Positions 1 through 10,180 of a DNA stretch of 10,180 bases are shown here, one piece after another (within the stretch, counting starts at the first letter, position 1; each line of letters starts with the position of its first letter). The notes beneath the pieces were generated by a model that was not told where the DNA came from, did not search any database, and worked only from the letters and a program-made list of their open reading frames with translations. The translations under genes were made by a program, and so were the position numbers. Source of the stretch: Clostridiales bacterium (GTDB lineage Bacteria > Bacillota > Clostridia > Christensenellales > Aristaeellaceae); the NCBI GenBank assembly GCA_012512355.1, contig JAAZEI010000166.1:1-10180 (forward strand), read 5' to 3'.

Positions 1-294
1 ATCTGTTCGTTGTGGATAACCGATTTGTGGATAAGTACAGTATTTATCCGGTACAGCCTGAATGCTACCACAGAAAAGCCGTGATTTCAATTGTTTTGCT
101 ATCCCAAAGAGATGTATAGAATCACACCTGTTGATAAGTCATTATATCTACAGGTAGTTGTTATAAGCTTTGTTCTGCACAATCTATACCCGAATGAGTG
201 AATATTACTCATTTTCGTTGAATAATATTCACCTATTAGGGTTAGTTTATAATGTTTTTTTATTTTGTTGGACTCGAAAACGTATTTTTTATCC
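1..294. other. AT-rich non-coding region with DnaA boxes (origin-like)
   Basis: No convincing gene is present. Two exact DnaA boxes (TTATCCACA, here as TGTGGATAA) lie at 11-19 and 26-34 in the same orientation, 15 bp apart. A one-mismatch box TGTTGATAA is at 129-137, and more degenerate ones are at 44-52 and 144-152. To the right the sequence becomes very AT-rich (about 200-290) and contains inverted repeats. Boxes beside an AT-rich stretch are what bacterial origins and autoregulated dnaA promoters look like. No dnaA, dnaN, rpmH or similar gene is visible, so if this is oriC the diagnostic neighbour must lie to the left of the window. A minor DnaA-binding locus is the alternative. Confidence 0.5.
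193..232. repeat. Two overlapping inverted repeats in the AT-rich region
   Basis: AATGAGT at 193-199 pairs perfectly with ACTCATT at 207-213 around a 7-nt loop. An alternative perfect 10-bp pairing joins GTGAATATTA (198-207) with TAATATTCAC (223-232). The two structures share the same left sequence, so they exclude each other. They lie just right of the DnaA boxes. They could be protein-binding dyads, an extruded cruciform or a leader RNA structure; the sequence does not say which. Confidence 0.45.
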
Positions 295-564
295 CTAAAA
301 ATAAGAAGAGCCGTTCTTTACCAGGGAGATGTCATAGGAAATCTGGCATCCTGCAATACCGAAGCCAGCCTGAATAACCGATCTCAGTCTCTGAGAAGTA
401 TACTTTTGACGGCTTGATGAAGCAACCTTTTGCCGCTTCGCTATTTTTGAATCCATCCTTTCCTCAATCAGTCCGCTCGTCAGTTCCTTGACCTGGGAAA
501 GAATGCCTTCCAAATCCGAAGTCTCATGTTCATATTTGCTCTTTTGAAACGGAGGCTTTCCCAC
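295..564 (-). CDS. Doubtful 89-codon frame, hypothetical or remnant
   Basis: The frame starts at GTG (564) and stops at TAG. No Shine-Dalgarno sequence precedes the GTG. The frame stays open upstream for about 18 more codons without an ATG, which suggests the true start is missing. The middle of the product (about residues 18-45) reads like a charged amphipathic helix, with acidic, basic and hydrophobic positions alternating, and codon choice is not obviously random. I do not recognise it. The order, a helical stretch then an RSVI..GFG-like segment, vaguely recalls the N-terminus of ISLre2-type transposases, but that is a weak impression. It could equally be non-coding. It lies between the DnaA-box region and the tspO-like gene. 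Confidence 0.25.
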   Translation of the reverse strand: MGKPPFQKSKYEHETSDLEGILSQVKELTSGLIEERMDSKIAKRQKVASSSRQKYTSQRLRSVIQAGFGIAGCQISYDISLVKNGSSYF

Positions 565-601
565 CGTTTGGCTGAATATTTTGTAATGAGAAACTACATG
601 A

Positions 602-629
602 AAGGATAGCCGCCATAGCAGCTATCCTT
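602..629 (-). terminator. Hairpin downstream of the TspO-like gene
   Basis: A perfect 9-bp stem, AAGGATAGC (602-610) with GCTATCCTT (621-629), encloses a 10-nt loop. It starts 18 nt past the stop codon of the minus-strand membrane protein gene. The U-tract on the minus strand is poor (TTCATG follows the stem), so it may be an inefficient terminator or an mRNA 3' stabiliser. Confidence 0.4.
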
Positions 630-646
630 AAAAATGTTTTATGATT

Positions 647-1477
647 TTAGGTTTTATCTGTTTCGGGAGCTGGATTTAGTTCTCTGGGCTTGAGAAGCTT
701 TAGAAGGATAAATATTTCTGCTGCCGCATAAACCAGCAGGCAGACAATCACTGTCCAGATAATCAAGGGATAAGCTCCGCCAAAACCTGCAGGAGCCGGG
801 GAATTGTGTTTAATGAGAATCCCCGCATAAGCCCATATAAATACCAAACCATAGGCAATATCTTTTTTAATGAGCATGGTGGCCGTTCCAATGAGTGCTG
901 CCACAACCAGAATGATGATGGCCCAACCCTCCTGGGCGAGGCCAAAGCCATCCCATCCCAAGGCTACCAGCAAAGATGTTACATTGGCGACAGTAGCCAC
1001 TGTGATCCATCCAAAATAAAGACTGAAAGGAAGCCGAAACACTATTTTTTCAATCCGGTTGAGCAAGTACTTATCAAGCGACATATGAATCAGGATCAAG
1101 GTCAGCAAAATGACGGCCATCAGCGCCAGCGACAACTCAAATTGGCGATAATGCCAGGCGAAAATCCAGGCGATATTGGCCATCGCATTGACGATAAAAG
1201 TCACTCTGACTTTATCAAGGGAAGCAGATGTTGGCGTTTGCTTGCTGAAACCAAATTGGAAAACGACAAATACAGCGAGCATGACATAAATGACGCCCCA
1301 GATTGAAAAGGTGAGGCCAGCCGGCGCAAAAAGATTGGGAAGTGAATCCGATACTTCGCCGGGTGTCATGCCATTGAGGGGAAGCATCTGTGCCAAGTAA
1401 TTGACAAATACCATGGCAACGAAGGAGACTGCTGCGATTATTTTAAGGGAAGAGAGGTTGTTCTTTTGTGTTTGCAT
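647..1477 (-). CDS. TspO/MBR-like tryptophan-rich membrane protein
   Basis: An integral membrane protein of 276 residues. It has about seven to eight hydrophobic segments, roughly at residues 8-30, 52-76, 88-108, 114-132, 148-174, 184-203, 207-224 and 236-262. Aromatic-rich signatures such as PAGLTFSIWGVIY (near 54), NIAWIFAWHY (near 98) and LYFGWITVATVANVT (near 155) match the extended bacterial tryptophan-rich sensory protein (TspO/MBR-related) family. Classical TspO has about 160 residues and five helices, so this belongs to the longer branch, whose ligand and function are not settled. Tetrapyrrole binding should not be assumed. The start is set at ATG 1477 because GAAAGGATG stands 8 nt upstream of it; the ATGs at 1486 and 1510 lack a site. 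The gene is divergent from the polymerase gene and transcribed alone. Confidence 0.75.
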   Translation of the reverse strand: MQTQKNNLSSLKIIAAVSFVAMVFVNYLAQMLPLNGMTPGEVSDSLPNLFAPAGLTFSIWGVIYVMLAVFVVFQFGFSKQTPTSASLDKVRVTFIVNAMANIAWIFAWHYRQFELSLALMAVILLTLILIHMSLDKYLLNRIEKIVFRLPFSLYFGWITVATVANVTSLLVALGWDGFGLAQEGWAIIILVVAALIGTATMLIKKDIAYGLVFIWAYAGILIKHNSPAPAGFGGAYPLIIWTVIVCLLVYAAAEIFILLKLLKPRELNPAPETDKT

Positions 1478-1519
1478 GGTGTACATCCTTTCGATGTTTT
1501 TCTGAATCATTCAAAGTTA

Positions 1520-1534
1520 TGGTATATCATACCA
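1520..1534. promoter_or_regulatory. Palindrome over the likely tspO-like -10 region
   Basis: TGGTAT (1520-1525) and ATACCA (1529-1534) form a perfect 6-bp dyad around ATC. On the minus strand it contains TATGAT (1526-1531), the best -10 hexamer upstream of the membrane protein gene, although its -35 partner (TTAGAG, 16 bp away) is poor. A dyad over a -10 element fits a repressor operator. No regulator is identified. Confidence 0.35.
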
Positions 1535-1641
1535 CTGCAACTGTTCTCTCTAACAGAAATTCAGTAACAATTGGATAATTCGCATATTAGTTAACAGTTG
1601 AGCCAGCTATTATGAGAGCGCTCGCTAAAAGAGCAGGAGAA

Positions 1642-1664
1642 AAACCCTTGAAACACCAGGGTTT
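1642..1664. other. Hairpin in the divergent intergenic region
   Basis: AAACCCT (1642-1648) pairs with AGGGTTT (1658-1664) around a 9-nt loop. On the minus strand it is followed by a short run of T, so it could stop transcription running leftward out of the polymerase region. No gene obviously needs it. The rest of the 1535-1747 gap shows a spaced 8-bp inverted repeat, CAACTGTT (1538-1545) with AACAGTTG (1593-1600), and a GAGCGCTC palindrome near 1615. I can assign nothing to these. Confidence 0.35.
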
Positions 1665-1747
1665 CATGTTTTCAAAAGATAGAATGAACGTCCAAAATGA
1701 ATTGAGCTTGTGGAAGACTGTTTGCCTCAAACGCTATATGTAGTGGC

Positions 1748-1776
1748 TTTACGGGAACATATGTTTGCGTTATAAT
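1748..1776 (+). promoter_or_regulatory. Sigma-A promoter of the SOS polymerase operon
   Basis: The -35 element TTTACG (1748-1753), a 17-bp spacer and a consensus -10 TATAAT (1771-1776) lie just upstream of the polymerase gene. The spacer is almost filled by a LexA box, so a bound repressor would cover the RNA polymerase site. Confidence 0.8.
1754..1767. promoter_or_regulatory. LexA (DinR) SOS box
   Basis: GGAACATATGTTTG matches the Gram-positive SOS box (CGAAC-N4-GTTCG type) closely, differing mainly at the outermost bases, and has the typical ATAT centre. It sits between the -35 and -10 of the promoter for a translesion polymerase, the expected place and the expected target gene. This implies induction by DNA damage. 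Confidence 0.8.
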
Positions 1777-1799
1777 CGGAACACAAGGAGGTGAACCCG

Positions 1800-3050
1800 A
1801 TGGCGCGTGTCATACTGCATGCTGACGCAAATGGATTTTATGCCTCTGTGGAATTGGTATACCGCCCTGAGCTGCGCGGCTTGCCGCTAAGCGTGGGAGG
1901 CGATCAGGAGGCCAGGCATGGCATTGTGCTGGCCAGCAGCCGGGAGGCCAAACGCCGGGGCATCAAGACCGGTATGGTGCTGTGGCAGGCTCGGCAGCTC
2001 TGCCCTGAGTTGGTCATATTGCCGCCAAATTTTTCACGCTACATCGACTTTTCCGAGAAACTCCGAAAGATATATCAGGAATATAGCCCCCGGGTTGAAT
2101 CCTACGGCTTGGATGAGTGCTGGGTTGATATTTCAAACCCCGATGTGAGCCTGGAAGATGGCAAAAGGCTGGCCGATGAGCTGCGCCGCCGTGCGCGGGC
2201 GGAGTTGGGCATCACCCTGTCCATTGGGGTAAGCTGGAACAAGATTTTTGCAAAACTGGGCTCGGATTATGAAAAGCCCGATGCCACTACCCTCATCAGC
2301 CCCGAAAATTATAAGGACATTGTCTGGCCCCTGCCAGCGGGCGATCTTTTGTTTGTCGGCCCCCGCACAAAGCCCAAGCTTGCCAAGTACCGCATTTATA
2401 CAATTGGGGATATCGCCAATGCGCCTGACGAGCTTTTATCCCAGCGCTTTGGGAAAGTCGGGCGGATGCATCAATGCCACGCCAGGGGGATGGATGAAAG
2501 TCCGGTGATGGCGGTGGGCACGGAGACTGCCATCAAATCAGTCGGCAACAGTACAACGACGCCTCAGGATATGTCTACCATCGATGATGTGCGGTGCGTT
2601 TATACGCTGCTGTCAGAGTCGGTAGCTACGCGCTTGCGCGAGGCCGGGCTCAAGGGGCGCTGCATTTCCATCAGTGTCCGGGATGCCCAGCTCAACTGCG
2701 AGGCCTGCCAGTTAAGCATTGACCACCATACCGCCTTGGCTGGTGAAATCAGGGATGTGGCGATGCAATTGTTTACTTCCCGCGGCTATGCCCACATGCT
2801 GCCCCTGCGCTCTGTTGGCGTCAGCTGCAGCAGCCTGACCTCTTTTTATGCCCCATTACAGATGGATCTCATGGGGAAGGCTGCCAGTTGGGAAAAGCAG
2901 CTTAAACTGGCAAAGTCAGTCGATCAAATCCGAAGACGCTATGGAACGCAGATCATCCAGAGAGGGAATGTGCTGGCCAATCCAGCTTTTAGCGGCATCA
3001 ATCCCCATGATGACCACGTCGTTCATCCCGTACCATTTTATGCCGGATAA
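1800..3050 (+). CDS. dinB: Y-family translesion DNA polymerase (Pol IV/DinB-like)
   Basis: A 416-residue error-prone polymerase that copies past damaged bases and probably docks on the sliding clamp. The N-terminal HADANGFYASVE motif supplies metal-binding Asp9 and a Tyr14 steric gate. SYGLDECW supplies Asp105 and Glu106, so the catalytic acids are intact. The thumb with helix-hairpin-helix-like sequence follows (about 185-235), then the little-finger domain (about 240-350). QMDLM at 354-358 is a plausible clamp-binding motif in the QxxL(F/M) style. The second acid of the E. coli DMD motif is Asn11. HADANGFY and LDECW suggest the clostridial branch rather than strict E. coli DinB, so the symbol is approximate. 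ATG 1800 is the start: AGGAGG ends at the upstream in-frame GTG (1791), which is therefore part of the ribosome binding site. It is SOS-controlled through the LexA box and coupled to the next gene. Confidence 0.9.
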   Translation: MARVILHADANGFYASVELVYRPELRGLPLSVGGDQEARHGIVLASSREAKRRGIKTGMVLWQARQLCPELVILPPNFSRYIDFSEKLRKIYQEYSPRVESYGLDECWVDISNPDVSLEDGKRLADELRRRARAELGITLSIGVSWNKIFAKLGSDYEKPDATTLISPENYKDIVWPLPAGDLLFVGPRTKPKLAKYRIYTIGDIANAPDELLSQRFGKVGRMHQCHARGMDESPVMAVGTETAIKSVGNSTTTPQDMSTIDDVRCVYTLLSESVATRLREAGLKGRCISISVRDAQLNCEACQLSIDHHTALAGEIRDVAMQLFTSRGYAHMLPLRSVGVSCSSLTSFYAPLQMDLMGKAASWEKQLKLAKSVDQIRRRYGTQIIQRGNVLANPAFSGINPHDDHVVHPVPFYAG

Positions 3051-3062
3051 GGAGGAAAGAGC

Positions 3063-3350
3063 ATGTCATTTACAAACACCGGCAATCCATCCCTCCCGCC
3101 GTCGCTGGCGCAGCGTGCCTATTTGGGTGTTTATACTTACACAAACCCTCAGGGTCAGATTATCCCCACACGCATTCGCTGGGAGGACGGGCAGGAATGG
3201 GAAATTGACAGGGTGCTTGATATACGTCCGGGTACAGCGCGCAAAGCGGGCGGCGCCGGGCTGCGTTACCTCTTGCGCATTGCCGGGCAGGAGAGAGAAA
3301 TTTTCCTTGTCGATGGCAGATGGTTTGCTGAAGTATCACTTGATACCTAA
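3063..3350 (+). CDS. Small conserved partner of the SOS polymerase
   Basis: A 95-residue soluble protein starting 12 nt after the polymerase stop codon. Its ribosome binding site AAGGAGG overlaps that stop, so the two genes form one LexA-controlled transcript and are probably translationally coupled. The N-terminal 20 residues are polar and Pro-rich. The rest looks like a small beta-rich domain with the pattern PTRIRWEDGQEWEIDRVLDIR, then KAGGAGLRYLLRI and a C-terminal FLVDGRWFAEV. From memory, proteins with this WEDG..ID.VLD / KAGG.G.RY / WF pattern are found next to Y-family polymerases in clostridia. I cannot name the family with certainty; DUF6504 is a possible relative. A role as polymerase accessory or regulator is inferred from context only. 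Confidence 0.75.
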   Translation: MSFTNTGNPSLPPSLAQRAYLGVYTYTNPQGQIIPTRIRWEDGQEWEIDRVLDIRPGTARKAGGAGLRYLLRIAGQEREIFLVDGRWFAEVSLDT

Positions 3351-3445
3351 GGCTTCTGATGCAGTGCAAAGCACATGAAATTACACTGTTTGAGCGGGAC
3401 ATTTCCCATAACAAAAGAAGCAGAATGAATCGTTTATTTTAATGG

Positions 3446-3474
3446 TTGCGCTTTTAACAAAATACTCATATAAT
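3446..3474 (+). promoter_or_regulatory. Promoter of the structured RNA and zinc-ribbon unit
   Basis: TTGCGC (3446-3451), a spacer of exactly 17 bp and a consensus TATAAT (3469-3474) predict transcription starting at about 3481, exactly where the closing stem of the RNA begins. The preceding stretch (3351-3445) holds no gene and only a 4-bp GTGC/GCAC hairpin near 3364. I see no terminator after the SOS operon, so some read-through into this unit is possible. Confidence 0.75.
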
Positions 3475-3480
3475 GTGCAT

Positions 3481-3688
3481 GGTTGATATGCGGTCTGTGG
3501 TTGAAAGCCGATGCCAGTCGCAGGCGAAACGGTCCACGTAATCCGAAGAAACTTCGGTGAGCATGGTGCGGTCTAGAGATAAGCCCGGCCGGATTTATCC
3601 GAGAGAGTGGCGTGAGAGCAAATTGTGGGTAGCCAAGCTCCAGCCGGCGAGTGTGGGGTCAAAAACCAGGTCAGCGCAACATCAGCCC
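3481..3688 (+). ncRNA. Structured RNA of about 207 nt, possibly raiA-motif RNA
   Basis: The 5' end predicted from the promoter pairs with sequence about 200 nt away. GGTTGAT (3481-3487) pairs with ATCAGCC (3681-3687), one wobble included, followed by TGCG (3489-3492) with CGCA (3675-3678). Inside this closing stem are TGTGG (3496-3500) with CCACG (3534-3538), and GCC/GGC (3513-3515/3523-3525). A perfect CCGAAG-AAA-CTTCGG hairpin (3543-3557) and CGGA-TTTA-TCCG (3590-3601) follow. A long-range CCGGC (3585-3589) with GCCGG (3643-3647) is possible. TGGC (3608-3611)/GCCA (3632-3635) with GAGC (3616-3619)/GCTC (3637-3640) would form a pseudoknot. No open frame with a ribosome binding site lies within. 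The size, compactness and Firmicutes context remind me of the raiA motif. That name is from memory and not verified; a riboswitch-like leader of the zinc-ribbon gene is the alternative. No standard riboswitch core was recognised. Confidence 0.7.
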
Positions 3689-3715
3689 ATTTAAAATCAG
3701 GGGGATTACCATATC

Positions 3716-4000
3716 ATGTACCAAGACAAGAATCTGGTATGCCGCGACTGCGGCCAGGAATTTGCGTTCACCGCAGGAGAACAGGAATTCTACGCCGAGA
3801 AGGGCTTCCAGAACGAGCCCACGCGCTGCAGGGACTGCCGCCAATCACACAAGACCAACCGCAACAACAGCAATGCACCCCGCGAAATGCACAGCGCCGT
3901 CTGCGCACAGTGCGGAGCCCAGACACAGGTGCCCTTCCTTCCCAAGAGCGACCGTCCCATTTACTGCAGCGATTGTTTTTCGTCCATGCGCAGCAGGTAA
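3716..4000 (+). CDS. Small protein with two zinc ribbons
   Basis: A 94-residue soluble protein with two CxxC...CxxC zinc sites: Cys9/Cys12 with Cys38/Cys41, and Cys63/Cys66 with Cys84/Cys87. The first half, with LVCRDCGQEFAFTAGEQEF, EKGF and RCRDCR, is the probable zinc-ribbon domain seen in many small bacterial proteins. The second half, with CAQCG, VPFLP and RPIYCSDCF, is the CxxC-x17-CxxC domain that often accompanies it. A polar linker rich in Asn, Arg and Ser (43-60) joins them. Nucleic acid or ribosome binding is commonly guessed for such proteins but is unproven here. The start is ATG 3716 with AGGGGG at 3699-3704, a rather long 11-nt spacing. It begins 28 nt after the structured RNA, from the same promoter, and ends before a strong terminator. 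Confidence 0.85.
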   Translation: MYQDKNLVCRDCGQEFAFTAGEQEFYAEKGFQNEPTRCRDCRQSHKTNRNNSNAPREMHSAVCAQCGAQTQVPFLPKSDRPIYCSDCFSSMRSR

Positions 4001-4037
4001 TCCGCCGATAAATAAGCCGGTGCATCAAGCACCCCTT

Positions 4038-4072
4038 AACAAAAAGCCGGACAATTTGTCCGGCTTTTTGTT
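4038..4072. terminator. Strong bidirectional intrinsic terminator
   Basis: A perfect 17-bp inverted repeat around one base has a GC-rich core, GCCGGAC (4046-4052) with GTCCGGC (4058-4064), flanked by A5 on the left and T5 on the right. Both strands therefore end in a stem followed by a U-tract. It ends the zinc-ribbon transcript on the plus strand and the mannosidase transcript (stop at 4095) on the minus strand. A weaker GGTGC/GCACC hairpin (4019-4033) precedes it. Confidence 0.92.
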
Positions 4073-4094
4073 ATCTTCTTTTTTGAAAGCAGTA

Positions 4095-7000
4095 TTACCC
4101 AGACGAGTCAGAACCGGGCTTTAATTTTAGCGTTTTAACCTCAAAAGTATGGAAAGTCAGTGAAACACTATTATCCTCAACGGGCAATTCTTCCAATTCG
4201 TTTTCCAGCATATCACACACAAATGCCCTGCTAAACGCTTTATCCAGCGTCAGGGTACATTGTGTATCTGCCCGTTTTGACTCATACAGCCTGATAATAA
4301 TATCTCCGGTGCCGTCCTCGACGGGCTTGACTGTATCGATGAATACATTGTGGGCATCAACAGTAAAAGCGCTGAATGGCTCGCGCACACCCGGAATGAC
4401 CCTGAGCGGCACGTTAAGCGAATAGGCTTCGCGTACCACCGGCGATTCGAAAAAGGTGCCTTCCCATGCCGTGAACGCATAACTGAACTCATGATGACCA
4501 TTGTCAGCGCGCATCTCTGGGCTGGCAGCTGCCCGCAGCAGCGTCAGCCGCAGTTCGTTATCCAATTGACTGATACCGTATTTACAGTCATTGAGAACTG
4601 CTGCGCCATGATTCTGGTCACACAACGCGCTGTAGCGCTGGTTGCATACTTCAAAACGATCTTTATCATACAAACGAGAACGATGGGTGGGCCGCTTGAC
4701 ATAGCCAAATTGAATCTCATTGATCGCTTCATCGGTGTGCACCGCGATGGGGAAGGCGACTTTGAGCAGTCTATGGAGCTCATGCCATTCTACCTGCGTT
4801 ATAAAATCTAACCGCCGGCTGGCTGCGTCCAGAACGATGTCCTGGGTGAAGGTCGAGCTGGAAATCTTGCGCTGCATCTTCACGACAGCTCGCAGCCCAT
4901 CCTGTTGCGCAATCTGAAGACTGACTTGATCCTCTGTTTTAATTTCCTGCAGTTCATAGTTTGAATCAATATCCCAGGCATCAAACACCCGGGGCACATC
5001 TTTGTAAAGGAGCAAGCGATTCATGGGCCCTGCAGCAAACTCACGGCCTGACTCTTTATCCTTGAAGGAAACAATCTCCGCGCGATCATTAAGTAATATG
5101 CAAACATACATATTTTCCATAACGATGCCTTGAAGCGTGTGTACCGCTGTTGCTTTTGTCGTGACATTGGCAGCTCTCTGTTGAGGACGCAAAGACAGGG
5201 CACCCATAGACGGCACTGTCACCAGAGCCAATGCGCCTTGTTCATTGACGGTAACAGCCACTTGCTCTCCTCCGGGAATGACAGCACCCTGAGCGAAGAT
5301 CGGCGGTAGCTGGACCAGCCCTGTGCGCTCAAAGGAAGACGCATTAAGCACAGTGACGCCTTCCCCCCTCGCCATCAAATCAAAAGCTTCGACAGACACA
5401 TCCTGTGCTTTCGCGATCACGCGGTCAAGGTCTTTGCGCGCTTCTTCGTTGACCCTGGCGATAGACGATCCGGGAAGGATGTCATGGAATTGGTTAAGCA
5501 ACAAACGTTTCCAGGCTTGCTCCATCTCGGAATAGGGATAACTTCCTGTGGGAAGCAGGAACAGCGCGCCCCAAAGCTCTGCTTCACGCAAAGCCAGCTC
5601 CGCTTTGCGATTTCCCCGCTTAATAGCAGCCTGTGAAGTATAGACCCCTCTGTGAGCCGCAAAATACAATTCGCCTGTATATTTGGGTTTGTTGGGATGC
5701 ATTTCCTCCATATCTTCAAAAAACTCAACAGGTCCTTCCATTCGCACACGCGGAAGGCCTTCCAGGTCCGCCTCACGCTGCAGATATTCAAGATGATCAC
5801 GTCAGGGACCGCCGCCACCGTCGCCATAGCCAAAGGGAAACAGAAATGCATCAAGGTCCTGTTTTTGAACGCGCTTTTTCCATGTCTGGCTAATTTCGCA
5901 GGGATCAGGACGGTAAGTATAGCTGGTTGGTAAAAAGGTGTCGATTTGTGAACCATCCGAGCCCTGCCAGGTAAAATAATGATTTGGAAACCGATCTCCC
6001 TCATTATATGACCAGAAGATTTTTTGGGTGACCAGGTACTTCACACCGCATCCATTTAAAATCTGCGGGAGTGCCGCGGAGTAGCCAAAGGTATCAGGCA
6101 GCCACAGCAAGACGCTGTCAATGCCAAACTCTTCCCGGAAATAACGCTTTCCAAAAAGCAATTGTCTGATGAGGGATTCGCCGCTGGTCATGTTGGTATC
6201 GGGCTCAACCCACATGGCCCCTTCGGCGATCCAGCGCCCCTCTTTGATTGCTTCCTTAATTCGCAAAAAGAGCTCCGGATAGTGCTCACGGCACATTTCA
6301 TATGAAGCAGGCTGACTTTGCAGGAACTTATACTCAGGATATTGTTTGAGCATGCGCAGCTGTCCGGCAAATGTGCGGGCGGTTTTGCGATGTGTCTCTG
6401 CCATGGGCCACAGCCAGGCAAGGGCCAGATGCGCGTTGCCCACCGCGTAGAATACAGGGGCAGTTGAACCATTGTGTGCGCTCATGACACCGTGAAGCGC
6501 TTCGCGTGCCAAGCGGTAGGATACGATGCGCTGATTTAAAGGCTGCTCAAAATCTGCCAGAAGAGTATATTCTGTCAGCGCTTTTGCGACTTTATCCGCT
6601 CTGAGGCTGTCAGGATCAAGCTCTTGCAGCAGCTGTTCCAAAGTGTCAACGTCCATATAGAGCTGGTAAGCCTCTTCATTCCATATCCCAAAGGTGCAGC
6701 CTTCCATGACTCTGCGTTTGCCTTCTTTGAGCGGATCAAGGTATGAGCCGGGCAGGACGGGGCCGGTAGCGCAGTTTGCCTGCGGGCTCTCAGGGAAGTA
6801 ATGTCCGGCATACGCTTCAATGAGCAAGTCAAAACGCTCACCTTCACGGCCGCTTGCAGTTAGCAGATTATCAGAAATTCTCTGGTGGGGTGCTGTCACC
6901 CAGTCAACGCGGTAGGTTCCAAATGCTGCGCCATCAACAAAAACGGTCGCCTCGCCGCCTGTATTGAGATCCATTACAATACGCTTGTTCTCGGCTTCTT

Positions 7001-7229
7001 TTGTCAGCTCTACTTCAGCCCGCAGCCAGCAATATTCATAAGTATGTCCCCAGTGAGTTCCATCAGGCACTGGTTTGAAATCACCCTTCATGGCGTCCTG
7101 CGAACTCAGATGCTCCATGGTCATGAAGCCTTCCAGAGGAATTTTGCCCAGCGGGATATACAAATCCTGCATCAGCGTATCCTTCCAGAGTTTCAGTCTT
7201 CCCTTCCATTCTGATTGTAAATACGACAT
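4095..7229 (-). pseudogene. GH38 alpha-mannosidase-like, interrupted by in-frame TGA
   Basis: The full frame is about 1044 codons, the usual length of bacterial GH38 alpha-mannosidases, cytoplasmic zinc enzymes that trim mannose from glycans. An N-terminal region (1-255) precedes the catalytic domain. WVEPDTN carries the presumed nucleophile Asp344, HYFTWQGSDGS lies near 425, and NQFHDILPGSS carries the conserved His582; the mannosidase C-terminal beta domains follow. Two defects stand out. In-frame TGA at codon 476, directly after GYGDGGGGP, splits it into 475- and 568-codon parts in one frame, the second without a ribosome binding site. The GHAHID-type motif reads GNAHLA (264-269), with a zinc-ligand Asp replaced by Ala269 and a preceding His by Asn265. 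Nothing else is broken, so decay is recent, or the protein is read through or non-catalytic. ATG 7229 is the start (AGGAGG at 7236-7241); the in-frame TTG at 7235 just follows this site and lies 6 nt upstream of the ATG. Confidence 0.85.
5802..5804 (-). other. In-frame TGA codon of the mannosidase frame
   Basis: Reading on the minus strand, GGP is followed by TGA and then RDHLEYLQREADLEGLPRV in the same frame, which is the normal family continuation. A small residue, usually Thr, is expected here. Ser (TCA) or Cys (TGC/TGT) to TGA would take one base change, and Thr two. A GCGGA/TCCGC hairpin lies about 30 nt downstream, but its loop does not resemble a bacterial SECIS element. Confidence 0.8.
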
Positions 7230-7274
7230 AAACAACCTCCTGATATGTCAAATTCTATTGGGTGATAAGATGAA

Positions 7275-7291
7275 TTGCTGCTCCTCAGCAA
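7275..7291 (-). other. Small hairpin between DUF554 gene and mannosidase
   Basis: TTGCTG and CAGCAA pair perfectly around a 5-nt loop in the 88-nt gap between the two minus-strand genes. There is no real U-tract, so it is at most a weak terminator or processing site. No good promoter is seen in the gap, so the two genes are probably co-transcribed. Confidence 0.3.
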
Positions 7292-7317
7292 GTATCGAAT
7301 TGCTTGAAGTTCTTTGA

Positions 7318-8010
7318 TTAGAACAAAGAGCTTAAACTTGTCAGCAGCAGAGCAAAGACAATCGCCGGCAAAAAATCGGCGATCTTGATTTTGGTTATTT
7401 GCAAAAGATTTAGGCCCAATACGAAGATGAGGATGGAGCCCACGCTGCTCATCTCGGATATGGCAGCGGCACTCAAAAGCGGTCTGAGAACCTGGGACAG
7501 GAGCACGATAAAACCCTGATACAGCAAGACCAGACCGGCTGATAACAAAACACCCACCCCCAAGCTGAGGCTGAGCATAGCTGAAGAAATAAAATCCAGT
7601 ACCGATTTGGCAAAGAGGATGGTGTTGTCTCCGGAGAGCCCTGCATTCAAGGAGCCGATGATGGCCATGGAGCCGACACAAAACAACAGACTGGCTGTCA
7701 CAAAGCCTTCACCAATTGAAGGTCCATCGGCTAGCGGATGATTCAATTTTGATTCGGCAAACTGGCCGAGGCGCTTGATGCGCCCGTCTATATCCAACAC
7801 AGTCCCCAAAGCTGCCCCCAGAACAAGGGAGAGGATAACAACTAGGGCTTGTTTGCCTGCCATCATTCCTGTGATCCCCAAGTAGATTACACTAAGGCCT
7901 ATAGCAGCCATGACTGCTTTTGAAATGCGCTCAGACAGTCCCTTTCTAAAGAATAAACCAAGGCTGCTGCCAGCTATGATAGCCAAAGTATTCACCATTA
8001 CGCCAAGCAT
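7318..8010 (-). CDS. DUF554 (YdfK-type) integral membrane protein
   Basis: A 230-residue membrane protein with about six to seven hydrophobic helices, glycine- and serine-rich, matching the DUF554/YdfK family in length. The N-terminus MLGVMVNTLAIIAGSSLGLFF is the typical opening (the family usually reads GT.VN..AII.G...G), followed by a short basic loop RKGLSERIS. The conserved middle GEGFVTASLLFCVGSMAIIGSLNAGLSGD lies at about 98-127. Transport or another role in the cytoplasmic membrane is presumed; no substrate is known to me. ATG 8010 is preceded by AGGGGGTG with 8-nt spacing. The in-frame ATG at 7998 lacks a site. The htpG terminator's U-tract touches this ribosome binding site, leaving no room for a separate promoter downstream of it, so expression probably depends on read-through or on a promoter inside htpG. 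Confidence 0.85.
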   Translation of the reverse strand: MLGVMVNTLAIIAGSSLGLFFRKGLSERISKAVMAAIGLSVIYLGITGMMAGKQALVVILSLVLGAALGTVLDIDGRIKRLGQFAESKLNHPLADGPSIGEGFVTASLLFCVGSMAIIGSLNAGLSGDNTILFAKSVLDFISSAMLSLSLGVGVLLSAGLVLLYQGFIVLLSQVLRPLLSAAAISEMSSVGSILIFVLGLNLLQITKIKIADFLPAIVFALLLTSLSSLF

Positions 8011-8025
8011 CGACAGGCACCCCCT

Positions 8026-8059
8026 AAAAAAATCCCTGCAGTCTGTAACTGCAGGGATT
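8026..8059 (-). terminator. Intrinsic terminator of htpG
   Basis: On the minus strand a perfect 11-bp stem (8031-8041 with 8049-8059, core CCCTGCAG/CTGCAGGG) with a 7-nt loop is followed by seven T (8026-8032). It lies 25 nt after the htpG stop. Directly downstream come AGGGGGTG and the DUF554 start codon, so it could also act as an attenuator for the downstream genes. Confidence 0.92.
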
Positions 8060-8083
8060 GTATCATAAATTGATGAGCCTTGC

Positions 8084-9964
8084 TTAGAACTCGCTCATGA
8101 TCTCCATGAGCTTGCTGCTGCGGCTAAGGAAAGATTTCAACTCTTCTTTTTCAAGGGGTCTTGATGAAAGCTTGGCCAAATCAAACAGCTGCTGCTGCAT
8201 CAGGTGCTTAATATCGCCATCTTCCATCGCAGCGATTCGCTGTACGGTGGCATTGCGGCGATTAAGGACCAGGGTATAGCGTTCTGGCATGGGAAAGCTC
8301 TGCCCATAGACAGCACTCATTTCTTTAAAACGGCGCATCTGCTCATCTTCGGTGAGCATGGCAGCAAGCTCGGTATCTGCAAAAGATTCCAGTTTGACTT
8401 CAAGTTCCTTGTCATCAAGAGCTTCGCGGTAGCTTGTCTGGATACTGGATGCATCCAGTTCTTTGCCCTCTTCACTGTCTTCAATCAAGCCTGTCGTGTC
8501 GGAATCTACCCGCACAAAACTGAGTTCAACGCCCTGTGCATTCTCGAGGAAACCCAGAAAGTTGATGTCAATGAGGCTATCCATTACGACAACATCAATG
8601 TCTCTGGCTGTATACAAGGCAATGCTGGCGGATTGCCTTCCTTCGTCATTGGTATAAAAGGCTTTTTTCTGCGTCTTTTCATCATTGCGTGCTTTGTATT
8701 CACTGATGGTCAGATACGTGCCTGCAGTGGTTTTGAGCAGTAAGCTGTCCTTAACCAAATCAAAAAACTTATTATCGCGCAGGCAGCCATATTTGATGAA
8801 GGGGTTGATGTCATCCCAGTAGCTTTCATAAGTGTCACGCTGGGTGCTAAAGAGGCTATTGAGACGGTCGGCCACCTTCTTGGTGATGTGCGCGGACAGT
8901 CTGCGGACATAACCATCATTTTGCAGGAAGGAGCGGGAAACATTCAGCGGCAGATCCGGGCAGTCGATAACGCCTTTAAGGAGCATCAGGAATTCCGGAA
9001 TGACTTCCTTAATGTTGTCCGCTACGAATACCTGGCGGTTAAACAGCTTGATTTCACCTTCCTGGCCTGCCAGGTCACGTTTGATGTGTGGGAAGTAAAG
9101 TATACCTTTAAGATTAAAGGGATAATCTACATTCAAGTGAACCCAAAACAGCGGGTCTTCAAATGTATTAAACATTTTGCGATAGGTCTGTTTGTATTCA
9201 TCTTCTGTGACATCTTTGGGCGCTTTGAGCCAGATGGGGCTGGTGTCGTTGATGGGCTTTGGCTCGGTCTTTGGTTCATCCTTGTCTTTCTTATCTTTCT
9301 TATCAGACTTCTCAGCCTCTTCCTGTGCCTTCTTATCTTCTTCGATATCCACAAAATAGATCGGGACAGACATATACCCGCAATAACGGTTAAGGACTTC
9401 CAGCGTTCGCCAGCCGTCTAAAAACTCTTTTTCTTCCTCGGAAATCGTTAGGGTAATGGTGGTGCCGCGTGTGCTGCGGCTGCCTTCTTCCATTGTATAG
9501 GACATGCCGTCTTCGCTCTCCCACAGTACGGCCTGCGCGCCTTCGTGAAAAGACAGCGTATCAATGGTGACCTTGCTGGCAGCCATAAATGCGGAGTAAA
9601 ATCCTAAACCAAAGTGACCGATGATACCGGATTGATCACCTGAAGTATAGTTTTTGAGGAATTCTTCTGCACTGGAAAATGCCAGCTGATTGATGTAACG
9701 GTCCATTTCATCAGCTGTCATGCCAATGCCGTTATCACTGAAGGTCAGTGTACCGGCATCTTTATCAACCGTGAGGGTGACCCGTAAATCTTCATCCGCG
9801 CCTTTTCCCATCATACGATACTTATTGATGGCATCCACGCCGTTTGATACAAGCTCCCTGATAAAAATATCCTTGTCGGAATACAGCCAGCGCTTGATGA
9901 TTGGCATAATGTTTTGTGCATCGATGTTGATGCTGCCCTGTTTGATAACCTGATTGTCGCTCAT
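8084..9964 (-). CDS. htpG: Hsp90-family molecular chaperone HtpG
   Basis: A 626-residue ATP-dependent cytoplasmic chaperone, a homodimer in this family. The N-terminal GHKL ATPase domain shows RELVSNGVDA with Glu37 and Asn41, DNGIGM at 77-82, GHFGLGFYSA at 116-125 and GTT at 167-169. A highly charged linker rich in Lys, Glu and Asp (about 208-237) separates it from the middle domain. There DTSPIWLKAP takes the place of the usual ALW segment, and PLNVSRSFLQND carries the conserved catalytic Arg. The C-terminal dimerisation domain ends without MEEVD, as in all bacterial forms. The N-box reads SNGVDA where most have SNASDA. The start is ATG 9964, preceded by GGAGG at 9969-9973 (4-nt spacing); ATG 9991 has no site. 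Transcription is from the promoter beside CIRCE, so heat-shock control by HrcA is expected, and it ends at 8026-8059. Confidence 0.95.
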   Translation of the reverse strand: MSDNQVIKQGSINIDAQNIMPIIKRWLYSDKDIFIRELVSNGVDAINKYRMMGKGADEDLRVTLTVDKDAGTLTFSDNGIGMTADEMDRYINQLAFSSAEEFLKNYTSGDQSGIIGHFGLGFYSAFMAASKVTIDTLSFHEGAQAVLWESEDGMSYTMEEGSRSTRGTTITLTISEEEKEFLDGWRTLEVLNRYCGYMSVPIYFVDIEEDKKAQEEAEKSDKKDKKDKDEPKTEPKPINDTSPIWLKAPKDVTEDEYKQTYRKMFNTFEDPLFWVHLNVDYPFNLKGILYFPHIKRDLAGQEGEIKLFNRQVFVADNIKEVIPEFLMLLKGVIDCPDLPLNVSRSFLQNDGYVRRLSAHITKKVADRLNSLFSTQRDTYESYWDDINPFIKYGCLRDNKFFDLVKDSLLLKTTAGTYLTISEYKARNDEKTQKKAFYTNDEGRQSASIALYTARDIDVVVMDSLIDINFLGFLENAQGVELSFVRVDSDTTGLIEDSEEGKELDASSIQTSYREALDDKELEVKLESFADTELAAMLTEDEQMRRFKEMSAVYGQSFPMPERYTLVLNRRNATVQRIAAMEDGDIKHLMQQQLFDLAKLSSRPLEKEELKSFLSRSSKLMEIMSEF

Positions 9965-10007
9965 AATACCTCCATAAAAGGGTAACCCCATTTTGTTTTC
10001 ATGACTA

Positions 10008-10036
10008 AGTATATCACTGCTTACCTATCAAAGCAA
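10008..10036 (-). promoter_or_regulatory. htpG promoter
   Basis: On the minus strand TTGCTT (10031-10036), a 17-bp spacer and TATACT (10008-10013) form a sigma-A promoter about 44 nt upstream of the htpG start codon. The CIRCE element ends two bases before the -35, so bound HrcA would block RNA polymerase from the upstream side. Confidence 0.75.
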
Positions 10037-10038
10037 GT

Positions 10039-10075
10039 GTATTTTAGCACTCAGGCGATGAGAGTGCTAAAATAC
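10039..10075. promoter_or_regulatory. CIRCE operator (HrcA binding site)
   Basis: An exact CIRCE: TTAGCACTC, nine bases, GAGTGCTAA. The symmetry extends outward (GTATT and AATAC), giving 14-bp perfect arms. HrcA represses class I heat-shock genes through this element in Firmicutes, usually groESL and dnaK. Here it stands between htpG and a divergent promoter and could serve both. Confidence 0.97.
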
Positions 10076-10102
10076 AGGGAGAATGTAATGATTCATCCAG
10101 CG

Positions 10103-10131
10103 TTGACAGCATGAAACTGCTTTGATATTGT
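10103..10131 (+). promoter_or_regulatory. Divergent promoter leading out of the window
   Basis: A consensus -35 TTGACA (10103-10108), a 17-bp spacer and TATTGT (10126-10131) predict rightward transcription of a gene beyond the right edge. CIRCE ends 27 bp upstream. No coding start with a ribosome binding site is visible before the end; the ATG at 10161 lacks one. Confidence 0.65.
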
Positions 10132-10132
10132 T

Positions 10133-10157
10133 TACCAAGGGATAAACGACCTTGGTA
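10133..10157. promoter_or_regulatory. Inverted repeat just after the divergent promoter
   Basis: TACCAAGG (10133-10140) and CCTTGGTA (10150-10157) are perfect 8-bp arms with a 9-nt spacer. The left arm starts two bases after the -10, so the repeat covers the start site. This is typical operator placement, or a hairpin at the 5' end of the transcript. It does not match CIRCE, CtsR, PerR, Fur or LexA consensus sequences that I know. Confidence 0.5.
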
Positions 10158-10180
10158 CAAATGTTGGGCAGCGGTTTAAA

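Follow-up and report, generated by a model that had tools for sequence, protein, structure and literature searches.

A small double treble-clef zinc-finger gene follows raiA-motif RNAs in many sampled families of Bacillota

A full-length raiA-motif noncoding RNA, followed within tens of nucleotides by a gene for a small protein with two treble-clef zinc fingers (zf), has been found in a 10,180-nt stretch of DNA (the window) from Clostridiales bacterium (family Aristaeellaceae; assembly GCA_012512355.1, contig JAAZEI010000166.1). The same order on the same strand recurs in 158 of 231 raiA loci and in 23 of 40 families. The raiA RNA family itself is already known, as an abundant and widely conserved bacterial noncoding RNA whose mechanism is not known. 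The zf link, a zf paralogue tied to it and a group of shortened raiA RNAs appear to be new, and no report of the link was found in the literature searched, a search that did not cover all key papers. Because a specific small protein is encoded tens of nucleotides downstream in more than half of the sampled raiA families, the question of what raiA binds could be tested directly with two small components that can be purified, and the shortened RNAs are natural truncations with which the working core could be mapped.

An earlier note on this DNA, made from the letters alone, had guessed at a raiA-motif RNA. Comparison of the window with Rfam 15 (cmscan) gave a single strong match, to RF03072 at 3484-3684 on the plus strand (160.8 bits against a gathering cut-off of 101.3, E 3.6e-41, model positions 1-209), and membership of this family is virtually certain. 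The RNA itself can be explained without the note's other suggestion, that of an undescribed leader element. No second raiA copy was found in the genome (2.0 Mb, 367 contigs, 79% complete). The outer P1 stem, proposed earlier as 3481-3492 with 3675-3687, appears in the Rfam alignment as 3484-3492 with 3675-3684 (A3488 and C3680 mismatched, A3679 unpaired), is seen in homologues, and extends on direct reading to 3481-3483/3685-3687; its start coincides with the likely transcription start. Inner P1, nearly invariant, pairs 3495-3502 with 3664-3674 as judged from homologues. The possible pseudoknot noticed earlier can be placed by the same comparison in a long-range helix between the loop strand 3516-3522 and 3567-3573, whose base pairs covary; six of its seven pairs occur in 212-218 homologues, and double changes are seen in five of the six. 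Going by the accessible portion of PMC11751092, this helix may be equated with pk-1, and the peripheral domain at 3574-3651 (Rfam alignment, homologue comparison), which is absent from the shortened RNAs, would hold the helices P4-P8. That domain includes a closing helix (3585-3589/3643-3647) and a hairpin at 3590-3601 which, together with the directly read hairpin CCGAAG-AAA-CUUCGG at 3543-3557, makes up the internal hairpins that had been reported.

Covariation, which the earlier note had proposed as a check on the stems, was examined in 218 distinct raiA sequences from the 231 loci, the structure tested being Rfam's own, mapped via the window sequence. Double changes occur at 41 of the 56 Rfam pairs, and 76.8% of cells are paired, against 32-45% when the partners are slid by 1-3 columns. 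Among the helices, strong pairing is seen in the inner stretch of P1 (3489-3502), in the long-range helix and at 3585-3589/3643-3647. The pairs at 3489-3492 are formed in 184-209 of the homologues, many with double changes; support is weak for the outermost pairs, 3485-3488 (39-50% paired), and at the hairpin 3543-3557 the Rfam alignment has slipped out of register. The single-sequence folding energy of the window RNA is not unusual (z -0.18), and so the case for RNA structure is made by the covariance model and covariation.

The downstream gene (3716-4000, plus strand) encodes a protein of 94 amino acids that had been described as carrying two zinc ribbons; Pfam instead assigns two treble-clef fingers, PF13451 zf_Tbcl (87.6 bits, cut-off 24) and PF23477 zf_Tbcl_2 (74.8 bits, cut-off 27), and TIGR04272 is also matched (75.4 bits). 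Its eight cysteines are arranged as four CxxC pairs, and 41 of 96 columns are invariant among 12 aligned zf sequences.

Ahead of the RNA, a promoter can be read directly at 3446-3474 (plus strand), with -35 TTGCGC (3446-3451), a 17-nt spacer and -10 TATAAT (3469-3474). Its earlier description as a consensus promoter holds for the -10 box, which is perfect, and fails for the -35 box, a TTG-type sequence with three of six matches. A simple promoter scan of the window missed this site and listed only 3690-3717, at chance level (0.9). Across the survey, 215 of 226 raiA loci have a -10 box with at least five of six matches ending 0-19 nt ahead of the RNA, compared with 19 in a control stretch 200 nt further upstream. 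Between the end of the stem at 3687 and the ATG at 3716 lie 28 nt, as the earlier note had it, including the Shine-Dalgarno-like AGGGGG at 3699-3704 (direct reading); in all 158 linked loci the best match to AGGAGG reaches at least four of six, a figure without control. The note had also given the RNA no terminator of its own and placed the end of a shared transcript at 4038-4072. Indeed, none was found between the RNA and the gene, and a terminator scan located an intrinsic terminator of 17 pairs at 4037-4073 (plus strand). Judged from these sequence features, it is very likely that the raiA RNA and zf form one co-transcribed unit. A GH38 alpha-mannosidase on the minus strand at 4095-7235 is divided between two frames (N-terminal domain 5802-7235; middle and C-terminal domains 4095-5747), which points to a frameshift or an error of assembly.

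The extent of the association was surveyed through Rfam searches, which gave raiA matches in 125 of 150 genomes of the window's family, 44 of 121 of its order, 26 of 148 of its class and, for the phylum, 23 of 199 and then 47 of 398; the genome draws overlap and stricter filters were applied. The family search contributed all places above the cut-off (124 from 123 genomes, with five partial sub-cut-off matches dropped), and the other searches contributed every place, 12 sub-cut-off ones included. The 231 loci come from 230 sampled Bacillota genomes with 40 family codes and are weighted by design to the window's family, whose sample includes Candidatus Onthenecus intestinigallinarum and Candidatus Aphodomonas merdavium. 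A link was scored with a profile from window-family zf proteins, on the same strand and no more than 130 nt downstream. Outside the window's family it was found in 58 of 107 loci, and the zinc-finger connection that the earlier note thought worth noting thus extends well beyond a single locus. The linker between RNA and gene measures 28-118 nt (median 36) and falls within 28-66 nt in 153 of the 158, the five longest (113-118 nt) all belonging to family f191; the distance to the first matched codon is about 38 nt. Among named zf loci, raiA core words also stand just upstream of the gene in 30 of the best 80. Among the 73 loci without adjacent zf, six are cut by a contig end and 67 have the sequence present, 19 of the latter in the window's own family. 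These 19, where the RNA persists with no zf beside it, are what a chance or inert neighbourhood of no functional meaning could appeal to; the shared order and strand in 23 of 40 families, closely similar spacing in 22 of the 23 and the mere one or two zf copies in most genomes of the window's family render that explanation extremely improbable.

Terminators bear on how the two are expressed. Within 110 nt after the RNA, strict terminators are found in 0 of 158 zf-linked loci and in 10 of 67 unlinked ones (5 of 43 without a known neighbour, 5 of 24 with raiA or csp). Under relaxed settings within 100 nt, there are 4 among the 158 linked loci (5.4 expected), 15 without a known neighbour (2.4 expected) and 6 with raiA or csp (1.0 expected). 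Beyond the gene, a strict terminator lies within 150 nt of the zf stop codon in 101 of 155 linked loci, where base shuffles predict 0.6. The absence of a terminating expression platform that these counts indicate tells against raiA as a cis-acting leader of zf, which would sense a ligand or the zf protein (autoregulation) and set translation or stability of the zf mRNA. The near-constant short spacing, the lack of an intervening terminator and the -10 box directly ahead of the RNA are as such a leader would have them, and P1 and the core are retained beside zf even in shortened forms; an origin of ModT, the C. difficile RNA, from an ancient riboswitch is left open in the available text of PMC11706538. 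However, the raiA RNA persists without adjacent zf in the 67 loci, and complementation in trans has been reported in both C. difficile and C. acetobutylicum (PMC11706538, as far as accessible), and a cis-acting leader is unlikely. In 70 sampled loci, the Shine-Dalgarno sequence had a predicted accessibility of 0.35 with the RNA and 0.36 when the RNA was shuffled, energy folding recovering the raiA fold poorly.

The leader explanation also draws on zf genes without raiA, in which a leader of 47-262 nt, mildly more stable than shuffles, often stands after a promoter-like site (median z -1.27; 42 of 44 loci scored, one being without a site and one not placed, and the promoter choice being without control). 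Four such genes (L336, L343, L350, L117) combine a promoter-like site with a stable leader (z -2.6 to -5.3), for which no match over an Rfam cut-off was obtained.

Other genes related to translation or RNA are also found at raiA loci. HPF/RaiA lies downstream in the fetched stretch at no fewer than 38 of the 231 loci (at least 18 families; median distance 418 nt, range 99-1226), Csp downstream at eight or more (3 families, about 102 nt) and comFC upstream at 43 or more (12 families), these counts being lower bounds because single-query phmmer was used on stretches of unequal length. A csp gene stands between the raiA RNA and the RaiA/HPF gene in L152, L153, L166, L204, L206, L205, L215 and L308 (families f15, f44 and f157). 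The HPF/RaiA and Csp neighbours lend some weight to plain operon co-regulation, where the raiA RNA and zf, as growth-transition factors, would share one promoter and have separate jobs, as may also hold for the RaiA, Csp and ComFC encoded near other raiA RNAs. A sigma-factor gene at some zf loci points the same way. In seven raiA-lacking loci, chosen by eye from 13, zf is preceded by a gene most similar to sigma factors of the SigH group (L113, L114, L129, L133, L135, L143 and L147; mostly Oscillospiraceae-type, 7 of 7 tested), with matches below the equivalog cut-offs and above the sigma-70 superfamily cut-off. These SigH-like neighbours suggest a transition-phase theme, which has been counted for a raiA-zf module too.

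Co-regulation is further favoured by the lack of co-occurrence at genome level. In the 199 Bacillota genomes, zf was found in 131 and raiA in 23, and their presence is unassociated (zf in 18 of the 23 raiA genomes versus 113 of 176 others; Fisher p 0.24), with no zf match in 5 of the 23. The genomes of 50 of the 80 best named zf loci were also searched for raiA, 15 having been chosen as linked and 35 as having no visible adjacent raiA. In 33 of these 35 there was no raiA match; in one of the other two (L086) raiA lies beyond the contig end or elsewhere, and in the second (L097) zf and raiA are apart. The wide occurrence of zf without raiA, with the 67 raiA loci that have no adjacent zf, stands against an obligate pair. 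Two raiA-lacking arrangements, zf-csp-HPF at L109 and a ComF-like gene (under the model cut-off) followed by zf at L100, suggest that zf may have been part of an ancestral comFC-raiA locus. At L109:3551-3896, a sub-threshold match to the cspA thermoregulator (57.8 versus 78 bits) covers the csp gene adjoining zf.

Two observations weigh against separate jobs under one promoter and leave plain co-regulation somewhat unlikely: zf keeps to a short, nearly constant distance that RaiA and Csp do not share, and in the window's family a separate zf paralogue goes with the RNA. By profile score, zf matches in the 150 family genomes form a high class (102 listed places, at least 148 bits) and a lower one. 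A high-scoring zf lies beside raiA, within 700 nt of the match, at 98 of the 102 listed places; three of the exceptions are at contig ends (G105:C19, G140:C43, G073:C59), and in the fourth, G072, alignment with congeners reveals a shortened raiA, a 115-nt remnant 37 nt upstream of zf. The lower class, with at least 48 matches, is adjacent in one case (G074) among 48 listed places, and the 19 family genomes with raiA and no adjacent zf have the lower class or no zf. In a protein tree of 142 rows the two window-family classes separate. The linked or unlinked label changes 7 times on this tree compared with 47 after shuffling, although relatedness alone also favours few changes; the least number forced by well-supported branches is 3, the tree having few columns and many unresolved forks. 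Window-family raiA RNAs without zf (for example L004, L007 and L009) are nearer the Rfam consensus, with a median of 195.2 bits versus 175.7 for linked ones (19 versus 100 loci, kinship uncorrected).

The RNA itself can be much reduced next to zf. Families f42 and f93, with five loci each (L169, L170, L172, L309, L310, L173 and L311-L314), have RNAs of 113-120 nt that keep the raiA ends and core without P4-P8 and score 42-59 bits, under the Rfam cut-off. All of them precede zf, with 43-47 nt to the first matched codon, and the closest named relatives of one f93 zf protein include Tepidanaerobacter, Thermosediminibacter and Fervidicola. With the G072 RNA (L315:217-331), shortened forms number ten by model and one by alignment, and zf is adjacent in all. 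By the alignment with its congeners, some 85 nt are missing from the G072 RNA, the 3' strand of the long-range helix among them; its loop CAUGUU can pair with AACAUG beside the deletion, as read from the sequence, and the RNA falls under every cut-off (Rfam 21 bits; short model E 0.72). A model built from the shortened RNAs matches 44 of 398 Bacillota genomes, all within the 47 that are raiA-positive by Rfam. Among the 67 zf-less loci, one is shorter than 150 nt (L308), and its sequence contains N.

We favour the reading that RNA and protein form a co-transcribed module and that the RNA is trimmed from the mRNA. One promoter would give rise to the raiA RNA and, some 36 nt on, to the mRNA of the small double treble-clef protein, the usual end being the terminator after zf. 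Of this, the comparison shows the RNA identity, the conserved order and spacing, the promoter box, the frequent end terminator and the lack of a terminator between. Cleavage or trimming 5' of the mRNA would then release the RNA, which would act in trans, as its relatives in Clostridia do; the zf protein may be made together with it because both work together, most likely with zf serving as a cofactor or chaperone bound to the P1-P3-pseudoknot core in the passage from growth to stationary phase. As a whole this chain is finely balanced between belief and doubt. A functional partnership of some kind is fairly probable, while direct binding of the RNA by the zf protein is put forward tentatively. 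About as tentative is a historical version in which zf would be a dedicated raiA partner, the ancestral comFC locus having encoded an RNA-protein particle in cis. The short RNAs would then represent the least that the protein requires, the P1-P3-pseudoknot core, RNA-only lineages would have replaced or dropped the protein, and zf-only lineages would have dropped the RNA. Counted against partnership are that no relative of solved structure was established and that ModT is reported to have its trans-acting role without a zf neighbour in the available portion of PMC11706538.

Several raiA systems have been described with which the window can be compared. ModT of Clostridioides difficile is abundant, stable and trans-acting and affects the growth transition, and initial evidence only is given for proteins bound to raiA RNA (PMC11706538, in the parts accessible). 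In Clostridium acetobutylicum, raiA mutants are defective in sporulation and aggregation, what raiA does at the molecular level being described as not known in the portions available (PMC11706538, PMC11751092, PMC12286853, PMC11477304), and the RNA was seen by cryo-EM to have two pseudoknots and a compact tertiary fold (PMC11751092, likewise in part). The window RNA is like these two in matching the same covariance model, in the near invariance of its P1 and core words and in its covarying helices. Unlike the short ModT isoform, which has a terminator downstream (PMC11706538, accessible part), it has none that was found before zf. Its surroundings also differ. The commonest raiA neighbours have been given as comFC upstream (74%) and raiA downstream (66%) (Soares et al., cited in the accessible part of PMC11706538), whereas here the RNA is followed by zf; neither comFC nor HPF/RaiA, common but not defining neighbours, was found by Pfam among the eight window ORFs, and HPF had no match in this 79% complete genome, compared with 133 of 150 family genomes that have one. 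Both arrangements are combined in families f101, f114, f121, f124 and f132, where the order is comFC, raiA RNA, zf, HPF/RaiA. Compared with the f42 and f93 RNAs, the window RNA shares P1, P3 and the 5' and 3' core words and differs in being full length. The window protein resembles other zf_Tbcl/zf_Tbcl_2 proteins (CxxC-x17-CxxC), with both domains above curated cut-offs, and the raiA-linked copy in its family is set apart from them as a paralogue separate from the unlinked one.
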